Shown here: positions 1 through 64,000 of the stretch, piece after piece
Layout: the number at the start of each line of letters is the position of its first letter
Numbering within the stretch: position 1 is the stretch's first letter
Source of the DNA: Haliea sp. E1-2-M8
GTDB taxonomy: Bacteria; Pseudomonadota; Gammaproteobacteria; Pseudomonadales; Halieaceae
NCBI RefSeq assembly: GCF_030649675.1
Contig: NZ_JAUTDR010000002.1
Span: 124,001-188,000 of the forward strand
DNA length: 64,000 bases
Reading direction: 5' to 3'
The notes under the pieces: model-generated
What the model was told of the DNA's origin: nothing
Databases searched by the model: none
The model's input: the letters and a program-made list of their open reading frames with translations, nothing else
Made by a program: the position numbers and the translations under genes

Positions 1-574
1 GGGCGACACGCGCGGACGCCTGATCCTGGTCAACTCCCTGACTGACCCCGCCATCGGTACGTTCCGAAATCTTGCCATATACGTCGCGGTGGAACACATA
101 GTTCTCCTCCGCGAACTTGACCAACTGCTGATAGCGCACCGTATCCAGGTAGGCCCGTGCAGCTTCCAGGGCGATTTCCTCCGAAGCCCGCTGCAGCTCG
201 TAATACTGGTTCAACTTGTTGAAGCCTAGAGCGCGGACCTCCTCCCGTGTGGCAAAACCGTCGAACAGCATCTGGGTAATGGTGAAGCGGGTGGCGTCGC
301 GGGTATAGTCGCCGAGATCTACCAGCGGGGTCTCCCGCTCCTCGCGGCCGATTTCCGCACTGAGATCGACGCTGGGGAAGTAACCGCCCTTGGCCGCACG
401 CTGGGCCTCTCGGGTTGCCTCAAAGTTGTACCAGGCCGCATTGACTCTGGGGTTGGTCATCACCGCCTGGGTGACGGCCGTCTTGAAATCCGCGACTGGC
501 TGCGCCTGTACCGGAACGCCCGGCAGCGAGCACGCCGCGACCACGGCGCCGATCACGCCTAGTTTATTCTTCAT
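1..574 (-). CDS. TolC-family outer membrane channel, C-terminus cut by window edge
   Basis: Reading leftward from the ATG at 572-574, the frame stays open to the window edge, giving about 191 residues that begin MKNKLGVIGAVVAACSLPGV. A signal peptide is followed by features of outer membrane efflux proteins: a helix around NPRVNAAWYNFEATREAQRA, then YFPSVDLSAEIGREERETPL and FDGFATREEVRALG. The family forms the trimeric outer-membrane duct of type I secretion systems and efflux pumps. A good AGGGG ribosome site lies about 8 bases before the ATG. It is divergent from lapG/lapD and near a LapB/LapC-type exporter, so the natural role is the LapE-like outer membrane partner that holds the adhesin. 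The C-terminal half is outside the window. Confidence 0.88.
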   Translation of the reverse strand, partial: MKNKLGVIGAVVAACSLPGVPVQAQPVADFKTAVTQAVMTNPRVNAAWYNFEATREAQRAAKGGYFPSVDLSAEIGREERETPLVDLGDYTRDATRFTITQMLFDGFATREEVRALGFNKLNQYYELQRASEEIALEAARAYLDTVRYQQLVKFAEENYVFHRDVYGKISERTDGGVSQGVDQDQASARVA

Positions 575-688
575 AAATTGTTTCCCCTTTCAATACAACA
601 TACGGGCGGCGTTATATCGCCGCCTCGATAACTGCCGCCCGAGTATAGGCGAAATTGCAGGAATCCATAGTTAGTTGTGGACAATTAC

Positions 689-704
689 CATGAACCACGT
701 CACA
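689..704. promoter_or_regulatory. weak CRP/Vfr-like half-palindrome between tolC-like gene and lapG
   Basis: The 287-base divergent gap 575-861 contains no gene I can support. At 689-704 it holds CATGA-N6-TCACA, which matches 8 of the 10 conserved positions of the TGTGA-N6-TCACA CRP consensus. On its own this is weak. It is listed because three better matches occur in the same adhesin locus. No clear -10/-35 pair was identified here. Confidence 0.3.
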
Positions 705-861
705 AAATACGGCCCCGAGCACCCAATTGGGGCATTTATCCCGCTCACCGCACAGAGGTTTACCGTACTATCTGCTAGCGACAGCGGCCCCGGACAGGAC
801 TACCATGGCGCCGCCCCGATGACAGCACCAGCCCTGGACCAGGGTCGGCCGTGGACTGAGC

Positions 862-1551
862 ATGCCTTCAGCAAATGCACTACACAGTAGACTTCGGGCC
901 ATCGCCGCTGCGATCGTCGCGCTGGTGCTCAGCTGTGCCATGGTGCTGGCGAATGTTGACCTCGACCGCATGGAGCGTCTGGCGCTCAGCCGCCACGGTC
1001 CCAACACCGCCGAGACAGTGGTCCGCTGGCGCGCACTGATCAGCGAGATATCAACACTGGGTGAAACAGAGAAGGTGGAGCGGGTAAATAGCTTCTTCAA
1101 CAATCTGGTCCGCTGGCGCACGGACATCGAAGTGTGGCGGCAAAATGACTACTGGGCAACGCCGCTGGAAACCATGGCGCGCCGCGAGGGGGACTGCGAG
1201 GACTTCAGCATCGCCAAGTATATGACCCTGCTGCTGGCGGGCGTCGACGTGGGCAAGATGCGTGTCACCTATGTCAAGGCGCAGATCGGCGGCGCCTACA
1301 GCAATGCCACCGAGGCTCACATGGTGCTGGCCTACTACCCCACGCCCTCCGCCGACCCCCTGATTCTCGACAACATGATTTCCGAGGTCCGGCCGGCCTC
1401 CAGGCGGCCAGACCTGACGCCCGTGTTCGGCTTCAACAGCCAGGGCCTGTGGGTAGGCGGCGCCGCGGCGCCTGCCACCCGGGACCCGGGCGCCAGGCTG
1501 TCGCGCTGGCGCGACCTGTTACAACGGATGGCAGCCGACGGGCTCGGCTGA
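862..1551 (+). CDS. lapG: LapG-like periplasmic cysteine protease (BTLCP family)
   Basis: This 229-residue protein has an N-terminal export segment (hydrophobic about 11-30) and a bacterial transglutaminase-like cysteine protease domain. The catalytic triad is visible: Cys112 in GDCEDFS, His153 in EAHMVL and Asp170 in LILDNM. In Pseudomonas fluorescens LapG cuts the N-terminus of the adhesin LapA and releases it from the cell surface, and LapD sequesters LapG when c-di-GMP is high. Here lapD follows 26 bases downstream in the same direction, and an adhesin with the matching TAAG site lies 2.4 kb further on. The ATG at 862 has only a weak ribosome site, so the exact start is less sure than the identity. 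Confidence 0.92.
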   Translation: MPSANALHSRLRAIAAAIVALVLSCAMVLANVDLDRMERLALSRHGPNTAETVVRWRALISEISTLGETEKVERVNSFFNNLVRWRTDIEVWRQNDYWATPLETMARREGDCEDFSIAKYMTLLLAGVDVGKMRVTYVKAQIGGAYSNATEAHMVLAYYPTPSADPLILDNMISEVRPASRRPDLTPVFGFNSQGLWVGGAAAPATRDPGARLSRWRDLLQRMAADGLG

Positions 1552-1577
1552 TCCACGCACACTGACGGAGTACCGGC

Positions 1578-3500
1578 ATGTCATTATTCAAACAGCTCTG
1601 GCTGGCAATCATCCTCCTGCTGAGCCTCGTGTTCGGCGGCAGTTTCGTGGTCAGCAGCCTCTCCGCCAAGAGCTATCTGGAGCAGCAGCTCTACATGAAG
1701 AATTCGGACAATGCCTCTGCCCTGGCCCTGTCGCTCACCCAGCAGGATGCGGACCCGGTGCTGCTGGAATTGACCCTGTCGGCCCAGTTCGACACCGGGC
1801 ATTATGAGCTTGTGGAACTCATCGGCCCCGAGGGCAACCTGATTGTCCGCCGCGAGGACACCCAGAAAATCGAGGACGCCCCCGCCTGGTTCATGCAACT
1901 GCTGCCCATCGAGGTCGACCCCGGCATTGCCCAGGTGCAGAAGGGCTGGCAGCAGGTGGGCACCCTCACCCTGCGCAGCCACTCCCGCTTTGCCTACAAG
2001 GAACTGTGGGAAAGCACCCAGCTGCTGGCCCTGGTGTTCCTGATCGCCATGGTGGTCGGCGGCGTGCTGGGCAGCTACCTGCTGCGTATCATTCTCAAAC
2101 CCCTGGACGACGTGGTGAACCAGGCTGAAGCCATCGGCCAGCGGCGTTTCATCAGCATTCCCGAGCCCTACACCCTGGAATTCAGGCGGGTGGTCGGCGC
2201 CATGAACACCATGTCAGACCGGATCAAGGCGGCCCTGCGCCAGGAAACAGCGCGGCTGGAGAAGTGGCAGCGCAATGCCCATATCGACAAGATTACCGGG
2301 CTTTTGAACCGGGAGCCGTTCATGCAGTCACTCGGCGCGGCGCTGGAGAGCGATGACGTCAATGCCACCGGTACCCTGACTCTGGTGCGGATCGGCGGGC
2401 TGGCCCAGCTCAACCAGACCTACGGACGCAAGGCTATCGACGGACTGTTGGCGGAGGCGGGTGCAGCATTGAACGCGATCGCCACTCGCCACAGCCGCTG
2501 GGCTGCCTCGCGCCTGAACGGCTCCGACTTTGCCCTGATGGCGCCCCGCTCCATAGAGCCGGGCGAGGTGGCAAGGGAAATGCAGGACGCCCTGCGTGAA
2601 GTCATGGAGACCCGCAGCATGCTGCAGGAAGTTACCCTGCCCGCCGCGACCACCGTCTATGTCCACGACGACACCCTGCCCAAGCTCATGACCCGCCTGG
2701 ACGGCGCCCTGATTTCCGCGGACCAGGAGGGTAACTCCGCAATCAACCTGGCCTACGCCGGCGACATCCAGATGATGCCGGTGCGCGAACAGATGCAACA
2801 CTGGCGCAAGGTGTTCCAGCGCGCCTTTCAGGAGCAGCGCTTCAGTCTCGCCAATTACCCGGTAATCGGCATCAACAAGCGCCTGCTGCACTTCGAAGCG
2901 CCGGTGCGGCTGGAATACGAGGGCCAGGAGCTGGCGGCGGGCACTTTCCTGCCCTGGATCAACCGCCTGGAACTGTCCAGCGAGCTGGACAAGCATGTGC
3001 TCGACCTCGCCCTGCGCGTCGCCGCGGTCCGCGGCCGGCCTCTCTCCGTGAACCTGTCTGTTGGCGCTCTGGTGGAGCCCAGTTTCCTGCTCTGGCTGAG
3101 CGATCACCTGTCCGCCGCCGGGCCCGCCGCCGCCAATCTCTGGCTGGAGCTGCCCGAATCCATGGCCTTCCGCCATCTGGAGGCCTTCAAGAAACTGGCC
3201 GCCAGGGCCAAGACCTACGGCTGCAAGATCGGCATCGAACACGTCGGGCACCAGCTCGCGGAGATCGGTCAGCTCAGCGACGTCGGCCTGGACTACGTGA
3301 AAGTGGACTCCTCGTTTATCCGCAATATCGACACCAATGCCGGCAACCAGACCCTGTTGCGCACTTTGTGCACCGTGGGTCACTCCATCGGCGTGATCGT
3401 GATTGCCGAGGGAGTGCGCAGCAAGGAGGAGTGGGGGCAACTGCAGGAACTGGGCATTGACGGCGCCACCGGGCCGGCGATGACTGACTTCAACGCATAG
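1578..3500 (+). CDS. lapD: LapD-like inside-out c-di-GMP receptor (degenerate GGDEF-EAL)
   Basis: This 640-residue inner-membrane protein has TM1 at about 7-29, a periplasmic LapD/MoxY-type domain, TM2 at about 147-170, a HAMP linker to about 225, and then GGDEF-like and EAL-like domains. Both catalytic motifs are broken: the GGDEF position reads NGSDF (314-318) and the EAL position reads EAP (440-442). It should therefore bind rather than make or degrade c-di-GMP, as LapD does. Trp124 in a Gly-Trp loop (KGWQQVG) matches the periplasmic Trp by which LapD grips LapG. GGAG sits before the ATG, and it forms an operon with lapG. By family knowledge, c-di-GMP binding makes the periplasmic domain capture LapG and keeps the adhesin attached. 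Confidence 0.93.
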   Translation: MSLFKQLWLAIILLLSLVFGGSFVVSSLSAKSYLEQQLYMKNSDNASALALSLTQQDADPVLLELTLSAQFDTGHYELVELIGPEGNLIVRREDTQKIEDAPAWFMQLLPIEVDPGIAQVQKGWQQVGTLTLRSHSRFAYKELWESTQLLALVFLIAMVVGGVLGSYLLRIILKPLDDVVNQAEAIGQRRFISIPEPYTLEFRRVVGAMNTMSDRIKAALRQETARLEKWQRNAHIDKITGLLNREPFMQSLGAALESDDVNATGTLTLVRIGGLAQLNQTYGRKAIDGLLAEAGAALNAIATRHSRWAASRLNGSDFALMAPRSIEPGEVAREMQDALREVMETRSMLQEVTLPAATTVYVHDDTLPKLMTRLDGALISADQEGNSAINLAYAGDIQMMPVREQMQHWRKVFQRAFQEQRFSLANYPVIGINKRLLHFEAPVRLEYEGQELAAGTFLPWINRLELSSELDKHVLDLALRVAAVRGRPLSVNLSVGALVEPSFLLWLSDHLSAAGPAAANLWLELPESMAFRHLEAFKKLAARAKTYGCKIGIEHVGHQLAEIGQLSDVGLDYVKVDSSFIRNIDTNAGNQTLLRTLCTVGHSIGVIVIAEGVRSKEEWGQLQELGIDGATGPAMTDFNA

Positions 3501-3508
3501 CGCGCTGC

Positions 3509-3823
3509 TCAGTCATCGCCGAGGAGGTTGAGGCTGCCAGGCAGGTTGCTGCGCAACGCCTGGCGATGCAGCATCTTCTCCTGGGCCGATGCCGGCAGGT
3601 CGGTGAACAGAATCACGCCCCGACCAATCAGCAATTCCACCACGTCTTCCAGTACGCGGACAAAATCCTGGTCGGTGGCGCTGATCTGCCGCGCCTCCGC
3701 TCCCATTTGCCCGAGAAAATCCTGTAGATCCGGGTCATCCGCGGCAATCACCGCCATGCCATCCGTCGGCACCTGACTGACTGCGACGATCTGTCCATCG
3801 GCGTCGCGCTGTACAAAGGGCAT
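3509..3823 (-). CDS. conserved small protein, tryptophan-synthase-beta-like family, unknown function
   Basis: This cytosolic protein of 104 residues begins MPFVQRDADGQIVAVSQVP. It resembles a small gammaproteobacterial family often labelled tryptophan synthase subunit beta-like, a name that reflects weak similarity and not a proven activity. The middle part (DFVRVLEDVVELLIGRGVI) looks helical and the C-terminus ends GSLNLLGDD. An open frame extends upstream to 3877, but that extension would translate a terminator hairpin. GGAG at 3831-3834 with 7-base spacing before the ATG at 3821-3823 decides the shorter start. It lies directly downstream of the adhesin gene on the same strand and converges on lapD with 8 bases between. 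No function is assigned. Confidence 0.75.
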   Translation of the reverse strand: MPFVQRDADGQIVAVSQVPTDGMAVIAADDPDLQDFLGQMGAEARQISATDQDFVRVLEDVVELLIGRGVILFTDLPASAQEKMLHRQALRSNLPGSLNLLGDD

Positions 3824-3834
3824 TGTGCTACTCC

Positions 3835-3870
3835 AAAAAAATCCCCGGCACCCTTGCAGGAACCGGGGAT
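3835..3870 (-). terminator. Rho-independent terminator of the adhesin gene
   Basis: On the minus strand an 8-bp perfect GC-rich stem (3863-3870 with 3841-3848) and a 14-base loop are followed by a run of T (opposite the A run 3835-3840). It lies 55 bases after the adhesin stop. It ends right at the ribosome site of the next small gene, so that gene is reached only by read-through or from a promoter overlapping the hairpin. Confidence 0.85.
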
Positions 3871-3924
3871 GGATCATAGCTCAGAAGCTCACTGGTCGAC
3901 AGTCATACTGCCGCCCAACGGCTA

Positions 3925-6900
3925 TCATTCGCCTTGATAACCGGGGTCCGGCTTGTTGTTGTCGTTCAGACTCAACATCAGGTCGAACTCCAGCGCAGCG
4001 ACATCATCCACCGCTGGGGCCTGAGGCCCAGCCGTGGCTGTACCCGCAGCCGAAGAGTTCCCAGTCACCGTGGGGCTCGTGTTTTCCTCACCCGCCGGCA
4101 GCTGGATCTCATCGTCCTGGGACAACACATCCAGGGCATTGATGGCGAAGGTAGTATCCTCGGCAATGGATACGCCGCCATCCGTCCAGCTTACCTGCGA
4201 CTGGCCGTGCACTATCACGTCGCCGTTTGCATCGGTTCTGGCTTCACTTGATTCGTCGTAGTTCAGAGAAATGCTCTCGATACCGAGCTCACCCAGTGAA
4301 ACCAGTTCGCCCTCATCGCTTTTGCCATCCGAGTTGGCATCCTGCCATACCGCAAACTCACTCCAACGTTCGTCGCCCGGATCGAGCATACCGTTGTTGT
4401 TGGTATCGAAGACTTCCCCGATCGCTTCCATGTCAGTCTCGGCAGTCTCGGACCACTCAGTGAAGACGTACTCGCGCGCCTCGTCGATGGTGCCAGAGTT
4501 GTTGGCGTCAATGACCAGCAGGCCATCCTCCGGTGCAACCCAGGCAGTGTTGACCGACTCGCCAGTGGACTCGTCCGTGAATACCACGCCCGCGTCGCGA
4601 GATAGATAGCCGGCGCCATCGTTAGCGAGGTCTACAACAACCGGAGCTGACTGCCCTGAAATACTAAAACCGCCGTCCGCAGAGCCATCAAGATAGATGC
4701 TAAATTGCTGTTCCGCGAAGTCGCCATCGCTGTCCTCTATCGACAAAGAACCCAATGTGAAATTGAAATCGACGGGTGGTGGCTCCTGTTCAACAAACTG
4801 CCCTACGGTCACATTGTTCAACCTCAACCCTTGATTTGAACTGGCTTCACTGTTTTTGACCGTTACGCTTGAAATTGTCTTTCCGGTGTCGAAGCCAGGA
4901 AGTTCCTGAACGGCGACGTTGGCACCATCGAATGGGGACGTACTAATTATTTCTGATGACCCGTCACTGTAAGCGACATTTATTTCCAGGGAGCGTACGG
5001 TTCCGTTCCCAGTGAAACCATTCGCTTGGAACTGGAACGTGTTTACCGGCTCGTCGAACGCAAAGGTCAAGCTCTCCCCACCGTTAAGCACGTTGTTGGC
5101 AACTGCCCAGCCCTTAGTGCTTGGATTGACCTCGTCATCCGGCTCCCCCGGAGTGCTGTCACCATCGCTTCCAGTGACAGTTACCGTCAGGCCTGAAATC
5201 GAGCTGTTGATCGTCTTACTTATGGACGGTCCCGAAGCAGTAACGTCCGTGGTTAGAAGCGTATCCGTCACTAACTCCGGCTCTCGCTCAATCACCTCAA
5301 GAGAGTCATCGCCGTCTGCATTCAGGGTTAGTACACCCACCAGGGCATTCTGCCCATCCTTCAGGTTCAAGACGATCTGGCTGGGTGACGAGCTAACCAC
5401 TTCCACGCCACCCGATGCTGCATCAAGCTCGAAAGAAAGGCTTGGGCTGGGACCATCTGCGCCGTAGGTCCAGTCAGCGAACTGCTGGGTGTATACAGCA
5501 CTGACATTGGGCGCGGAGAGCTCCACAATCCCGTCATTGTCCGGATCTGCGACATTGATGAATTCCGGATGATCATCCGTGATATCAACATTCACCACCT
5601 GTGCGGCCGTGTTGCCGGTAGCATCGGTCGCGATGACGGTAACCGCGGCCACATTATCTGCCAGGTCTGAGGCTACAGCGTGGCTGTACGCCGCTGACTG
5701 CAGGAAGGTTACAACGCCAGTATTGGCATTGATAGTGAATTTGCCAAGATCGGCAATCACCACTTCACCGTTTCCGTCAGCGCCTTGCAGCGTATAGGTG
5801 TAGCCGCCGGCTCCACCACTGGCAGTGACCGTGGTCGTATCCGTGCTGTCATTGAGCACCGCATCATCCGACTGGATATCGCCACCGTAACTAGTGGTCA
5901 GGCCCGATTCCGTGTGCGTAATAGTCAGCGTCGTGGTCGCCGTGTCCCCATCCGCGTCGACGATAGTGTAAACAAAAGTGTCCGTCGCTTGTGGCGGTAC
6001 CGTGTTCGGGTCTGCGTTGTAGGTGTAGCTACCGTCGCTGTTAAGCGTCAGCTCGCCATAGACCCCAGCGATGCTGACACCGACATTGCCGCTGACTGGC
6101 GAGTTGGTGTCGTTGCCAGAGGCAACGCCAACCACACCGCCGGGGCCGTCGGCGCCGAAGACGTCGTTGGTGACGACATCGCCGGACACAGAACCACCCT
6201 CGGCGACGCTGGCCGTGTCAGCAACTGCCGTGGGCACATCATCAATAATGTTGATGTTGATGAAGCCGCTGTCGCTGTCGCCGTCCTCATCACTGACGGT
6301 GACGCCAATGGAGTCGGTCTCCACCGCACCGGCCACATCCGTGATCGGGCCGGACAGCGTGTAGCTGTAGTCGAGCTCGCCCGCCACCGCATCAAAGCCG
6401 GTAACGGTGAGGATACCGGTGCCCGTATCGACGGTGTCATTCCCCGTCAGGACGCCGTCCTCAACCACAGTGATTCCACCGATGACGATGTCCACCGGCG
6501 TGTCGGTGGCGCTGTAGGTAAAGCTGCCCGTGGTGGTCTCACTGTCGCTGGCAGCGTCAGAGCCAATACCGTCCAGGCCAGCCTCGTTGACAGCGTCCGT
6601 GCCCTCACCCGCCACAGCGGGCAGGTCCACGGTGACGTCGCCGTCACCAAGGGTCACGGTGACCGTGGTAAAGGACTGGTCGCCGTCGGCGTCCTCAATC
6701 GTGTAGGTGAAGACATCACTCACACCACCCGGAGTGCCGGCATTGCGGGCGTAGCTGTAGTTGCCATCGCTATCGATGCTCAGCGTGCCGTAGGTACCGC
6801 TGATAGCGGTGGCAACGGTGGCTGCGTCGTTCAGGGCGGTGCCGGCGGTGCCGGCTACGACGCCGACCACGGTGGCACCGTCAGCGCCCTCGGTGTCGTT

Positions 6901-9888
6901 GCTCAGCACGTTGCCGATGGCCGGGCCAAAGTCGCCAGCGTCGAGGCTGTCAGTGTCGGCCGCTGCCGTCGGCACGTCATCCACGATAGCAACCGTCAGC
7001 GTACCGGTGGCATCATCGCCATCCACGTCGCTCACCGCGACACCGAAGCTGTCGCTGGTGGGATCGCCGTTGGTGTTCTGCGTCAGCGGGTAGCTGTAAT
7101 CGATCGTACCCGCCGCCAGGTTCACGGCATCGATGGTCAGCGTGCCATGCTCGCCCGCCAGCGTCTGGCCGACCTGCAGGGAGCCTGCCGTAAGCGCCAG
7201 CGTCGCGCCACCGGCACCGGTCAGGGTCACCGTCAGCGGCGCATCCGAACCGGTGAAGCTGATCTGGCCCGAAGTGGTCTCGCTGGTGTCGCTGTTGTTG
7301 CTGCTGTCACCATCAGCCAGTTCACCAGAGCCCTGCGGCAGACCTGCCTCGGACACCTGGGTGCCCGCTTCGCCCGCGGTCGGGACGTCCAGCGTCACAT
7401 CACCGTCGGCTGCAATGGTCAGCGTCGCCGTATCGAAGTCGGTGTCGCCGTCGGTCAGCGTGTAGGTGAAGACATCATCACCGCCCTGGTCCGCTGCTGC
7501 AGTCCGGGTGTAGGTGTAAGCCCCCGTCGCCGCATTCACAACCAGGGTGCCGTAGGTGCCGTTCACCGTGATGTTGCCATCACCGTCCGCCACCTGGCTG
7601 TCGATAGCAGTGATCGTCGCACCGTCCGCACCCTGCAGGTCATTGCCCAGCAGGTTACCGGTCGTCTGCGTCGCGCCAATGGCCAGCACACCCGTGTCGT
7701 CGTTCGCCGTCGGCACGTCATCCACGATAGCAACCGTCAGCGTACCGGTGGCATCATCGCCATCCACATCGCTCACCGCGACACCGAAGCTGTCGCTGGT
7801 GGTATCGCCGTTGGTGTTCTGCGTCAGCGTGTAGCTGTAATCGATCGTACCCGCCGCCAGGTTCACGGCATCGATGGTCAGCGTGCCATGCTCGCCCGCC
7901 AGCGTCTGGCCGACCTGCAGGGAGCCTGCCGTAAGCGCCAGCGTCGCGCCACCGGCACCGGTCAGGGTCACCGTCAGCGGCGCATCCGAACCGGTGAAGC
8001 TGATCTGGCCCGAAGTGGTCTCGCTGGTGTCGCTGTTGTTGCTGCTGTCACCATCAGCCAGTTCACCAGAGCCCTGCGGCAGACCTGCCTCGGACACCTG
8101 GGTGCCCGCTTCGCCCGCGGTCGGGACATCAACCGTCACAATGCCATCCTCAATGGTGATGCTCACTGTGGCTGTGCTGGTACCACCTTCCCCGTCGGAG
8201 ATGGTGTAGTCAAATGTATCAGTACCGTCGAAGGTCGCATTCGGCGTATAGGTGAAGGTCCCATCGGGGTTCACCACCACACTGCCGCTACCAGGCTGTG
8301 TGTTGCTGATCACGGTCAGCGGGTCGCCGTCGGGATCGCTGTCATTGGGCAGCACTGTACCCTGCACAGGCGTATTTACCTCAGTGCTGAATGCGTCGTC
8401 CACCGCATCCGGGGGGTTATTCTCTGGCGGCGGCGGTGGCGGCGGCGGTGGGGGCGGCGGAGGCGGCGGCTCGGTCGCATCCAGAATCTCCACAATGCCC
8501 TGATTGTCCGCAATCGTGGCGTTGGTCGGGTTGCTGAGGTTGACCAGGAACTGTTCGGTGGCCTCCACGATATTGTCGGTATTGGTCTGGTACTGGACTG
8601 TCACTTCGGTGGTGCCAGCCGGGAAGGTGATGGTGCCGCTCTCGGGGTCGTAGTCTCCACCAACCACCGTCGCGGTGTCATCGGCGGACGCAAAATTCAC
8701 GGTCACGGCCTCGTTTACCGCGGCCGAGAGTGTCAAGGTCAGGGTCGCGGTCTGGCCTTCCGTGACGGTGACATCGTTGATGCTGATGGTCGGCAGGAAG
8801 TCATCGACAATCGTCACCACACCCTGGCCGTCGGCAATTTCCGCGCCCACCGGGTTGCTGAGATTCACCAGGAACTGCTCGGTGCCTTCCTGGAGGTCGT
8901 CCTCGTTGGTCTGGAACTGGATCTGAACCGAGGTCGTGCCCGGTGCAAAAGTGATGGTGCCCGTCTCCGGGTCGTAGTCGCCGCCGACAACGGTGGCGCT
9001 GTCATCAAGGCTGGCAAACTGCACGCTTACAGGAACGTCGCTGGACTCGGACAGGCTCACCGTCAGCGTTGCCAGGTCGCCTTCCGCCACGGTCACGTCG
9101 TCGATGGTGATCAGGATCGGGGCGGGCTCCGGCTCTGGCTCGGGGACCACTACCGTAACCGTGGCCGTATCCTGATTGTTCCCATCCGGCGTGGTGGCGG
9201 TGTAGGTGAAGGTGTCCTCGCCGAAGAAATCTTCACTCGGGGAATAGGTAACGGTGCCGTCAGGGTTGATGACCACGGTGCCGTTCTCGGGCTGGGTCAC
9301 CGAAGTGATCACCGAGCCCTCAATAAAGATATCATTGCTGGATACGTCAATGACCACCGGGGTGTTGAGCTCTGTGGTGGCTTCGTCATTGATGGCATCG
9401 ACGGTAAGCAATGCCTCGTTGTCTACAGCCTGCGGAGCCTCGGGAGTGGCCAGGGCCGCGACGGAGCTGAACTCATTGGTATTCTCTACAACCCGGCCCA
9501 GGCGAATGAAGCTGGAGCCCGCGTTTTCGCCGCCACCGGCGCCGCCGGCACCCGCCGCGGTTGCATCCAGACCTTCGAGGATATCGCCGTCACCTTCCAG
9601 GGCGGCCAGCACGGCCGCGACCGTTTCGTCCTCGACCGCACTCTCCTCGGCACCCGCGGCGCGTTCCGCGACAATATCCCGGGTCAGGGTCATTTCCGGC
9701 ACGTCGGCTATGACAAACGGGCTGCCGTCTGACAGTGCAAGCTCTACCGAGCCACCGCCGGGGGTGACGACGGTTTCGCCTTCCAGCAGAACGTCACCGG
9801 GCTTGAGCTCGCGCAATTCGCCATCGGCGTTGCGGGCGTAGGCTTTGCCAATTACCGCCACTACTGTTGCTATCGCTACGTCGGCCAT
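3925..9888 (-). CDS. giant LapA-type surface adhesin, LapG-cleavable retention module
   Basis: This 1987-residue acidic repeat protein has no Sec signal and is a type I secretion substrate. Residues 1-135 form a LapA-like retention module ending in a LapG-type site, TAAG at 110-113, followed by a glycine-rich linker. Then come a cadherin-like/Big_9 domain (about 155-250), two Calx-beta domains (about 260-470), a 15-proline spacer (474-488), another Big_9-like domain, and VCBS-type repeats to about 1430 with a near-identical duplication. The C-terminal about 450 residues carry EF-hand/dockerin-like loops ([40 protein letters not shown]), but I see no classical RTX nonapeptides. The start has an AAGGGA ribosome site. 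It probably has its own promoter in 9889-10066. Expected role: c-di-GMP-controlled attachment and biofilm formation. Substrate is unknown. Confidence 0.9.
6965..7386 (-). repeat. adhesin internal repeat, copy 2 (422 bp)
   Basis: This copy is 741 bases (247 codons, in frame) from the matching segment 7706-8127. Over 422 bp the two differ at three positions: two change Thr to Pro in this copy (SYPLTQ and GDPTSD instead of SYTLTQ and GDTTSD) and one is silent. The near identity implies a recent duplication or gene conversion. Confidence 0.95.
7706..8127 (-). repeat. adhesin internal repeat, copy 1 (422 bp)
   Basis: This is the N-terminal-proximal copy of the duplicated VCBS-type segment, about residues 588-728 of the adhesin. 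It is followed by a less conserved stretch before copy 2. Flanking bases diverge immediately on both sides (7705/6964 and 8128/7387), which sets the boundaries. Confidence 0.95.
8425..8469 (-). repeat. 15-codon polyproline tract in adhesin
   Basis: Forty-five bases of CCN codons (mostly CCG, with CCA, CCT and CCC interspersed) encode 15 prolines between the Calx-beta domains and the next Ig-like domain. It is probably a stiff spacer. The near-triplet repetition makes it a plausible site of in-frame length variation. Confidence 0.9.
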
Positions 9889-10020
9889 GTTCGATTCCCT
9901 TGTTTTACGTCGCCCTGGAGGGCGATCGTTGTTGGAAGTTGTGCAAATTTACGAGTCTCGATAGTACGCTGCCGCACAGACAACAGCATTGTACTAAAGG
10001 GCAGTAGGTAGGGCGCTTGA

Positions 10021-10036
10021 TGTGACCTGGGTCACA
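10021..10036. promoter_or_regulatory. CRP/Vfr-type operator upstream of adhesin gene
   Basis: TGTGA-N6-TCACA matches the CRP/Vfr consensus at all ten conserved positions and forms a perfect 7-bp inverted repeat around two central bases. It lies about 133-148 bases upstream of the adhesin ATG, in the 178-base gap after the LuxR gene. A 6-bp hairpin at 9910-9925 lies in the presumed leader. No convincing -10/-35 pair was found, so activation or repression cannot be told. Confidence 0.65.
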
Positions 10037-10060
10037 TAGCTGGCAGGTCAAGGCGGGATC

Positions 10061-10076
10061 TGTGACTCAGTTCACG
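10061..10076. promoter_or_regulatory. second CRP/Vfr-like site, overlapping end of LuxR gene
   Basis: TGTGA-N6-TCACG matches 9 of 10 consensus positions. It starts 40 bases (about four helical turns) from the site at 10021 and overlaps the stop codon of the LuxR-type gene. The pair could bind cooperatively on one face of the DNA. Confidence 0.5.
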
Positions 10077-10696
10077 GCGGTGTAGGTAGGAATATTGTTC
10101 ATCGCCAGGGCCAGCTGCACGCGATCGCGGACCCCGAGCTTCTCGAAAATGGTCGAAAGGTGTGCTTTGACCGTGCGCTCGGCAATGTCCAGGACCTCTG
10201 CAATCTCGCGGTTACTGGCCCCGTGAGCAACCCGCTCCGCTACCATCAACTCCCTGGGAGTCAGGTTATTGAGCTCCGGGTGTTCCGGCGCGGGAGTGGG
10301 CACCACCCGCAGGGACAGGGCCATCAGGCGCTGCACCAGTTCCGGCAACATCCAGAGCCCCCCGTGCTCTACCACCAGGGCGATTTCCCGCAGCTGCTCC
10401 GGGGCCGCCTCGACGTGGCAGTAACCCACCGCGCCATCGTTCAGCGCCTGAAACGCTTCTGCCTCGGAGGGAGTGGCCGTCATGACAACCACCCGATAAC
10501 CCGCCGCGACCGCTTCCCGTAGCCGCGCCAGGCGTTCCATGAGATCCAGCCCGACTCCATCAAGCCACACCGTCTGCCGGGCCACTACCGCCAGCGGTGC
10601 AACATCAACGACCTGGGGCACGGCACAGGCGTCCGGGAACGCCTGCCGCCAGCGATCGCGCATCCTGCCCTCGGCCACCACAAACAACTGTTTCAT
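10067..10696 (-). CDS. LuxR-type response regulator with atypical receiver domain
   Basis: This 209-residue cytosolic regulator has a receiver-like N-terminus (1-120) and a LuxR/NarL helix-turn-helix at about 143-205 (LTPRELMVAERVAHGASNRE, then EIAEVLDIAERTVKAHLSTI). The first beta strand reads LFVVAEG and lacks the acidic pair that normally binds Mg2+. An Asp at about 46 (VWLDGVG) sits where the phospho-acceptor would be. It may therefore be phosphorylation-independent or respond to another cue. It is the last gene of the exporter operon, its ATG overlaps the adaptor stop by one base, and it sits directly before the adhesin promoter region. It is the natural candidate local regulator of the adhesin. 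No histidine kinase is nearby. Confidence 0.85.
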   Translation of the reverse strand: MKQLFVVAEGRMRDRWRQAFPDACAVPQVVDVAPLAVVARQTVWLDGVGLDLMERLARLREAVAAGYRVVVMTATPSEAEAFQALNDGAVGYCHVEAAPEQLREIALVVEHGGLWMLPELVQRLMALSLRVVPTPAPEHPELNNLTPRELMVAERVAHGASNREIAEVLDIAERTVKAHLSTIFEKLGVRDRVQLALAMNNIPTYTAVN

Positions 10697-12102
10697 CAGC
10701 GCTCCGTCAGGGCGTACTGCTTGGCCCGCAGCACGGGCTTCATCAAATACGCCAGGATAGTCTTCTTCCCGGTCAGGATATCCACCTGCACCGTCATACC
10801 CGGCATGATCGGCATCTCCTCGCCGAAGCCAGCTTGCTTCGTGCGCACATGCACCTCATAGAAGGGGTTGCCTTCGTCATCCATGATGGTGTCGGCACCG
10901 ATATGCTCCACGGTGCCCTCAAGGCCACCGTAAACCACAAAATCATAGGCCGTGAACTTCACCAGCGCTTCCTGTCCGGGGATCAGGAAGGCGATGTCCT
11001 GGGGCCGGATCCGGACTTCCACCAGCAGGGTATCGTCCAGCGGCACCACTTCAACGACTTCCTTGCCCGGCAGCACTACCCCGCCAATGGTGTTGTGGTA
11101 CAAGCGCTTGATCGTACCCTTTACTGGTGACCGTATTTCGGTCTGCTGCACCCGGTCACTGAGGCCCAACCCTGCCTCACGCAAGCCGTTCATACGGGCA
11201 ATCGTGTCGGTCAGTTCTTCACGCACCTTGTTCTCATACTCAACTTCCACCTCGCTCAGCCGACCCCGGGCCTCCTGGATGGCGGAGGCGATACGCTTGA
11301 TCTGGGCCTGGGACTGCTCGAACTCGCCACTGAGCTGGTTGACCTCGCGCTCCAGGCGCAGGATTTCAACCTGCGAAACCGCGCCGGAGGAGACCATGGG
11401 CCGGGTGACGCTCAGCTCCTGCCGGCTCAGGTCCAGGGAGCGGGACAACTGGCGCGAGCGGGCGTTAACCTCTGCCAGCTCCTGCTCCCGCTGCTCCAAC
11501 TGCTCCGCGGCGATCTGCCGTTGCAGGTTAAGCTGGGCCAGGCTCGACTCATACAGGGCTCGCTCCTGTTCCACAATTTCGGGCACCTGCCGCAGCCACT
11601 CGGGCACCACCACGAACTCCGTGCGGGCCAGGTTGGCACTCAGACGCGCCGCTCGCACGGAGAGGGCCTGGAACTCGGTCTGGTTCTCGCGCAGATTGGA
11701 TTCGGAGCGGGTCTGGTCCAGCCGCACCAGCAGCTGCCCGGCCTCGACAATATCCCCGGCGCGGGTGTGGATCTCGGTCACAACACCGCCATCCTGGGAT
11801 TGCATCACCTGGATCTGGCGCGAGGGAATGACCTTGCCCGTGCCTCGGGTGACCTCGTCAATCTCGGCGAAAGCAGCCCAGGCCACCAGGGCGATGACAA
11901 TCAGGGCAACGATATACAGCACGGCCCGGGCACGCAGGGGCTGCTGCTCTACATAGGCACGGTGAGCATTCTGCTCCCAGTTACGGGGCGCATCGGCGGC
12001 GTCCTTGAGCCACGGAGCAAAGATGAAGTCCGCCAGATAGCGCTTCCGGGGGCTATCCGGGAGCGGCTCTGGCACGCCTTTGGACTCCGGTTCCTGGCTC
12101 AT
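10696..12102 (-). CDS. HlyD/LapC-type periplasmic adaptor of type I secretion
   Basis: This 468-residue membrane fusion protein has a cytosolic N-terminus (1-60), one transmembrane helix at about 61-82 (VLYIVALIVIALVAWAAFAE), a biotinyl-lipoyl-like motif (GTGKVIPSRQIQVMQSQDGG), a long coiled coil (about 150-310) and a C-terminal beta-barrel with the HlyD signature near the end. It links the ABC exporter in the inner membrane to the TolC-like channel. It overlaps the exporter gene by 4 bases (ATGA), which indicates translational coupling. Because the adhesin is the only large non-Sec protein nearby, it is the likely cargo. Confidence 0.93.
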   Translation of the reverse strand: MSQEPESKGVPEPLPDSPRKRYLADFIFAPWLKDAADAPRNWEQNAHRAYVEQQPLRARAVLYIVALIVIALVAWAAFAEIDEVTRGTGKVIPSRQIQVMQSQDGGVVTEIHTRAGDIVEAGQLLVRLDQTRSESNLRENQTEFQALSVRAARLSANLARTEFVVVPEWLRQVPEIVEQERALYESSLAQLNLQRQIAAEQLEQREQELAEVNARSRQLSRSLDLSRQELSVTRPMVSSGAVSQVEILRLEREVNQLSGEFEQSQAQIKRIASAIQEARGRLSEVEVEYENKVREELTDTIARMNGLREAGLGLSDRVQQTEIRSPVKGTIKRLYHNTIGGVVLPGKEVVEVVPLDDTLLVEVRIRPQDIAFLIPGQEALVKFTAYDFVVYGGLEGTVEHIGADTIMDDEGNPFYEVHVRTKQAGFGEEMPIMPGMTVQVDILTGKKTILAYLMKPVLRAKQYALTER

Positions 12103-14225
12103 TTGGCCGCCCCTATCTTGCCCTGCTGCAGGGCCTGGACCACGCTGTCGCGCGGCCCGTCGGCAACCAGCCGGCCGTTGTCGATTACGATGATCCGATC
12201 GACCATTTCCAGCAGCGAGTTACGGTGGGTCACCACCACCCAGGTGCGGCCCTGGATGTAGTCGGTAAGCTGCTGCTTGACCGCCACTTCGGTGGAATGA
12301 TCCATGGAGCCGGTGGGCTCGTCCATCAACAGGATAGGCGGATCGTGGACCACCGCACGGGCCAGGGCGACGCACTTGCGCTGCCCCCCGGACAGTGAAT
12401 CACCGCGCTCGCTGACCTGCATGTCGAAGCCCTTCGGGTGGCGGTTGATATAATCGGACAGGTTGGCAATTTCCGCAGCACGCACCAGCGCCGAGTCGCT
12501 GACGTTGGCGTGGGACAGGGTGATATTGTCGCGCAGGCTGCCATAGAACAGGGTTACGTCCTGGGGCACGTAACCCACGCGGGAGCGCAGCTCACTGGGG
12601 TCAAGCTGGCGCAGATCTATGCCGTCTATCATGATGCTGCCTGCCGTGGGCTGGTACAGCCCCATGGCCAGTTTCTGCAAGGTGGACTTGCCCGAGCCGA
12701 CCCGCCCCAGAATCGCCACCCGCTCCCCGGGCTTGATCCGGAACGACACATTGCTCAACGACTCCAACTCCGCCCCGGGGTAGGCAAATGACACCTGGCG
12801 GAACTCAATGTCACCCTTGAACATCTCCCGGGACAGCAACTGGGCCCCCTCTTCCCGTTCCATCGGCTTGGCCATCACCTCATCCAGGGAACTGAGGGAG
12901 ATCCGGGCGTTGTGCCAGGAGGTGACCAAACCCGCCACCTGGCCGAAGGGCGCCATCGCCCGGCCGCTGAGCATGGTGCAGGCGATCAGGCCCCCCATGC
13001 TTAGCTCGCCCGCGGTGATCAGATAGACCCCGGTGATGATCACGAACATGGTGACCATCTGGTTGGCCCACTGGGTAACGTTGATGGTGGAGTTGGAGAC
13101 CAGCCGCAGTTGCACGCCGACGTGGGCCAGGAACGCTGTGGCTTCCTCCCACTTGCGCTGCATACGCGACTCGGCACCCATGGCCTTGAGCGTATCGAGA
13201 CCCGCCAGGCTCTCGATCAGGGTGGCGTTGCGCAGGGCGCTGGCGCGGTAGGTAGTCTCGGACAGCTCCCTGAGCTTGCCCTGGGTAGCCAGCGCATAGC
13301 CCAGCACAAGCAGCAGGCCGACCCCCAGCGGAATCAGTATCGGCCAGGCGATCCAGGCGATCACCGCAATGAAAATGATGGCGAAAGGGACATCGATCAA
13401 GGTGGTCACCGAGGCCGAGGTAATGAAATCACGCACGGTTTCGAAGGAGCGCAGGTTGACCGCGTAGGAGCCCACCGAACTCGCCCGGTGCTCAAGCCGC
13501 GAGCCCAGCACCCGTTCCATGATCTGCCCCGACAGGCGCATGTCCACCCGGCGGCTGGCCAGATCCAGAAAATAGCCGCGCATGGTGCGCAGAACAATGT
13601 CGGCCACAAGGATGATGATCACCCCCGCCGCCAGCATCCACAAAGTCTCCACCGCGTAGTTGGGTACCACGCGGTCGTAGACGTTCATGGTAAACAGGGG
13701 CAGCGCCAGGGCGAACACGTTAATGAAAAAGGCCGCCGTCAGCACGTCCCGATAGACGGGCATGTTGGCGCGGATGGCATCCCAGAACCAGTGACCCCGA
13801 TCGGAGGTCCCGGTGCGCGGCGCGCGCTGGTCGAAGCGGAACCGCGGGCGACAGACGATAAGCCGGCCACTCTCCTGGGCCAGCAGTTTTTCCGCCGGCA
13901 CCTCCACCGCCGCCTCGTTGAGGGAGGGGAAAATCACGGTGGCGTTGGCGCCGTCGTCGCTCCAGCCCATCAGCAGGCAGGCGCGATCGTTTTTCAACAG
14001 CACCACGGCGGGCAGCAGCGCGGGCTCCACGTCGCTGGCACTGCGCGGCAGAATGCGGCTGACCAGTCCCACCCGGCTGGCGGCGCGTTCAAACAGGGCA
14101 GGGGTCAGTTGGCCGTTCTCCAGCGGCAACCCTCCTACCAATGCCTCACCGGTGGAGGGAGTGCCATGATATCGGCACATTGCCAGCAGGCTCTGTAGCA
14201 GCGTATCGTCAAAGCTGGCAGTCAT
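12099..14225 (-). CDS. LapB-type type I secretion ABC transporter/ATPase
   Basis: This 708-residue protein has an N-terminal C39-peptidase-like domain (about 1-130) without the canonical Cys-Gly-x-Ala active site, six transmembrane helices (about 155-430), and a C-terminal ATPase with Walker A (GRVGSGKST), signature SLSGGQRKCVALARA, Walker B (ILLMDEPTGSMD) and the switch histidine (VVVTHR). C39-like domains of LapB/HlyB bind the substrate without cutting it. It heads the operon exporter-adaptor-LuxR regulator. A consensus CRP-like site lies about 120 bases upstream. Expected cargo is the 1987-residue adhesin. Confidence 0.93.
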   Translation of the reverse strand: MTASFDDTLLQSLLAMCRYHGTPSTGEALVGGLPLENGQLTPALFERAASRVGLVSRILPRSASDVEPALLPAVVLLKNDRACLLMGWSDDGANATVIFPSLNEAAVEVPAEKLLAQESGRLIVCRPRFRFDQRAPRTGTSDRGHWFWDAIRANMPVYRDVLTAAFFINVFALALPLFTMNVYDRVVPNYAVETLWMLAAGVIIILVADIVLRTMRGYFLDLASRRVDMRLSGQIMERVLGSRLEHRASSVGSYAVNLRSFETVRDFITSASVTTLIDVPFAIIFIAVIAWIAWPILIPLGVGLLLVLGYALATQGKLRELSETTYRASALRNATLIESLAGLDTLKAMGAESRMQRKWEEATAFLAHVGVQLRLVSNSTINVTQWANQMVTMFVIITGVYLITAGELSMGGLIACTMLSGRAMAPFGQVAGLVTSWHNARISLSSLDEVMAKPMEREEGAQLLSREMFKGDIEFRQVSFAYPGAELESLSNVSFRIKPGERVAILGRVGSGKSTLQKLAMGLYQPTAGSIMIDGIDLRQLDPSELRSRVGYVPQDVTLFYGSLRDNITLSHANVSDSALVRAAEIANLSDYINRHPKGFDMQVSERGDSLSGGQRKCVALARAVVHDPPILLMDEPTGSMDHSTEVAVKQQLTDYIQGRTWVVVTHRNSLLEMVDRIIVIDNGRLVADGPRDSVVQALQQGKIGAAK

Positions 14226-14346
14226 TTCTGGCGCTCATCCCCGTGGTCCAAACCCGGACCTCATTATTATCAACAGCAGCTAAACTACTGAATATGGCAG
14301 AATTTCCGTGCCCGCAGAGGATAAGCCAGTTGCCTGTGAAATACCA

Positions 14347-14362
14347 TGTGACTCACTTCACA
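14347..14362. promoter_or_regulatory. CRP/Vfr-type operator between exporter operon and small plus-strand gene
   Basis: TGTGA-N6-TCACA matches all ten consensus positions. It is placed in the 246-base divergent gap, about 122 bases before the exporter ATG and about 110 bases before the small gene at 14472, so it could serve either. It is the same sequence class as the pair upstream of the adhesin. Confidence 0.6.
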
Positions 14363-14471
14363 AAGCGGACAACTCGTGCTGGGATACGCCAGCCCGGGTT
14401 TGTGTAAAGTCAGGGAAATGAGCCACACTGTGCAGATGCCATTGCTCCAGAATGGCAGAGGAGATATTGCA

Positions 14472-14690
14472 ATGTCCGACAAACACCCGGTTTTTGAAGC
14501 ACGCGATTTGGCGCCCCCCGTCTGCAAGGACAAGCAGGGCGAAGAAAAATATACAGGCGTCGAACGGCGCAAAACTGAGCGCAGGGATCACCAGGATCGT
14601 CGCGAGGAAGTGCGCTTCGACATCACCAAGGAAGACCGCCGCTCGGGCTCAGGCCGCCGCAAGGACGACAAGACCCCGAAGTTCTGGTGA
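14472..14690 (+). CDS. small charged conserved protein, function unknown
   Basis: This protein of 72 residues, MSDKHPVFEARDLAPPVCKD onward, is rich in Arg, Lys, Asp and Glu (about a third basic). It has a repeated E-R-R/D-R-R pattern and a C-terminus ending DDKTPKFW. I recall similar small proteins in marine gammaproteobacteria but no function. The frame is open upstream to 14376, but GGAG at about 14459-14462 and the family-like start favour the ATG at 14472. It has no signal peptide or membrane segment. It is divergent from the exporter operon and convergent with kbl. Confidence 0.65.
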   Translation: MSDKHPVFEARDLAPPVCKDKQGEEKYTGVERRKTERRDHQDRREEVRFDITKEDRRSGSGRRKDDKTPKFW

Positions 14691-14704
14691 ATAGTATCAT
14701 GTCA

Positions 14705-15892
14705 CTAGCACCCCACCTCGGCCTTCGCACGGCTGAAAGCCTCCAGGGCGAAATCGATATCCGCGTCAGTCAGCGCCGCCGACATCTGGGTGCGAATCCT
14801 TGCCTTGCCCTTCGGCACGACCGGGAAAGAGAACGCCACCACGTAAACACCCTGTGCCAGCACCGCCTCGGCGAAGCGGCCAGCGAGCGCCGCGTCGTGC
14901 AGCATGACCGGCACAATGGGGTGCTCCCCGGGTAACAGCTCGAAACCCAAATTTTCCAGACCGGAGCGAAAACGGGCGGTGTTGCTGGCCAGGCGCTGGC
15001 GCAGTTCCGGCACCGTCGCCACCAGTTCTACCGCCTTGATTGCCCCCGCCACCACTGGCGGCGCCACAGTATTGGAAAACAGGTAGGGCCGCGAGCGCTG
15101 CCGCAGCAGGTCGACAATCTCCTGCCGCGCAGCGGTGTAGCCACCGCTGGCGCCGCCGAGTGCCTTGCCCAGGGTGCCGGTGGTGATATCGATCCGGTCC
15201 ATGCAACCGCGCAACTCATGGGTGCCGCGACCGCCGGCGCCGACGAAGCCGGTGGCATGGCAGTCATCGAAGTGGACCAGGGCGTCGTAACGCTCGGCCA
15301 GGTCGCAGATTTCGTCGAGGCGGGCGACATAGCCGTCCATCGAGAACACGCCATCGCTGGTGATCAGCTTGAAGCGGGCCCCGGCGGCAGCCGCTGCCTG
15401 CAGCTGTGCCTCGAGATCGGCCATGTCGCTGTTGCGATAGCGGAAGCGCTTGGCTTTGCACAGGCGGATACCGTCAATGATGCTGGCGTGATTGAGCTCA
15501 TCGGAGATGACCGCGTCCTCCTCACCCAGCAGGGTTTCGAACAGGCCGCCATTGGCGTCAAAGCAGGAAGGGTAAAGAATGGTGTCCTCGGTACCGAGAA
15601 ACGCCGACAGGCTGGATTCCAGCTCCTTGTGCAGGGTCTGGGTGCCACAGATAAAGCGCACCGAGGCCATGCCATAGCCCCAGTCGTGCAGGCCCGCGGC
15701 GGCGGCGGCATTGACCCCCGGGTGTTGGGCGAGGCCGAGGTAGTTGTTGGCGCAGAGGTTCAGCACCTCCTTCTCCCTGACCCCCACGTGAGCCCCCTGG
15801 GGCGTGGTGATCAAGCGCTCGTGCTTGTACAGGCCCGCGGCTTCGATTTCCGCCAACTGGCCCGCCAGATGCTCCTGGAACCGCTCATACAT
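14705..15892 (-). CDS. kbl: glycine C-acetyltransferase (2-amino-3-ketobutyrate CoA ligase)
   Basis: This 395-residue PLP enzyme of the alpha-oxoamine synthase family is close to the roughly 398-residue length of E. coli Kbl. The PLP lysine lies in [14 protein letters not shown], and the [10 protein letters not shown] and NYLGLAQHP segments are typical. It condenses glycine and acetyl-CoA or, in threonine breakdown, cleaves 2-amino-3-ketobutyrate. The frame extends upstream to 15958, but the start [11 protein letters not shown] at 15892 matches the family and overlaps the ctaA stop by 8 bases, suggesting coupling. The usual partner threonine dehydrogenase (tdh) is not in the window. An 8-amino-7-oxononanoate synthase-like role is less likely given the absence of bio genes. 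Confidence 0.9.
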
Positions 15893-16931
15893 GCGCTTTT
15901 CCCCGCTGCAGGACATGTGCCGCATACAGCATGGCAGACAACAGCAATACGGCGCCACCCTGGTGCGCCGCCGCCAGACTTATCGGCACATGGCGCAGCA
16001 GGGTGGTAATGCCGAGGACAACCTGCAGCCACAGTGCCAGCACCAGCAGCACCGTCGCCATCCTGGCGCGGGGCCCCAGCCCCGAGCGCCACAGCCGGAA
16101 AGCAAAAACATGCACCAGGCCGAACAGAATGTAGGCGAAGATGCGATGGTTGAACTGGATCGCGGTAATGTCCTCGAAGGCATCCAGCCAGGCCGGCTCA
16201 CCCGAGTACAGTCCGGGCGGGATAAAGCTGGTCCCCATCAGGGGCCAGGTGCTGTAGGCAAAGCCTGCCTTGGTGCCGGCGACCAGACCGCCGGAGAGAA
16301 TCATCAGGAATACCAGCGCGACCAGGGCCAGGCCCCAGGGCGCCAACTGGTGCGGGGTGCGGCCCCGCGGATGCCGACCGGTGACCAGATCGAGGATCAG
16401 CCACAGCATCCAGGCATAGATAAGCACCGCCAGCCCGAGGTGTGCGGTCAGGCGGTACTGGCTGACGTGCGGCACGTCGACCAGCCCGCTCTTCACCATG
16501 TACCAGCCGAGGAATCCCTGGCAGCCGCCGAGAATGAACAGGCCCCAGAGCTTGGGCATCATGCCCGCCCGGATCCGCCCGCGCAGGGCAAAATAGAGCA
16601 TGGGGAAGAAGAACAGCACCCCGATCAGGCGCCCCAGTACCCGGTGCAGGTACTCGTACATGAAGATCACCTTGAAGGCGTCCATGGACATGCCGCGATT
16701 GATCTGCAGGTATTCCGGAGACTGGCGGTATTTGTTCAGGGCCTCTTCCCAGGCCGCGTCCGACAGCGGCGGGATTACGCCCATGATCGGTTGCCATTCG
16801 GTGATGGAAAGCCCGGAATTGGTCAGGCGGGTTACCCCGCCGAGCAGGATCATGCCAAAGATGACCGCCGCGCAGAGAATCAGCCAGGCGGCGATCTGGC
16901 GGTCATAGTCAGCTTGTCGGGGATATACCAT
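15885..16931 (-). CDS. ctaA: heme A synthase (COX15/CtaA family)
   Basis: This polytopic inner-membrane protein has about 348 residues and roughly eight helices. It oxidises the C8 methyl of heme O to make heme A for aa3-type cytochrome oxidase. Family hallmarks are [19 protein letters not shown] near the N-terminus, the helix [38 protein letters not shown] and a C-terminal [11 protein letters not shown], which contain the conserved haem-binding histidines. An upstream extension to 17000 is open. The start [13 protein letters not shown] (16931) puts the first membrane helix at about 12-34 as in the family. No cytochrome oxidase genes are in the window, although a SCO1-like gene lies 17 kb away. 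Confidence 0.92.
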
Positions 16932-17009
16932 CGCGTTGCCTCGGCCCGCAGTTTCCAGAGGGCGGCAATAATAACCGAAATGGCTGGCCAGGTGGGTCAC
17001 ACGAGTGGG

Positions 17010-17675
17010 TTAGCTCAATTCGAACGTCATCTCCGGCACCTCATCGGGCACCACCAGTTCACCCGCGGTCAGGCGCACGATCTCCTCCACGCTCACCCCG
17101 GGAGCGCGCTCCCGCAGCCAGAACTTGCCGTCGGCGATCTCCAGGTAGGCGAGGTCGGTCACCACCCGCTTGATACACCCGGCCCCGGTCAGCGGCAGGG
17201 TGCACTGGGGCAGCAGCTTGGATTCACCGTCCTTGGAAGCGTGGGTCATGAGGACGATGATATTGTCGGCACCGGCCACCAGGTCCATGGCGCCGCCCAT
17301 GCCCTTGACCAGCTTTCCGGGAATCATGTAGGAGGCGATATTGCCCGCCACATCCACCTCGAATGCGCCCAGCACCGTGAGGTCGACATGGCCACCACGG
17401 ATCATCGCAAAAGACTCCGCGGAGGAAAAGATTGAGGCGCCAGTGGCCGCGGTGACCGTCTGCTTGCCGGCGTTGATCATGTCCGGGTCCAGTTGCGCCT
17501 CGGTGGGAAACGGCCCCATGCCCAGCAGGCCATTCTCCGACTGCAGCATCACCTCAATGCCCTCGGGGGCGTAATTCGCCACCAGGGTGGGAATACCGAT
17601 GCCGAGGTTCACATAGAAGCCGTCCTGCAGCTCCTGGGCGACGCGCTGTGCCATTTGTTCGCGGGATAGTGCCAT
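17010..17675 (-). CDS. scoB: 3-oxoacid (or acetate) CoA-transferase, subunit B
   Basis: This 221-residue beta subunit of a class I CoA-transferase contains the active-site glutamate segment QSENGLLGMGPFP and the glycine-rich GIGIPTLVANYAPEG. With subunit A 14 bases upstream it transfers CoA between acyl-CoA (commonly succinyl-CoA or acetyl-CoA) and acetoacetate or other short acids. The substrate cannot be fixed from sequence. Ketone-body or acetoacetate use is the common role in this family. ATG at 17675 is preceded by a purine-rich site. Confidence 0.92.
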   Translation of the reverse strand: MALSREQMAQRVAQELQDGFYVNLGIGIPTLVANYAPEGIEVMLQSENGLLGMGPFPTEAQLDPDMINAGKQTVTAATGASIFSSAESFAMIRGGHVDLTVLGAFEVDVAGNIASYMIPGKLVKGMGGAMDLVAGADNIIVLMTHASKDGESKLLPQCTLPLTGAGCIKRVVTDLAYLEIADGKFWLRERAPGVSVEEIVRLTAGELVVPDEVPEMTFELS

Positions 17676-17689
17676 AGCTGTGTGCTCCC

Positions 17690-18391
17690 TCAGCCTGCGC
17701 GCACGGTGCGCTGTTCAATGCGTTTTTCGAACGTGCCCTGGATCAGGCGGTTGACGTAGATCCCGGGAGTATGAATCTGGCTCGGCTCCAGTTCGCCGGG
17801 CTCCACCAGCTCCTCCACTTCGGCGACGGTTATCCGGCCGGCGGTGGCGGCTTCCGGATTGAAGTTCATGGCTGTGTGGCGATAGATGAGATTGCCGTAG
17901 CGGTCGCCCTTCCAGGCCTTGACGATGGCGAAGTCGCCGACAACCGCTTCCTCCAGGATGTAGTGGCGACCATTGAACTCACGCACTTCCTTGCCTTCGC
18001 CCACCGGGGTGCCGTAACCGGTAGCGGTGTAGAAAGCAGGAATGCCGGCGCCGCCGGCGCGCATTTTTTCCGCCAGGGTGCCCTGGGGCGTCAGCTCCAC
18101 CTCCAGCTCGCCCGCCAGCAGCTGTTCCATGAACAGCTTGTTCTCGCCCACATAGGACGACACCATCTTGCGGATCTGCCGGTCCTCCAGGAGGATGCCC
18201 AGCCCGAAACCATCCACACCGCAGTTGTTGGAGAAGAAGGTCAGGTCGCGGGTGCCCTTGCGCTTGATCTCGGCTATCAGGTTTTCCGGTATGCCGCAGA
18301 GGCCGAAACCACCGGCAATCACCGTCATTCCATCTTCCAGGCCCGCCATCGCCTCGGCATAGCTGCCCACCACCTTGTCGAATCCGGCCAT
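17690..18391 (-). CDS. scoA: 3-oxoacid (or acetate) CoA-transferase, subunit A
   Basis: This 233-residue alpha subunit begins [20 protein letters not shown] and carries the family glycine motif [13 protein letters not shown] and [12 protein letters not shown]. It pairs with subunit B immediately downstream. The frame is open to 18541, but that stretch runs into a repeat cluster and does not resemble the family. The ATG at 18391 with a GGAAG-type ribosome site matches the usual length. The gene points away from uup, with repeat elements in the shared upstream gap 18392-18661. Confidence 0.92.
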
Positions 18392-18505
18392 GTTGCTTCC
18401 TCTGTTGTTGGCTGCCAGCGCCCCGCAGCTGCTGCGGTCGTCAATGAGGCGCACAGCTTCATACAGGCGGTTACATTTATCAAATATATTTATTCCACTC
18501 CCGAG

Positions 18506-18589
18506 GTAGGAGCTCACTCTGTGAGCGATTTGTGTGCCCATCGCCCGCGGAGCGGGCTCCTACAGGTAGGAGCTCACTCTGTGAGCGAT
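18506..18589. repeat. REP/BIME-like cluster, three stem-loop units (+,-,+)
   Basis: Three 24-base units lie at 18506-18529, 18540-18563 (inverted) and 18566-18589. Each reads GTAGGAG then a 6-bp stem, a 3-base TCN loop, the stem complement and GAT. The outer copies share the stem GCTCAC/GTGAGC; the middle copy has GCCCGC/GCGGGC, so the changes compensate and the hairpin is kept. The layout matches REP sequences mobilised by RAYT-type transposases. It lies in the divergent scoA-uup gap. The same family occurs at 42345-42461. Confidence 0.85.
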
Positions 18590-18661
18590 CCCTGCCGATG
18601 GTGGCTGTACCGCAGCCAGTCACGTAGAATGGCGCGCCCACTACTACTGCAACCTGCTCCC

Positions 18662-20557
18662 ATGCCTCTGCTCCGCCTCGAATCCCTGCAACTGCACTAC
18701 GGCACCCAAGTGCTGCTCGACCATGTAGACCTGACCATCCGCCGCGGCGAGCGCTGGGGCCTGCTGGGCCGCAATGGTACCGGCAAGACCACCCTGCTGC
18801 GCATTCTCGCCGGGGAGCAGCAGCCGGACGCCGGTGAGCGCTGGCTGCGCCCGGGCGTGCGCATCGCGCGCCTGCTGCAGACCCTGCCCGACGCCGATGA
18901 CAGCAGCGTCTATGACGTGGTCGCCGATGGCCTGGCGGAGGCCGGCAAGCTGCTGGCCGAATACCACCACCTGCTGCAGGATGCGGACATGGACTTCGAC
19001 CGCCTGGCGCGGGTACAGCAGCGGCTCGAGGCCGCGGACGGCTGGGCCCTGCAGCAGCGGGTCGAAACCACCATTACCCAGCTGCAGCTCCCCCAGGACG
19101 CAAAAATGGGCGAACTTTCCGGCGGCTGGCGCCGGCGCGTTGCCCTGGCCCAGGCCCTGGTCGCGGACCCGGACATTCTGCTGCTGGACGAGCCCACCAA
19201 CCACCTGGACATCCCCGCGATCCAGTGGCTGGAAACCCAGCTGCAGCAGTTCCGCGGCGCAATTGTCCTGATCACCCACGACCGCCGCTTCCTGCAGAAT
19301 GTCGCCACCAGCATCGCCGAGCTGGACCGCGGCCACCTGACCACCTGGCACGGCAGCTACCAGGGCTTTCTCAACCACCGCGAGCAGGAACTGGAGGCCG
19401 AGGAACGCGCCAACGCCCTGTTCGACAAGAAGCTGGCACAGGAAGAGGTGTGGATACGCCAGGGTATCAAAGCCCGTCGCACCCGCAACGAGGGCCGGGT
19501 GCGTGACCTGGAGGCGATGCGCCGGGAGCGCCAGCAGCGGCGGGAAAAGGTCGGCAGTGCCAACTTCAATATCGAGGAGGCCAGCCGCTCGGGCAAGATC
19601 GTGGCGGAGCTGGAACACGTCAGCAAGGCTTTCGAAGGCCGGGAGGTCATTAGCGACTTCTCCACCATCATCCAGCGCGGCGACCGGGTGGGTATCGTCG
19701 GTGCCAACGGCGCCGGCAAATCCACCCTGGTGAAGCTGATCCTGGGCCAGCTTGCGCCGGACAGCGGCACTATCAAGCTCGGCACCAAGCTGGAGATCGC
19801 CTACTCCGACCAGCTGCGGGGCAAGCTGGAGCCGGAGCAGAACCTGATCGACAATATCTGCGGCGGCCAGGATTTCATCGAGATCAACGGCAAGCGCCGC
19901 CACGCCATTTCCTACCTGGGGGACTTCCTGTTCAGCCCGGAACGGGTGCGCACCCCGGTCAAGGCGCTGTCTGGCGGCGAGCAGAACCGTGCGATTCTGG
20001 CGCGCCTGTTCAGCAAGCCCGCCAACCTGTTGGTGCTGGACGAGCCCACCAACGACCTGGACGTCGAAACCCTGGAGCTGCTGGAGGACATCCTGCTGTC
20101 CTTCGACGGCACAGTGATCCTGGTCAGCCACGACCGCGATTTCATGGACCACGTGGTGACCCAGCTGCTGATCCTGCGCGGCGACGGCACGGTGGAAGAA
20201 CAAGCGGGCGGCTACAGCGACTGGGAAGCCCGCGGCGGCAGGCTCACCGATCCCGCCAGCCGTGGCCAGCAGATGCCCGCGAGCAATCCCGAACCGGCAG
20301 CCGCGACTGCCACTGCGGTGGCATCGGCTGCGCCCCCCCGGCGCAAGCTGTCCTACAAGGAGCAGCGCGAACTGGAGGCCCTGCCGGGAAAGATCGAGGC
20401 GCTGGAACAGCAGCAGGCGGCGCTCCAGGCGCAGGCCTCCGACCCGGCCTTCTATCAGCAGGACCGGGCCAGCATGGACAAGGTGTTGGCGGATCTGGCT
20501 GCGGTAGAGGACGCCCTGGAAGCAGCAATCGAACGCTGGACCGAGCTGGAGGGCTGA
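18662..20557 (+). CDS. uup: ABC-F family ATPase Uup
   Basis: This soluble protein of about 631 residues has two ABC ATPase domains. The first has Walker A GRNGTGKTT at about 37-45 and signature LSGGWRRRVALAQA; the second has GANGAGKST and a weaker LSGGEQNRAIL. A linker lies between them, and a C-terminal coiled-coil tail rich in Glu, Gln and Ala (about 560-630) is typical of Uup and is known to bind DNA or ribosome-related structures. E. coli Uup is 635 residues. ABC-F proteins act on ribosomes and lack membrane domains. The frame is open far upstream (to 17771, antisense to scoA), but MPLLRLESLQLHYGTQ at 18662 aligns with the family start. A Met at 18629 is a possible alternative. Confidence 0.92.
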   Translation: MPLLRLESLQLHYGTQVLLDHVDLTIRRGERWGLLGRNGTGKTTLLRILAGEQQPDAGERWLRPGVRIARLLQTLPDADDSSVYDVVADGLAEAGKLLAEYHHLLQDADMDFDRLARVQQRLEAADGWALQQRVETTITQLQLPQDAKMGELSGGWRRRVALAQALVADPDILLLDEPTNHLDIPAIQWLETQLQQFRGAIVLITHDRRFLQNVATSIAELDRGHLTTWHGSYQGFLNHREQELEAEERANALFDKKLAQEEVWIRQGIKARRTRNEGRVRDLEAMRRERQQRREKVGSANFNIEEASRSGKIVAELEHVSKAFEGREVISDFSTIIQRGDRVGIVGANGAGKSTLVKLILGQLAPDSGTIKLGTKLEIAYSDQLRGKLEPEQNLIDNICGGQDFIEINGKRRHAISYLGDFLFSPERVRTPVKALSGGEQNRAILARLFSKPANLLVLDEPTNDLDVETLELLEDILLSFDGTVILVSHDRDFMDHVVTQLLILRGDGTVEEQAGGYSDWEARGGRLTDPASRGQQMPASNPEPAAATATAVASAAPPRRKLSYKEQRELEALPGKIEALEQQQAALQAQASDPAFYQQDRASMDKVLADLAAVEDALEAAIERWTELEG

Positions 20558-20578
20558 CCGGGGCACCTTGATGAAATG

Positions 20579-20632
20579 GGGTCAGGTCCTTCATGTAGCA
20601 TTCGACCGAATGCCACATGAAGGACCTGACCC
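20579..20632. repeat. 54-bp palindromic element (GGGTCAGGTCC type)
   Basis: Perfect 18-bp arms lie at 20579-20596 and 20615-20632. The 18-base centre contains a second 7-bp inverted repeat (20598-20604 with 20607-20613), so almost the whole element folds back on itself. It lies between the convergent uup and aminotransferase genes and could act as a bidirectional terminator. A related element starting from the same GGGTCAGGTCC core is at 51005-51042. Confidence 0.88.
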
Positions 20633-20650
20633 TTTATAATCTCTTCCCAA

Positions 20651-21847
20651 TCAGTGACTCAACAGTACCTTGCCGACAGCCTCGGCGAGATAATCAATAT
20701 TGGCGCCGTTTACGCCCGCGACATTGATCCGGGATGATTCCAGCAGGTACACGCTGTGCTCTTCCCGCAGGGCCAGCGCCTGTTCCCGGCTCAAGCCCAG
20801 GAACGAGAACATCCCCTTCTCCCGTTCGATAAAGCTGAAATCCCGGTCGGTACACAGCTCCAGCTTGCTCACCAGGCTGGTGCGCAGGCCGTTGATGCGC
20901 CGACACATGGCCTGCAACTCGTCCTGCCAGTTGCCGTTGAGCTCGTCGTCAGCCAGCAGCCGTCCCGCCAGCAGGGCGCCGTGGGCCGGCGGCATGGAAT
21001 ATATGCGCCGGGCTGCCACCTGGGCCTGGCTGCGCAGGGCGCTGGCGCTGGTGGGGCTGGCCGAGGCAAAAATGGCCGCCCCGGTACGCTCCCGATACAG
21101 GCCCATGTTCTTGGAGCAGGAGGCGGCAATAATGACTTCGGGCAGGCGTTGTACCAGCAGGCGCAGGCCCGCGGCATCCTCCTCCAGACCATCACCCAGG
21201 CCCTGGTAGGCAATATCGACAAAAGGCAGGAAACCCTGCTGCGCGGCCATCTCCGCGATCTCACCCCACTGCTCCAGAGTCAGGTCCGCGCCGCAGGGGT
21301 TGTGGCAGCAGCCGTGCAGCAGGACCACATCGCCCTGCTTCGCCTGCTTCAGATCATCCACCATGGCGTCGAAATTGACCCCATGGCTGGCGGGCTCATA
21401 GTAACGGTAGGTTTCAAACTTGAGACCCACGCTGCCCAGTAGCGGTATGTGTACCGGCCAGGTGGGATCGGACACCCATACCCGTGCTCCCGGCGCCGCG
21501 GCGTTGATGATTTCTGCGCCTATGCGCAGGGCGCCACAGCCGCCCGGGGTCTGGATGCTGCTGACCCGGGAATCCGCCAGGGCGGGGCTGTCCGCACCCA
21601 GCACCAGCCGCTGGATCCCGTGGTTGAAGACCGGGTCGCCGGCCGGGGGCATATAGGCCTTGGTGGTTTCCTCGTCGACCAGCGCCTGCTGGGCCAGGCG
21701 CACGGCCTCGAACACCGGGCACACGCCCTCTTCGTTCATGTAGATCCCGACTGTCAGGTCTACCTTGTCCGGGTTCGGGTCCGCGCGACAGGCGGCCGCG
21801 AGGCCGAGGATGGAATCTTCAGGAACCTGGGGCAGTGTCTCCAGCAT
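20651..21847 (-). CDS. aromatic/aspartate aminotransferase, class I fold
   Basis: This 398-residue PLP aminotransferase of the AspC/TyrB group has HGCCHNPCGADL (pyridine-ring region), VDIAYQGLGDGLEEDA, the lysine motif SCSKNMGLYRERTGA, and an arginine near the C-terminus (ESSRINVAGVN) that binds the substrate carboxylate. It moves amino groups between aspartate or aromatic amino acids and 2-oxoglutarate. I cannot choose aspC or tyrB by sequence alone. It lies just upstream of, and on the same strand as nothing but, its own repeat-terminated end; pepD is 21 bases upstream on the same strand, so the two may be co-transcribed. Confidence 0.9.
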   Translation of the reverse strand: MLETLPQVPEDSILGLAAACRADPNPDKVDLTVGIYMNEEGVCPVFEAVRLAQQALVDEETTKAYMPPAGDPVFNHGIQRLVLGADSPALADSRVSSIQTPGGCGALRIGAEIINAAAPGARVWVSDPTWPVHIPLLGSVGLKFETYRYYEPASHGVNFDAMVDDLKQAKQGDVVLLHGCCHNPCGADLTLEQWGEIAEMAAQQGFLPFVDIAYQGLGDGLEEDAAGLRLLVQRLPEVIIAASCSKNMGLYRERTGAAIFASASPTSASALRSQAQVAARRIYSMPPAHGALLAGRLLADDELNGNWQDELQAMCRRINGLRTSLVSKLELCTDRDFSFIEREKGMFSFLGLSREQALALREEHSVYLLESSRINVAGVNGANIDYLAEAVGKVLLSH

Positions 21848-21868
21848 GGCGTTTGTCCTCGTGGGTTA

Positions 21869-23314
21869 TCAGAGTTCCGCCAGCAGGGCGGTCAGGTAGT
21901 GCCAGAACGGCGGCACGGTATCGATGCGCAGCCGCTCGGTAGGTGAGTGGGCGCCGCGTATGGTGGGGCCAAAGGAGAGGATGTCTGTATTCGGCTTCTT
22001 GCTCTTCAGGATCCCGCACTCGAGGCCTGCGTGAATGGCCTTGACCGCTGGCTCGCTGCCAAACAGGCGTTGGTGCAGGGCCTTGGCCCGGGCCAGCAGT
22101 GGGCTGGCGAAATCCGGCTGCCAGCCAGGGTAGCCGTCGATGCGATGAATCTCCAGACCGGCGAGCCGGGCCAGCGCTTCCACCCCGGTGCGCAGCGGCA
22201 CTGCCTGCTCGGCGTTGAAGAAGCGGTAGCTCGCCTCGAGTTCCAGAACGCCGTCCTGCAGCTGCAGCCGCGCCAGGTTGATGCTGAGGTCTACGAGATC
22301 CGCGGGCTGGGCCAGGCTGTAGGCCTGGGCGCCGTGGGGGAATGCAGCGAGCAGTGCCAGCAGGCGCTGGCTGTCGGCCAACGACAACACTGGCAGCGGC
22401 TCCACCGGCGTCAGGCTCAGGGATACGCTGTGGTCTGCCGCCGGCAGGTAGCTGCGCCAGCGAGCCGTCAGGGAATCCAAACGCTCAGCCAGCACTTGCG
22501 CCTGCTCGGGTGTGCAGGCAAAAGCCGCCGTACCCTCACGCGGAATCACATTGTGAGCGACGCCGGCATCGGCGCTGGCCAGCTGCACCGTTTCCACTTC
22601 TGCCAGGCACTCCGCCAGCATTTTAAGTGCATTGCCGAGCTGGTGGTGGATTTCGACACCGGAGTGGCCGCCGGCCAGTCCCTTCAGTTCCAGGCTCCAG
22701 TACGACAGCTCAGCGTCGGGCTCCGCCAGCGGATAGCGCCCGGTCAGCAGCCAGCCGCCGCCTCCGGCGCAACCTATATACAGCTCGTGCCAGTCCTCGG
22801 TATCCAGGTTCAGCATGATATCGCCGCTGAGCAGGCTGGCGTCCAGCCCCAGGGCACCGCCGAGGCCAGTTTCCTCGTCCACGGTAAACAAAAGCTCCAG
22901 CGGCGGGTGCTGAACGTCACTGTCGGTCATCACCGCCAGGGCGGCGGCACAGCCGATGCCGTTGTCCGCGCCGAGGGTTGTACGGTCCGCCAGCAACCAG
23001 CCGTCCTCCACCTTCAGGCTCAAGGGGTCGGCATAGAAGTCGTGGGTCTTGTCGCCGGTTTTCACCGTCACCATGTCCAGGTGGTTCTGGATGATCACGG
23101 TGCCGTGGTGTTCGCGCCCGGGGGACGCGGGCACATAGACCACCATGTTGCCGGTGGCATCCAGCTGCCAGCGATAATCGTGGGCCTCGGCCTGCCCGAT
23201 CACGTAGTCGCGCACCGCATCCTCGACTTTCGAGGGCCGCGGAATCTGCGATATGCAGTAAAAGTGTTCCCAGAGATGTTCAGGGTCCGAGGGGTAGGTT
23301 GCTGGTTTCGTCAT
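21869..23314 (-). CDS. pepD: aminoacyl-histidine dipeptidase (M20 family)
   Basis: This 481-residue zinc dipeptidase cleaves Xaa-His and other dipeptides in the cytosol. M20 metal-site segments are visible: IIQNHLDMVTVK, GADNGIGCAAALA, DEETGLGGALGLD with LNLDTEDWHELY, and a C-terminal IHAGLECGIL with the last ligand region. Length fits PepD (485 residues in E. coli). It starts at ATG 23314, 16 bases after the purine permease stop, so it may be in an operon with the permease and the downstream aminotransferase. Confidence 0.93.
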   Translation of the reverse strand: MTKPATYPSDPEHLWEHFYCISQIPRPSKVEDAVRDYVIGQAEAHDYRWQLDATGNMVVYVPASPGREHHGTVIIQNHLDMVTVKTGDKTHDFYADPLSLKVEDGWLLADRTTLGADNGIGCAAALAVMTDSDVQHPPLELLFTVDEETGLGGALGLDASLLSGDIMLNLDTEDWHELYIGCAGGGGWLLTGRYPLAEPDAELSYWSLELKGLAGGHSGVEIHHQLGNALKMLAECLAEVETVQLASADAGVAHNVIPREGTAAFACTPEQAQVLAERLDSLTARWRSYLPAADHSVSLSLTPVEPLPVLSLADSQRLLALLAAFPHGAQAYSLAQPADLVDLSINLARLQLQDGVLELEASYRFFNAEQAVPLRTGVEALARLAGLEIHRIDGYPGWQPDFASPLLARAKALHQRLFGSEPAVKAIHAGLECGILKSKKPNTDILSFGPTIRGAHSPTERLRIDTVPPFWHYLTALLAEL

Positions 23315-23330
23315 CAGGACTGGCCTCGAG

Positions 23331-24650
23331 TTACATCAGGGCAAACTTGGCGATGAAGATCAGCGCCAGGAACCAGGCGCCGGGTGAAATATCCCGGTAT
23401 CTGCCGACACACAGCTTGATCGCGACATAGCTGATGAAACCGACCGCGATCCCGTTGGCGATGGAAAACGTCAGCGGAATCATCACCACTGTGAGCAGCG
23501 CCGGCACCACCTCGGTCATGTCCTCCCACACCAGGCTCTGCAGGCTGGTCAGCATCAGCATAGCAACGTAGACCAGCGCCCCCGCAGTCGCGAAGGCCGG
23601 TACCATGGCAGCCACCGGCGCAAAGAAAATTGCCACCAGAAACAGGGTGCCCACGGTAACCGCAGTCAGGCCCGTGCGGCCGCCGGTCGCAACACCGGCG
23701 GCACTCTCCACGTAGCTGGTCACCGGGGCGCAGCCGAGGAAGGCGCCGAATACGCTGGAAGTGCTGTCCGCCTTCAGCGCCCGGTCCAGGTTGCGGATGC
23801 TGCCGTCCGGGTTCACCAGGCCGGCGCGAGTGGCGACCCCCAGCAGGGTACCCGCGGTATCAAACAGGTTCACAAACAGGAAGGCGATAATGACGCTGGT
23901 CATGGCGACATCCAGGGCACCGCGAATGTCCAGTTGCATGAACACGGGCGCCAGGCTCGGCGGCGCCGCCACCAGCCCCTGGTACTGCACCAGGCCAGAG
24001 CCCAGGGCGATGCCGGTAATGCCCAGAATGCCGATGATTATCGCGCCGTGCACCTGGCGGATGGAAAGGATTGCAATGACCAGAAAACCCAGCGCCGCCA
24101 AAAAAGGCTCGGGTGCCGTGAGGTCGCCCAAGGTGAGAAAGGTGGCCTCGCTGGCAACGATGATGCCGCCGCTTTTGAGCCCAATGAAACCCACGAACAG
24201 GCCCACGCCAGCGCCCATGGCCACGCGCAGGTCCAGCGGTATGCTGTCCAGCATCCAGCGCCGCAGGCGGGTGACACTCATGATCACAAACAGCACGCCG
24301 GCCAGGAATACTGCCCCCAGCGCCACCTGCCAGCTGTAGCCCATGTCGGCCACCACGGTGTAGGTAAAAAATGCGTTCAGTCCCATGCCCGGCGCCAGCC
24401 CCACCGGCCAGTTGGCGTACAGGCCCATCAAGTAGCAGGCCAGCGCCGACGCCAGGCAGGTAGCAACAAACGAGGCCTGCGGGTCCATGCCGGCGGCCGC
24501 CATCATCTGCGGGTTGACGAAGATGATATAGGCCATGGTGACGAAGGTGGTGGCGCCTGCAATCAACTCGGTGCGGACGGTGGTACCGTGTTCGGATAAC
24601 CCGAAAACTCGCTCCAGAGGGCCTGCCGCAGTCTGGTTACCTTGCTCCAT
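23331..24650 (-). CDS. AzgA-type purine base permease (NCS2 superfamily)
   Basis: This polytopic inner-membrane transporter has 439 residues and about 12-14 helices. Hallmarks are a start MEQGNQTAAGPLERVFGLSE, then TFVTMAYIIFVNPQMM, GLAPGMGLNAFFTYTV, FLFVNLFDTAGTLLGVA and SYVESAAGVATGGRTGL. The AzgA group imports adenine, guanine or hypoxanthine by proton symport. The open frame reaches 25346, but that part overlaps the phosphoribosyltransferase on the other strand and is not protein-like. The ATG at 24650 fits the family. It is divergent from the phosphoribosyltransferase, suggesting a shared control region in 24651-24788. Confidence 0.92.
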   Translation of the reverse strand: MEQGNQTAAGPLERVFGLSEHGTTVRTELIAGATTFVTMAYIIFVNPQMMAAAGMDPQASFVATCLASALACYLMGLYANWPVGLAPGMGLNAFFTYTVVADMGYSWQVALGAVFLAGVLFVIMSVTRLRRWMLDSIPLDLRVAMGAGVGLFVGFIGLKSGGIIVASEATFLTLGDLTAPEPFLAALGFLVIAILSIRQVHGAIIIGILGITGIALGSGLVQYQGLVAAPPSLAPVFMQLDIRGALDVAMTSVIIAFLFVNLFDTAGTLLGVATRAGLVNPDGSIRNLDRALKADSTSSVFGAFLGCAPVTSYVESAAGVATGGRTGLTAVTVGTLFLVAIFFAPVAAMVPAFATAGALVYVAMLMLTSLQSLVWEDMTEVVPALLTVVMIPLTFSIANGIAVGFISYVAIKLCVGRYRDISPGAWFLALIFIAKFALM

Positions 24651-24788
24651 GGTGCTGCTTGCTCCCTCTGCCAGGCAAGTGCGAAAAGGGCGCAGTTTAC
24701 GCAATCGCCGCGGGGGGCACCATAGCCGAAAAGCTGTGCTAACCTCTGCGCCTTCGCCGCCCCACCATCGCTTGAGGAAAGCACCGTC

Positions 24789-25367
24789 ATGCACAAGTAC
24801 TACATCAGCGCCCAGCAGTTGCTGGAAGACTCCTTCAGACTGGCCTGGCAGGTGTATACCAGTGGCTATCGGCCCAACTACATTGTCGGCGTCTGGCGCG
24901 GCGGTGCGCCGGTGGGGATTGCAGTGCAGGAGCTGCTCGACGTATTGGGGCTGGAGGCGGACCATATCGCCATCCGCACCTCCTCTTACACCGGCATTGG
25001 CGAGCGCAGCCGCCACGTCAAGGTGCACGGCCTGACCTACCTCATCAAACAGCTGGAATCCGAGGATTCGCTGCTGATCGTCGACGACGTGCACGACTCC
25101 GGCCTCTCCATAGACCAGGTCATCCACGATCTGCGCCAGGCCTGCAAGAAGAACACGCCGGAGATCCGCATCGCCACCCCATACTACAAGCCAGGCAACA
25201 ACCAGACCGACCGGGTGCCGGATTACTACATCCACGAAACGGCGGACTGGCTGGTATTCCCCCACGAACTGCACGGCCTGACTGCCGCGGAGATCCGCGC
25301 CAACAAGCCCGAGCTCGCCAGCATCATGCCGGAGCTGGAGCAGCACCTCACCACTAAGAGTCGATAA
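24789..25367 (+). CDS. purine phosphoribosyltransferase (hypoxanthine/guanine type)
   Basis: This cytosolic enzyme of 192 residues has the PRPP-binding loop LLIVDDVHDSGLS (about 97-109) and an upstream VGVWRGGAPVGIAVQELLD. The family turns a free purine base plus PRPP into the nucleotide. Divergence from an AzgA permease supports base salvage: import followed by phosphoribosylation. Substrate choice (hypoxanthine, guanine or xanthine) is not evident. It ends 5 bases from the convergent cupin gene. Confidence 0.88.
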   Translation: MHKYYISAQQLLEDSFRLAWQVYTSGYRPNYIVGVWRGGAPVGIAVQELLDVLGLEADHIAIRTSSYTGIGERSRHVKVHGLTYLIKQLESEDSLLIVDDVHDSGLSIDQVIHDLRQACKKNTPEIRIATPYYKPGNNQTDRVPDYYIHETADWLVFPHELHGLTAAEIRANKPELASIMPELEQHLTTKSR

Positions 25368-25372
25368 GCGCG

Positions 25373-25954
25373 CTATTTGCGGGTGTAAGCGCGCACCACA
25401 TCAGCGTGTTGTGGAAATTCCGCCAGCAATTCAGCACGTTTGCCCAGGGCCATGTCGGCATAGTCGAAACCCGGGGCAACCGCCTCGCTGATCAGCCCGT
25501 ACTCCCCCGCCGGAAGGTGTGACGCCTTCCAGACCCCGCCGTGCACGGTCAACTGCAGGCGCTGGCCAGCGGCCAGGTCCGGCCCCAGCACTGCTTGCTC
25601 AAGGCGCCCGTCCGGATGCAGCAGGTAATAGTGCACCGGCGCACCGAGATGGTAGAAGTGCACGATGTCGGACTCGTTGCGGTGCCAGTGGCCAATCGGT
25701 GAATCATTCGTCAGCAGGTAGTGAATGGAAGTCATGGTGTAGCGCGGCCCGCGCGGGGTCTCTACCTGCGGCCGGTGGTCGGGCTGAAAGGTGCGGGCAA
25801 AATAGCCGCCCTCGACGTGGGCCTCCAGGCCGAGGGTGGCGATGACAGTCCTCTTGTCCGGTAGTGTCACGGTAGCCTCCTCGGCAACGATACGTTCAGC
25901 TCCGGCGATCAACGCCACCACAGCACAGATGAACGCGACGCTTGCGGTTCTCAT
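25373..25954 (-). CDS. exported DUF985 cupin-like protein
   Basis: This 193-residue protein has a signal peptide (about 1-24, hydrophobic VAFICAVVALIAGA, likely cut after VAEE or just before) and a DUF985-type cupin core: LEAHVEGGYFARTF, the metal-ligand-like segment IGHWHRNESDIVHFYHLGAP, GVWKASHLP and a C-terminal VAPGFDYADMALGKR. Most DUF985 proteins I know are cytosolic, so export is unusual. It is translationally coupled to the upstream amidohydrolase (ATGA overlap). The substrate is unknown. An isomerase or binding role for a sugar-like or nucleoside-derived compound is only a guess. Confidence 0.85.
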   Translation of the reverse strand: MRTASVAFICAVVALIAGAERIVAEEATVTLPDKRTVIATLGLEAHVEGGYFARTFQPDHRPQVETPRGPRYTMTSIHYLLTNDSPIGHWHRNESDIVHFYHLGAPVHYYLLHPDGRLEQAVLGPDLAAGQRLQLTVHGGVWKASHLPAGEYGLISEAVAPGFDYADMALGKRAELLAEFPQHADVVRAYTRK

Positions 25955-27375
25955 GCGTCGTTCTCCTGCTGCTCCCGCAGCGCATTGCGAATACGGTCGC
26001 TGGCCCGGGTCACCGCCGCGCGCAGCGCTGGCTCCTCAATGGTGAGTACCTGGCGGTCCCGCATCAGCACCTGCCCGGCGACAATAGTCGTCTGCACGTC
26101 ATGGCTGTCGAGCACATACACCAGGTGCGATTGCACGTCGTACAGGGGCAGGTGCCGGGTCTGGGTGACATCGAGCTGGATCATGTCCGCCTGCATTCCC
26201 ACCTTCAGCTGGCCGATCACCTCGCCCATATGGATGGCCGCCGCACCCAGCCGTGTCGCCATGGCCAGGGCCTGGCCGGCAGGCATTGCGGTGGGCTCAC
26301 CGCTCGCCACTTTGTGCAACAGGGCCGCCATGCGTACTTCTTCCCACAGGTCGAGATCGTTGTTGGACGCCGCGCCATCAGTACCCAGACCGACATTCAC
26401 GCCCGCCGCCAGCATCGCCGGCGCCGGGGAGATACCGGCACCCAGTTTCATATTGGACGTGGGATTGTGAATCGCACCCACCCCGGCGGCGGCGGTCAGG
26501 GCGATATCCTCCGCGTCCAACTGCACCATATGCGCTGCAATCAGCGGCAATTGGTACATACCCAGCCCCGCCACATGGCGCACTGGACTGGTGCCATACT
26601 CCGCGGCGATAAACTCGGTCTCCGCCGGCGCCTCAGCCAGGTGCATGGACACCACGGCATCCAGCTCAGTGGCTTTCTCCACCGTGGCCTGCAGGTGTTC
26701 CGCCGAGACCGTGTAGGGCGCATGTGGCGCGAAGGCGGGTGTAATGCGTGGATGCCGGCCCTGCCAGCGGCGGACAAAATCCGCAGCCGCGGCAAAGGAG
26801 TCGTCCCAGCCGGCAAAGCCGGGGCTGGGGTAGTCAATGTGCGGCGCGCCGATCACGGCTCGCAGGCCACAGCGCTCGACCACGCCGGCGATTTCGTCCG
26901 GGTAGAAGTACATGTCGACAAAGGTGGTGGTACCGCCGCGGATCATCTCCCAGCAAGCGAGTTCAGTACCGGTGCGCACGAACTCAGGGGTAACAAAGCG
27001 CCCTTCCATCGGGAAAACATACTGGTTCAACCAGGTCATCAGATCGAGGTCGTCGACCATGCCCCGAAACAGGGTCATGGCGGTGTGGGTGTGGCCATTG
27101 ACCAGGCCGGGCATCAGCACCCGGCCTTCACCCGCGATAGTGGCTTTGGCCACCCAGGCCCGGTCGATCCGCTCCCGGGGGCCCACATCCACGATCACAC
27201 CGTCGCGCACCACCACCGCGGCATCCCGCAGCTCCGCTTGTTCGGCATCCATGGTCAGCAGGTAATCTCCGTAGACGATGAGATCGGCACCGCTGGCCGG
27301 GCTCGCCGTTGCAAGCAATGGCGAACACAAACAGCCCAGCAAAAGCCAGGGCGCGAACAGTTTCAACACAGGCAT
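25951..27375 (-). CDS. exported amidohydrolase, MtaD/chlorohydrolase-type deaminase
   Basis: This 474-residue protein has a signal peptide (about 1-30, LKLFAPWLLLGCLCSPLLA). The metal site has the first HxH in GLVNGHTHTAMTLFRG, further histidines in FAPHAPYTVSAEHL and SMHLAEAPAETE, and the final Asp in GLGTDGAASNNDLDLW. The closest groups are 5-methylthioadenosine/S-adenosylhomocysteine deaminases, guanine deaminases and chlorohydrolases, which act on purines and triazines. Unlike those enzymes it appears to be exported. Within a purine salvage locus, a periplasmic adenosine or guanine deaminase is a reasonable inference. The start ATG at 27375 is divergent from the TonB receptor across a 216-base gap. 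Confidence 0.87.
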   Translation of the reverse strand: MPVLKLFAPWLLLGCLCSPLLATASPASGADLIVYGDYLLTMDAEQAELRDAAVVVRDGVIVDVGPRERIDRAWVAKATIAGEGRVLMPGLVNGHTHTAMTLFRGMVDDLDLMTWLNQYVFPMEGRFVTPEFVRTGTELACWEMIRGGTTTFVDMYFYPDEIAGVVERCGLRAVIGAPHIDYPSPGFAGWDDSFAAAADFVRRWQGRHPRITPAFAPHAPYTVSAEHLQATVEKATELDAVVSMHLAEAPAETEFIAAEYGTSPVRHVAGLGMYQLPLIAAHMVQLDAEDIALTAAAGVGAIHNPTSNMKLGAGISPAPAMLAAGVNVGLGTDGAASNNDLDLWEEVRMAALLHKVASGEPTAMPAGQALAMATRLGAAAIHMGEVIGQLKVGMQADMIQLDVTQTRHLPLYDVQSHLVYVLDSHDVQTTIVAGQVLMRDRQVLTIEEPALRAAVTRASDRIRNALREQQENDA

Positions 27376-27591
27376 TCTCCCGTCCCGCGCTTGCGGGGAC
27401 TCAGTACAGTTGGCTGCCCATCAAGGTGGGCAAATTCTGGTATTTTTGCCGCGGGGGGCTGCGGCCAACGCTACACACGTGTAAATTTTGCACAAATGAG
27501 CCGCCAAGGCCAGCCGCGGGCACCAGAACCCGGTATCGCTCCGCAAGAAACCACTCACAGCACCCCACCCGTTTACTCAGGAGAGACATCC

Positions 27592-29751
27592 ATGAAAAGG
27601 ATCACCGTACCACGGTTGGCCCTGACCGCCGCGATAGCCGCAGCGACTACAGCGACCGCCCCAGCCATGGCGCAGCTGGAGGAAATCATCGTCACGGCGC
27701 AGAAGCGTGAGCAAAGCCTGCTGGATGTCCCCCTGTCTGTTGCGACCATGAGCGGCGAGCGTTTTTCTGCCATCTTTGAAGGCGGCGCGGATATCCGCGG
27801 CCTCTCCGCCCGGGTACCTGGCCTCTATGTCGAATCATCCAATGGCCGCGTAGCGCCGCGCTTCTACATCCGCGGGCTGGGCAATATCGACTTCGATCTC
27901 GCCGCGTCCCAGCCTGTGTCCATCATCATGGACGAGGTGGTCAAGGAGAATGTGGTGCTGAAGAGCTTCCCCCTGTTCGACGTTGAGCAGGTGGAAGTGC
28001 TGCGTGGACCACAGGGCTCCCTGTTCGGTCGCAACACCACCGCCGGTATCGTCAAGTTCGATTCCCGCAAGCCCACCCAGGAGATGGAGGGCCGGGCCAA
28101 GGTGGACATCGGCGAACTGGATACTCTTAATTTCGAGGGCGCCGCTGGCGGCGGCCTCACCGATACCGTCGCCGGGCGCGTCGCGGTGCTGTATCAGAGC
28201 CGCGGTGACTGGATCGACAACGGCTTTACCGGGGAAGACGATGCCCTGGGCGGCTTTATCGAAAAAGCCGTCAAGGGTTTCCTGCTGTTCGAGCCCAATG
28301 ACCGCATGAGCGCGCTGCTGGGCGCACACCACCGCGACCTGGATGGCACCGCCGCGGTGTTCCGCGCCAACATCTTCAACACCGGCAGCAACGACCTCAA
28401 TGAAAACTACGACCGTGACACCGTGTTCTTCGACGAGGGCGACAACAACCCGCAGGAGTACCGTAACACGGGCGTCAACCTGAAAGTGGAGTACGACTTT
28501 GACAGCGTGACCCTGACCTCCATCACCGCGGGCGAGGATGCCAAGGGTCGCAGCCTCGGCGATATCGACGGCGGCTTCGGCGCCGCCTTCCTGCCGTTCA
28601 TGGGGCCGGGCTTTATTCCCTTTCCCTCCCAGACCCAGGACTCGGCGGATGTACAGCAGTTCACCCAGGAGTTCCGTCTCTCCAGCAACAGCGGCGAGCG
28701 ACTGAACTGGCAGGTAGGCATGTTCTACTTCGACTCCGAACTGGATGTGGAGACCAACCCCTTCTTCGTCCCGCCCACCACGGTCACCCATGAAAACACC
28801 TCCGTCGCCGTGTTCGGCCAGGCCGATTACGCACTCACCGACGCCTGGACCCTGACCGCAGGTCTGCGCTGGACCGACGACGAAAAGGACTTCTTTGCCC
28901 CCGGTTTCCAGGAGAGCGTGTCCGATGACCAGGTCAGCGGCGACCTCGCCCTGTCCTTCGCCGCCGGCGATACCTCCCTGTATTGGGCCAAGGTCGGCAC
29001 CGGCTTCCGCGCACCCACCATTCAGGGCCGGGACGTCGCCTTTGGTGCGCCACCCTCGGTTGCCGACTCCGAGACCATCACCTCCTTCGAGGTAGGCTAC
29101 AAGGCGGAGTACCTGGACGGGCGCATGCGCCTCAACGCGGCGCTGTTCTACTACGAAGTGGATGACATCCAGTTCACCGCCGTGGGTGGCGTGAACAACT
29201 CGATCCAGCTGGTAAACGCCGGGCAGGGTACCGGCCAGGGCGGGGAACTCGACGTCGAGTGGGCCCTCACCGACAACTTTGCCGTCACCTTCGGTGCCGG
29301 CTATGCCGATACTGAAATCGAGGACAGCAGCCTGCGCGTCGGCCCCTGTGGCAGCGGCGCCTGCACCATCCGCAACCCCGTTGATGGCGATGGCCTGGTG
29401 TTCGTCGACGGCAACCCCTTCCCCCAGGCGCCCGAGACCACGTTTAACTTCACCGCCTCCTGGACCCTCCCGGTAGGCAACGAGTCCGAGCTGTTCGCCT
29501 TCACCGACTGGTCCTACCAGGGTGACACCCAGCTGTTCCTCTACGATGCCGCCGAGTTTGTCACCGACGGCCAGTTTGAGGGCGGCCTGCGCCTGGGCTG
29601 GCGCCTGCGTGACGGCAGCTACGAAGTGGCCCTGTTCGGTCGCAACATCACTGACGAAGAGAATGTGCAGGGCGCGATTGACTTCAACAACCTGACCGGC
29701 TTTACCAACGAGCCGCGCGTCTGGGGTCTGTCGCTGTCCAGCACATTCTGA
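27592..29751 (+). CDS. TonB-dependent outer membrane receptor, probable nucleoside/purine uptake
   Basis: This 719-residue receptor starts MKRITVPRLALTAAIAAATT. The signal peptide ends about PAMAQ and is followed by a TonB-box-like stretch EEIIVTAQKREQSL. The plug domain spans about 40-150 (RFYIRGLGN, VEVLRGPQGSLFGRNTTAG), then a 22-strand-type barrel to the C-terminal ALTS-like end LSLSSTF. It is driven by TonB and imports scarce large nutrients across the outer membrane. GGAGAG before the ATG decides the start. Ribokinase follows after 10 bases and a nucleoside permease-family gene overlaps that, so the operon points to nucleoside uptake. This is inferred from context, and the receptor sequence itself does not name the ligand. 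Confidence 0.92.
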   Translation: MKRITVPRLALTAAIAAATTATAPAMAQLEEIIVTAQKREQSLLDVPLSVATMSGERFSAIFEGGADIRGLSARVPGLYVESSNGRVAPRFYIRGLGNIDFDLAASQPVSIIMDEVVKENVVLKSFPLFDVEQVEVLRGPQGSLFGRNTTAGIVKFDSRKPTQEMEGRAKVDIGELDTLNFEGAAGGGLTDTVAGRVAVLYQSRGDWIDNGFTGEDDALGGFIEKAVKGFLLFEPNDRMSALLGAHHRDLDGTAAVFRANIFNTGSNDLNENYDRDTVFFDEGDNNPQEYRNTGVNLKVEYDFDSVTLTSITAGEDAKGRSLGDIDGGFGAAFLPFMGPGFIPFPSQTQDSADVQQFTQEFRLSSNSGERLNWQVGMFYFDSELDVETNPFFVPPTTVTHENTSVAVFGQADYALTDAWTLTAGLRWTDDEKDFFAPGFQESVSDDQVSGDLALSFAAGDTSLYWAKVGTGFRAPTIQGRDVAFGAPPSVADSETITSFEVGYKAEYLDGRMRLNAALFYYEVDDIQFTAVGGVNNSIQLVNAGQGTGQGGELDVEWALTDNFAVTFGAGYADTEIEDSSLRVGPCGSGACTIRNPVDGDGLVFVDGNPFPQAPETTFNFTASWTLPVGNESELFAFTDWSYQGDTQLFLYDAAEFVTDGQFEGGLRLGWRLRDGSYEVALFGRNITDEENVQGAIDFNNLTGFTNEPRVWGLSLSSTF

Positions 29752-29761
29752 CGGTGCAGCC

Positions 29762-30718
29762 GTGAGCAGGCTGGTTGTTGTCGGCTCCAGCAACACCGAC
29801 ATGGTCATCCGGGTGCCGCACTTGCCGGCGCCCGGAGAGACCGTGCTCGGCGGCAGCTTCAGCACTGCCGGGGGCGGCAAGGGCGCCAACCAGGCGGTGG
29901 CGGCGGCGCGGGCAGACGGTGACGTCAGTCTGGTTGCCTGCGTTGGCAAGGATGACTTCGGCTACGCCGCGCTGGCGGCCTTTGCCGTAGTCGGTATCAA
30001 CACCGATCACTGTATGGTCGACCCGCAAGCGCCCTCGGGGGTCGCCCAGATTCTGGTGGACCCGAGCGGTGAGAACAGCATAGCGGTGGCACCGGGCGCC
30101 AATGCCTGCCTGCTACCGCGCCATATCGACACGGCCGGCCGTCTTTTGGAGAAGGCCGCCGTGGTCCTGCTGCAGCTGGAAACCCCGATCGAAACCGTGC
30201 TCGCAGCGGCCCGCCGCGCCAACCAGGCGGATGCGGTGGTTATCCTGAATCCGGCTCCGGCGCAATTGTTGCCAGCGGAGCTGTACCCGCTGCTCCAGAT
30301 GCTCACCCCCAATGAAACCGAGGCCGCGCTGCTGACCGGCATTCAGGTCCGGGACCCGGGTTCCGCTGCGGCCGCGGCCGACACGCTGCACCAGCGTGGC
30401 GTCGGCACTGTGCTTATCACCCGCGGCGCCAACGGCGTGTACCTCTCCCAGAGCGATGACTCAAGGGAGCCCCTGCGCAGCGAGCACCCGGGTTTCCCGG
30501 TGACGGCAGTAGACACTACCGCAGCCGGTGACGTGTTCAACGGCTGCCTGGCCGTCGCCCTTACCGAGGGCTTGCCGTTACCGCAGGCCATACGCTTTGC
30601 CCAGGCCGCGGCCGCATTGTCGGTACAGCAGCCCGGTGCGCAGGCAAGCGCGCCGACCCGAGCTGCGATAGAATCCTTCCTCATCACCCAGGCAACGACG
30701 GATACACAAACACCATGA
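29762..30718 (+). CDS. rbsK: ribokinase (PfkB family)
   Basis: This 318-residue sugar kinase starts at GTG 29762. PfkB signatures are the N-terminal GGGKGANQAVAAARADG and the C-terminal DTTAAGDVFNGCLAVALTEG with the catalytic Asp. LTPNETEAALLTG is the usual ribokinase central motif. It phosphorylates ribose to ribose-5-phosphate. Ten bases separate it from the TonB receptor, and its stop overlaps the next gene by 4 bases (ATGA). No Rbs transporter or ribose binding protein is nearby, so ribose would come from nucleoside cleavage. Confidence 0.93.
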   Translation: MSRLVVVGSSNTDMVIRVPHLPAPGETVLGGSFSTAGGGKGANQAVAAARADGDVSLVACVGKDDFGYAALAAFAVVGINTDHCMVDPQAPSGVAQILVDPSGENSIAVAPGANACLLPRHIDTAGRLLEKAAVVLLQLETPIETVLAAARRANQADAVVILNPAPAQLLPAELYPLLQMLTPNETEAALLTGIQVRDPGSAAAAADTLHQRGVGTVLITRGANGVYLSQSDDSREPLRSEHPGFPVTAVDTTAAGDVFNGCLAVALTEGLPLPQAIRFAQAAAALSVQQPGAQASAPTRAAIESFLITQATTDTQTP

Positions 30719-31776
30719 TCAAATCTGCATTACTTTCCCTGCTCTGCGCCCTGTTGGCATTTCCCGCGCTGGCGGAAACTGCCGCTTCAGGCCCGATTCC
30801 GGTCAAGGTCGTGGTAGTCACCATGTTCGAGACCGGGGCCGACAGCGGCGATGAGGCCGGGGAATTCCAGCGCTGGTACGAGCGCGTGCCGCTGGATACC
30901 CGCTTCCCGGCACCGCATATGCACCACGATATCCACATGAACCTGGAATCCGGCGTTCTCGGCATCGTTACCGGCATGGGCACGGCCAATGCCGCCGCCA
31001 GTGTCATGGCACTGGGCCTGGACCCGCGTTTTGACCTGAGCAAGGCCTACTGGCTGGTGGCGGGGATCTCCGGCTTCGACCCGGCCGACGCCTCGCTGGG
31101 CTCCGTGGCCTGGGCCGAGTGGCTGGTAGACGGCGATCTGGCCCATGAGATCGACACCCGGGAGATCCCCGAGGACTGGGAGCACGGCTACTTTCCCCTG
31201 TTCAGCCAGGGCCCCGGCGATCCTGAGCGCAGAAATTACAATCTGGGCGAAGTCTTCCGGCTCGACACCGGGCTGGTGAACTGGGCTTACGACCTCACCA
31301 AAGGCATGCAACTGCCCGATCACGAAACCCTGGCCGCGGCCCGCAAGCCCTATGTCGACTACCCGGTGGGACAACAACCGCCGAAAGTGATCAAGGGTGA
31401 CCAGCTGGCCGCAATGACCTTCTGGCACGGCAAGCTGCTCAACGACTGGGCCAACGAGTGGGTCAAGTACTGGACCGATGGCGAAGGCGAGTTCGTCAGT
31501 TCAGCGATGGAAGACACCGGTACCTATCAATCGCTCACCTACCTGCACGAAGCCGGCAAGGTCGACAAGCAGCGGGTGCTGGTGCTGCGCACCGCCTCCA
31601 ACTTCACCCTGCCGCCCCCCGGCAAGACCGCCGCGGAATACCTGCGCGAAGAGCAGCACGACAGCTACGCGGGCCTGGATGCCGCGCTGGAAAATGCCTA
31701 CCTGGTGGGCATGAAAGTGATCGAGACCCTGCTCGCGGACTGGGACAAGCATGCGGTGACGCCGCCCGGGCAGTAG
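30715..31776 (+). CDS. periplasmic purine nucleoside permease (NUP) family protein
   Basis: This 353-residue protein has a clear Sec signal (about 1-20, LLSLLCALLAFPALAE) and the NUP domain: VKVVVVTMFETGADSGDEAGE, MNLESGVLGIVTGMGTANAA, AGISGFDPADASLGSVAWAE and later SSAMEDTGTYQSL. The family was named from yeast purine nucleoside uptake. The fold resembles nucleoside phosphorylases, and there is no membrane segment after the signal peptide. A periplasmic nucleosidase or binding protein is therefore more plausible than a true permease (inference). Overlap with rbsK (ATGA) ties it to ribose release. Confidence 0.88.
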   Translation: MIKSALLSLLCALLAFPALAETAASGPIPVKVVVVTMFETGADSGDEAGEFQRWYERVPLDTRFPAPHMHHDIHMNLESGVLGIVTGMGTANAAASVMALGLDPRFDLSKAYWLVAGISGFDPADASLGSVAWAEWLVDGDLAHEIDTREIPEDWEHGYFPLFSQGPGDPERRNYNLGEVFRLDTGLVNWAYDLTKGMQLPDHETLAAARKPYVDYPVGQQPPKVIKGDQLAAMTFWHGKLLNDWANEWVKYWTDGEGEFVSSAMEDTGTYQSLTYLHEAGKVDKQRVLVLRTASNFTLPPPGKTAAEYLREEQHDSYAGLDAALENAYLVGMKVIETLLADWDKHAVTPPGQ

Positions 31777-31781
31777 CCTGG

Positions 31782-31799
31782 CGCGGCTCTACAGCCGCG
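31782..31799. terminator. GC-rich hairpin between convergent genes
   Basis: Seven-bp perfect arms (31782-31788 with 31793-31799) with a 4-base loop overlap the stop codon of the minus-strand TPR gene and follow the NUP gene by 5 bases. No T run follows on either strand, so it is at best a weak intrinsic terminator. Confidence 0.35.
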
Positions 31800-33528
31800 A
31801 AGCCGTCAGAGTGAAGTCGGCGTGCGCCCAGGCCCGCTCGAAACGGGCCTGTGCCTCGGCCGCGGCTTCCGCCTGATCCTGGGCGGCGAGCGCCTCAGTC
31901 AGACCGTACAGGGACCAACCATTTTCCGGGTTGCGCCGCAACTCCTCGCGGTATACCGCCTCCGCATCTTCAGCCTGACCCAGCTCCAACAGCACCGCAC
32001 CGAGAGTCTGCCGCACCGGAGCGTGCCAGCCCGGCGGCTCATCGTAGGGAATTGAGTCCTCCAGTGCGACCGCCTCCCGCAGGGCCGCCACCGCGGCCTC
32101 GCTTTCGCCCCGCGCCGCTGCCAGTTCACCGGCCAGTACCCGCTCTGCAACCTGCACCCCGTGTTGCAGTGAATACCGGCCCCACATCAGCAGGTCGCTG
32201 ATGCGCGGATCCTCCCGGGCGGTGAGCACAGCCTGGTAATGCTGCTCCGCGTCTTCGAGCCGCTGCTGGTGCAGTGCCGCCAGACCCTGGGCGTAGTGCC
32301 AGATCGCTACCTGGAAGGGCAGGTCCTCCGCCGGCCGGGGCAACGCCGCAACCTCATCCCAGAGCCCGAAACGTACCCTCGCGAACAGCGGTGTCAGGGA
32401 GAACTGCTGCAGGGCTTCCATGCCTGGCATACGCATCAAGTCGGGGTCGCTGGTGCGCTCGCCGGTTGCTTCCGCCGCGGCCATGGCCGTGGCCCGATCC
32501 CCGGCCATGGTCGCAGCAAACCAGAGGAAATGATGATTGTGGGGCACATAACCCAGGGGATAGACCCCGGGCGCCGGGCGGCAGGTGGCAAGGTACAGGT
32601 CATCGGCCAGGATCGCCTCCTTATTGACCAGAGCGGCATCGTGCCAGCGCCCTACCCTGGCGTAGATATGTGCCGGCATGTGCACCAGGTGCCCGGAACC
32701 GGGAATCAGCCCCCGCAGCCGGTCCGCTGCCGCGGCGCCGCGCTCGGGTTCCGGCGATGCCTCTACCGCGTGGATGTAGAGATGCAGGGCTCCGGGATGG
32801 GCAGCATTGCGCGCCAGGGTCGCCTCCAGCCGATCCACAATGTCGCTGGTATTGCCCTTGGGTTGACCTTCGGCATCCCAGAAATCCCAGGGCTGCAGAT
32901 TCATCAACGCCTCGGCGTGCAGGGTGGCGGCGTCCAGATCGTCGGGGTACCGGGTCACCAGGTTTTCCATCGCCACCGCGTAGGCCTCATCCAGCGCTGC
33001 GCGATCTTCCGGGGGATTTTCCGCATAGCGCGCCGACAGGGCCTCGATATAGGCACGCTCGCGCTCGCTGGCCTGGTCGGCCACAGCCCGCGCCGCCTGC
33101 AGCCGCTCCCAGGCCACCGGATTTTGCGCCGGGTCCATGGCAGCATTGACGTGGGGGCCCAGCACCAGGGCTGCACCCCACCAGCACATGGCGCACTCCG
33201 GGTCTGCCTCCAGCGCCCGCAGGAAGGAGCGTTCGGCGGCATCGTGGTTGAAGCCATAGGTCAGCATCAGGGCCTGATCAAACCAGCGTTGTGCTTCGGG
33301 CTGGCTTGTGGTGATTGTCATCCGGTGGTCACCCAGACCCTCGAGGAGCGAGGCGCCCACCGGGGCAATGGTGGGCAGCGCGGGTGGCGGCGTATCGGCA
33401 ACGGCATCGGGGGTATCGGCGACGGCGACCGTGTCTGTAGTGAGTTGGAAGTCAGTGCCGCTGATGAAGTACACGAGCCCGGCAATTACGACTATGCTGA
33501 CAAGAATAAGGGTGTGGACAGGTTTCAT
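31789..33528 (-). CDS. membrane-anchored tetratricopeptide-repeat protein
   Basis: This 579-residue protein begins MKPVHTLILVSIVVIAGLVY, a single hydrophobic anchor or uncleaved signal, followed by a Pro/Ala-rich linker and TPR units. The first TPR region (about 80-130) contains QPEAQRWFDQALMLTYGFNHDAAE and CAMCWWGAALVLGPHVN, and more helical repeats lie at the C-terminus (about 440-575). The family is common in Bacteroidetes and gammaproteobacteria, usually annotated only as TPR protein. The frame is open upstream to 33696, but GGGAGG just before the ATG at 33528 decides the start. It is convergent with the NUP gene and divergent from the SCO1 gene. Confidence 0.85.
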   Translation of the reverse strand: MKPVHTLILVSIVVIAGLVYFISGTDFQLTTDTVAVADTPDAVADTPPPALPTIAPVGASLLEGLGDHRMTITTSQPEAQRWFDQALMLTYGFNHDAAERSFLRALEADPECAMCWWGAALVLGPHVNAAMDPAQNPVAWERLQAARAVADQASERERAYIEALSARYAENPPEDRAALDEAYAVAMENLVTRYPDDLDAATLHAEALMNLQPWDFWDAEGQPKGNTSDIVDRLEATLARNAAHPGALHLYIHAVEASPEPERGAAAADRLRGLIPGSGHLVHMPAHIYARVGRWHDAALVNKEAILADDLYLATCRPAPGVYPLGYVPHNHHFLWFAATMAGDRATAMAAAEATGERTSDPDLMRMPGMEALQQFSLTPLFARVRFGLWDEVAALPRPAEDLPFQVAIWHYAQGLAALHQQRLEDAEQHYQAVLTAREDPRISDLLMWGRYSLQHGVQVAERVLAGELAAARGESEAAVAALREAVALEDSIPYDEPPGWHAPVRQTLGAVLLELGQAEDAEAVYREELRRNPENGWSLYGLTEALAAQDQAEAAAEAQARFERAWAHADFTLTASRL

Positions 33529-33629
33529 GCCGTACCTCCCGAGCGAATCGGTTGGGAACCCATCTGTTATAGACCACCTGACCCCATTGCGCCAGGCGGG
33601 CGCGGGCAACGGTGGCTGTCGGAGACCAC

Positions 33630-34274
33630 ATGGCAAGAACGCCAGTACTTCTTCTCGCTGCAGCGGCGGTGATAGCCATTGTCGCCCTGGTGGCAATGCC
33701 CGTTCGCCAGCCCGCCGCTGTGGAGTCTGTTGTCCGGCAACCCAATACTCCGACGCTGCAGGCAGGTGTCGCTGTCACCCCGTCCGCCACGCTGCCCGAT
33801 TTCTCCCTCCGCGACCAGCACCGTCGCCCCTTCACCGCTGCGGCACTGAACGGACACTGGAACCTGGTATTCCCCGGCTTTACCCACTGCCCCGACATCT
33901 GTCCCACTACTCTCGCCATCCTCGACCGCGTACACGAGCTGCTGGGATCCAGGGCGAGCGGACTGCAAGTCGTGCTGCTGAGCGTGGATCCGCAGCGGGA
34001 TACCCCTGAGGAACTGGCCCGCTACCTGGAATTCTTCAACCCCACGTTTATCGGCGTGACCGGCGAGCAGGAGCAGCTGGAGCGGCTCTACACAGGCCTC
34101 GGGGTCCAACATATCCGCATTCCCGGCGCCCGCGGCGAATACAGCGTGGACCACTCTGCGGCGCTGCTGCTGGTGGACCCCGAGGGCAAGCTGGCAGGCT
34201 ACTTCATGCCTCCATTCAATGCTGAGCGCCTGGCGGTGGACCTGGAGCCGCTGCTGGCTGCCGGAGATGCCTGA
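33630..34274 (+). CDS. SCO1/SenC/PrrC-type copper chaperone or thioredoxin-like protein
   Basis: This 214-residue membrane-anchored protein (helix at about 5-24) has a thioredoxin fold facing the periplasm. The copper-binding Cys pair is in FTHCPDICPTT and the conserved His is in YSVDHSAALLLV. SCO1 proteins deliver copper to the CuA centre of cytochrome c oxidase or act as disulfide reductants. One departure is Pro for the usual Phe/Tyr before GFTHC (VFPGFTHC). ATG at 33630 has GGAG at good spacing; a GTG 18 bases upstream is also open. No cox genes adjoin it. Confidence 0.92.
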   Translation: MARTPVLLLAAAAVIAIVALVAMPVRQPAAVESVVRQPNTPTLQAGVAVTPSATLPDFSLRDQHRRPFTAAALNGHWNLVFPGFTHCPDICPTTLAILDRVHELLGSRASGLQVVLLSVDPQRDTPEELARYLEFFNPTFIGVTGEQEQLERLYTGLGVQHIRIPGARGEYSVDHSAALLLVDPEGKLAGYFMPPFNAERLAVDLEPLLAAGDA

Positions 34275-34294
34275 CCACTGCGCAAGAGCGGTAT

Positions 34295-34583
34295 ATGTCT
34301 CCCGGTGAGCTGAGCTCTTCGCGCGCATGGCTGGATCGGTTGGACCGGTCCCGGCATGCCCTGTGGCTGTTGTTCGCTGCTTCCATGCTGGAAACACTGA
34401 TCGTCCCCATACCGGTCGAAGCCATCCTGATTCCATGGATGCTGTGTCATCCCTATCGCAAGTGGCAAATTGCCGGGGTCGCGTGACAAAGCGCTGCAAC
34501 TGTGGCAGCGGCACTCAGGGCTGCTGGGAGTTATGGCTATTGGACTGCTGGCCTTGTGGTTATGGCTGCAGTTAACGGCCTAG
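34295..34583 (+). pseudogene. remnant of a DedA/YqaA-like membrane protein with internal deletion
   Basis: An N-terminal piece of 63 codons (34295-34486) encodes the start of a YqaA/DedA-type protein: RHALWLLFAASMLETLIVPI and PVEAILIPWMLCHPYRKWQI. It then hits a stop. From 34485, in the +1 frame, the sequence encodes what looks like the natural C-terminus of the same family, DKALQLWQRHSGLLGVMAIG, then LLALWLWLQLTA and a stop at 34581-34583. The roughly 80-100 central residues expected between these parts are missing, so an internal deletion has fused the two ends out of frame. The assignment of the two pieces to one ancestral gene is inference from motif order. Confidence 0.7.
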
Positions 34584-35341
34584 TGGTGACCGGGTAACGC
34601 GTGCTCGAGCAAGCGGGCATAGATCCCCTCCGCCTCCTCACACATAGCCTCGCAGCCAGACGGCACCAGCACCTCCTCCAGGGGCACTTCATTGACCGGT
34701 TCGAACCCGGTGGTACGCTCCACCGCCGCGTACCAGTGCGGCGCCCAGACGCCATCGCTGGCCCGGGTGCCCGCCGGCCACTGCAGCATCTGTTCACTGA
34801 AGGGGATCCCCACGCGCGCGCACAGTTCGCGCAGCACGCGCTCGGGGTCACGCAGGGTACGGGCGGAGTCGATCACCGGTGGTGCCTGCCCCAGACGGTC
34901 CGCTACCCGTTGGAACAGAGCCCACTGCTGCGGAAAGCCCAGCTCCTCGAGCGCGAATTGCGGTCGCACTTTGGCGTAGGAGGCGATGATCCGCCGCGGC
35001 TCGCGAATCAGGAAACAGTTGTGCAGGCTATCGGTCCAGCCCATGTCCATGGCCGGCAGGATGTGCTGGGTCATGTGCTTCTGGTAGAACACCGAACAGG
35101 TCCCGGGATCCGCCGTTGCCGGCAAGTCTTCGCACAGCTGCCGCGCGACCTCGCGCCAGTCGCAGCTCATGCTGGCCATGATCGCGGCACCGGCGGGGTG
35201 CTCAAGTCCCGTGCTCTTCAGGTAGTAACCGTAGAAAGGTTCATCGACGACCGCGCAGTCTGGCCGGTTCTCGAACGCCCGCATCAGCGCGGTACTGATG
35301 TTGCGCGGGCCCGACCACATCGCAAGACGCAGGACAGACAT
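34580..35341 (-). CDS. sulfotransferase-family protein
   Basis: This 253-residue cytosolic protein begins MSVLRLAMWSGPRNISTALM. The SGPRNISTALMRAFENRPD segment is the 5'-phosphosulfate (PAPS-binding) P-loop type, and FLIREPRRIIASYAKVRPQF is the 3'-phosphate motif of sulfotransferases. It forms a two-gene unit with the class IV aminotransferase, whose stop is 3 bases upstream. Substrate unknown. I recall this pair in other marine bacteria but not a tested function. The 3' end overlaps the pseudogene on the other strand. Confidence 0.8.
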   Translation of the reverse strand: MSVLRLAMWSGPRNISTALMRAFENRPDCAVVDEPFYGYYLKSTGLEHPAGAAIMASMSCDWREVARQLCEDLPATADPGTCSVFYQKHMTQHILPAMDMGWTDSLHNCFLIREPRRIIASYAKVRPQFALEELGFPQQWALFQRVADRLGQAPPVIDSARTLRDPERVLRELCARVGIPFSEQMLQWPAGTRASDGVWAPHWYAAVERTTGFEPVNEVPLEEVLVPSGCEAMCEEAEGIYARLLEHALPGHH

Positions 35342-35344
35342 GGC

Positions 35345-36283
35345 TCAGTCCCTCGGATGCTGCTTGCCGGGGCCGTCTATATAGCGCGCCACCGTGGTCC
35401 GGTACTGCGCCTGCAGGCGTTTCACCGTCGCGCGTTCGGCGCCAGCCTCGCCGATACTGCGGCCATCCACTTCCGTCACCGGCACCAGGCCGGCAAACGT
35501 GCCGGTTACAAAGGCCTCTTCTGCGTTGTAGACATCGGTGAGGGTGAAATTTTTCTCGCGCACCGTCAGGCCCAGCTCGCGCCCCATCTCCAGCACCTTG
35601 CCGCGGGTAATGCCGTCGAGACAGTAATCGCCGGTGGACGTCCAGAGCTCGCCGCGGCGGACAATGAAGAAGTGGGTGGAATTGCAGGTGGCGACAAAGC
35701 CGTGCGGGTCCAGCATCAGAGCCTCGTCGGCACCGGCCTTGGTGGCCTGGATGCAGGCAGTGATGCAGTTGAGCTTGGAGTGGGTATTCAGGGTCGGGTC
35801 CTGCACATCGGCATAGCCGCGGCGCACATACACCGTGTACAGGCGCACACCCTTGTCCACCACCTCCGGCAGCGCCTGCTTGTACTCGGGAATCAGCACT
35901 ACGGTAGGGGGGGTAATGGTCATCCGCGGATCCTGGTAGGGCGTGGCCTTGACGCCGCGGGAGACCATCAGGCGAATGTGGACACCATCGCTCATGTCGT
36001 TGGCCGCCAGCAGCGCATAGAGCCGCGCCGCGAGCTGATCGCGGCTGAAGTCCGGCTGGAAGTCCAGGGTTTTCATGCCCTCGAACAGGCGCTCGAGATG
36101 GCGCTCCAGGAACAGCACAGTGTTGTTCTCCACCCGCAGCCCCTCCCAGACACCATCGCCGAGGATAAAGCCGGAGTCGAAGACCGAAATACGCGCCTCT
36201 GCGCGGGGGAAGATTTCACCGTTGATGTCAATCAGGATGTGCTCATTGCGAGGGTCGCCCGCATATTCGTGGGTGCCTTTCAT
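35345..36283 (-). CDS. class IV aminotransferase (branched-chain / D-amino acid type)
   Basis: This 312-residue PLP enzyme of fold type IV has an N-terminal ISVFDSGFILGDGVWEGLR, THSKLNCITACIQATKAGAD with the catalytic lysine, and the late EEAFVTGTFAGLVPVTEVDG phosphate-binding region. The family includes IlvE, D-alanine transaminase and aminodeoxychorismate lyase. IlvE-like branched-chain activity is my first choice. The frame is open to 36409, but MKGTHEYAGDPRNEHILIDI at 36283 is family-like, and the extension would overlap the cmoA start. It sits with a sulfotransferase-like gene downstream. Confidence 0.87.
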   Translation of the reverse strand: MKGTHEYAGDPRNEHILIDINGEIFPRAEARISVFDSGFILGDGVWEGLRVENNTVLFLERHLERLFEGMKTLDFQPDFSRDQLAARLYALLAANDMSDGVHIRLMVSRGVKATPYQDPRMTITPPTVVLIPEYKQALPEVVDKGVRLYTVYVRRGYADVQDPTLNTHSKLNCITACIQATKAGADEALMLDPHGFVATCNSTHFFIVRRGELWTSTGDYCLDGITRGKVLEMGRELGLTVREKNFTLTDVYNAEEAFVTGTFAGLVPVTEVDGRSIGEAGAERATVKRLQAQYRTTVARYIDGPGKQHPRD

Positions 36284-36389
36284 CAGTCTGCTCCGGGGAA
36301 TTTGGCGGGCCATATTGTGCGCTATTCGGGCCGCGAGTACATCCATGATAAACTCCCGCGCCAGCCCCGAGACCCGCGAAACTGCCGCC

Positions 36390-37121
36390 GTGACCGACAA
36401 CCGCGACACAATTTATTCCCAGACCGTTGCCGAACCCGCGGCGTTCCAGTTCGATGATCGCGTGGCGCAGGTTTTCCCCGACATGATCAAGCGCTCGGTG
36501 CCGGGCTACACCACCATCGTCGCCATGACCGGGCTGCTCGCGGGCCGCTTCGCCGCACCCGGCAGCCGGCTTTACGATCTCGGCTGCTCCCTCGGCGCCT
36601 CCACCCTGGCCATGCGCCAACAGGTGCGGCATCGGGACTGCCTGATCATCGGTGTCGACAATTCCGCCGCCATGCTGGAGCGCTGCCAGATCGTCATCGC
36701 CACCGACAGCCACGACATTCCGGTGGAGCTGGTCTGCGCCGACCTGCAGGAGGTTGCCATCGAGGACGCCTCCGTGGTGGTGCTCAATTTCACCCTGCAG
36801 TTCATTGCCCGCGAGCAGCGCGATGGCATAATCCAGCGCATATACGACGGCCTGCGCCCGGGCGGCATCATGGTGCTGTCGGAAAAGGTCACCTTTGAGG
36901 ACCCACATCTCGACGCCCTGAATATCGACCTGCACCACGAATTCAAACGCGCCAACGGCTACAGCGACCTGGAGATTGCCGGCAAGCGCAACGCCATCGA
37001 GAATGTGCTGCTGCGGGATACTCTGGACGAGCACAAACGGCGCATCCGCGGCGCCGGCTTTGGCAGCTGCGACGTCTGGTTCCAGTGCTTCAACTTCGCC
37101 TCCCTGATCGCCCTGAAATGA
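36390..37121 (+). CDS. cmoA: carboxy-SAM synthase
   Basis: This 243-residue SAM-dependent enzyme makes carboxy-S-adenosylmethionine from SAM and prephenate. CmoB then uses it to modify wobble uridine 34 in certain tRNAs. The SAM site is LYDLGCSLGASTLAM, and FNFTLQFIA and GGIMVLSEKVTFED are characteristic. GTG at 36390 gives VTDNRDTIYSQTVAEPAAFQ, matching the E. coli start region (247 residues). The stop overlaps the cmoB start by 3 bases (ATGA), the usual cmoAB arrangement. Confidence 0.95.
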   Translation: MTDNRDTIYSQTVAEPAAFQFDDRVAQVFPDMIKRSVPGYTTIVAMTGLLAGRFAAPGSRLYDLGCSLGASTLAMRQQVRHRDCLIIGVDNSAAMLERCQIVIATDSHDIPVELVCADLQEVAIEDASVVVLNFTLQFIAREQRDGIIQRIYDGLRPGGIMVLSEKVTFEDPHLDALNIDLHHEFKRANGYSDLEIAGKRNAIENVLLRDTLDEHKRRIRGAGFGSCDVWFQCFNFASLIALK

Positions 37122-38095
37122 TCGACTACCAACCCCTGATCCGGCGCTGGCAGGACACCGAGCTGGCGCCCTGGGCAGCACTGCTGCCTGCCCAGGTCAC
37201 GCGTGGTCTCGCGGTGGAGCGCTACGGCGACCTGCCGCGCTGGCTGGATGCCCTGGCAGCGCTGCCCGACATTGTCCCGCAGCAGATCCACCTCGACCGC
37301 GCCCGGGTCGGCGCCGACTGCAACCCGCCCCTGGACCCCGGCGCCCGCGGCGACCTGCAGGACACCCTGCAGCGGCTGCACCCCTGGCGCAAGGGCCCCT
37401 TCGAGCTGTTCGGCGTGCATATCGACACCGAGTGGCGCTCCGACTGGAAATGGGACCGGTTGCGCGCGCACATTGACCCCCTCGCCGGCCGCCGCGTACT
37501 CGATGTCGGCTGCGGCAGCGGCTACCACTGCTGGCGCATGGCCGGGGACGGCGCCACGGAAGTCATCGGCATCGACCCCACGCCCCTGTTTGTAGTGCAG
37601 TACTGGGCCCTGCAGAAGTACCTGCAACAGCCCGGCGTCTGGGTGCTGCCCCTGGGCATCCAGCATGTCCCGCCCAAACTCGCCGCTTTCGACAGCGTAT
37701 TTTCCATGGGCATTCTCTACCACCGGCGCTCGCCCCTCGACCATCTGCTGGAGCTGAAAGCCTGCCTCCGCCCCGGTGGCCAGCTGGTGCTGGAAACCCT
37801 GGTCATCGAGGGCCCCGCAGGCGCGACCCTGGTGCCGGAAGGACGCTACGCGCGCATGGGCAATGTCTGGTTCCTGCCCAGTTGCGATACGCTGCTGGGG
37901 TGGCTGCGCAAGCTGGGCTTTGTCGACGAGGCGCTAATTGACGTTTCGGTGACCAGCACGGAGGAGCAGCGGGCTACGGATTGGATGCGGTTCCAATCAC
38001 TCGCGGACTTCCTGGATCCTGAGGATTCCAGTCGAACAATTGAAGGCTATCCTGCGCCGAGGCGGGCAGTTGTGACGGCGCGAGCACCGGGGTAG
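37118..38095 (+). CDS. cmoB: tRNA U34 carboxymethyltransferase
   Basis: This 325-residue enzyme transfers the carboxymethyl group of carboxy-SAM to 5-hydroxyuridine at tRNA position 34. The Rossmann motif VLDVGCGSGYHCWRMAGDGA, the segment WRSDWKWDRL and HRRSPLDHLLELKACLRPGG are typical. E. coli CmoB is 323 residues. Its ATG overlaps the cmoA stop. A hairpin follows at its stop codon. Confidence 0.95.
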   Translation: MIDYQPLIRRWQDTELAPWAALLPAQVTRGLAVERYGDLPRWLDALAALPDIVPQQIHLDRARVGADCNPPLDPGARGDLQDTLQRLHPWRKGPFELFGVHIDTEWRSDWKWDRLRAHIDPLAGRRVLDVGCGSGYHCWRMAGDGATEVIGIDPTPLFVVQYWALQKYLQQPGVWVLPLGIQHVPPKLAAFDSVFSMGILYHRRSPLDHLLELKACLRPGGQLVLETLVIEGPAGATLVPEGRYARMGNVWFLPSCDTLLGWLRKLGFVDEALIDVSVTSTEEQRATDWMRFQSLADFLDPEDSSRTIEGYPAPRRAVVTARAPG

Positions 38096-38114
38096 CTGAC
38101 ACGTGCCCGGTGCT
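38083..38114 (+). terminator. possible hairpin terminator at end of cmoB
   Basis: Nine-bp perfect arms lie at 38083-38091 and 38106-38114 with a 14-base loop containing the cmoB stop. There is only TTCTAG afterwards and no T run, so intrinsic termination is uncertain. Confidence 0.4.
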
Positions 38115-38473
38115 TCTAGCTGGCTCCGGCACGATCGCGCGTTGGGCCTTTGACGGACACGCCACAAGCACGTCCATGTGGGCTCGGCGACGGCCGTCCC
38201 TGGCCGTCGACGGTCCGACAAAGGCCCACCCCGCGCTCGCGCCTCTGCGCATCGTGCTCCACTCGCTCGGTGCCACTTAGCTGAAACTGTAGCGCACCGA
38301 GCCATTGCCTCAGCGGCAATTGGCAACGTGACCAAGGTAGGCAGGGGCAGGAACGGCTCCGGCCGGATTAGTGGCACCGAGCACCACAGGTGAGCAGGTC
38401 GACTGAGTCACCGAGCAGGGGCAGGCCTGGCTCCGGCCGGAACGACTGGCACCACAGAGGCACACGAGCAAGG
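38115..38473. other. gene-free stretch with imperfect internal repeats
   Basis: About 360 bases between cmoB and lon hold no credible gene. Short open frames here are low-complexity Arg/Gly/Ser-rich and lack ribosome sites. Two related segments, near 38341-38375 and 38415-38455 (offset 74), share GCAGGGGCAGG followed by GGCTCCGGCCGGA and a GGCACC motif. The CTGGCTCCGGC motif appears again near 38121-38131. This looks like decayed or repetitive intergenic DNA of unknown origin. Confidence 0.5.
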
Positions 38474-40894
38474 TCAGTGCAGTGCCTTCTCCCGTCGATG
38501 TTCGTGGAACACGAACTCAAACACCTCCCGATAAGTCCGCGCAAAGTGCACCTGCAGCCCTTCCCGCAGATAATCCGGCAGCTCCTCAAAATCACGGCGA
38601 CTGGCCGCCGGCAGGATGAGCTCCGGAATCTTGATACGCCGGGCCGCGATCACTTTTTCGCGGATGCCGCCGACCGCCAGCACCTGGCCAGTGAGGGTGA
38701 GTTCGCCGGTCATCGCCAGCGGGCGCTTGATGCGCTCCTTGCGTGCCAGGGAGATCAGGGCGGTGGCCATGGTGATACCGGCGCTGGGGCCGTCCTTGGG
38801 CGTGGCGCCCTCGGGTACGTGCAGGTGCACCAAGCTGGTGTCGAAGAAGTCGAGGTCGCAGCCGTAGTCCTTGAGGTGGGCGACGACATAGCTGTAGGCG
38901 ATCTCGGCGGACTCCTTCATGGTGTCGCCGAGGCGGCCGGTGAGTTTGAAGCCACGGTTAAGGGTGTGTACCTGGGAAGATTCGATCGCCAGAGTGGCGC
39001 CGCCCATGGTGGTCCAGGCGAGGCCGGTAGCCACACCGGGCCCGCGCAGCAGTTTCTCTGCGTGGAACACGGGCTGGCCGAGCAGGGCCTCGATATCCTT
39101 CTTGCCGACCCGGATGCGCTCCTCGCGGCCCTCGACCAGGTCGACAATGGACTTGCGGATAATGCGCGCCAGCTGTTTTTCCAGATTCCTGACCCCGGCT
39201 TCCCGGCAGTAGCTCTCGATCACGTATTTCAGCGCGGCGTCGTTGATCTTCAACTGCTCGTCCTTTACGCCGTGGCGCTCGAGCAGCCGCGGCCAGAGGT
39301 GGTTCCTGGCAATGGCGAGTTTTTCTTCGGCGATATAGCCTGCGAGGCGCAGGGTTTCCATCCGGTCCAGCAAAGGTCCGGGAATGGTGTCGAGTTGGTT
39401 GGCGGTGCAGATAAACAGAACCCGGGACAGGTCCACCCGCAGGTCAAGGTAGTGGTCGAGGAAATCGCTGTTCTGTTCCGGGTCCAGCGCCTCCAGCAGG
39501 GCCGAGGCGGGGTCGCCCTGGAAAGAGGCGCCAATCTTGTCGATTTCATCCAGCATGATGACCGGGTTGGACACCTTGACCTCTTTCAGGGCCTGTACGA
39601 ACTTCCCCGGCATGGCGCCGATATAGGTGCGGCGGTGACCCTTGATCTCGGCTTCGTCGCGCATGCCGCCGAGACTGAAGCGGTAGAACTCACGTCCCAA
39701 AGCATCCGCCACCGAGCGCCCGATGCTGGTTTTGCCGACCCCCGGCGGGCCCACCAGCAGCAGGATGGAGCCGGCGATCTCGCCTTTGAAGGCTCCTACC
39801 GCGAGGAATTCCAGGATCCGCCGCTTGACGTCGTCGAGCCCATCGTGGTGCGCGTTCAGCACCTTGCGCGCATGTTTCAGCTCCAGATTGTCCGCCGAAG
39901 TCACGCCCCAGGGTACCTGGGTGGCCCAGTCCAGGTAATTGCGGGTGACACCGTACTCGGGTGATCCGGTTTCCAGCACCGACAGCTTCTGCAGCTCGTC
40001 ATCGATGCGCTTCTGCACGGGTTCGGGTGGCTGCAAGGCGGACATGCGCTCCTCGAACAGCTCCACATCGGTACTGCGGTCGTCTTTGGAGATACCCAGT
40101 TCCTTCTGGATCACTTTCATCTGCTCCCGCAGGAAGAACTGGCGCTGCTGCTCGGAGACTTTCTCATTGACCTGGCTGGTGATTTCTCCCTGCAACTCCG
40201 CCACTTCCCGCTCCCGACGCAGCAGCACCAACACCTTCTCCATCCGCGCCAGCAGCGGCAGGGTATCGAGAATCTCCTGCAGCTGGTCACCCTTGGCGGT
40301 GGTCAGGGCGGCGGAAAAATCCGCCAGCAGGCTGGGCTGGTTGGGATTGAAGTTGGCCAGGTACTGCTTCAACTCCTCGCTGTACAGCGGGTTCAGGGGC
40401 AGCAGCTCCTTGATCTCCTTGATCACAGCCATGCCGTAGGCCTTGACCTCGTCGCTGTCGCGATCACCCTGGCTGCGGGGATACTCCACCTGCACCCGGT
40501 AGGGGGCGGTATCTGTCAGCCAGCGCACAATGCGGAAGCGCTTGATACCCTGGGCCAGGAAATGGCCTGGGGTATCGACCCCCGGGGGCCGGTGCAGGCG
40601 GACCACGCAGCCGATTTCGGGGAACTGGCGCCGGTCCACGCTGCCCGCTTTGTGCTGGTCGACATAGCTGAGACCGAGCAGGCCGTGACCCTCGGCGGCG
40701 ACCTTCTCCAGGGTGGAAGCCCATTCCTCCGGGTTGATCGCCACCGGCTGCACCTGGCCGGGAAAAAACGGGCGGTGGGGAATGGGAATCAGGTGCAGGG
40801 TCTCGGGCAGGACATCATTGGCAATCGCGGGCGGGTGCCGGGATCCTGCGCGGTTGCCGGAGGTGTTGTCCTGGGACTGCTGGCCGTCACTCAT
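38474..40894 (-). CDS. lon: ATP-dependent protease Lon (LonA)
   Basis: This 806-residue cytosolic AAA+ protease has an N-terminal substrate-binding domain (about 30-230), a coiled-coil region, Walker A GPPGVGKTSIGRSVA, the RRTYIGAMPG loop, Walker B PVIMLDEIDKIG, and the C-terminal Ser-Lys protease with catalytic Ser in PKDGPSAGITMATAL. It degrades damaged and regulatory proteins. It is not next to clpX, the usual lon neighbour, so the genome may carry another Lon. ATG at 40894 has a ribosome site, and a heat-shock-type promoter lies about 40-67 bases upstream. Confidence 0.96.
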   Translation of the reverse strand: MSDGQQSQDNTSGNRAGSRHPPAIANDVLPETLHLIPIPHRPFFPGQVQPVAINPEEWASTLEKVAAEGHGLLGLSYVDQHKAGSVDRRQFPEIGCVVRLHRPPGVDTPGHFLAQGIKRFRIVRWLTDTAPYRVQVEYPRSQGDRDSDEVKAYGMAVIKEIKELLPLNPLYSEELKQYLANFNPNQPSLLADFSAALTTAKGDQLQEILDTLPLLARMEKVLVLLRREREVAELQGEITSQVNEKVSEQQRQFFLREQMKVIQKELGISKDDRSTDVELFEERMSALQPPEPVQKRIDDELQKLSVLETGSPEYGVTRNYLDWATQVPWGVTSADNLELKHARKVLNAHHDGLDDVKRRILEFLAVGAFKGEIAGSILLLVGPPGVGKTSIGRSVADALGREFYRFSLGGMRDEAEIKGHRRTYIGAMPGKFVQALKEVKVSNPVIMLDEIDKIGASFQGDPASALLEALDPEQNSDFLDHYLDLRVDLSRVLFICTANQLDTIPGPLLDRMETLRLAGYIAEEKLAIARNHLWPRLLERHGVKDEQLKINDAALKYVIESYCREAGVRNLEKQLARIIRKSIVDLVEGREERIRVGKKDIEALLGQPVFHAEKLLRGPGVATGLAWTTMGGATLAIESSQVHTLNRGFKLTGRLGDTMKESAEIAYSYVVAHLKDYGCDLDFFDTSLVHLHVPEGATPKDGPSAGITMATALISLARKERIKRPLAMTGELTLTGQVLAVGGIREKVIAARRIKIPELILPAASRRDFEELPDYLREGLQVHFARTYREVFEFVFHEHRREKALH

Positions 40895-40933
40895 GCGTGG
40901 CTACCTGTTAAGCATTGAATATTGATTGGACAG

Positions 40934-40961
40934 ATATGGGCCCGGAGCGCGGAATTTCAAG
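40934..40961 (-). promoter_or_regulatory. sigma-32 (RpoH) type heat-shock promoter of lon
   Basis: On the minus strand CTTGAAA (40961-40955), a 13-base spacer and GCCCATAT (40941-40934) match the RpoH consensus CTTGAAA-N13/14-CCCCATNT at all but one position. The likely transcript start is near 40926, about 32 bases before the lon ATG. E. coli lon is also under sigma-32. Confidence 0.78.
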
Positions 40962-41049
40962 CAAGCGGCGCAGCGGGTATACTGGGGGCCTTCCTCTGGG
41001 GGCGCCCGGCCAGGGCTGGCCCCCGGCACGACCGACACAGGAGTTAAAG

Positions 41050-42327
41050 GTGCATATAGAACAGGCAGCCGAGGCCGAGTTGCGTGAACAGCTCGCCACG
41101 TTACACGATCAGTACGACCAGTTGGCAGCCAGGGGCTTGAGCCTGGACCTGACCCGGGGCAAGCCGGGCGCGGCACAACTGGCCCTGTCCGATGCCCTGG
41201 ACGGAATCCTCGCTGGCAACTATCGCGCCGCGGACGGCACCGATACGCGCAACTATGGCGGGCTGGACGGGCTGCCTGAGGCCAGGGCCCTCTTCGGCGG
41301 CATTCTCGGCACCGCGCCGGAGGAAACCCTGGTCGGCGGCAGCAGCAGCCTGACCCTGATGTACCAGGTCATGGAATTCGCCCTGCGCGAGGGCCTCCGC
41401 GGTGCGGAGACAGCCTGGTCCAACGCCGAGGAGGTCAGGTTCCTGTGCCCGGTACCGGGTTATGACCGCCACTTCTCAATCTGTGAATATCTGGGCATCG
41501 AGATGGTACCGGTGCGCCTGCTGGAGACCGGGCCGGACATGGATCAGATCGAAAGCCTGGTCGCTGCCGATCCCGATATCAAGGGTATCTGGTGTGTGCC
41601 GCGCTTTTCCAATCCCACCGGCTGCGTCTACAGCAGCAACACGGTAGAGCGCATGGCGCGACTGCCCAAGCTCGCCTCTGGCCAGTTCATCGTAATGTGG
41701 GACAACGCCTACGCGGTGCATCAACTTTATGCTGACGCGGCGCCGCTGGACTGCCTCAGCGACTATGCCCGCCAGTTCGACACCATGGACGGTATTTTCC
41801 AGTTCGGCTCCACCTCCAAGGTTACCTTCGCCGGTGCCGGGGTCGCCTTTGTCGGCAGCAGCGAGCGCAATCTCTCCACCCTCAAGGCCCACCTGGCGTT
41901 CCAGACCATCGGCCCGGACAAGGTCAACCAGCTGCGCCACGTGCGCTTCCTGCAGGATGGGGCGACCGTGGCCGCGCACATGGAGCGGCACGCCGCACTG
42001 CTGCACCCGCGCTTCGAAGCGGTGCTGGACACCCTGGAGCGGGAACTGGGGGCTACCGGCATGGGCTCATGGACCCAGCCCCGGGGCGGCTATTTCGTCA
42101 GCTTTGACGCGCTGCCGGGCCTGGCTTCGGAAATTGTTGAGCTGGCCGCCAGGGTCGGGGTCAAGCTGACCCCGGCGGGCGCGACCTTCCCCTACGGCAA
42201 GGACCCGGAAGACCGCAACATCCGCCTGGCACCAAGCTTCCCGGCGCTGGAGGATGTGCAGGCCTGCGCCGAGGTTTTTGCCCTGTGTGTGAAGATCGCT
42301 TCGATAAAACAAAGACTCAGTGCCTGA
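41050..42327 (+). CDS. aminotransferase, MocR-associated/PF12897 type
   Basis: This 425-residue PLP fold type I aminotransferase starts at GTG 41050 with AGGAG at 41039-41043. Motifs are LTRGKPGAAQLALSDALDG (substrate-arm region), VGGSSSLTLMYQVMEFAL, WCVPRFSNPTGCVYS, WDNAYAVHQLY, and the PLP lysine in FGSTSKVTFAGAGVAF, with a C-terminal NIRLAPSFP arginine. The group is annotated as alanine-glyoxylate or aspartate aminotransferase-like, and substrate specificity is unclear. It is divergent from lon and ends at a REP cluster. Confidence 0.87.
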   Translation: MHIEQAAEAELREQLATLHDQYDQLAARGLSLDLTRGKPGAAQLALSDALDGILAGNYRAADGTDTRNYGGLDGLPEARALFGGILGTAPEETLVGGSSSLTLMYQVMEFALREGLRGAETAWSNAEEVRFLCPVPGYDRHFSICEYLGIEMVPVRLLETGPDMDQIESLVAADPDIKGIWCVPRFSNPTGCVYSSNTVERMARLPKLASGQFIVMWDNAYAVHQLYADAAPLDCLSDYARQFDTMDGIFQFGSTSKVTFAGAGVAFVGSSERNLSTLKAHLAFQTIGPDKVNQLRHVRFLQDGATVAAHMERHAALLHPRFEAVLDTLERELGATGMGSWTQPRGGYFVSFDALPGLASEIVELAARVGVKLTPAGATFPYGKDPEDRNIRLAPSFPALEDVQACAEVFALCVKIASIKQRLSA

Positions 42328-42344
42328 AGGCTCAGCGGGGGCTT

Positions 42345-42461
42345 GTGTGAGTGCAGTCCCTGCGCGATCGCCCGCTGAGCGGGCTCCCACAGCCAAACGC
42401 GGGAGCGCAGTCCTTGTGGGAGCGCAGTCCCTGCGCGATCGCCCGCTGAGCGGGCTCCTAC
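42345..42461. repeat. REP/BIME-like cluster, about five units
   Basis: Units lie at about 42345-42368 (+), 42367-42390 (-), a partial copy near 42399-42413 (+), 42416-42439 (+) and 42438-42461 (-). Each complete unit is GTRGGAG, a 6-bp stem, a TCN loop, the stem complement and GAT. Stems are GCGCAG/CTGCGC in plus copies (one imperfect) and GCCCGC/GCGGGC in inverted copies. Adjacent plus/minus units share the central GATC. It sits between the convergent aminotransferase and DUF1820 genes. Confidence 0.85.
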
Positions 42462-42479
42462 AACCAGGCCCGCGGGGCG

Positions 42480-42824
42480 TCAGTCGTCGTGGCTGTGCTG
42501 CGGCTGCATCCCCGAGAGGGGGAAGTTGGCGACATTGCTGCGGCTGCCCGGGGCAGCATCTGAGATCTTGCCGGTCCCTTCCTTGTCCACCTCATCGATG
42601 CGGATAATGGCCTGCAGCGGGATATAGCTACGCTTGACCCCATTGAACTCCAGCTTGAGCTTTTCCTCACTGGGGTCCACCAGAATCTGTGAACGCTCGC
42701 CGAAAATGAACTCCTCAATCTCGATAAAGCCCCACATGTCGCTTTGGTAGATCTGGCGCGCGAACACCTCGAACACCTGGTTGGCGTTGTGGAAAATCAC
42801 CTTGTAGACGGGTTGGCTGGCCAT
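42480..42824 (-). CDS. DUF1820 family small protein
   Basis: This 114-residue protein starts MASQPVYKVIFHNANQVFEV and contains the conserved blocks YARQ-like FARQIYQSDMWGFIEIEEFI, FGERSQILVDPSEEKLKLEF and the beta-strand segment VKRSYIPLQAIIRIDEVD. The family is widespread in gammaproteobacteria and has no known function. There is no signal peptide, and the C-terminus is disordered with a His/Gln-rich tail (MQPQHSHDD). It is divergent from miaB. Confidence 0.88.
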   Translation of the reverse strand: MASQPVYKVIFHNANQVFEVFARQIYQSDMWGFIEIEEFIFGERSQILVDPSEEKLKLEFNGVKRSYIPLQAIIRIDEVDKEGTGKISDAAPGSRSNVANFPLSGMQPQHSHDD

Positions 42825-43024
42825 GAAGTCCTCGTGGGGCGCTCCGGCTGGCAGCCCCGTTGGAAGTGCGCCGGATTTTGGGGGGCGCCAATGGTATCAC
42901 TCTGGGGCCAGAATTCCACTACTTGCACGCCCAACGGCTAGGTTTCAGGCTGCCAACTCTGTATAATCCACGCCCCTTTTCCGCAACACGGCAAAACGGT
43001 ACCCGCGGGTACCAACGAGGCACG

Positions 43025-44389
43025 GTGAGCAAGAAGCTGTACATCAAGACCCATGGCTGCCAGATGAACGAGTACGACTCCGCGCGCATGCGCGATCTGC
43101 TGCAGGAAAGCCATGACCTGGTCCCCACCGACAATCCGGAGGAGGCCGATGTATTGCTGCTAAACACCTGTTCCATAAGGGAAAAAGCCCAGGAGAAGGT
43201 GTTCCACCAGCTCGGCCGCTGGAAGCACCTGAAGCAGAAGAACCCCAATCTGGTGATTGGTGTCGGAGGCTGCGTGGCCAGCCAGGAAGGGGCGGAAATC
43301 GGCAAGCGTGCGCCCTATGTGGACCTGGTGTTCGGCCCCCAGACCCTGCACCGGCTGCCGGAGATGATGGCGCAGCGCAAGGCGCGGACCGGCCCGGGCG
43401 GCACTCTCATCGTCGATATCAGCTTCCCGGAAATCGAGAAATTCGACCGCCTGCCGGAACCCAAGATCGACGGCCCCACCGCTTTTGTCTCGATCATGGA
43501 GGGCTGCAGCAAGTACTGTACCTTCTGTGTAGTGCCCTATACCCGCGGCGAGGAGGTCTCGCGGCCGGTAGATGATGTGATCGCCGAAATCGCCCATCTG
43601 GCGGCCGGCGGTGTGCGTGAGGTCAACCTGCTGGGCCAGAACGTCAACGCCTACCGCGGCGCCAACCATCTCGGAGAAATCGTGGATTTCGCCGAGTTGC
43701 TGCACTTTGTCGCCCGCATACCGGGTATCGACCGGATCCGCTATACCACCTCGCATCCGGTGGAGTTCAGCGACGCCCTGATCGACGCCTACGCCGAGAT
43801 CCCGCAGCTGGTAAACCACCTGCACCTGCCGGTGCAGAGCGGCTCCGATCGCATCCTGATGGCGATGAAGCGCGGCCACACGGCGCTGGAGTACAAGTCG
43901 AAAATCCGCCGCCTGCGCAAGATCCGCCCGGACATCAGCCTGTCCTCTGACTTCATCATCGGCTTCCCCGGCGAAACCGAGGCAGATTTTGCCGCCACCA
44001 TGAAGCTGATCGAGGAGATCGGCTTCGACACCTCCTTCAGTTTTGTCTACAGCGCCCGGCCCGGCACCCCCGCCGCCGAGTTGCCAGACAGCACCGACGA
44101 AGAGACCAAGAAGCAGCGCCTGCAGATCCTGCAGGCGCGCATCCTGCAGCAGGCCCAGGCCATCAGCCGGCGGATGGTGGGCACAGTGCAGACGGTCCTG
44201 GTGACCGGCGTCTCGAAGAAAGATCCGGGACAATTGCAGGGCCGTACCGAGAACAACCGCGTGGTGAATTTCAGCTGCGGCGACCATGGCCTGATCGGCG
44301 ACTTCGTCGATCTGGACATTCTGGCGGCACTGCCAAACTCCCTGCGGGGCCAATTAACCGCGGCGCCCCTGCGGCGCGCGGTTGACTAG
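43025..44389 (+). CDS. miaB: tRNA-2-methylthio-N6-dimethylallyladenosine synthase
   Basis: This 454-residue radical-SAM methylthiotransferase makes ms2i6A at tRNA position 37. The N-terminal UPF0004 domain carries three cluster cysteines ([32 protein letters not shown]). The radical-SAM motif CSKYCTFC is at about 158-165, and a TRAM domain ends the protein. GTG at 43025 begins [27 protein letters not shown] at 42962-42967 may be its -10, but no good -35 was seen. It is followed by the ybeZ operon, as in other gammaproteobacteria. Confidence 0.95.
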
Positions 44390-44424
44390 CCCGCAAAGCG
44401 GTATATCCTTTTAACCTCAACCAC

Positions 44425-45468
44425 ATGCCCTTGCGGCCAAAGAGCGAATTGAACAGCGAATCCCAGACCTCCGCGTCGACACAAGCAAATCTCACCCTGG
44501 AACCGAATGACGCGCGCCATCTGGCCATGCTGTGTGGCCAGTTCGACGGCCATCTGCGGCAGATCGAGAGCCGTCTCGGCATCAGCATCGCCGCCCGCGG
44601 CAACCAGTTCCAGCTGACCGGCCCCGACGCCAGCGTCGCCGCCGGCAGCCAACTGCTCGGCCATCTCTACCAGGAGGTGTGCCAGGGGGTCGGCCTGAGC
44701 CCGGAATCCCTGCATTTGCAGCTGCAGCAGTCGGGCATGGAAAGCCTGATGGCGGAGTCCGCCGGCGGTCAGGTCGAGGCCATCCAGGTCATTCGCACCA
44801 AACGCGCCTCGGTCAAGCCCCGCGGCAAGAACCAGCAGGGCTATGTGCGCACCATCAAACAGTGTGACATCAATTTCGGCATCGGCCCGGCGGGAACCGG
44901 CAAGACCTTCCTCGCCGTCGCCTGCGCCGTGGAGGCCCTGCTGGAGGAGCGGGTACGCCGCATCCTGCTGGTGCGACCGGCGGTGGAAGCCGGCGAAAAG
45001 CTGGGCTTCCTGCCCGGCGACCTGAGCCAGAAGATCGACCCCTACCTGCGGCCGCTGTACGATGCCCTGTATGAAATGCTGGGCTTCGAGACCGTGAACA
45101 AGTTCATTGAGCGCAATGTCATTGAGATTGCGCCCCTGGCGTTCATGCGTGGGCGCACCCTGAACAACTCTTTCATCATTCTCGACGAAGCGCAGAACAC
45201 CACCCGCGAGCAGATGAAGATGCTCCTGACCCGGATTGGTTTCGGCTCCACCGCCGTCATCACCGGCGACGCCACCCAGATCGACCTGCCCCGGGGTATC
45301 CCCTCGGGCCTCACCCACGCCAGCAATATCCTGGCCGACGTCGAGGGTATCGGCTTCACCTGGTTTGGCAACAAGGATGTGGTGCGCCACCCGATGGTAC
45401 AGCGCATCGTCGAGGCCTACGACGCCCACGAGGAAAAGGCGACCCCGCTCGACAAGAGCAAGCCATGA
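44425..45468 (+). CDS. ybeZ: PhoH-like ATPase YbeZ
   Basis: This 347-residue cytosolic P-loop protein has Walker A GPAGTGKTFLAVACAVEA, Walker B NSFIILDEAQNTTREQM and the PhoH signature AVITGDATQIDLPRGI, with an N-terminal KH-like region. YbeZ works with YbeY in rRNA maturation and ribosome quality control. The last four bases overlap ybeY (ATGA). The ribosome site before the ATG at 44425 is weak. Confidence 0.94.
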   Translation: MPLRPKSELNSESQTSASTQANLTLEPNDARHLAMLCGQFDGHLRQIESRLGISIAARGNQFQLTGPDASVAAGSQLLGHLYQEVCQGVGLSPESLHLQLQQSGMESLMAESAGGQVEAIQVIRTKRASVKPRGKNQQGYVRTIKQCDINFGIGPAGTGKTFLAVACAVEALLEERVRRILLVRPAVEAGEKLGFLPGDLSQKIDPYLRPLYDALYEMLGFETVNKFIERNVIEIAPLAFMRGRTLNNSFIILDEAQNTTREQMKMLLTRIGFGSTAVITGDATQIDLPRGIPSGLTHASNILADVEGIGFTWFGNKDVVRHPMVQRIVEAYDAHEEKATPLDKSKP

Positions 45469-45947
45469 GCGTTCACGTCGACATTCAGGCTGCCTGCAGT
45501 GAACCCGCGCCAGAGGAAGACGACTTAAGGCGCTGGATCTGCACCGCCCTCGAGCAGCGCACGCCGGGGGAAGCCGCCGAAGTCTGCCTGCGCCTGGTGG
45601 GCGAGGCGGAAATGACCGCGCTCAACCGGGACTACCGCGGCAAGACCGGCTCTACCAACGTGCTCTCCTTCCCCGCCGGGCTACCCCCGGAACTGGCATT
45701 GCCACTACTCGGCGATATTGTCATCTGCACCCCGGTAGTCGCTCGCGAGGCCGCTGAACAGGGCAAGCCGCTGACGGCTCACTGGGCCCACATGACGGTC
45801 CACGGCAGCCTGCATCTGCTGGGCTACGATCATATCGAGGACGCAGACGCGGTCGCCATGGAAGCCCTGGAAACCACCATCCTGGCGCAGCTGGGATTTC
45901 CCTGCCCCTATCCTGACCACGGCCACGAGGAGCTCGCTACCCCATGA
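45465..45947 (+). CDS. ybeY: endoribonuclease YbeY
   Basis: This 160-residue metal-dependent RNase is required for 16S rRNA 3'-end maturation. The zinc site HGSLHLLGYDH matches the UPF0054 signature H-x3-H-x5-H, and STNVLSFP is conserved. It overlaps ybeZ and corC by 4 bases at each side, so the three are translationally coupled. Confidence 0.95.
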   Translation: MSVHVDIQAACSEPAPEEDDLRRWICTALEQRTPGEAAEVCLRLVGEAEMTALNRDYRGKTGSTNVLSFPAGLPPELALPLLGDIVICTPVVAREAAEQGKPLTAHWAHMTVHGSLHLLGYDHIEDADAVAMEALETTILAQLGFPCPYPDHGHEELATP

Positions 45948-46789
45948 GCGAAGACCGATTTGGCAACGAGCCGGGAGACCGCTCCTGGCTCGGGAAAATC
46001 GCCCTGCTGTTCTCTTCCGAACCCCACAACCGCAAGGATCTGGAGGGGGTGCTGGCGATAGCGGCGGAGAACGAGGTCATCGACCAGGATGCCCGCAGCA
46101 TCATGGAAGGGGCCATGAAGGTCAGCGACATGCAGGCCCGGGATATCATGATCCCCCGGGCGCAGATGGTGGTGATCAAGGCGGAATCCACCCTGGAAGA
46201 GATCCTGCCGCAGATTATCCGCTCGGCCCACTCGCGCTACCCGGTGGTGGGTGAGAGCCCCGATGACATCCAGGGCATCCTGCTGGCCAAGGACCTGCTG
46301 CCAGAGTTGCTGAACAAGGACCACAGCGAATTCCGCATGCAGTCCCTGCTGCGCCCGACCGTGGTGGTGCCCGAGAGCAAGCGCCTGAACGTGCTGCTGC
46401 GGGAGTTCCGCGAAAACCGCAACCACATGGCCATCGTCATCGACGAGTACGGCGGGGTGGCGGGCCTGGTGACAATCGAGGACGTGCTGGAGGAAATCGT
46501 CGGCGAAATCGAGGACGAAACCGATGTCGACGAGGACAACTTCATCCGCAAGATCAGCGACGACGACTTCTTCATCAAGGCACTTACCCCCATCGAGGAC
46601 TTCAACGACTACTTCCGCACCGACTTCAGTGACGAGGAATTCGACACCATCGGCGGCCTGGTGATTCAGGCCTTTGGCCACATGCCGGCCCGCAATGAAG
46701 TCACCCAGATCGAAAACTTCGAGTTCAAGGTCATTAACGCCGATCAGCGCAAGATTCACAGCTTGCGCATGCGGCCGCTGGAAGCCTGA
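45944..46789 (+). CDS. corC: CorC/YbeX-type protein with CBS pair and transporter-associated domain
   Basis: This 281-residue soluble protein lacks the membrane DUF21 domain of HlyC/CorC relatives. It has two CBS motifs (about 65-190: VSDMQARDIMIPRAQMVVI, AIVIDEYGGVAGLVTIEDVL) and a C-terminal CorC_HlyC domain (about 205-280). Linked to magnesium and cobalt efflux in enterics, and recently to ribosome-related function because of its operon. It starts inside the ybeY stop, and lnt follows after 3 bases. Confidence 0.93.
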   Translation: MSEDRFGNEPGDRSWLGKIALLFSSEPHNRKDLEGVLAIAAENEVIDQDARSIMEGAMKVSDMQARDIMIPRAQMVVIKAESTLEEILPQIIRSAHSRYPVVGESPDDIQGILLAKDLLPELLNKDHSEFRMQSLLRPTVVVPESKRLNVLLREFRENRNHMAIVIDEYGGVAGLVTIEDVLEEIVGEIEDETDVDEDNFIRKISDDDFFIKALTPIEDFNDYFRTDFSDEEFDTIGGLVIQAFGHMPARNEVTQIENFEFKVINADQRKIHSLRMRPLEA

Positions 46790-46792
46790 GCC

Positions 46793-48322
46793 ATGCCCCA
46801 CACCGGCCTGCGCCCGCTGTGGGTGCTGCTGCTGACACTGCTTGCGGGGGTGCTGGTCACCCTGTCGCTGGCGCCGTTCGGGCTCTGGCCCGCGGGCATC
46901 GCCAGCTGCGCGCTCTACTGCTACCTGCTGAGTACCTGCACGCCGCGCCAGGCCCTGTGGCGGGGCTGGCTGTTCGGGCTCGGCATGTTCGGCAGCGGCG
47001 TATCGTGGGTCTACGTCAGCATTCACGTCTACGGCTATGCCAGCGTTCCCCTCGCGGCCTTCCTGACCGCCCTGTTCTGCGCCGGCCTGGCCCTGCTCCA
47101 CAGCCTGTTTGCCTGGACCTACGTGCGCCATGTGCGACCGCTTCCCGGAGGCATGCTGATCGGGTTTGGCGCGCTGTGGGTCCTGTTTGAATGGCTGCGC
47201 AGCTGGCTGCTGACCGGTTTTCCCTGGCTGTACCTGGGCTACGCCCACATCGACACCTGGCTGGCGGGGTGGGCACCGATTATCGGGGTCTACGGGCTGT
47301 CCTTCATCTGCGCGGTCAGCGGCACTTGCCTGTTCCTGGCCTGGCGCAGTCCGCGGCCGGTGGCATTGCTGACCTATGCCACCCTGCTGGCCGGCATGTG
47401 GGGCGGAGGCGGCCTGCTGAAGCCGGTGGAGTGGGTGGCACCCGCGGCCGAGCAGCCCCTCAGCGTCGCCCTGTACCAGCCCGACATTCCCCAGCAACTC
47501 AAATGGCGGCGGGAGCAGTACCCGGAGATCCTGCGCCAGTTCGATCGCGCCCTGCCGGAGCAATACGGCCACGATATCGTGCTCTGGCCGGAGTCCGCCC
47601 TGCCCCGCTTCTACCAGCAGGCGCGGGACTATCTGGACCCGATCGCCCGACAGCTGCAGGGGGACGACGCCACCCTGATTACCGGGATTCCCTGGCGCGA
47701 GGCCGGCAGCCCGGACTATTACAACAGCATTATCGCCCTGGGCGCTGGCGAGGGTCTGTACCACAAGCAGCACCTGGTACCCTTCGGCGAGTATGTGCCG
47801 CTGGAATCCTGGCTGCGGGGGATGATCGCCTTTTTCGACCTGCCCATGTCCAGCTTCAGCGCCGGGGCGCCGGGCCAGGCCCTGCTGCAGGCGAACGGCT
47901 ACCGGATCGCCCCCTTCATCTGCTACGAGGTGGTCTACCCCGACCTCGTGGCCCGCGGCGCGCGCGCTGCGGACCTGCTGGTTACCATCAGCAACGACAG
48001 CTGGTTCGGCGCCTCCATCGGGCCCCTGCAGCACCTGGAGATGGCCCAGATGCGTGCCCTGGAAAATGGCCGCTACCTGCTGCGGGGTACCAACAACGGT
48101 ATTTCCGCCATCATCGACCACCGCGGACAGATCCTGGCCAAGACTCCGCAATTCGAAGAGGCGGTACTTACCGGCGAGGCCCAGGTGATGCTGGGCAGCA
48201 CCCCCGCCGCCAGCTTCGGCACCCGCCCGGTCATCAGCGCCTGCGCCCTGCTGCTGCTTCTGCTGCTGGTAATGCACCACACCTTCTGGCGGGGCGGCGA
48301 ATCCGGGACCGCGGCAGATTGA
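46793..48322 (+). CDS. lnt: apolipoprotein N-acyltransferase
   Basis: This 509-residue inner membrane enzyme has an N-terminal set of about six helices and a periplasmic nitrilase-fold domain. The catalytic triad is visible: Glu in WPESALPRFY, Lys in YHKQHLVPFGEY and Cys in FICYEVVYPDL. A last membrane helix closes the protein (ALLLLLLLVMHHTF). It adds the third acyl chain to lipoproteins, needed for Lol sorting. This fits the several lipoproteins in the window. Confidence 0.95.
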   Translation: MPHTGLRPLWVLLLTLLAGVLVTLSLAPFGLWPAGIASCALYCYLLSTCTPRQALWRGWLFGLGMFGSGVSWVYVSIHVYGYASVPLAAFLTALFCAGLALLHSLFAWTYVRHVRPLPGGMLIGFGALWVLFEWLRSWLLTGFPWLYLGYAHIDTWLAGWAPIIGVYGLSFICAVSGTCLFLAWRSPRPVALLTYATLLAGMWGGGGLLKPVEWVAPAAEQPLSVALYQPDIPQQLKWRREQYPEILRQFDRALPEQYGHDIVLWPESALPRFYQQARDYLDPIARQLQGDDATLITGIPWREAGSPDYYNSIIALGAGEGLYHKQHLVPFGEYVPLESWLRGMIAFFDLPMSSFSAGAPGQALLQANGYRIAPFICYEVVYPDLVARGARAADLLVTISNDSWFGASIGPLQHLEMAQMRALENGRYLLRGTNNGISAIIDHRGQILAKTPQFEEAVLTGEAQVMLGSTPAASFGTRPVISACALLLLLLLVMHHTFWRGGESGTAAD

Positions 48323-48392
48323 CGGCCGCAGGCTGGCAAATTGAACCACGGTCTGGTACAAAGCACGGCTTCTTACATATCGGAGCTCTACC

Positions 48393-49751
48393 ATGCTGCG
48401 GAACGCCAGCATTTCAATACTGTTTTTCCTGTCCTCGGTAGCCATCGCGGAAGTCCCCTTCCCCTCCACCTATGAACCGGTCAGCAACAGTCCCACCCTG
48501 CTGCGCAACGCCACCATTCTGACCGGTGACGGGCAGCGCCTGGAAAACACTGACCTGCTGCTGGCCGATGGCACTATCCAGTGGCTGGGAAGTGGCGAGG
48601 TGCCCGCGGGCACCGAGGAAGTCGATGCCAGCGGGCGCTGGGTGACCCCCGGCCTGATCGACGTGCACTCTCATCTGGGTGTCTATCCCAGCCCCGGGGT
48701 GGCTGCCCACTCCGATGGCAATGAGCTGACCAATCCAGTCACCGCCAATATCTGGGCGGAACACAGCGTCTGGCCCCAGGATCCCGGCTTCTCCCGGGCC
48801 CTGGCCGGAGGCGTAACCACTCTGCAGGTACTCCCCGGCTCCGGCAACCTGTTCGGTGGCCGCGGCGTGACCCTGAAGAACGTCTACAGCACCAGCTACC
48901 AGGACATGAAGTTCCCCGGCGCCCCGCACGGCCTGAAAATGGCCTGTGGTGAAAACCCGAAGAGCGTCTATGGCCCGCGCAACCAGACCCCGTCTACCCG
49001 TATGGGCAATGTCGCCCTGTACCGGGCCGAATGGATCGCGGCGCAGGATTATATCGCGCAGTGGGAACGCTATCGGGCCAAAGCCGAGGAGGGCGACGAG
49101 GAGGCGGTTGCCCCGGTACGCGACCTCAAACTCGAGACCCTGGCAGGGGTGCTGCGCGGCGAGATCATCGTCCACATGCACTGCTACCGTGCCGACGAGA
49201 TGATGACCATTCTCGCCCTGGCTGAGGAATTCGACTACCGCATCGGTACCTTCCATCACGCGGTGGAAGCTTACAAGATCGCCGATGAACTGGCGGAGAA
49301 TCAGGTTTGCGGCGCCCTGTGGGCGGACTGGTGGGGCTTCAAAATGGAGGCCTACGACGGCATCCAGGAGAACATCGCCCTGGTCGACCGTCCGGAAAAC
49401 AGCTGCGCCATCGTGCATTCCGATTCCGCAGAGGGTATCCAGCGCCTCAATCAGGAAGCGGCCAAGGCCATGGGCAAGGGCCGCCGGGCCGGGCTGGATA
49501 TCTCGCCGGAGCGCGCCATCCGCTGGATAACCCAGAACGCCGCCCGCTCTCTCGGCATTGACGAGGTCACCGGCACCCTGGCAACGGGCAAGATGGCAGA
49601 CGTTGTGGTGTGGAGCGGCAATCCTTTCAGCGTCTACAGCAAGGCGGACCTGGTGTTTGTCGACGGCGCACTGATGTACGACCGCGCGGACCCGGCACGG
49701 CAACCGGTCTCCGATTTTGAACTGGGCCAGTTACAGGAGGTGGCACGATGA
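48393..49751 (+). CDS. exported amidohydrolase, metal site intact
   Basis: This 452-residue protein has a signal peptide (about 1-19) and an amidohydrolase fold. First metal pair His92/His94 lies in LIDVHSHLGVYP, further histidines in IIVHMHCYRADE and GTFHHAVEAYK, and the last-strand HSDSAEG. The ISPERAIRWITQNAARSLGI and GKMADVVVWSGNP blocks are typical of imidazolonepropionase/dipeptidase-like members. Substrate unknown, probably a peptide-like or cyclic amide compound in the periplasm. It overlaps the next gene by 4 bases (ATGA). The pair sits between lnt and leuS, where other gammaproteobacteria have none. Confidence 0.87.
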   Translation: MLRNASISILFFLSSVAIAEVPFPSTYEPVSNSPTLLRNATILTGDGQRLENTDLLLADGTIQWLGSGEVPAGTEEVDASGRWVTPGLIDVHSHLGVYPSPGVAAHSDGNELTNPVTANIWAEHSVWPQDPGFSRALAGGVTTLQVLPGSGNLFGGRGVTLKNVYSTSYQDMKFPGAPHGLKMACGENPKSVYGPRNQTPSTRMGNVALYRAEWIAAQDYIAQWERYRAKAEEGDEEAVAPVRDLKLETLAGVLRGEIIVHMHCYRADEMMTILALAEEFDYRIGTFHHAVEAYKIADELAENQVCGALWADWWGFKMEAYDGIQENIALVDRPENSCAIVHSDSAEGIQRLNQEAAKAMGKGRRAGLDISPERAIRWITQNAARSLGIDEVTGTLATGKMADVVVWSGNPFSVYSKADLVFVDGALMYDRADPARQPVSDFELGQLQEVAR

Positions 49752-50995
49752 AACGCTTTCCAGTCCTCATTGCGGCCGCGTTGCTGTGCTGCCAACAGCT
49801 GGCAGCGGCGCAAACCCTGCTGATCAGGGATGCCAGGGTACACACCATGACCGCCGCCGGCGTGCAGGCAGAGCAGGATGTGTTGCTGCGCGACGGGCGC
49901 ATCGAAGCCATCGGGCGCGGCCTGGAGACTCCGGCGGGCGCCGAGGTAATCGATGCCGCGGGCCGGCCGCTCACCCCGGCACTGTTCGCCGGCATTACCG
50001 CCCTGGGCCTCAACGAGGTCAACATGGTCAGCTCGTCCGTGGACAGCGGCGTCACCCAGACCGGCTCTCCCGAAATGCGCCCGGAGTTCAGCGTCATCCC
50101 GGCCTACAACCCGCACTCAAGCCTGATACCGGTCACCCGTATCGAGGGCTTCGGCTTCAGCGTGCTGGGCGCACTGGCCTCCGGCTCGATCATCGGCGGC
50201 CAGGGCCAGGCGGTACGGCTGGACGGCGGCTACGACAGCTTGGTCGGCGAACCCCTGCTGTTTGTAGCGCTGGGAGAAGGCGCCGCCGAGCTGGCCGGCG
50301 GTTCGCGCGCCGCCCAATGGATGCTGCTGGAACAGGCGGTGGGCGAAAGCCGCTCGGCCCCCCGGGCGGGAGACTCAAATCTGCTGACCCGCGAGGGTCG
50401 GGCAGTGATGAAAGAGTTCCTGCGCAATGGCACTATCGTATTCAGCGTTAACCGGGCCAGCGATATCCTCCAGGTCCTGCAATTCGCGGAACGCCACGGC
50501 TTCAAGGCAGTGATAGAGGGTGGCGCGGAAGCCTGGATAGTGGCCGCTGAACTGGCAGCGGCAGAGGTGCCCGTACTGCTGGACCCCCTGCTAAACCTGC
50601 CCTACAACTTCGACCTGCTGGGTGCGCGCATGGACAACGCCGCCCTGCTGCAGGCAGCCGGTGTCACCATCAGCTTTTCCGGTGCCGGCACCCACCATGC
50701 CCGCAAGCAGCGGCAATTGGCGGGCGTCGCCGCGGCCAACGGCCTCGACCAGGACGCGGCGCTGGCGGCGTTGACGATAAATCCGGCACGCATCTTCGGC
50801 CTGCCAGGCGGGCGTATCGAAGTGGGCGCCCCGGCGGATCTCGTGATCTGGAGTGGCGACCCTCTGGAGGTCAGCGAGTTTGCCGACCAGGTGATACTCG
50901 GCGGCAAGCTGCAGTCCATGGAAAGCCGCCAGACACGCTTGCGCGACCGCTATCTGGTCCGGGACCCCAAGTTGCCGCGGGCATACCTCCACTAG
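49748..50995 (+). CDS. exported amidohydrolase-like protein lacking the first metal-binding histidines
   Basis: This 415-residue protein has a signal peptide (about 1-21) and the same fold as the upstream gene: an N-terminal LLIRDARVHTMTAAGVQAEQ strand set, a C-terminal ALTINPARIFGLPGGRIEVG and PADLVIWSGDPLEVS. Where active members have HxH, this one reads LTPALFAGITALGLNEV. The only clustered histidines are in SGAGTHHARKQRQ. It is probably a non-catalytic partner or has another chemistry. Coupled translation with the upstream amidohydrolase suggests a complex of an active and an inactive subunit (inference). Confidence 0.82.
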   Translation: MKRFPVLIAAALLCCQQLAAAQTLLIRDARVHTMTAAGVQAEQDVLLRDGRIEAIGRGLETPAGAEVIDAAGRPLTPALFAGITALGLNEVNMVSSSVDSGVTQTGSPEMRPEFSVIPAYNPHSSLIPVTRIEGFGFSVLGALASGSIIGGQGQAVRLDGGYDSLVGEPLLFVALGEGAAELAGGSRAAQWMLLEQAVGESRSAPRAGDSNLLTREGRAVMKEFLRNGTIVFSVNRASDILQVLQFAERHGFKAVIEGGAEAWIVAAELAAAEVPVLLDPLLNLPYNFDLLGARMDNAALLQAAGVTISFSGAGTHHARKQRQLAGVAAANGLDQDAALAALTINPARIFGLPGGRIEVGAPADLVIWSGDPLEVSEFADQVILGGKLQSMESRQTRLRDRYLVRDPKLPRAYLH

Positions 50996-51004
50996 GGGCT
51001 TCTA

Positions 51005-51042
51005 AAAAGGGGTCAGGTCCAAAATTGGACCTGACCCCTTTT
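51005..51042. repeat. 38-bp perfect palindrome (GGGGTCAGGTCC type) with trailing half copy
   Basis: Arms of 18 bp (51005-51022 and 51025-51042) flank two central bases. The AAAAGGGG outer end gives a T-rich tail on either strand, so it can also act as a bidirectional terminator after the amidohydrolase pair. A further half copy (CCTGACCCCTTAT) begins at 51064. It shares its core with the element at 20579-20632. Confidence 0.9.
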
Positions 51043-51064
51043 GAAGAATGCCACTATGCGAAAC

Positions 51065-53732
<2,668 letters not shown>

Positions 53733-53749
53733 TGCCCGGGAGATGCCTC

Positions 53750-54262
53750 ATGTCGCGCGCCCTCACCACCCTGCTGCTGACACTGGCCCTGCCCGTGCTG
53801 CTCGGCGCCTGCGGCTTCCAGCTGCGCGGCGCGGCCAGCTCTACCGGACTGCCGGAGGACTGGCGGCAGCTCCATCTGGCAACCGCAAACCCGAACAGCG
53901 AATTCAGCCGCGACCTGCAGTCGCGATTCTCCGCGAATGGTATTGAATGGGTCGAGCGCAGTGAAGCCGCCTACATCCTCGAGCTTGGGCCTGAGCGCTT
54001 CAGTCAGCGTAACCTCTCGCTCAACAGCGAGGCGCGGGCCGCCGAATTCGAGCTCACCATGCAGGCCAGCTTCGCAGTCAGGGCCGTCGACGGCAGCCTG
54101 GCCATGGAGCCCGCCGACGCCGTCATCGTCAAGCAGATGGAAAACGACCCGCGCAACGTCGTCGGCAAGGCAGAGGAAATCCGCATCCTGCAAAGAGAGA
54201 TGCGTGGTGAGCTGTCGCGGCAAATCCTGCGCCGGATCGGTTTCCACGCCGCCGCCCGGTAA
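53750..54262 (+). CDS. lptE: LPS-assembly lipoprotein LptE
   Basis: This 170-residue lipoprotein starts MSRALTTLLLTLALPVLLGAC, with a lipobox LLGAC, followed by the family segment GFQLRGA. It plugs LptD in the outer membrane and helps insert LPS. An ATG at 53732 overlaps the leuS stop, but GGGAG at 53738-53742 with 7-base spacing supports 53750, which also puts the lipobox in the usual position. The stop overlaps the holA start. Confidence 0.92.
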   Translation: MSRALTTLLLTLALPVLLGACGFQLRGAASSTGLPEDWRQLHLATANPNSEFSRDLQSRFSANGIEWVERSEAAYILELGPERFSQRNLSLNSEARAAEFELTMQASFAVRAVDGSLAMEPADAVIVKQMENDPRNVVGKAEEIRILQREMRGELSRQILRRIGFHAAAR

Positions 54263-55266
54263 TGCAACTCAAGCCCGAGCAGCTGCGTCAGCACCTGCAG
54301 AAGCAGTGCCTCCCGGTCTATCTCGTCAGTGGCGACGAACCTCTGCTGGTGCAGGAATGCGCGGACCTGGTCCGGGGCGCCGCCCGCGGGGCCGGCTGTA
54401 CCGACCGCGAAATTGTTGATACCGCCGCCCGCGATTTTAACTGGCAGATGCTGCTGCACAGCGCCGCGGAGATGTCCCTGTTCGGTGACCGCAAGCTGAT
54501 TGAGCTGCGCCTGCCCGATGGAAAGCCCGGTGCCGAGGGCAGCAAGGCCCTGTGTGAATACATCGACCGCGCCAGCGGCGACGATATCCTGCTGGTGGTA
54601 AGCGGCAAGATCGACAAACAGTCCCAGAACAGCAAGTGGTACAAGACCCTGGACAAGGCCGGAGCCACCCTCCAGGTCTGGCCTGTCGGTGCCCGGGAGA
54701 TGCCCCGCTGGCTGCGCCAGCGCCTGCAGGCTGCCGGGCTCGACATTGACGCCGATGCTCTGGAGCTGCTGGCGGAACGCCTGGAAGGCAACCTCTACGC
54801 CGCGGTGCAGGAGGTGGAGAAACTGAAGCTGCTGGCCAGCAATCAACAGGTCACCATGGCCACCGTTACCGCCGCCGTACTCGACAACGCCCGCTACAAT
54901 CTCTTTGCGATGGTCGATACCGCACTGGCCGGTGATGCCACCGCCGCCCTACGCATGATTCACGGCCTGCGCGGCGAAGGCAACGACCTGGTTCCCCTGC
55001 TGTGGGCTGTGGCCCGCGAAGTGCGCAGCCTCTACGCCATGCAACTGGACTGTGAAGCCGGCCAGCCAGTCAACCGGGTACTGAATAGCCACCGCGTCTG
55101 GCAGAGCCGCTCGGCGGCGGTGCAGGCCTGCCTGCAGCGCCATGACAGCAACTCGCTGGGCGCGCTGCTGCGGCAGGCGCTGACTGTGGACGGTAGCCTC
55201 AAGGGCTTTGCCGAGGGCGATCCCTGGGATCAGCTCGACCGGCTGCTGCTGGAACTGGCTACGTAG
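54262..55266 (+). CDS. holA: DNA polymerase III subunit delta
   Basis: This 334-residue clamp-loader wrench subunit has the N-terminal YLVSGDEPLLVQECADLVRG typical of HolA and a P-loop-less AAA+-like fold, with FSLF-like AEMSLFGDRKLIELRLPDGK and a C-terminal helical domain. It opens the beta clamp with the rest of the clamp loader. ATG at 54262 shares one base with the lptE stop (TAATG). Confidence 0.94.
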   Translation: MQLKPEQLRQHLQKQCLPVYLVSGDEPLLVQECADLVRGAARGAGCTDREIVDTAARDFNWQMLLHSAAEMSLFGDRKLIELRLPDGKPGAEGSKALCEYIDRASGDDILLVVSGKIDKQSQNSKWYKTLDKAGATLQVWPVGAREMPRWLRQRLQAAGLDIDADALELLAERLEGNLYAAVQEVEKLKLLASNQQVTMATVTAAVLDNARYNLFAMVDTALAGDATAALRMIHGLRGEGNDLVPLLWAVAREVRSLYAMQLDCEAGQPVNRVLNSHRVWQSRSAAVQACLQRHDSNSLGALLRQALTVDGSLKGFAEGDPWDQLDRLLLELAT

Positions 55267-55316
55267 CAAGGGTAACCGACCGAGAGAAGAGTCGACCCAC
55301 TCCGGAGGTGGAATTC

Positions 55317-58073
55317 GTGGCATCACGAACGATAAGAACGATTGTTGCACTGTGCGCTACCATTCTGCTGGCAGCCTGTGGTGGCGGTGGCGGAGGCAGC
55401 GGCCCGGTGCTGCAGCCCGACACGCCGGTCACCCCGGCGCCAGGCCCGGACCCGGAACCCGAGCCAGACCCCGAACCCGAACCGGCTCCGGACCCCGACC
55501 CCGATCCGCCTGAAGCCATCGGGCGCACCCTGTTTGAAAGCGGCCAGGTGCGCCCCATCGCGCTGGCGCCGGACGGCTCCCGGCTGTTTGTGCTCAACAC
55601 GCCCGCTCACCGGTTGGAACTGTTCGACATCAGCGACGGGCAATTGTCTCCCGCGGGGAGCGTGCCCGTGGGCCTGGAACCGGTGGCGCTGGCCGCCGCC
55701 AGCGCGAATGAGGTGTGGGTGGTCAACCATCTTTCGGACAGCATCAGTATCGTCCGCCTGGATGGCGCCGCACCCCGCGTGGCCCGCACCCTGTGGGTTG
55801 GCGACGAGCCCCGGGACATTGTCTTCGCCGGGCCCGGCAACCGGCGCGCATTCGTCACCGCCGCCTACCGCGGTCAGAATCACCCCGGATTCAGCACCGC
55901 CGATCTGAAAACCCCGGGGCTGGGCCGGGCGGATGTATGGGTCTTCGACGCCGCCGCGCCCGGTGCCGGCTCCGGCGGTGAGCCCCTGGCGATCGTCAAC
56001 CTGTTCGCCGACAGTGCCCGCGGCCTGGCCCGCAGCGCGGACGGCAGCCGCGTGTATGCGGCCGCCTTCCTGTCGGGCAACCAGACCACTACCCTGCTCA
56101 ACGAAGCGGAGGTCGCCGGCGCCAAGCCGGGGCCAACAGAAAACCACGAGGGCGTTCGGCAACCTGATACCGGCCTGATCGTAGGTTTTGATGGCGAGCG
56201 CTGGGTCGATGAATCCGGCCGCGACTGGTCGCACAAGGTGCTCTTCGAGCTGCCGGATCTCGATCTCTTCACCCTGGATGCAATGGCCGAAACACCGCGC
56301 CTGCTGGACAGTCAGCGCGGGCTGGGCACGGTGCTGTTCAATGTGATCAACAACCCGGCCACCGGGGCGACCTATGTCAGCAACACCGAGGCTCGCAACC
56401 GGGTCCGCTTCGAGGGCCCAGGAACCTCGGCCAGCACGGTACGCGGCCATATCGCCGAGCACCGCATCAGCGTAGTCCAAAACGGCGCGGTGACCAGCAA
56501 CCACCTCAATCCCCACGTCGATTTCTCACTGCCAGAAGGCGCATCTCTGCCGGCGAGCGACAAGCGTCTGAGCCTGGCCCAGCCCCAGGAGATGGCGGTC
56601 AGCCCGGACGGCAGGACACTCTACGTCGCGGCTTTCGGTTCCAACCGCATTGCCGCGATTCCGACCGCCGACCTGGAGGCAGGGCGCTATGACCCCGCCG
56701 CCACCCACCACATTCCGGTGCCCGGCGGCGGCCCCGGCGGGCTGGCGCTGAGTGTCGACGGCGACACGCTGTACACCCTGTCCCGCTACACCAACACCGT
56801 TAGCGCCATTGCTGCCGGCAGTGGCGATGTCCTCGCCAGCCACGACCTGTTTCACCCGGAGTCCGCGAGCATCCGACGCGGCCGGCGCCTGCTGTACGAC
56901 GCGGAGCTGACCTCCGCCAACGGCACCGCATCCTGCGCCAGCTGCCACATATTCGGCGACGTCGACGGCCTGGCCTGGGACCTCGGCAACCCGGATGGCG
57001 AGATGCTCGAGAATCGCAACGAATTCGTACCCCTGCGCGGGCCCACCCAGGGCGTGTTCCATCCCCTCAAGGGCCCCATGACCACCCAGACCTTCCGCGG
57101 CATGGCGGACAGCGGCCCCATGCACTGGCGCGGAGATCGCAGCGGCCAGAACCGGGCCGTGGTGCGCGGTGAACTGGAGAGTCTGGAAGCGGCGGCCTTC
57201 AAGGAATTCAACCCGGCCTTCGTCGAACTGCTGGGCCGGGAGGAAATTCTGCCCGCGAACCTGCTGCAGGATTTCACCGACTTCGCCCTGGCGATCACGC
57301 CGCCACCCAACGCCATCCGCAATCTCGACAACAGCCTCACCCCGGACCAGGCCGAGGGGCGCCGGGTCTTCCTGGAAGAGCTCACCACCGGCGGCGCCCT
57401 GACCTGCAACCACTGCCATGTGCTGGATGTGGAGGCGCGGCAGTTCGGAACTGCCGGGTTGATGACCAACGAGGGGCCGGGCATTACCGAGGATTTCAAG
57501 GTGGCGCACCTGCGCAACCTGTACCACAAGGTCGGCATGTTCGGGGCCAGTGTTCCGCGCCCGGGGCAACAGGCCGGGTTCACCGGCGACCAGGTGCGCG
57601 GCTTTGGTCTGTTACACGACGGCGGTATCGACACCGTGAGCAACTTCCTCGCCAGCAGCGTGTTCGGCTTCGCCAGTGATGCCCAGCGCGAGCAGGTGGT
57701 GGACTTCATGTTCGCCTTCGACGGCAACCTCGCGCCGATAGTGGGCCAACAGTTGACCACTGGCGACCAGCCGGACGCTGCCGCCCGGGCGCGGCTGGAT
57801 CTGCTGCTGGCGCGGGCAGGCAACGCCCGCCCCGAGTGCGACCTCGTGGTGCACGGTGTGCTGGACGGCGAGCAACGGGGCGCATTGCTGCTGGCGAACG
57901 GCCGCTTCCGCACCGACCGCAGCGCCGAAGACAGCATCGGGCTGCAACAACTGCTGGCCGTTGCTACCCAGCCCGGACAGGAGCTCACCTTCACCTGTGT
58001 GCCGCCGGGCATGGGGCAGCAGATGGCACTTGACCGCGATGGCGACGGCACCCTCGACGGTGACCAGAGCTGA
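55317..58073 (+). CDS. large lipoprotein: beta-propeller plus di-haem cytochrome module
   Basis: This protein of about 918 residues has a signal peptide with lipobox LLAAC, a Gly/Ser stretch, a Pro/Glu/Asp-rich linker (about 40-65) and a YVTN/NHL-like beta-propeller (about 70-500, repeated DGSRLFVLNT, DGRTLYVAAFGSN and DGDTLYTLSR). It then has two CxxCH haem sites, CASCH (540) and CNHCH (697), as in MauG/cytochrome c peroxidase-like proteins. The C-terminus ends in DRDGDGTLDGD, a Ca2+-loop-like motif. The start is taken at GTG 55317: GGAGG at 55303-55307 is spaced correctly there but would touch the GTG at 55308. Likely an outer-surface redox enzyme or electron carrier with unknown substrate. 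Confidence 0.82.
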   Translation: MASRTIRTIVALCATILLAACGGGGGGSGPVLQPDTPVTPAPGPDPEPEPDPEPEPAPDPDPDPPEAIGRTLFESGQVRPIALAPDGSRLFVLNTPAHRLELFDISDGQLSPAGSVPVGLEPVALAAASANEVWVVNHLSDSISIVRLDGAAPRVARTLWVGDEPRDIVFAGPGNRRAFVTAAYRGQNHPGFSTADLKTPGLGRADVWVFDAAAPGAGSGGEPLAIVNLFADSARGLARSADGSRVYAAAFLSGNQTTTLLNEAEVAGAKPGPTENHEGVRQPDTGLIVGFDGERWVDESGRDWSHKVLFELPDLDLFTLDAMAETPRLLDSQRGLGTVLFNVINNPATGATYVSNTEARNRVRFEGPGTSASTVRGHIAEHRISVVQNGAVTSNHLNPHVDFSLPEGASLPASDKRLSLAQPQEMAVSPDGRTLYVAAFGSNRIAAIPTADLEAGRYDPAATHHIPVPGGGPGGLALSVDGDTLYTLSRYTNTVSAIAAGSGDVLASHDLFHPESASIRRGRRLLYDAELTSANGTASCASCHIFGDVDGLAWDLGNPDGEMLENRNEFVPLRGPTQGVFHPLKGPMTTQTFRGMADSGPMHWRGDRSGQNRAVVRGELESLEAAAFKEFNPAFVELLGREEILPANLLQDFTDFALAITPPPNAIRNLDNSLTPDQAEGRRVFLEELTTGGALTCNHCHVLDVEARQFGTAGLMTNEGPGITEDFKVAHLRNLYHKVGMFGASVPRPGQQAGFTGDQVRGFGLLHDGGIDTVSNFLASSVFGFASDAQREQVVDFMFAFDGNLAPIVGQQLTTGDQPDAAARARLDLLLARAGNARPECDLVVHGVLDGEQRGALLLANGRFRTDRSAEDSIGLQQLLAVATQPGQELTFTCVPPGMGQQMALDRDGDGTLDGDQS

Positions 58074-58155
58074 GCCCGATATTGCGTCAGATCAAGACAG
58101 CCAGGACCGCGCTGTGATTACATGACTATAATAAAGGATCAGGAGAGGCCAGACC

Positions 58156-60306
58156 ATGACCCGGATGTTTGAAACGGCGGAAGCCTGTGTGGACCACACA
58201 ATCGCTACCCTCGGCAAACAGATCCGCCTGGGCGCACCACTGGGGCTGGGCAAGCCGGTGCAGCTCATGAACGCTTTCTTCCGCCGCGCCGCCCTCGACC
58301 CTGAAATCGACCTGCACATCTACACCGCGCTGTCGCTCGAAGTGCCCAAGCCCGCCAGTCACATCGAGGCGGAGCTGGCCGGCCCCATCGTCGAGCGCCT
58401 GTTCGGGGACTACGAGCCCCTGGCTTACATGGAGGCCCTGCGGGCCGGCAACATGCCGGCAAACATCCAGGTCAGCGAACTGTATTTCAAGGCGGGCTCA
58501 ATGAAGGGACTGCCCTCCGCCCAGCAAAACTACATCTCCAGCAACTACACCCACATCGCCCGCGACATGGCGGCAGCGGGCGTGAACGTGCTGGTGCAGC
58601 TGGTGGCGGCGCGGGACACCGATGTCGGCTTGTCGCTCAGCCTTTCCTGCAATCCGGACGTGGCGCTGGATGTTATCCGGCTGCGCCGCGGTGGTGACCA
58701 GGATGGTTTTCTCTGCTTTGCCCAGGTGCACCGGGACCTGCCCTTCATGCGCCACGACGCAGAGGTCCCCGCATCCCTGTTCGACGGCGTCGTGGAGAAC
58801 GCCGACTACCACCGCACCCTGTTTGCCGTACCCAACGCTGCGATACCCGCGGCGGACTATGCCACCGCGCTCAATGTCAGCAGCCTGGTGGTGGATGGGG
58901 GTACCCTGCAGATCGGCATCGGCGCACTCGGTGATGCCGTCGCCCACGCCTGCATATTGCGTCACCGCCACCATGATGCCTGGCGCGAACTGCTGCAAAA
59001 CCTGACCCGGATCGACAGCGGCTGCGCCGCCGAACCCACCGTATTCAGCGAGGGCCTCTACGTCTCCACCGAAATGTTCGTCAACGGCATGCTGCACCTG
59101 ATGGAGGCGGGCGTGGTAAAGCGCAGGGTGTTCGACCAGCTGGCGCTGCAGCGGGGTCTCAACGACGGCGTCATCTCCACGGCGATCGACGCGGCGATGC
59201 TGGACTACGCCCGCGCCTGCGGGCTGATGCCGCGCCTGCTGGATGAGGCCGCGCTGGCCGAGCTATGCCATTGGGGCCTGGTGCCCGAGGCTCTGGTGAT
59301 TGCGGGCGACGGCTTGAAGCTGCACGGTGAAAGGCTGTGCAACGACATGGAGGATCCCGACACCCGCTCCGCGCTGCTGCGGGCAACAGCGGGTACCGAG
59401 CTGCGCCATGGCCGGGTGCTGCACGGTGGTTTCTTCCTCGGGCCCCGTGATTTTTATCAGAAACTGCGCGATCTGGACGAGGCCGGTCACGAAAAGATCT
59501 GCATGACCAGCGTCCAGCGCACCAACCAGCTGCTGCTCAACTACCCACTGTACTGCGCCCAGCGGCGCCACGCCCGCTTCATCAACACGGGCATGATGGT
59601 GAGCCTCAGTGGCGCGGTCACCTCCGACGCGCTGGAAGACGGCACGGTGATCAGTGGCGTGGGCGGGCAGTACAACTTTGTGGCCATGGCCCACGACCTG
59701 CCGGGCGCGCGCTCGATCCTGTGCATTCGCGCCACCCGCGGCAAGGGCAAGCATGTGCAATCGAATATCGTGCCGCACTATGGCCACACCACCATCCCTC
59801 GCCACCTGCGGGATATCATCGTCACTGAATATGGCATCGCGGACCTGCGCGGGCAGAGTGATGCCGAGATCATCCGGCGCCTGATCGCCATCGCCGACAG
59901 CCGTTTTCAGCAGGAACTCACAGACTGGGCCATTGAACACGGCAAGCTGCCCGAGGACTACGAGATACCGGCGGCGGCCCGGGACAACACTCCCTACCGC
60001 ATCGCCAGCGCGCTGAGCAGCCATATCGCCGACGGCCTGCTGCCGTCCTACCCCTTCGGCACCCAGCTGACCGCGGAAGAACTGACGCTCAGCGCGAGCC
60101 TGCGGCGGATCAAGGCTTTGAGCGAGGAACCCGCGCACTTCCTCAAGGAAATTGTGCGCGCCCTGCTGCACCGGGGCGACAAGGAGGCCGCGCGCCCCTG
60201 GCTGGAGCGCATCCACCTGATGCACCCGGACAGCAGCAAGGAGTTCATCGTGCAGCAATTGCTGATGATGGAACTGGAGGAGCACGGTCTCCTGAAAGTA
60301 CGCTAA
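58156..60306 (+). CDS. acetyl-CoA hydrolase/transferase family protein
   Basis: This 716-residue protein has the acetyl-CoA hydrolase/transferase fold: an N-terminal domain with APLGLGKPVQLMNAFFRRAA, GLPSAQQNYISSNYTHIARD, and a C-terminal domain with SGAVTSDALEDGTVISGVGG, IRATRGKGKHVQSNIVPHYG and VTEYGIADLRGQSDAEI. Family members move CoA among short acids or hydrolyse acyl-CoA. It is longer than the usual 400-550 residues because of an extended C-terminal part (about 600-716). Ribosome site GGAGAGG before ATG 58156. It stands alone after the propeller lipoprotein. The exact substrate is unknown. Confidence 0.85.
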   Translation: MTRMFETAEACVDHTIATLGKQIRLGAPLGLGKPVQLMNAFFRRAALDPEIDLHIYTALSLEVPKPASHIEAELAGPIVERLFGDYEPLAYMEALRAGNMPANIQVSELYFKAGSMKGLPSAQQNYISSNYTHIARDMAAAGVNVLVQLVAARDTDVGLSLSLSCNPDVALDVIRLRRGGDQDGFLCFAQVHRDLPFMRHDAEVPASLFDGVVENADYHRTLFAVPNAAIPAADYATALNVSSLVVDGGTLQIGIGALGDAVAHACILRHRHHDAWRELLQNLTRIDSGCAAEPTVFSEGLYVSTEMFVNGMLHLMEAGVVKRRVFDQLALQRGLNDGVISTAIDAAMLDYARACGLMPRLLDEAALAELCHWGLVPEALVIAGDGLKLHGERLCNDMEDPDTRSALLRATAGTELRHGRVLHGGFFLGPRDFYQKLRDLDEAGHEKICMTSVQRTNQLLLNYPLYCAQRRHARFINTGMMVSLSGAVTSDALEDGTVISGVGGQYNFVAMAHDLPGARSILCIRATRGKGKHVQSNIVPHYGHTTIPRHLRDIIVTEYGIADLRGQSDAEIIRRLIAIADSRFQQELTDWAIEHGKLPEDYEIPAAARDNTPYRIASALSSHIADGLLPSYPFGTQLTAEELTLSASLRRIKALSEEPAHFLKEIVRALLHRGDKEAARPWLERIHLMHPDSSKEFIVQQLLMMELEEHGLLKVR

Positions 60307-60354
60307 CATCCCCCTGACGCCGCCCGGAAGGCAGCGGCTGACAAGGCGCCAGTA

Positions 60355-61917
60355 GTGTTCGAAGTCATCTGTATCACATTCGCTTTTTTCTTCGGCCTGG
60401 CGGTGCGCCAGGTCGGCCTGCCGCCGCTGGTGGGATTCCTGGCCGCCGGCTTCGCTATCAACCTGTTTGGCCCGGGCCTTGGGCTGCCTTCCGACACCAG
60501 CAATATCCTGCACTATGTCGCCCACCTGGGTGTGTTGATCCTCCTGTTCACGGTAGGACTTAAACTCAAGCTGAAGCAAATTGCCCAGCCGCAGGTGCTG
60601 GGAGGGGCGCTGCTGCACTTTGCCATCAGCGTCGCGGTGTTCGCACCCGGTTTGTACTACCTTGTGGGACTGGACTGGAACACGGCGCTGCTACTGGCAA
60701 TTGCGCTCTCCTTTTCCTCCACCGTGCTGGCGGCGAAGCTGCTGGAATCGAAACGTGAACTGGCGGTATTCCATGGCCGTACCGCCATAGGGATACTAAT
60801 CGTACAGGACGTCATTGCCCTGGTGGTGCTGGCCATCTGGAGCGGCCAGACACCCAACATCTGGGCCCTGGCAGTGTTCGGCCTGCCGCTGTTGCGGCCG
60901 CTGATGCACTGGTTACTGGACTTTGCCGGTCACGATGAACTTCTGGTCCTGATGGGCATGATGTTGGCGCTGGTCATCGGCGGGATGGGCTTCCAGGCCA
61001 TGGGCCTGAGCTCGGAGATTGGCGCCCTGCTTATGGGGGTGCTGCTGTCGAACCACCGCCGGGCCCAGGAACTGTCGGAATCCCTGTGGCCCCTGCGGGA
61101 GATTTTCCTGGTGGGCTTCTTTCTTGAGATCGGCATGTCCGGCCTGCCGGACCTGGAGGCACTGCTGTTCGCTCTCGGCGTAGGCCTCATCCTGCCATTC
61201 AAAGGCCTCCTGTTCTTCCTGCTGCTGATTGCCTTCCGGCTCCGCGCGCGCACCTCCTTCCTCGCCGCCGTCAGCCTCTCCGCCTACAGCGAGTTCGGCC
61301 TGATAGTGGCCGCTGTGGTGCTGCAGGACTGGCTGGTGCCGTTGGCCCTGGCAGTCTCGATCTCCTTCCTCATCGCGGCGCCCCTGAACCGCCTGGCCCA
61401 CCCCCTGTTCGCGCGCCTGGAGGATCGTCTGCAGCGTTTTGAGCGCAGCACCATCCACCCGGATGAACAGCCCACCAATCTGGGCATGGCCGACGTCCTG
61501 ATTTTCGGCATGGGTCGCACCGGTACCGCCGCCTACGATCACCTGCGTGAACTGGGCAGAATGCCGGCGGGCCTTGATGGTGACACCTACAAGGCCAAAG
61601 CCCACCAGGAGGCGGGTCGCAATGTGGTATTTGCCGACGCCGAGGACAGCAACTTCTGGCGCGGTGTGGATGTAACCACATTCGAAGCGGCGGTGCTGGC
61701 CATGGATGACATCGAGGCCAAAGTGGTTGCCGCACGCAGCCTGCGCGCCAAGGGCTTCACCGGCCCCATCGTCTCCCACGCCCTGCACGAGGACCATGTG
61801 GCGCGCATCACCGAGGCCGGGGCCACCCACACCTACCTGACCATGTACCAGGCGGGAATGGGGCTGGCAGACCGAACCATGAGCGCGCTGTACAGCGCTG
61901 ACCCTGGCAGCCCGTAA
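60355..61917 (+). CDS. Kef-type cation/proton antiporter with TrkA-N domain
   Basis: This 520-residue inner membrane protein has about 12 helices of the CPA2 fold (PPLVGFLAAGFAINLFGPG, LSFSSTVLAAKLLESKREL, LSSEIGALLMGVLLSNHRRA, LSAYSEFGLIVAAVVLQDW) and a C-terminal nucleotide-binding TrkA-N domain from about 390, with GMGRTGTAAYDHLRELG instead of the standard GxGxxG pattern. KefB/KefC and the related YbaL export potassium in exchange for protons. GTG at 60355 is used. It follows the acetyl-CoA hydrolase-family gene by 48 bases. Confidence 0.88.
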   Translation: MFEVICITFAFFFGLAVRQVGLPPLVGFLAAGFAINLFGPGLGLPSDTSNILHYVAHLGVLILLFTVGLKLKLKQIAQPQVLGGALLHFAISVAVFAPGLYYLVGLDWNTALLLAIALSFSSTVLAAKLLESKRELAVFHGRTAIGILIVQDVIALVVLAIWSGQTPNIWALAVFGLPLLRPLMHWLLDFAGHDELLVLMGMMLALVIGGMGFQAMGLSSEIGALLMGVLLSNHRRAQELSESLWPLREIFLVGFFLEIGMSGLPDLEALLFALGVGLILPFKGLLFFLLLIAFRLRARTSFLAAVSLSAYSEFGLIVAAVVLQDWLVPLALAVSISFLIAAPLNRLAHPLFARLEDRLQRFERSTIHPDEQPTNLGMADVLIFGMGRTGTAAYDHLRELGRMPAGLDGDTYKAKAHQEAGRNVVFADAEDSNFWRGVDVTTFEAAVLAMDDIEAKVVAARSLRAKGFTGPIVSHALHEDHVARITEAGATHTYLTMYQAGMGLADRTMSALYSADPGSP

Positions 61918-61972
61918 CCGGCCTGTCATGATTGCGGTGGATACTCGGCCGCTGGCATCATCCGGAGGCAGC

Positions 61973-63886
61973 ATGCCAGCGAAAACCACCACCCTGTTGC
62001 TCCTGGCAGCCGCCTGCTTGCTGCAGGGCTGTACCACCGGCGCGCAAGATCAAAGCGACCACTTTGAACTCACCCTGCTGCATGTCAACGACCACCATTC
62101 ACACCTGGAACCGCACAGCCTGGAGTTGGATGTCAGGGAACTGAACCTGCAGACCCGCGCTGCATCGGGCGAGCAACTGGAGGCTGTCACGGTGGCCTAC
62201 GGTGGTTTCCCACTGCTGGCGGGCGCTTTGCAACAACTGGCTGCAACCGCACCCAATGCGATCACCCTGCACGCCGGGGACGCCATCACGGGCACCGCAT
62301 ACTACAGCCTGCTCGGGGGCGAGGCCGATGCCGCGCTGATGAACAGCATCTGTTTCGATGCCCTGGTCGCAGGCAACCATGAGTTCGACGGCGGGGACAG
62401 CGGCTTCGCGACCTTTATCGATGCGCTCTGGAACGGACGCTGCAAGACTCCGGTGCTGGCGGCCAATGTCGCACCGGGGCCGGGCTCGGCGCTGGCGACG
62501 GGCTACCTGCTGCCCTATACCATCCTGGAACGCGGTGCTGAGCAGATTGCCGTCATCGGCATCACTATTGGCGACAAGACCCGGAGCTCCTCGCGCCCGG
62601 ATCAAGGCACCCGTTTCCTCGATGAGCTGGCAACCGCACAGCAGCACATTGATGAACTCACCGGTGCCGGTATCAACAAGATCATTCTGCTGACACACGT
62701 AGGCCTCGCCCGGGATCTGGCGCTGGCCCGCCAGCTGAGCGGTGTCGATGTCATCGTCGGCGGCGATTCCCACTCGCTGCTGGGCGGGGCCGGCCTGACT
62801 GCGTTCGGCCTGCGGCCCGTGGCACCCTACCCCAGCCGCACCACCAACGCCCTGGGCCAGCCGGTCTGCGTGGTCCAGGCCTGGGAGTACGCCCGCCTGC
62901 TCGGTGCCCTCAGCGTCAGCTTTGACAGCGACGGCGTGGTGAGCCGTTGCAGCGGCGCGCCGGTGCTGCCATTCGCCGAGCGCTACGAATACAGAGCCGC
63001 AGACGGCAATATCGCAAACCTCCCTGCAGAGGATGCTGCGCGGGTGACAGACCTGCTGCGCCAGCATGGCGTCCTATTGCCGGTTGCAGCCGATGCCGGG
63101 GCCGATGCCGCGCTGGCGGGGTACCGGGCCCAGCTCGGCAACCTGGCCGGGACGGTGGTCGCCCACGCAGAGGAAGATCTGTGCCGGGACTACCTGCCCG
63201 GGGCCGGCCGCTCCCAGCTCTGTCCTGCCGCCACCACCTGGCAGCATGGCGGTGACATCACCCAGCTGGTGAGTTTCAGCATGCTGGCAGCCACCCCGAC
63301 GGCTGCCATTGCGCTGCAGAACGCCGGCGGGGTGCGGCGCGATATCGCTGGGGGCAGCATCAGCGTGGCGGATGTCTTCGCCCTGCTGCCCTTCAATAAC
63401 ACCCTGGTCACCCAGGAACTGACCGGGAGCGAAATTCTGACCGTGCTGGAGGAAGCGCTGGCACACGCCCTCGCCAGCCCCGCCAATGCCGGGGCCTACC
63501 CCTACACCGCCGGCCTGCGCTACAACGTAGACGCTGCACGTGAGCCGGGCAGGCGCCTGTCCGCCGTGGAGATCAACCCGCGGCTCGCCGGCAGCTGGCA
63601 GCCGCTGGAGCTGAACCAACGCTACACGGTGGTCAGCAACGATTTCATCGCCGCGGGCAAGGATGGCTACACCCTGCTTGGACAGAAATACGACAGGGGA
63701 GAATACACGGCGACCTACACCGAGTACGCCCAGGCCTTTATCGACTACCTGCGCGACCTGACCGCACAGGGGCAAAAGCTGGCAAAGCCCCCGGCAGACA
63801 GCTATTCCACGAGCAGCTATCGCAATGCCGCGGGCTGCACCTACCCGCAACCGCCCGACTGCAACACTACCGTCACCCCCCGGTAA
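61973..63886 (+). CDS. lipoprotein 5'-nucleotidase/UDP-sugar hydrolase family
   Basis: This 637-residue lipoprotein (lipobox LLQGC after a short signal) has an N-terminal metallophosphatase domain with LLHVNDHHSHLEPH, LHAGDAITGTAYY and ALVAGNHEFDGGDSGF, and a C-terminal 5_nucleotid_C domain (about 380-600) with AIALQNAGGVRRDIAGG and FALLPFNNTLV. It removes phosphate from nucleotides at the cell surface or periplasm to give nucleosides. GGAGG at about 61963-61968 before the ATG at 61973 selects this start over the open Met at 61928. Its product, purine nucleosides, is the input of the 23-32 kb locus. A Pho-box-like repeat overlaps its stop. Confidence 0.9.
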   Translation: MPAKTTTLLLLAAACLLQGCTTGAQDQSDHFELTLLHVNDHHSHLEPHSLELDVRELNLQTRAASGEQLEAVTVAYGGFPLLAGALQQLAATAPNAITLHAGDAITGTAYYSLLGGEADAALMNSICFDALVAGNHEFDGGDSGFATFIDALWNGRCKTPVLAANVAPGPGSALATGYLLPYTILERGAEQIAVIGITIGDKTRSSSRPDQGTRFLDELATAQQHIDELTGAGINKIILLTHVGLARDLALARQLSGVDVIVGGDSHSLLGGAGLTAFGLRPVAPYPSRTTNALGQPVCVVQAWEYARLLGALSVSFDSDGVVSRCSGAPVLPFAERYEYRAADGNIANLPAEDAARVTDLLRQHGVLLPVAADAGADAALAGYRAQLGNLAGTVVAHAEEDLCRDYLPGAGRSQLCPAATTWQHGGDITQLVSFSMLAATPTAAIALQNAGGVRRDIAGGSISVADVFALLPFNNTLVTQELTGSEILTVLEEALAHALASPANAGAYPYTAGLRYNVDAAREPGRRLSAVEINPRLAGSWQPLELNQRYTVVSNDFIAAGKDGYTLLGQKYDRGEYTATYTEYAQAFIDYLRDLTAQGQKLAKPPADSYSTSSYRNAAGCTYPQPPDCNTTVTPR

Positions 63887-63908
63887 CTCTACTGTAACTC
63901 CCCGTCAC
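63881..63908 (+). promoter_or_regulatory. Pho-box-like direct repeats upstream of the last gene
   Basis: CGGTAAC (63881-63887) and CTGTAAC (63892-63898) are spaced 11 bases apart as in PhoB sites (CTGTMAT repeats), with a third partial CGTCAC at 63903-63908. It overlaps the nucleotidase stop and ends about 40 bases before the next ATG. Confidence 0.5.
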
Positions 63909-63947
63909 TAGGATGCCCCCGGGTTTGCAATTTCAGGGGAAGAGCAG

Positions 63948-64000
63948 ATGAGCATATGTTCAAGACGCAAGCAGCTGGCACTGGCAGTCGCCATGACCGT
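63948..64000 (+). CDS. start of an exported protein, cut by window edge
   Basis: An ATG at 63948 with AGGGG about 9 bases upstream opens MSICSRRKQLALAVAMT, which looks like a Sec or Tat-type signal start (basic then hydrophobic). Nothing more can be read. With a Pho-box-like site upstream, a phosphate-responsive exported protein is a reasonable inference. Confidence 0.5.
   Translation, partial: MSICSRRKQLALAVAMT

Follow-up and report, generated by a model that had tools for sequence, protein, structure and literature searches.

Organisation and conservation of the locus

The window that we analysed, a stretch of 64,000 nucleotides from the marine bacterium Haliea sp. E1-2-M8, harbours a group of seven genes whose products were each assigned to their best Pfam family, all with scores above the cut-offs. 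They encode a nucleobase permease of the NCS2/AzgA type (23331-24650, minus strand; Xan_ur_permease PF00860, 148 bits), a phosphoribosyltransferase probably involved in purine salvage (24789-25367, plus strand; Pribosyltran PF00156, 37.1 bits), an exported DUF985 cupin (25373-25954, minus strand; Cupin_5/DUF985 PF06172, 151.5 bits), an exported amidohydrolase of the MTA/SAH-deaminase group (25951-27375, minus strand; Amidohydro_1, 209 bits), a TonB-dependent receptor (TBDR) of 719 residues belonging to a group that we call clade A (27592-29751, plus strand; Plug PF07715 and barrel PF00593), an accessory ribokinase with a GTG start (29762-30718, plus strand; PfkB, TIGR02152 and NF008353) and an exported NUP protein (30715-31776, plus strand; PF06516, 389.6 bits for a cut-off of 27). 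The seven genes reported by the first-pass annotation are thus all in place, with the families confirmed by Pfam. The amidohydrolase and cupin genes overlap by 4 bp, a gap of 10 bp separates the TBDR and ribokinase genes, and the ribokinase and NUP genes share a 4-bp ATGA overlap. Simple hydropathy, used here instead of a signal-peptide predictor, indicates signal-type hydrophobic N-termini in NUP, the amidohydrolase, the cupin and the TBDR, and none in the ribokinase and the phosphoribosyltransferase.

The order permease-phosphoribosyltransferase-cupin-amidohydrolase-TBDR-(ribokinase)-NUP is found again in Haliea, Kineobactrum, Parahaliea and Halioglobus, the last two having one permease gene more, and only a partial version of the locus is present in Seongchinamella and Mangrovimicrobium. 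This recurring gene order is not due to chance.

The NUP protein has a predicted nucleosidase fold

Databases call the exported, nucleosidase-fold NUP a transporter. The family name presumably comes from the purine nucleoside permease of Candida albicans, which we take to be a member of PF06516. In the AlphaFold2 model of the window NUP (pLDDT 85.6), we recognise the fold of MTA/SAH nucleosidases (MTANs), with a VIA Z-score of 23.1 and an rmsd of 2.5 over 228 residues. Foldseek likewise points to the MTA/SAH nucleosidase-phosphorylase (PUP) superfamily (E 2.5e-11; TM 0.49 by query and 0.69 by target), and all of the 50 fold matches listed are MTANs or futalosine hydrolases. They include a periplasmic MTAN of Aeromonas (5b7q), which has in common with NUP not only the fold (Z 22.9-23.1 for the MTANs) but also export to the periplasm. 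Nevertheless, NUP and the MTANs are only 13-16% identical over the aligned residues, and NUP is about 100 residues longer. Six residues, E39, M265, E266, R292, S295 and N296, are invariant across 41 NUPs; when these are aligned by eye with the Glu, Met-Glu and Asp motifs of MTANs, NUP has an Asn at the position of the catalytic Asp.

Sequence comparisons are less telling. Profile-profile alignment of NUP with three MTANs by hhalign was not significant (probability 0.1 per cent), the TIGR03664 futalosine hydrolase model matches NUP below its cut-off (E 0.00097), and nothing relevant was found among PDB sequences. Given the hhalign result, two things underpin the kinship between NUP and MTANs: the structural model, and the accessible part of PMC9815663, which assigns the NUP profile to the superfamily of purine and uridine phosphorylases.

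A hydrophobic leader was detected by script in 77 of the 80 NUP homologues at the best 80 of 177 loci, and by eye in two more. The combination of a modelled MTAN fold and an export signal argues that NUP is most likely a periplasmic nucleosidase, which fits the cleavage in the periplasm proposed by the first-pass annotation. Its label of purine nucleoside permease holds for the family, PF06516, and for the export signal, but not for the function. That NUP is a true inner-membrane permease, as annotated, is highly improbable. The Pfam name suggests so, and C. albicans NUP is reported as a nucleoside transporter that permits adenine-requiring yeast to grow on adenosine, according to the portion of PMC9431476 available. 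However, Haliea NUP is a soluble, exported alpha/beta protein by its model; past the signal (after residue 30), its best 19-residue Kyte-Doolittle mean is 1.41, as against 2.5 in the neighbouring permease, and no 19-residue window reaches membrane-helix strength. Moreover, PMC9431476 also indicates that a genuine transporter conferred toyocamycin sensitivity on yeast and that Candida NUP did not. Both observations would make sense if the nucleoside were cleaved extracellularly and the adenine then taken up, an interpretation that is ours and not that of the authors of PMC9431476. The permease function was rejected on the soluble fold of the model and the lack of polytopic membrane character.

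The receptor and its association with NUP genes

The TBDR scores 56.2 bits with PF07715 (cut-off 23.9) and 126.6 bits with PF00593 (cut-off 27). Apart from the receptor itself, the most similar protein of the host genome shares 35% identity with it across residues 17-435 (E 1.6e-47). Clade A has an SH-aLRT support of 100, and 22 other host TBDRs fall outside it, in a tree from which five near-duplicates (L211, L212, L213, L215 and L238) among the 37 clade A loci surveyed below were omitted. The best NCBIfam match of the receptor is the siderophore-receptor subfamily TIGR01783, and its best solved-structure match is the pesticin receptor. We regard a siderophore receptor identity as improbable, as the TIGR01783 score, 120.1, is far below the cut-off of 223.5.

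We then consider the 80 loci with the best matches to the window NUP among 177, which are hence related to one another and of which two (L076 and L077) encode identical NUPs; genes were called mechanically as longest ORFs. A TBDR gene is found within two genes of NUP in 57 of these 80 loci and within seven genes in 72, on the upstream side in every case and on the same strand in 59 of the 72. Among the eight loci with no called TBDR, three (L068, L083 and L103) have NUP near a contig end. By comparison, 15 control regions contain three TBDRs in 255 genes. Of the best 80 loci, 76 have a purine, nucleoside or ribose marker within seven genes of NUP, and 70 have a deaminase-like gene there; the same markers were found in none of 15 random regions and none of 20 regions around other receptors. 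In a phylum-wide draw of NUP genes, a TBDR lies within two genes in 3 of 25 regions, and most regions have no receptor nearby; in one of them, L192, the NUP ORF was not called, and that region is devoid of a TBDR.

Two receptor clades, A and B, occur at NUP loci, and the NUP tree requires three changes between them, two of which hinge solely on L095 and L115. The receptor-NUP link is real; it reaches beyond Halieaceae and came about with each of the two receptor clades. Other bacteria seem to have recruited unrelated receptors for nucleosides as well.

Clade A receptors at other nucleoside loci

Clade A receptors were surveyed in draws of 390 and 369 genomes, with one genome (G520) left out as its match lies at a contig end. 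The resulting 37 loci, of which L212 and L213 are the same as L059 and L063 of the NUP set, do not comprise 15 further NUP-linked receptors. Nucleoside genes adjoin the receptor in 12 of the 37 loci, a proportion that therefore understates the link within Halieaceae, as against none of 20 other TBDRs, all drawn from the host genome (Fisher p 0.005). When NUP loci are left out, six of the remaining 31 are linked, as against none of the 20 other TBDRs (p 0.07), and one of the six depends on a marker, IunH, taken from that very locus (L225). Clade A receptors adjoin cdd-nupC-deoB-deoD-upp and deoA-deoC in L167, deoB-nupC-deoC-tdk-upp in L235, genes for an exported adenosine deaminase and DeoD in L221, and are part of an exported nucleoside hydrolase-ribokinase-sugar ABC-TBDR-LacI array in L225. 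These nucleoside-linked loci lie on separate branches of the receptor tree.

No gene of our marker list was found near the other 25 of the 37 receptors, and no common theme was seen among the direct neighbours of unlinked receptors. For the 26 receptors first classed as unlinked, Pfam recognised 88 families among 101 proteins under 1000 residues encoded no more than two genes away, and none of the first 25 of these 88 occurs in more than three members; L225, one of the 26, was later counted as linked from its neighbours. The link to nup and rbsK could have dissolved in the wider family in favour of clearly different ligands; instead, the wider clade is present at other nucleoside-gene loci, although 25 of 37 members are without such a link.

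It is unlikely, in our view, that the receptor serves an unrelated ligand such as a siderophore, haem or cobalamin, its adjacency to NUP being inherited or regulatory and nucleosides entering through porins to follow the same inner pathway. The siderophore subfamily and pesticin receptor matches and the unlinked clade A members are in line with this possibility. The low siderophore score and the lack of nucleoside-gene neighbours of the 20 other host TBDRs speak against it, as does the alternation of clades A and B at NUP loci; together with the links of clade A to differing nucleoside genes on separate branches, this alternation cannot be explained by inheritance alone.

Enzymes of the locus

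The exported amidohydrolase belongs to the amidohydrolase superfamily by Pfam, and it scores 469.3 bits with NF006549 (TRZ/ATZ, MTA/SAH deaminase group), below the cut-off of 540. The host genome has a second copy, 41% identical and without a leader. At other loci, exported adenosine deaminases take its place, and we propose that it is a putative periplasmic adenosine-type deaminase. Alternatively, the substrates might be the sulphur nucleosides MTA and SAH: the amidohydrolase would deaminate them and NUP would cut the inosine analogue into hypoxanthine and methylthioribose. The proximity of the amidohydrolase to MTA/SAH deaminases, the MTAN fold of NUP and the existence of a periplasmic MTAN in Aeromonas agree with this idea. 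We nonetheless hold it to be distinctly unlikely, given the adenosine deaminase family enzymes of other loci, the deo, cdd and nupC genes next to clade A receptors, and the ribokinase-like genes near NUP in 16 of the best 80 of 177 loci, where no methylthioribose kinase was noticed. As for the cupin, 21 of those 80 loci have a cupin gene no more than seven genes away from NUP.

The phosphoribosyltransferase passes the general PF00156 model only, with scores of 31.6 for HGPRTase (cut-off 150) and 31.1 for xanthine phosphoribosyltransferase (cut-off 138). The initial assignment as a purine phosphoribosyltransferase therefore stands for the enzyme type, and its 'purine' part rests on context. Similarly, the permease is a PF00860 member, and as this is its only support the AzgA label is weaker than first stated.

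The ribokinase passes TIGR02152 (357.1 for a cut-off of 341) and NF008353 (337.9 for 299.65). Nevertheless, of eight genomes of the genus in which the TBDR and NUP are both retained, six gave no ribokinase match at E <= 1e-30, and we rejected it as a core part. Judging from gene content, the ribokinase is optional and dispensable to the locus. The permease that accompanies the ribokinase in sister genera was not found in the host genome, which leaves a gap in the ribose branch. Ribose phosphorylation, as initially suggested, is thus backed by a ribokinase gene, but in a branch that is dispensable and gapped.

A proposed pathway and its relatives

We propose, with a probability of about 0.7, that the locus mediates purine-nucleoside scavenging across the envelope, by means of a TBDR, periplasmic deaminase and nucleosidase activities, and base salvage. 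The clade A TBDR would import nucleosides through the outer membrane with TonB energy. In the periplasm, the amidohydrolase would deaminate adenosine-type nucleosides, as suggested by its family and by the exported adenosine deaminases that stand in for it at other loci, and NUP would split the nucleoside into base and ribose by hydrolysis. The freed base would enter the cytoplasm through the permease, of NCS2 type by family, and be salvaged by the phosphoribosyltransferase, both with a presumed specificity. Where present, the ribokinase would convert free ribose to ribose 5-phosphate as an optional branch. As ribokinase acts on free ribose, hydrolysis fits better than phosphorolysis. Nucleosides are small enough to pass porins, which counts against the need for a TBDR. 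The earlier interpretation is retained as regards a single conserved locus that unites a TBDR with exported enzymes of purine metabolism and base salvage, but not as regards NUP as a permease or the ribokinase as a core component.

More tentatively, and at slightly under even odds, clades A and B might be nucleoside receptors of Proteobacteria that took each other's place next to one and the same periplasmic nucleosidase. NUP proteins would then be exported hydrolytic nucleosidases as a family, with an Asn-type site favouring 6-oxopurines, hence the accompanying exported deaminase of the adenosine deaminase or amidohydrolase type.

The ribose and nucleoside utilisation (Rus) system of Bacteroides thetaiotaomicron, said to have been described by Glowacki et al. 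in 2020, reportedly comprises a SusC/SusD-type TonB receptor, ribokinases and a nucleoside hydrolase. As far as the available parts of PMC11699363 and PMC12596196 indicate, it allows nucleotides and nucleosides to be used as carbon source, with RusT as a putative ribose transporter. In our best reading, the Haliea locus would be an analogue of Rus assembled from other components. No SusD match was found among the seven proteins of the locus, and the receptor scores 45.7 with the SusC/RagA model, far under the cut-off of 368.25. The predicted Haliea nucleosidase is of the NUP/MTAN fold rather than IU-type, and the locus has an exported deaminase, a base permease and a phosphoribosyltransferase. 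Its constant product would be the purine base, ribose use being optional.

To our knowledge, ligands are known for only a minority of the TBDRs of marine and soil Proteobacteria. Proteobacterial TBDRs have been predicted for histidine and hydroxyproline in loci that, like that of Haliea, tie a TBDR to catabolic genes and inner-membrane transporters, according to the accessible part of PMC5343134; at the Haliea locus, the nutrient would be nucleosides. Among the matches listed in the literature on such links, we recognised no description of a proteobacterial TBDR-nucleoside link, and the words nucleo-, purine and neighbor- are absent from a marine TBDR survey (PMC3400609). The first-pass claim that the ligand would be new is thus only partly right: the parts differ, but B. 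thetaiotaomicron already has its Rus system, as the available text goes. If our proposal is true, nucleosides become a ligand for two TBDR clades of Proteobacteria, and NUP 'permeases' become exported nucleosidases.

The divergent promoter region

Scans of the window with Rfam and for tRNAs found none, a sigma-70 promoter scan found none where 1.9 were expected by chance, and a terminator scan did no better than on shuffled sequences. The region between the divergent amidohydrolase and TBDR genes contains a near-palindrome of 14 bp, AAATTCTGGTATTT (27432-27445), which is a candidate operator. No other site in the window matches it, even when up to two mismatches are tolerated, and a search of seven genomes of the genus found it in all seven at the equivalent place, relative to the TBDR gene.

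Gene content of the locus

The stretch of the window from 23331 to 31776 contains seven genes, in the order permease (-), phosphoribosyltransferase (+), DUF985 cupin (-), amidohydrolase (-), TonB-dependent receptor (+), ribokinase (+) and NUP (+), the latter coding for the PF06516 protein. The cupin and amidohydrolase genes overlap by 4 bp, as do the ribokinase and NUP genes, and 10 bp separate the receptor and ribokinase genes. All seven genes were recovered at the places given in the first-pass annotation, which read the stretch as an envelope-spanning, receptor-fed locus for purine nucleoside scavenging. This interpretation is partly right. Gene content, synteny, the modelled fold of NUP, linkage counts and receptor clades are established; the ligand, the reaction, where the proteins reside and the sequence of the steps are putative. 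In one respect the case is stronger than first claimed: more than one kind of receptor is partnered with the nucleosidase, and at L225, a locus from another genome, the nucleosidase is a different one.

In a Pfam scan each of the seven proteins has a top family above cut-off. The ribokinase passes two NCBIfam equivalog models, and none was passed by the phosphoribosyltransferase or the amidohydrolase among the matches listed. NUP, the amidohydrolase, the cupin and the receptor have signal-type hydrophobic N-termini. A second amidohydrolase copy elsewhere in the host genome, which belongs to the same genus as the named Haliea genomes, is 41% identical and lacks a hydrophobic leader.

A candidate operator, the 14-bp near-palindrome AAATTCTGGTATTT (27432-27445), lies in the gap from which the amidohydrolase and receptor genes diverge. 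Even if two mismatches are tolerated, the window has no second match to AAATWCTGGTATTT. When its fifth base is left free, a copy is found at the corresponding place in all seven genomes of the genus that were searched (G000-G006), and in six of them it is the sole genomic copy. One of three more distant genomes has a copy somewhere in its sequence.

NUP resembles nucleosidases

An AlphaFold2 model of NUP, built from 41 sequences (mean pLDDT 85.6), matches MTA/SAH nucleosidases (MTANs) in Foldseek (E 2.5e-11) and by VIA (Z 23.1, rmsd 2.5 over 228 residues), with a Z of 22.9 for a periplasmic MTAN of Aeromonas. All 50 VIA matches listed are MTA/SAH nucleosidases or futalosine hydrolases. By its predicted fold, NUP is a nucleosidase. 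This relationship is not evident from sequence comparison alone: a PDB sequence search with NUP gave no relevant match, and profile comparison with three MTANs was not significant. The NUP profile was assigned to the purine and uridine phosphorylase superfamily in a study of fungal NLR proteins (PMC9815663).

E39, M265-E266, R292, S295 and N296 are invariant across the 41 sequences and, in a by-eye alignment, match the MTAN motifs AMEEE, EMEG and RxxSD, with Asn at the position of the catalytic Asp. Trimeric purine nucleoside phosphorylases that prefer 6-oxopurines also have Asn at that position.

A script detected a hydrophobic leader in 77 of 80 NUP homologues, 41 of these 77 with a lipobox. 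The L098 and L118 proteins were scored leaderless because the motif used missed their leaders, which are evident in their sequences; the third, from L130, was mis-anchored. Past the signal, the peak hydropathy of NUP is 1.41, below membrane-helix level, as compared with 2.5 for the neighbouring permease. As for the proposal that NUP proteins are transporters, adenosine supports growth of adenine-requiring yeast carrying the Candida NUP and toyocamycin sensitivity is not conferred, which the authors read as transporter selectivity (PMC9431476). Extracellular cleavage would also account for both results.

Receptors linked to NUP

The 80 NUP loci surveyed are the best 80 of 177 relatives. The nearest receptor is one gene from NUP in 40 of them, two in 17, three in 4, four in 5, five in 1 and seven in 5, and is absent from 8. 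It is upstream in all 72 receptor-bearing loci and on the same strand in 59. These 72 receptor ORFs stand against 1248 called genes, as compared with 3 receptors for 255 genes in 15 control regions from NUP-bearing genomes.

In an even draw across the phylum, NUP was above cut-off in 25 of 398 genomes, the host included. Among 25 NUP regions from the 24 non-host genomes, a receptor is within two genes in three (L184-L186), more distant in L183 and a weak match in L187; in the remaining regions, most of which carry a NUP of a second group, no receptor was seen. As most NUPs in this draw have no receptor nearby, the link is a property of one NUP lineage.

NUP is split into two ORFs at L210 (7359-8560) by a frameshift, real or due to assembly, next to an intact receptor ORF. 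Three Halieaceae loci (L039, L040, L041) have ORFs of ~700-757 aa with a NUP domain near a normal NUP gene.

By best match, 73 of the 80 loci (counting a partial ORF at L083 omitted from the 72) have receptors of clade B (53) or of clade A, that of the window (20). The window receptor aligns with B receptors over short stretches only (23-34%, BLASTP). A quick tree without bootstrap took in another 22 receptors of the host, together with 32 of 37 further clade A loci; in it clade A is united (SH-aLRT 100) and separate from all 22, and clade B is also united with 100. The A/B labels require three changes on the NUP tree, two of which come from just L095, which sits on a long branch, and L115.

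The 37 further clade A loci (L161-L167, L210-L239) leave out 15 known NUP-linked receptors. In twelve of them a nucleoside gene lies no more than six genes from the receptor, by a marker list whose IunH marker derives from L225 itself, as compared with 0/20 for other host receptors (Fisher p 0.005) and 0/15 for random regions; the list picks out no such gene in the other 25. With NUP loci removed, the comparison is 6/31 versus 0/20 (p 0.07), and the six cases require six separate label changes on the receptor tree.

Clade A receptors neighbour cdd-nupC-deoB-deoD-upp // deoA-deoC at L167, deoB-nupC-deoC-tdk-upp at L235, deoD at L228, an exported-looking adenosine deaminase and deoD at L221, and deoC at L218, with an exported-looking amidohydrolase three genes further. 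At L225 (163-9652) the receptor is accompanied by a ribokinase, a sugar ABC importer, a regulator resembling LacI/RbsR and an IU-type nucleoside hydrolase that looks exported; this is apparently a complete nucleoside-ribose uptake locus without NUP. L216 and L217 have the arrangement receptor-exported adenosine deaminase-NUP. At L165, where the clade A receptor has no other link of this kind, a gene two places away (12323-13321) resembles ribose-phosphate pyrophosphokinase by eye.

Our targeted literature search, mostly of titles and abstract openings with few subscription papers, recognised no nucleoside-specific TonB-dependent receptor in Proteobacteria. The closest known system is Rus, the ribose-utilisation system of B. 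thetaiotaomicron (PMC11699363, PMC12596196).

Purine and ribose genes around NUP

In 70 of the 80 loci NUP has a deaminase-like gene no more than seven genes away, coding for an amidohydrolase or for an adenosine deaminase of exported or cytosolic type, and in 76 a purine, nucleoside or ribose marker of any kind is that close; with the same markers and threshold, both counts are 0/15 for random regions and 0/20 for regions of other host receptors. A 5'-nucleotidase gene is immediately 3' of NUP at L067, and L028/L068 has an allantoinase-like gene with other apparent ureide-pathway genes, identified by eye.

Several Halieaceae genera have a ureide/sugar-transport-type permease gene (PF07168/PF06800) between receptor and NUP. 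Since all five carriers in 38 genomes also have a ribokinase match, a ribose permease is suggested. The host genome has the ribokinase and lacks this permease, and of eight genomes from the genus six have neither; the constant product of the locus would therefore be the base, not ribose.

L073 (8851-9816) and L082 (8923-9840) harbour an extra exported-looking gene next to NUP, that of L073 belonging to the phosphorylase superfamily PF01048 and that of L082 resembling it at the N-terminus; these genes possibly encode a second periplasmic nucleosidase. Purine loci repeatedly contain a DUF985 cupin gene (25373-25954 in the window; L072, L079, L080, L083, L090), with or without clade A receptors and often beside a gene labelled puuE-like by eye, a hint that the cupin family has a role connected with purines.
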